Positions 1 to 7,339 of a DNA stretch of 7,339 nt are shown here, one piece after another. A program made the translations under genes and the position numbers. Below the pieces are notes generated by a model that saw nothing but the letters and a program-made list of their open reading frames with translations, was not told the origin of the DNA and ran no database searches. The DNA comes from Promethearchaeota archaeon (GTDB taxonomy: Archaea; Asgardarchaeota; Lokiarchaeia; Sigynarchaeales; SOKP01). The stretch covers positions 1 through 7,339 of the forward strand of contig JAUWDN010000043.1 of assembly GCA_030608765.1 (NCBI GenBank), written 5' to 3'. Position 1 is the stretch's first letter. Each line of letters starts with the position of its first letter.

Positions 1-1140
1 ATTGTAGATGCGTTATTAGGTACGGGAATAAAAGGGCAAATAAGAGAACCTATTTCTTCCACGATAGATACGATAAATAGTATTAGAGAAAAAGAAAAAG
101 AACGAATTAAAATTGCTTCAATAGATGTGCCTTCAGGAGTAGATCCAGATACGGGAAAAATTCCCGATAAAGCTGTCAATCCAGATTTAGTTATAACATT
201 CCACAGGATTAAAAAAGGCTTGAAAAAAACGGAAAAATATCAGATAATCGAAAAATCTATTGGTATTCCCCCTGAAGCGAGTATATTCGTCGGGAAAGGC
301 GATTTACTACCAAACTTAAAATACAGAAATGTCGATGCCCATAAAGGAGAATTTGGGAGAGTACTAGTTATTGGTGGTTCAAAAAATTATTCGGGAGCTC
401 CTGCGTATACCTCGTTATCATGCATTCAATTCGGATGCGATTTAGTTATAACTTACGTCCCAGAAGTTGTAGGGAATGTAATCCGTAGTTATTCTCCAAA
501 TATGATAGTGAGAACGAGTCCTGGAGATTGGCTAGCAACAAAAGCTTTAGAAGAAATCTTATACTTGATAGATTGGGCAAATGCGATTGTTATTGGCCCC
601 GGATTGGGAACTGAAATCGCAAGTGAAGAACTCTTAACGAAAATATTAGAAAAAGTCGATATAGCTAAAAAAGCATTTGTTATAGATGCCGACGCTTTAA
701 AATTAATCAAAAATCATCTTGCTTTAGTTAAAGGGAAGAATGTTATTCTAACTCCTCACGAAGGAGAATTAAAGGTAATTTCGGACATTGATTTACCACC
801 CTATAATGAAATTGATCAGAGAGGAACAGAGATATTTAAAATGGCTAAAAGCCTAGATGTTACTTTATTAGTAAAAGGACCATACGATTATATTAGTGAC
901 GGAAAAATGTTAAAGATTAACAAAACGGGATGTCCAGAAATGTCTATTGGCGGAACTGGCGATGTACTTGCCGGTTTATGTGCTAGTTTCTTAACCACTG
1001 GAAATAGTCCATTCCGATCTGCATGCTCTGCCGCTTTTTTGAATGGTTATATAGGAGAATTCTGTAAGAAAACGATAGGACCTCGATTTACGGCAATAGA
1101 TTTGATAAATAACATTAATAACGGAATTTTAAGTTTATAA
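1..1140 (+). CDS. nnr: Bifunctional NAD(P)H-hydrate epimerase/dehydratase, 5'-truncated
   Basis: This is a repair enzyme for hydrated NAD(P)H: the N-terminal YjeF_N domain epimerises NAD(P)HX and the C-terminal ribokinase-like domain dehydrates the S form, with ADP or ATP as cofactor. The frame is open from base 1, so the true start lies upstream; 379 residues are visible and about 120 N-terminal residues are missing compared with full-length bifunctional enzymes of about 500. Visible epimerase motifs are VDALLGTG (visible residues 2-9) and IDVPSGVDPDTG (41-52). The dehydratase domain begins near HKGEFGRVLVIGGS (114-127) and continues with GPGLG (200-204), VIDADAL (227-233), LTPHEGE (250-256) and the catalytic/phosphate loop GGTGDVLAG (317-325). 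Domain order and spacing are normal and no lesion is seen. It is probably housekeeping, unrelated to the genes downstream. The ATG-like call at 127 is an internal GTG valine inside the IDVPSG motif, not a start. Confidence 0.95.
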   Translation: MVDALLGTGIKGQIREPISSTIDTINSIREKEKERIKIASIDVPSGVDPDTGKIPDKAVNPDLVITFHRIKKGLKKTEKYQIIEKSIGIPPEASIFVGKGDLLPNLKYRNVDAHKGEFGRVLVIGGSKNYSGAPAYTSLSCIQFGCDLVITYVPEVVGNVIRSYSPNMIVRTSPGDWLATKALEEILYLIDWANAIVIGPGLGTEIASEELLTKILEKVDIAKKAFVIDADALKLIKNHLALVKGKNVILTPHEGELKVISDIDLPPYNEIDQRGTEIFKMAKSLDVTLLVKGPYDYISDGKMLKINKTGCPEMSIGGTGDVLAGLCASFLTTGNSPFRSACSAAFLNGYIGEFCKKTIGPRFTAIDLINNINNGILSL

Positions 1141-1156
1141 AATTATAAAAATTTCT

Positions 1157-1212
1157 TTGTCAGAAGACAACTATACAAGGTTATATAGCTTGTTTTGTGC
1201 GAATTATTTTTT
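1157..1212 (+). terminator. Possible 3' end region of nnr
   Basis: Seventeen bases after the nnr stop lies a small perfect hairpin, TTGTC-AGAA-GACAA (1157-1170). A second weak dyad follows, ACAAG (1175-1179) with CTTGT (1189-1193), then a T-rich stretch ending in a run of six T (1207-1212). Archaeal transcription often ends at oligo-T tracts, with or without a hairpin. The stems are only 5 bp, so this is a tentative call. Confidence 0.3.
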
Positions 1213-1248
1213 AATAAAAGTTTATTAACACCTAATTTATTATTATAG

Positions 1249-1258
1249 TATAAAATTA
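1249..1258 (+). promoter_or_regulatory. Candidate TATA box for the gelsolin-like gene
   Basis: TATAAAATTA lies with its centre about 40 bp upstream of the TTG start at 1293, which would give a transcript with a leader of roughly 15 bases if initiation occurs about 25 bp downstream. The surroundings are so AT-rich that TATA-like words are expected by chance; only the position favours this one. Confidence 0.25.
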
Positions 1259-1292
1259 TTGTCCTTATTATAACAATAACACAGAAAATTAG

Positions 1293-2156
1293 TTGGTTGA
1301 GAGCATATTGGGAACTCAAGTATTCAAAATATTACCAGATGGTAACACAGAAGAAAACACAACAGAAGGCGCTATAAAAGATATTCTAAATACGGAAGAG
1401 TGCTACGTAATAGTTGCTGACGAGTATCGTAAAGTATTTCTATGGAAAGGTATTGAGAGTAATGTAAGATCCAAATTTATTGGAGCTAAAAGAAGTCAAG
1501 ACATACGAGGTCAAGTCGGTCTTATGTATGCAGTAATCCCCTTAGATGAAGGCGATGAAGACCCAGATTTTTTAAAGCTAATCGGTGGAAAAACCGAAGG
1601 TGGCATTGCTAAAGCGATTAAAAGCGAAGAACCTCAAGTAAGTAAATCCGCCTCATCAGTTCATCCTTTAAGAGAGAAGGACGCTTTTGGAATTCCAAAA
1701 CCTGCTGAAGGTATGAACATAGCTGGTTCCAGAGACAGAATGACTCAAAATAATGGACCCCTGTATACGGGAAAAGAGTCGTTTTCATCACTCATTCAAG
1801 AAGAAACTCACGTTAATTTTGACTTGATAATGCAAAAATTAGAAGAAATTAAAATACCGGATGGATTTGAAAGAGAACTAATAATTATTGGTGATCACGC
1901 CTACTCTGTCGTCGAGAGAGTTCAAAATTTTCTAGGAAAGAAACAGGTTACCAAGGAGATTTCAAAGGTGGGAGCGATTCCAGAAGGAGTATTTTTTGCT
2001 GAAGACTATTCCCCAAGAATCCTTTCGGAAAATGGTAAGATTCTTGCGATAGAATTCCTTAAACGGATTGGTGGTCCTATGGATGCCAGAGTAGAATACA
2101 AATCCAAGAAGGAAATTCTAAAAGATCAAATTAAAACACAGTTAGAGCATAAATAA
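1293..2156 (+). CDS. Gelsolin-like domain protein, Asgard type
   Basis: This 287-residue protein has one gelsolin-like domain at about residues 8-100. The signature is a short strand ending in VFLWKG (48-53), a helix with KFIGAKRSQDI (61-71), a strand MYAVIPLDEGDEDPDF (78-93) and the closing FLKLIGG (93-99), equivalent to the EF..LLGG end of eukaryotic gelsolin repeats. A polar linker (about 100-160) leads to a second conserved-looking domain (about 165-265), with a strand ELIIIGDHAYSVVERV (195-210) and a segment PEGVFFAEDYSPRIL (230-244), which I cannot assign; the tail is lysine-rich and helical. Gelsolin domains bind, sever or cap actin filaments, usually in a calcium-dependent way, and Asgard gelsolins act on actin in vitro. 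No signal peptide or membrane segment is visible, so it is probably cytosolic. The start is TTG: a TAG stop immediately precedes it at 1290-1292 and the first in-frame ATG falls inside the gelsolin domain. A TTG at 1308 is the alternative. Actin binding is inferred from the family. Confidence 0.8.
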   Translation: MVESILGTQVFKILPDGNTEENTTEGAIKDILNTEECYVIVADEYRKVFLWKGIESNVRSKFIGAKRSQDIRGQVGLMYAVIPLDEGDEDPDFLKLIGGKTEGGIAKAIKSEEPQVSKSASSVHPLREKDAFGIPKPAEGMNIAGSRDRMTQNNGPLYTGKESFSSLIQEETHVNFDLIMQKLEEIKIPDGFERELIIIGDHAYSVVERVQNFLGKKQVTKEISKVGAIPEGVFFAEDYSPRILSENGKILAIEFLKRIGGPMDARVEYKSKKEILKDQIKTQLEHK

Positions 2157-2161
2157 AACGA

Positions 2162-2180
2162 TTTTTTAACTAATTTTTTT
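2162..2180 (+). terminator. Oligo-T terminator after the gelsolin-like gene
   Basis: Two T runs, six T at 2162-2167 and seven T at 2174-2180, begin 6 bp after the stop codon. Paired oligo-T tracts on the coding strand are the typical archaeal intrinsic termination signal. No hairpin is needed or seen. Confidence 0.55.
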
Positions 2181-2269
2181 ATATAATCCATAATTAAGGA
2201 AGTTTTAAACTTTTCTTCATATTAGTTTATTGTAAAGCAATTTATAGGAATTAATCGAAAAACATTCCA

Positions 2270-2286
2270 AAAGTATCTCATACTTT
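2270..2286. repeat. Perfect 7-bp inverted repeat in the long spacer
   Basis: AAAGTAT-CTC-ATACTTT is a perfect dyad with a 3-base spacer in the 255-bp gap between the gelsolin-like and Roadblock genes, about 65 bp upstream of the best promoter candidate. It could be a regulator site or simply an AT-rich chance dyad. The rest of this gap (2181-2411) shows no coding potential that I can support. Confidence 0.4.
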
Positions 2287-2343
2287 ATAGCGAAACTTTA
2301 AAACAATTTGACCTATTAGTTTTATAAATAAAAATATTTAAGT

Positions 2344-2362
2344 CCGAAAATTATATTTTATA
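2344..2362 (+). promoter_or_regulatory. Candidate BRE/TATA promoter of the Roadblock gene
   Basis: CCGAAAA (2344-2350) directly followed by TTATATTTTATA (2351-2362) resembles an archaeal TFB-recognition element plus TATA box. Initiation about 25 bp downstream of the box would leave a leader of about 30 bases before the ATG at 2412. A second TATA-like word, TTTATAAATA at 2321-2330, is an alternative. Confidence 0.35.
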
Positions 2363-2411
2363 TTAATTAAAAAAGAATTGTAATAGAAATTAAAAGTCAG
2401 AGATTATTCAA

Positions 2412-2804
2412 ATGAGCGATTTGACACAAGAGCAAGCCATAGGGCTCTCAAAGTTTCTTGGAAATATTACAGAACATACCGAATTAGAGGCTCTTGCATT
2501 AGTAACTAATGAAGGTCTACGTCTTGCCTTTTCATGCATCCCCGATTACGATGTCGACCCCGATTTATTTTCGAGTTTAAGTGCTGTCGTAATGCAGAGT
2601 GGCCATGATGCTATCAATTCTATGGGTTACACAAATATGTTAGAAGTAGTATTAAGAGGAACTAGCGCTTTCATCATTCTAAGCGGAGCAGGAAGATTCT
2701 TCCTAATGGGTGCTAGCAGAAAAATTGAAGACTTAGGCAAAATTGTCACCGTTTTTCGTTATTACGCGGGCGAAATAGCAAAAAGGTATCCTTTAACTAA
2801 GTAA
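2412..2804 (+). CDS. Roadblock/LC7 domain protein
   Basis: This 130-residue protein is essentially one Roadblock/LC7 domain of the usual length. Residues 5-20 form an N-terminal helix. Strand LEALALVTNEGLRLAFS (25-41) shows the typical alternation with a beta-turn at NEG. A long helix (about 51-69) is followed by the strands MLEVVLRGTSAFIIL and GRFFLMGAS (76-102) and a C-terminal helix (about 105-124). Roadblock proteins are dimeric platforms that bind or regulate small Ras-like GTPases (bacterial MglB, eukaryotic LAMTOR subunits) or serve as dynein light chains; Asgard genomes carry many. No GTPase gene lies in the window, so the partner is unknown. The vWA gene follows after 65 bp and may be functionally coupled. 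The ATG at 2412 begins right before the first helix, and no strong Shine-Dalgarno site precedes it. Confidence 0.85.
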   Translation: MSDLTQEQAIGLSKFLGNITEHTELEALALVTNEGLRLAFSCIPDYDVDPDLFSSLSAVVMQSGHDAINSMGYTNMLEVVLRGTSAFIILSGAGRFFLMGASRKIEDLGKIVTVFRYYAGEIAKRYPLTK

Positions 2805-2841
2805 TTAAACGCGTTTTATTTTATTTACAAAAAAATGGTAA

Positions 2842-2849
2842 TATAAATA
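2842..2849 (+). promoter_or_regulatory. Candidate TATA box placed for a leaderless vWA transcript
   Basis: TATAAATA lies with its centre about 25 bp before the ATG at 2870, the spacing expected when transcription starts at or next to the start codon. The only ribosome-binding candidate is a weak GGAAG at 2855-2859. The gene may therefore have its own leaderless promoter despite the short gap after the Roadblock gene. Confidence 0.4.
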
Positions 2850-2869
2850 AGTATGGAAGTTGATAATTA

Positions 2870-5179
2870 ATGTCAGAAATTAAGATTTTTGTCGATGTAA
2901 GCGAAAGTGCCAAGGATAAAATTGTTATCTGTCAAGACAATGCTGATAAATTAGGAATTAAAAATGGCTCTTCAATTGAAGTTCATAACCCAGATAATGG
3001 AAAAAAAACAACTGCTGTTGTTGAAATTTCTAATATGGTTTTAGATTTTGCGGGTCAAGTTTCTAAAAACATTGTCGATTCACTCGATTTTATGGGGGTT
3101 GAGTTAATCCTTCGACCTATAAGTAGTACAGGATTAGTCACTCCTAAGATACAAGTTCCGAAAGTTCCTAAACCAGCAGTTCCACCTACCACTGCACCAT
3201 CTCAACCAACACTAACTCCTTTACCAACAAAACCGTCTCAAATGACACCATCTAGACCAACGCCTAAACCTCTTCCCGAAACACCATCGCCTTCAGCTCC
3301 AGTTCCTGGTCATGTCCCACTCCCTACTCAACAACCCGAACCTACACCCCCACCTCAGTTAATACCTAAACAAATTCCTCCGCCAGTTCAAACCCCAACA
3401 CCCACTCCACCGCCACAACCAATTATAGCACCTGCACCCACTCCACCACCGCAACCGACTATAGCGCCTATACCCCAATTATCTCCTACGCCTTCACCAC
3501 CAATTCCAATTCCAACTCCATTACCACAAGTTCCACCACCTCAAACGAGTCAACCTCCCACCAGCCAAGCCCCACTACCAATGCCAGGACAAGATTTTGG
3601 TGCTGCCGCACTTCCAGCACATCCATACCCTAATAGAATTGATGTAAACATGTTAGGTAGTCAAAAAAATGGTCTAGTCTTAACTCCTATTGTAGACGCT
3701 TCCATTGAAGGAGGTCGAGTCAAAATAAGTAGTACGGTTGTTCAACAATTAGGATTAGGGCAAGGGATGTTAATTGGATGGGAAGATCCTCTCACGCGTG
3801 CTATAGGTTCTGCTAGGATTGATCAAGGCATGATAGGCCCTTCTGAAATTAGAATGAGTAGAGATACTAAAGAAGATACAAATGTTATCGCCGAACAAAT
3901 AGTAGTATTTTCCACTGAACCTCCAATTCAAAGAGCTTCTGAGCTCATGTTAGAAGTTCAATCGCAACCAAATTTGATGGGCTACGCACTTGTAAGCCCA
4001 AGAACACAACACACACTCTCACTTGTTCAAGATAATATTCTTGCTTTTGAAGACGAACTTACGGGAGCCATCGGAGCAGGTAAAGTAGAAATACTAGAAT
4101 CTGTACCAGATAATACTATAATTATTGATAGTGAAATCTTAGAAGCGTCGGGAATTGGAAGTTTTGAAGTTAGAGTGTATAAAAATCTTCGACCGATAAT
4201 ACCCTTACAAAATATATCGTTAGGAATTTCACCAATTTCAGGTGAAAATATGTGGGAAATAATTAGTACTGCTCGACAAAATGTTGCGTCTCTAAAAGGT
4301 TGGTTAGCTAATTACGTAATATTCAAGGGAATCAAATTAAGATGGAACGCCGTAAATATCGCATGCTCAATACTTTCAACTACTCCGGATTTAACCGGTG
4401 ATATTTTAGCACAAGTTAATGAAAATACTGCTATAAACCTAAGCCCAACTGGCTTAGTTCCTTTCAATGCTATTTTGATCATAGATATTAGCAGAAGTAT
4501 GATGGCCAGGGATGTCCGAGTTGTAAATATCGCTCCCGCTATTGAGGGTATCAAGGCAGCAATGGAATCTCGAGAAATTCAAGAGTTTTTAAAGCACTTC
4601 AAACCGGGCGTTAATGTCCCTAGAAGAATCTCTGCTGCTTTTGCTGCAGTTCTTTTCTTAAGCGAAAAAGTAGGCAGAGGTTTCGGCGAAAAAGTTTCTG
4701 TAATTCGATTTGCAGACGAAGCTCAGATATTACCCTTTGGGAACAACTACTACATGGATTCAGCAAGTGGGAAAAAGGGCGTATTAGAAGATGCCGCGCG
4801 CATGATAGTGGATCGCATAGGAAACGCCTACGGACAATCTACCCGCATGGGGCTAGCAATGATCAAAGCTCACCAAGTTTTAACGGAGTTCGATAAAATG
4901 AGTCCAGAAAATCCCCAACCAACGATGATAATACTTTTAACAGATGGTATCCCAACGGATGGAGACGATTTCCTTAAAACAATCAAGGTATTCGCAGATA
5001 ATCCCAATGTTGTAATTTACATCGTCGGACTCGGAAATCCTGACGACGAAATGATGACCAGAGCGGCAGCATTATGTGGAGGAGAGTATTTCAAGCCAGA
5101 AGACGCTGGTGAGCTTTTAGTGTGGTACTCCAAACGAGCTCGGGATTTAACTGTTAAGATGAAAGCACATAAAGATTAA
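2870..5179 (+). CDS. Multidomain vWA protein with barrel-like modules and a proline-rich linker
   Basis: This 769-residue protein has several regions. Residues 1-84 look like a small beta-barrel of the AbrB/CDC48-N kind, with LGIKNGSSIEVHNPDNGKK (28-46). Residues about 92-250 are a Pro/Thr/Gln-rich, probably disordered linker with several PPP runs. Two more barrel-like modules follow at about 255-350 and 355-440; they share a WEDPLTRAIGSARI / FEDELTGAIGAGKVEI motif (304-317, 393-408). A short helical region leads to a vWA domain at about 530-760. The vWA metal site (MIDAS) looks complete: DISRS (539-543), Thr658 in GQSTR, and Asp692 in LLTDGIPTDG. About 40 extra residues (about 546-585) sit between the MIDAS loop and the first vWA helix. 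vWA domains bind protein ligands through the metal. No signal peptide or transmembrane segment is seen, so it is probably a cytosolic scaffold or regulator. The ligand is unknown; the Roadblock gene just upstream is a candidate partner by position. Confidence 0.8.
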   Translation: MSEIKIFVDVSESAKDKIVICQDNADKLGIKNGSSIEVHNPDNGKKTTAVVEISNMVLDFAGQVSKNIVDSLDFMGVELILRPISSTGLVTPKIQVPKVPKPAVPPTTAPSQPTLTPLPTKPSQMTPSRPTPKPLPETPSPSAPVPGHVPLPTQQPEPTPPPQLIPKQIPPPVQTPTPTPPPQPIIAPAPTPPPQPTIAPIPQLSPTPSPPIPIPTPLPQVPPPQTSQPPTSQAPLPMPGQDFGAAALPAHPYPNRIDVNMLGSQKNGLVLTPIVDASIEGGRVKISSTVVQQLGLGQGMLIGWEDPLTRAIGSARIDQGMIGPSEIRMSRDTKEDTNVIAEQIVVFSTEPPIQRASELMLEVQSQPNLMGYALVSPRTQHTLSLVQDNILAFEDELTGAIGAGKVEILESVPDNTIIIDSEILEASGIGSFEVRVYKNLRPIIPLQNISLGISPISGENMWEIISTARQNVASLKGWLANYVIFKGIKLRWNAVNIACSILSTTPDLTGDILAQVNENTAINLSPTGLVPFNAILIIDISRSMMARDVRVVNIAPAIEGIKAAMESREIQEFLKHFKPGVNVPRRISAAFAAVLFLSEKVGRGFGEKVSVIRFADEAQILPFGNNYYMDSASGKKGVLEDAARMIVDRIGNAYGQSTRMGLAMIKAHQVLTEFDKMSPENPQPTMIILLTDGIPTDGDDFLKTIKVFADNPNVVIYIVGLGNPDDEMMTRAAALCGGEYFKPEDAGELLVWYSKRARDLTVKMKAHKD
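3401..3472 (+). repeat. Imperfect 36-bp tandem duplication in the proline-rich linker
   Basis: Two adjacent 36-base units (3401-3436 and 3437-3472) encode PTPPPQPIIAPA and PTPPPQPTIAPI, differing in two residues and a few silent bases. This is a 12-codon in-frame duplication within a linker that is otherwise irregular, and it suggests that the linker grows by slippage or unequal recombination. Confidence 0.75.
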
Positions 5180-5204
5180 AGTTGTTCCTACTTATTTTTC
5201 TTTT

Positions 5205-5241
5205 ATTAAAATAAAATTTCTTATTTTAATCTTTAAAGATT
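5205..5241. promoter_or_regulatory. Two abutting perfect inverted repeats upstream of the AbrB-ACT gene
   Basis: A perfect 10-bp dyad, ATTAAAATAA (5205-5214) with TTATTTTAAT (5221-5230) around a 6-base spacer, overlaps by three bases a perfect 14-bp palindrome, AATCTTTAAAGATT (5228-5241). The pair lies between the vWA stop (5179) and the AbrB-ACT start, just upstream of TATA-like sequences. It may be an operator, perhaps for autoregulation by the AbrB dimer, or the first dyad, preceded by T-rich sequence at 5194-5204, may act in termination of the vWA transcript. The symmetry is directly visible; the role is inferred. Confidence 0.45.
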
Positions 5242-5261
5242 TAGTAAATTATTGTACTTTC

Positions 5262-5301
5262 TATAAAATTTTTATACTTATAATTTAATACTATTTATAA
5301 C
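5262..5301 (+). promoter_or_regulatory. Candidate promoter region of the AbrB-ACT gene
   Basis: Two TATA-like words are present. TATAAAATT (5262-5270) would give a leader of about 35 bases. TTTATAAC (5294-5301) is centred about 30 bp before the ATG and would give a nearly leaderless transcript. I cannot choose between them; no Shine-Dalgarno site is visible before the ATG, which mildly favours the second. Confidence 0.3.
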
Positions 5302-5327
5302 AAAAACAAACAAATTGTGTGTTTTTA

Positions 5328-5732
5328 ATGAAAGAGGTTAAAATTCTTACAATAGACGAAAGAGGGAGGATCGTTATTCCACAAATCGTAAGGAAATCGT
5401 TAGGGATTACAACTAATTCACAACTTATGATGGTCAGCGACTCAGAGATTAAGGAAATAAAGATTACTCCAATTGGTTTACGGAATGAAAGCAATCTCAT
5501 TAAATTAAGGATTACCATGGGAGATACTCCTGGAGCGTTGGCAAAATTAGCAACTACTTTTGGAGATTTAAATCTTAGCATGATGTATAGCGAAGCAGTC
5601 ATAGTTGAGAAAGACAAAACAGCGGTATGGACAGTTATTTCAGAGAGTCCAAATTTTTCCTCAGAAGAACTTGAAAAAGTTTTAAAAGAAAAGGGAGAAG
5701 CGCTTAGAGTAGAATTCCTATCGTTAGAATGA
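5328..5732 (+). CDS. AbrB-type DNA-binding plus ACT domain transcription regulator
   Basis: This 134-residue protein has an N-terminal SpoVT/AbrB swapped-hairpin domain (residues 1-47), recognised by VKILTIDERGRIVIPQIVRK (4-23) followed by LGI and a strand pair. A C-terminal ACT domain (about 57-131) begins LIKLRITMGDTPGALAKLA (57-75), the usual D.PGAL..L turn and helix where ACT domains bind small ligands, often amino acids. AbrB domains dimerise and bind AT-rich DNA, so this is probably a ligand-responsive transcription factor; the ligand is not readable from sequence. I place the start at the ATG (5328), which puts AbrB strand one directly after Met. An in-frame GTG at 5319 would add only MFL. 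The upstream dyads at 5205-5241 are candidate binding sites. Its target could be its own promoter or the neighbouring genes. Confidence 0.85.
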   Translation: MKEVKILTIDERGRIVIPQIVRKSLGITTNSQLMMVSDSEIKEIKITPIGLRNESNLIKLRITMGDTPGALAKLATTFGDLNLSMMYSEAVIVEKDKTAVWTVISESPNFSSEELEKVLKEKGEALRVEFLSLE

Positions 5733-5770
5733 GATATATTAATTAATTATTAGATTGATGATTAAGTCGT

Positions 5771-6511
5771 ATGGCTAAAAAGAAGAAGAAGGATAAAGAA
5801 AAACCAAAAAGTGTTAAAGAAAAACCAAAAAGCAAAGTTCTTCTCGATAATATAGATAATGTTTTGAAATCGTCTAAGAAAACCGAATCAGCTCTACACA
5901 GCATGCTTAAAGGTGTCACCGAGGAAAAAGTATTTATCGCACCAAAAGAAGAAGACACCAAAATTGCACCTCAACTTTCTTATGAAACCAAGAAACACAT
6001 CGCAGAAGATTATGTATTGGAAGATGTTTCACTCACAAAGAGAGATTCTATTGAGAAGAGAAAACCTATTTCAACAACACTGGAAAAGAATAAGACTACG
6101 ATTAAATCCCCAAGTACAACTCAGTCGCCTTCATTCTCTAAGAAAGATGATATATATGTTAAGCTAGCTGGATTTTTTGAAGGAGTATTTGACAGTTACG
6201 TAGAGAGATATAATCAATGGGAAAATTCGATATCTTCCATTCTTTCAATTCTGAGAAAAATGAGAAAAATAACTAAGAAAAACACTGAGGAATTAGTATC
6301 ATCAATAGGAGGTACTTATGATAGAATTCAATACAATTTGGAGCAATTCAAATTAAAAAGAGATGTAGTCGAAAAGATTGCAGATATTGACGTTGAATCT
6401 ATGTCTAGTGAATTTAAAAAAGTCTTAGGGTTATTAGAATTACAAGTAAAAGAATATCAATTAAAAAAACTATCAGACGAGTATTTTCACCAACAAAAAA
6501 CTTTTTACTAA
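5771..6511 (+). CDS. Lysine-rich predicted coiled-coil protein of unknown function
   Basis: I do not recognise a family for this 246-residue protein. It opens with a strongly basic run (AKKKKKDKEKPK) and a repeated KEKPKS motif (residues 9-14 and 16-21). A polar, charge-rich and probably disordered segment follows to about residue 125, with a Ser/Thr/Pro cluster near 107-123. Residues about 127-240 look almost entirely helical, with regular hydrophobic spacing from YVKLAGFFEGVFDSYVERY (129-147) to the LLELQVKEYQLKKL stretch (221-234), consistent with a coiled coil or helical bundle. There is no signal peptide or transmembrane segment. It starts 38 bp after the AbrB-ACT stop and ends 45 bp before the actin-related gene, so it may be transcribed with either. 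The basic tail could bind nucleic acid, acidic lipid or an acidic filament; this is speculation. The ATG at 5771 is well supported because an in-frame TGA lies at 5759-5761. Confidence 0.7.
   Translation: MAKKKKKDKEKPKSVKEKPKSKVLLDNIDNVLKSSKKTESALHSMLKGVTEEKVFIAPKEEDTKIAPQLSYETKKHIAEDYVLEDVSLTKRDSIEKRKPISTTLEKNKTTIKSPSTTQSPSFSKKDDIYVKLAGFFEGVFDSYVERYNQWENSISSILSILRKMRKITKKNTEELVSSIGGTYDRIQYNLEQFKLKRDVVEKIADIDVESMSSEFKKVLGLLELQVKEYQLKKLSDEYFHQQKTFY
5794..5832 (+). repeat. 21-bp in-frame direct repeat in a basic N-terminus
   Basis: The 18-base word TAAAGAAAAACCAAAAAG occurs at 5794-5811 and, spaced by one 21-base period, at 5815-5832 (identical apart from position in the unit). It encodes the duplicated KEKPKS motif of the coiled-coil protein and is best explained as a local in-frame duplication. 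Confidence 0.7.
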
Positions 6512-6556
6512 TTGCTTTGCTTAATAAATCTCGATATTAACAATTTAAATAAAATT

Positions 6557-7339
6557 ATGTCAAATACGGATAACAGCCAATTACTTCCACTAATTTTAAA
6601 CATAGGTAGTAACAATTTTCGATTAGGTTGGGCAGGAGGGGACTTTCCGGATATTATTGCCCCTAGTATTTATGTTGATGTTACGGATTATTTATTTAGT
6701 TCTAATATAATTGCATCCGACACGATAAATGGTTTAGAAGATATTTTTTTAGAACCGAATAATCAGCCTCATTTAGTCGGTCATGATGCGTTAAAGTATC
6801 AAAATATTTTAAAAATACGTGAATTTAGTAAAGAGAGTAATTATAATATTCTTTTAAAAATTTTTTCTCACTATTATCAACAATTAAATATTACAGAGGA
6901 ATTCCAATTTAAGCAACCTCTTATAATTATTACTCCATTCTATAAATCAGAGTTAGAAAAAACAAAACTTCAAGAAATATTCTTTAATTCGTTAAATTTT
7001 CCTTATATCCTATTTTTACCAGAGACTCAGGCTATTTTGTCAACTTTACAAAAATCTAGCGGGGTAGTCGTTAATATTGGAGAGTCTTACACTTATATTT
7101 CTACAATTTTTCACGGGTTTACCAACATAATGGCTAGAGACATGTTTCCAATAACAGGATCCGATATAACTAAGTATTTTCTAAATTTAATTTTAAGTAG
7201 AATTAGTGCAACTAAAAACATTTACCTTGATAAAGCAATAGCAAAAGAGATCAAAGAAAAAATATCTTTATGTGTACTTGATCCTAATAGAGAAAAAAAA
7301 AGAGTAAAAGAAGGCTTAACAAAATACGATCGAGTAATC
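6557..7339 (+). CDS. Divergent actin-related protein (Asgard Arp), 3'-truncated
   Basis: An ATG at 6557 opens a frame that runs off the window end; 261 residues are visible, about two thirds of a 375-residue actin. Actin landmarks appear in order: LNIGSNNFRLGWAGGDFPD (residues 14-32, actin's first phosphate loop), PSIY (36-39), PLIIITPFYKSELEKTKL (121-138), PETQAILS (155-162, with Gln158 matching the catalytic Gln137 of actin), VVVNIGESYTYIS (170-182, second phosphate loop), ITGSDITKYFLNLI (199-212) and IAKEIKEKISLCVLD (228-242). It is much shorter in the DNase-loop region than actin and lacks the strict actin loop residues. The aspartates equivalent to actin Asp11 and Asp154 are Asn15 and Asn173, and Asp157 is Glu176, so ATP binding or hydrolysis is probably altered. 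That points to an Arp-like regulatory or structural subunit rather than the main filament-forming actin. A TATA-like TTAATAAAT at 6521-6529 could drive a short-leader transcript. Confidence 0.85.
   Translation, partial: MSNTDNSQLLPLILNIGSNNFRLGWAGGDFPDIIAPSIYVDVTDYLFSSNIIASDTINGLEDIFLEPNNQPHLVGHDALKYQNILKIREFSKESNYNILLKIFSHYYQQLNITEEFQFKQPLIIITPFYKSELEKTKLQEIFFNSLNFPYILFLPETQAILSTLQKSSGVVVNIGESYTYISTIFHGFTNIMARDMFPITGSDITKYFLNLILSRISATKNIYLDKAIAKEIKEKISLCVLDPNREKKRVKEGLTKYDRVI

Follow-up and report, generated by a model that had tools for sequence, protein, structure and literature searches.

Two usually adjacent gene blocks and a candidate complex around a divergent actin-related protein in Lokiarchaeota

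Known actin-family proteins and the genes of the window

Ca. L. ossiferum has four actin homologues, which are Lokiactin and three proteins that cluster with the actin-related proteins (PMC9834061, available text), and the available text of that paper describes no gene neighbourhood and no CHAT partner for Asgard Arps. While Asgard Arps are known, the published accounts, in their available parts, give them no partners or functions. In eukaryotes, Arps are fixed subunits of complexes such as Arp2/3, dynactin (Arp1) and those related to chromatin (PMC12050087, available text). Among the gelsolins of Loki, the single-domain 1DGelX type has been counted twice in MK-D1 and three times in GC14_75 (PMC9433394, available text).

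Here we analyzed a stretch of 7,339 nucleotides (the window) in which an actin-related protein gene (ARP) follows five other genes in the order GEL-ROB-VWA-ABR-CC-ARP, all on the plus strand. The first-pass annotation had named a gelsolin, a Roadblock, a vWA, an AbrB-ACT, a coiled-coil and an Arp gene with a shared direction, and all of these were confirmed in the window. It had also proposed that gene order be compared across related genomes; the Asgard origin was borne out, the order was found to be conserved in Lokiarchaeota, and conservation in no related genome, the outcome that would have spoken against a common neighbourhood, did not occur. The features are as follows.

1..1140, plus strand: NNR, an NAD(P)H-hydrate epimerase/dehydratase on the left flank (PF01256, 2.2e-46; PF03853, 9.1e-18)
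1293..2156, plus strand: GEL, one gelsolin domain and a C-terminal X domain (1DGelX-like), with the start at TTG 1293 or TTG 1308
1806..2078, plus strand: GEL X domain (approximately residues 172-262), conserved among the sampled Asgard relatives
2412..2804, plus strand: ROB, a single-domain Roadblock/LC7 protein (PF03259, 4.3e-5; PDB 7f8m, 0.0051)
2870..5179, plus strand: VWA, an N-terminal domain, a proline-rich linker, a middle domain and a C-terminal vWA domain with a complete MIDAS (PF00092, 1.9e-8)
3146..3619, plus strand: VWA linker rich in proline (approximately residues 93-250), marked by its Pro content
5319..5732, plus strand: ABR, an AbrB-type and ACT protein, the first gene of block B, with the start at GTG 5319 or ATG 5328
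5771..6511, plus strand: CC, a Lys-rich N terminus, a variable linker and a conserved C-terminal half, adjoining ARP in 55/55 genomes used
6557..7339, plus strand: ARP, a divergent actin-related protein cut by the window end, in an open reading frame from TTG 6512 (PF00022, 2.9e-20)

The genes form two tight blocks, A (GEL-ROB-VWA) and B (ABR-CC-ARP). Block B runs beyond the window end into a gene for a CHAT protein of about 865 aa and then one for a small PLD-like protein. We read the window as two usually adjacent Lokiarchaeota blocks, of which block B would encode one complex, a non-enzymatic scaffold, and block A would be separable (probability about 0.57). NNR is not thought to be part of the system and served as the control gene. 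A search of the window for plasmid sequences gave 0 matches.

The divergent ARP and its neighbours CC and CHAT

A full-length orthologue of ARP matched the actin domain (PF00022) at 1.6e-49, so that ARP belongs to the actin superfamily together with Lokiactin and the described Asgard Arps; four actin-family matches were also present in one genome of our set (G002). A tree separated 31 ARPs of the cluster from 37 other rows, with Lokiactin-type proteins and yeast actin on that side, by a branch with 100/100 support, which carries a long-branch warning, and ARP fell outside the Lokiactin-type clade. ARP also has a longer stretch at the D-loop than Lokiactin. When ARP was compared with solved structures, the best 60 of 137 rows were all named actin and none Arp2 or Arp3, which sets it apart from those two Arps. 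ARP would nevertheless resemble the eukaryotic Arps in being a divergent actin fold that serves as a subunit and not as a filament-former.

We then analyzed the nucleotide site in an alignment of the ARPs longer than 330 aa and the window fragment. Of the residues that we take to form the nucleotide/Mg site of actin, D154 was found in 2/50, H161 in 0/50 and K18 in 5/50, with Arg in its place in 43. Judged from these residues, the nucleotide site of ARP is degenerate, a further difference from Lokiactin. On the other hand, G13, G156 and K213 were retained in 50/50 and D11 in 45/50, and ARP may therefore still bind nucleotide.

The protein encoded after ARP matched PF12770, the CHAT family of the caspase clan, with 28.3 bits against a cut-off of 24 (1.5e-6). 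A profile-profile comparison gave a probability of 98.7%; the sequences that stood for canonical CHAT in it had been selected by their His and Cys motifs (6/12 loci and L198). While the profile match and the placement of the motifs liken the protein to the CHAT family, the catalytic His was replaced by Asn in 120/120 relatives and the catalytic Cys by Gln in 119/120, and the set of loci gave similar counts (Asn in 34/35, Gln in 32/35). The CHAT domain is thus predicted to be catalytically dead. The comparison of the CHAT protein with solved structures produced no credible match. The PLD-like protein has no recognisable HKD motif and is perhaps a dead-enzyme fold as well. The view of the first-pass annotation ended before CHAT, which besides CC is the most constant partner of ARP.

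Gene order around ARP was nearly invariant. CC and ARP were adjacent and co-directional in 55/55 genomes, and ARP and CHAT in all 54 genomes having both; the only one of the 55 without CHAT was G112, in which ARP stops at a contig edge. Three genomes (G090, G096 and G097) had entered the 55 because their ARP lies beside CC and CHAT, and without them the counts were 52/52 and 51/51. Counted by loci, CHAT directly followed ARP in 49/49 and CC directly preceded it in 48/49. The order held even where the identity of ARP was 31-34% and that of CHAT 25-27%.

ARP and CHAT were also absent as a pair. In four genomes (G091-G094) both were missing among the matches listed, and CC was followed by the PLD-like gene with gaps of 12-117 bp. 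In G099, ARP was not found and CHAT was reduced to a remnant of 205 aa with stops. Another genome (G100), in which ARP was not found and the contigs are broken, was left out of the losses. In G091-G094, a very divergent ARP could still lie elsewhere in the genome.

Such constancy could reflect nothing but the plain synteny of slowly rearranging Lokiarchaeal chromosomes, with no functional linkage. NNR was followed by GEL in 34/35 loci, and since NNR is metabolic, adjacency by itself is no proof of function. However, the families upstream of NNR differed, the commonest occurring in 10/28, the trio CC-ARP-CHAT stayed intact where it was apart from VWA (G004, G101 and G001), and ARP and CHAT go missing together. 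We consider plain synteny very unlikely.

Block B is headed by ABR, which passed the AbrB model TIGR01439 (29.2 bits against a cut-off of 28.3) and matched PRK08577 at 3.6e-25, under its cut-off; CC directly followed ABR in 49/50. A regulator of this type at the head of the block, the CHAT and PLD-like domains and an adjoining N6-methyltransferase would also fit a regulatory or defence cassette that is not cytoskeletal, in which the Arp and CHAT folds were re-used and the methyltransferase is the effector. Against this, PADLOC (E<=0.01) gave no match for CHAT, the PLD-like protein, ARP, CC or ABR, and the catalytic residues of CHAT are replaced. The N6-methyltransferase was the only PADLOC match and is the loosest neighbour, found after the PLD-like gene in 24/41 and inverted in 3. 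A known defence system was thus not recovered, and we judge the cassette improbable.

Relation between the two blocks

In block A, the N-terminal domain of GEL was recognised as a gelsolin fold. GEL is likened to the 1DGelX gelsolins by its name and domain count alone, as one gelsolin domain with an extra part. As to a second gelsolin domain, the mark of the 2DGel type, the profile comparison of its C-terminal domain with its N-terminal domain gave no match, and a profile of the X domain only found nothing credible among solved structures (best E 1.2); the N-terminal domain took up the fold lists. A viral fold library yielded a single match at E<=0.001, to a gelsolin-repeat protein. Weak matches to family-4 encapsulins recurred in 9/24 members of the X-domain family (best 4.1e-5), all far under the cut-off, and the X domain of the window reached 20 bits against the curated cut-off of 90; an encapsulin-like assignment was therefore rejected. 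A first structure model of GEL, for which the alignment was shallow, had a pLDDT of only 54 and was left unused.

ROB passed the curated Robl_LC7 cut-off (23.6 bits against 23). No Ras-like GTPase gene was found in the window or among 10 flanking proteins of two loci (L047 and L055). The MIDAS motif is DxSxS...T...D, and in VWA the residues D539, S541, S543 and T658 were present in 121/121 rows and D692 in 120/121. Residues 96-255 of VWA had a median Pro fraction of 0.34 and a median longest Pro run of 3.

The first-pass annotation had further proposed that the genes belong to one actin-regulating system. In its fuller form, GEL, ROB, VWA, CC and ARP (and CHAT) would act together, with the proline-rich VWA as the scaffold and ROB as the partner of a Ras-like GTPase encoded elsewhere. 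Among 49 genomes with both blocks in the fetched VWA stretches, block B lay downstream of VWA at a distance of up to 5 kb in 36 and elsewhere in 9 (G001, G004, G090, G091, G092, G096, G097, G099 and G101), while contig ends left 4 undecidable; the halves are thus usually adjacent (36/45 decidable genomes), whereas their separation in 9/45 does not bear out a single system. VWA and ARP were co-directional and at most 3.5 kb apart in 33/47 genomes with both, GEL-ROB adjoined ABR even in three genomes with no VWA match (G108, G155 and G157), and GEL has an actin-binding fold, all of which favor one system. Fisher p-values for the adjacencies take no account of kinship and were set aside. On the other hand, other genes often intervened between VWA and ABR, so that VWA directly preceded ABR in 26/46 (26/59 loci when the count took in genomes that lack block B as well as loci carrying insertions). 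The VWA set consisted of 60 genomes (59 with close matches, minus G149, plus the short relatives G083 and G204), and 11/60 VWA stretches came from genomes without CC; in these or other divergent genomes VWA often adjoined a ligase/amidohydrolase-like trio. Loki profilins, moreover, reportedly fail to bind the polyproline tested (PMC8410842, available text).

Rate covariation was measured in two sets. In the 16 genomes having all nine genes, the values were 0.62 for GEL-CHAT, 0.59 for GEL-CC and 0.40 for GEL-ARP, in keeping with one system, whereas in the larger set, from which fourteen divergent genomes had been excluded in advance, the partial r was 0.11 for ARP-GEL and 0.02 for ARP-VWA. ARP-CHAT reached 0.60 (n=34) in the larger set. 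Since pairs with the control gene NNR were also high there (NNR-CC 0.64, NNR-ABR 0.59), covariation is weak evidence both ways. Taken together, we regard a single system as possible but not the probable reading. We take block A to be a unit in its own right, which may share the cytoskeletal target of block B, and a direct tie to ARP is plausible; although a usual neighbour, GEL-ROB-VWA should not be presumed to be the servant of ARP.

A putative Arp complex and its significance

For our preferred reading, the fixed order of CC, ARP and CHAT, the paired absence of ARP and CHAT, the lost residues and the ARP-CHAT covariation argue for an ARP-CC-CHAT complex. The position of ARP between a coiled-coil protein and a dead-CHAT protein suggests an actin-family complex that has not been described. 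In this complex, ARP would be a structural subunit with a degenerate nucleotide site, held by CC and the dead-CHAT protein, and ABR would regulate the assembly. In its simplest version, the complex would bind or cap Lokiactin filaments, and the Lys-rich N terminus of CC could tie these filaments to the membrane or DNA. That Lokiarchaea possess an ancient Arp complex of dead-enzyme folds and a basic coiled-coil protein, acting as a fixed scaffold on Lokiactin, is a tentative extension that we hold to be rather doubtful.

Since the partner set is fixed by gene order and lost with ARP, the function of Asgard Arps becomes directly testable. Lokiarchaea are related to the ancestor from which complex cells arose. 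The locus therefore bears on the age of multi-subunit Arp complexes, which may be older than eukaryotes, and on a role other than proteolysis for the caspase-like fold in archaea; if such an ancient complex is real, Arp-based complexes were not confined to eukaryotes, and one of them had a caspase-like member. CC and the PLD-like gene remain in genomes where ARP and CHAT were not found, and both therefore have some independent role.

Conserved order of the genes

The window encodes seven main genes, all on the plus strand: NNR (NAD(P)H-hydrate epimerase/dehydratase, a metabolite-repair gene), GEL (gelsolin domain plus X domain), ROB (Roadblock/LC7), VWA (vWA protein with a linker), ABR (AbrB/ACT), CC (coiled coil) and ARP (divergent actin-related protein). 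No GTPase gene is encoded in the window. In the family search of the window proteins, Actin, VWA and Roadblock exceeded the Pfam cut-offs, and ABR gave AbrB above the NCBIfam cut-off with a weak ACT match. The gelsolin domain of the window GEL was under the Pfam cut-off and clear in the solved-structure search, and structure prediction likewise gave its N-terminal domain a gelsolin fold. Two features of these genes are as follows.

1806-2078, plus strand: X domain of GEL (residues 172-262), conserved, after the gelsolin domain
6557 onward, plus strand: ARP, likely start ATG 6557, running past the window end

VWA served as the query against 227 genomes of the phylum; 133 matched, 59 of them at E<=2.4e-112. 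For the pairwise adjacency counts, G152, which has an N-terminal VWA piece at a contig end, was added to give 60 genomes. We fetched 60 stretches around VWA matches, from 58 of these 59 genomes and from G083 and G204, together with 20 more around GEL, CC or ARP. Labelling of the genes in these loci gave the consensus order NNR-GEL-ROB-VWA-ABR-CC-ARP-CHAT-PLD-like-methyltransferase, in which CHAT (a protein with a caspase-like CHAT domain) and the small PLD-like protein lie beyond the window end.

Table. Neighbouring genes, counted once per genome
GEL directly after NNR: 34/35
GEL then ROB: 39/42 (inverted in 2 more)
ROB then VWA: 38/44
Gene before ABR: VWA in 26/46, ROB in 3/46
ABR then CC: 49/50
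CC then ARP: 49/56
ARP then CHAT: 49/49
CHAT then PLD-like: 39/41
PLD-like then methyltransferase: 24/41 (inverted in 3 more)

The gene before NNR belonged to none of the ten labelled families in 30 loci. Loci L088 and L091 keep the GEL-ROB-VWA trio even though its middle gene, ROB, is inverted to the opposite strand.

A full-text search that covered mainly open-access papers gave none for Asgard archaea together with the CHAT domain, for Lokiarchaeota, von Willebrand and gelsolin jointly, or for the actin and Roadblock terms combined. The cluster is not described in passages of PMC9834061, PMC12993045, PMC12050087, PMC8410842 and PMC9433394.

The joint between the two blocks

Eleven of the 60 VWA stretches come from genomes without a CC match. 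Among the remaining 49, genes of block B (ABR to PLD-like) lie no more than 5 kb downstream of VWA in 36. In 9 they are missing although 7 kb or more of downstream sequence is present (G001, G004, G099, G101 and five divergent genomes, G090, G091, G092, G096 and G097), and 4 stretches end too early. Thus, block B and block A (GEL-ROB-VWA) are two tight blocks that are usually together and able to part.

The usual closeness could mean that the two blocks work together. Where VWA gave no match, in G155, G157 and G108, GEL-ROB still adjoin ABR (in G108, three genes lie between ABR and CC), and rate covariation across 16 genomes was positive for GEL-ARP, GEL-CC and GEL-CHAT. However, in the nine separated genomes block B lies elsewhere, intact or partly so, and in a larger genome set ARP covaried with neither GEL nor VWA. 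Joint function of the blocks is plausible, but we give it a lower probability than the ARP-CC-CHAT complex proposed below. Since the covariation controls with NNR were high as well, we placed weight on gene order and joint absence.

ARP, CC and CHAT

Actin-family matches were found in 208 of the 227 genomes, CC matches in 61 and CHAT-protein matches in 57, that of G086 alone reaching only 1e-6 and covering the CHAT part only. The cluster-type ARPs are distinct: 52 genomes score at E<=1.8e-97, and the next match is at 4e-63. Each of the 52 has CC beside ARP, and each of the 51 with both genes has CHAT beside ARP; in G112, where no CHAT was found, ARP is at the contig edge. We added the weaker matches of G090, G096 and G097, chosen for their position beside CC and CHAT, and these group with the cluster ARPs in the tree (100/100, with a long-branch warning). 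L054 (G150) carries a short ARP piece, 95% identical to the L055 ARP, ahead of a full-length ARP with just 66% identity, as if ARP had recently been replaced there.

ARP is missing in six genomes that have CC. In four (G091-G094), the PLD-like gene follows CC by 12-117 bp and neither ARP nor CHAT is among the matches listed, although a very divergent ARP elsewhere is possible; the three actin-family matches found in G093 are all of other types. In G099, a 205-aa remnant of CHAT, interrupted by stop codons, comes after CC, and G100 is broken by assembly. The CC tree needs four changes for the six genomes (G100 included; long-branch warnings). ARP and CHAT are absent jointly in G091-G094 and seem to have moved as one unit, by loss or by gain; the PLD-like gene stays with CC where they are not found.

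L055:17106-17654: small PLD-like protein, helical N-terminal stretch plus PLD-like domain

This protein matches NucT of NCBIfam weakly (3e-4), and in the consensus, read by eye, its HKD motif is apparently lost.

ARP has a degenerate nucleotide site, and in CHAT the catalytic His and Cys are replaced. Compared with yeast actin, G13, G156 and K213 are conserved in 50/50 cluster ARPs and D11 in 45/50, whereas D154 is kept in 2/50 and H161 in 0/50; position K18 is Arg in 43/50. Q137, at which two alignments disagree, was left out of the residue claims. The CHAT protein is above the PF12770 cut-off, several orthologues pass on their own, and its profile matched that of canonical Asgard CHATs with a probability of 98.7%. 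The catalytic His place is Asn in 120/120 relatives and 34/35 loci sequences, and the catalytic Cys place is Gln in 119/120 and 32/35. In CC, the start is Lys-rich in most members displayed and the C-terminal half is conserved. In the deep CC homologues at L145 and L147 (G090 and G097), the linker contains runs of proline, as in core-group VWA.

We propose, with a probability of roughly 0.57, that ARP, CC and CHAT would assemble as one non-enzymatic complex, which would be anchored through CC and act on Lokiactin. This proposal overlaps with a joint function of blocks A and B, because both could be true.

Proteins of block A

GEL, with one gelsolin domain and the X domain, resembles the 1DGelX class (one gelsolin domain plus an extra part) named in PMC9433394. 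Weak matches to family-4 encapsulin models recurred for the X domain, in 24/48 members at E<=0.1 (best 2.3e-4) and, with the domain alone as query, in 9/24 members (best 4.1e-5).

The MIDAS residues of VWA are kept in virtually every one of the 121 rows, and the VWA linker is proline-rich. According to PMC8410842, polyproline is bound by Heimdall and Thor profilins and not by the tested Loki profilins; a VWA-profilin role is therefore possible but not supported. VWA homologues outside the core often adjoin a trio of an unknown 600-aa protein, a YbdK/GCS2-like carboxylate-amine ligase and an amidohydrolase-like protein (L088, L091, L092, L094 and L099-L102; in part L086 and L106), and GEL and ROB are also present in four of these loci. 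There are hints that the vWA protein has a second, non-actin partner set.
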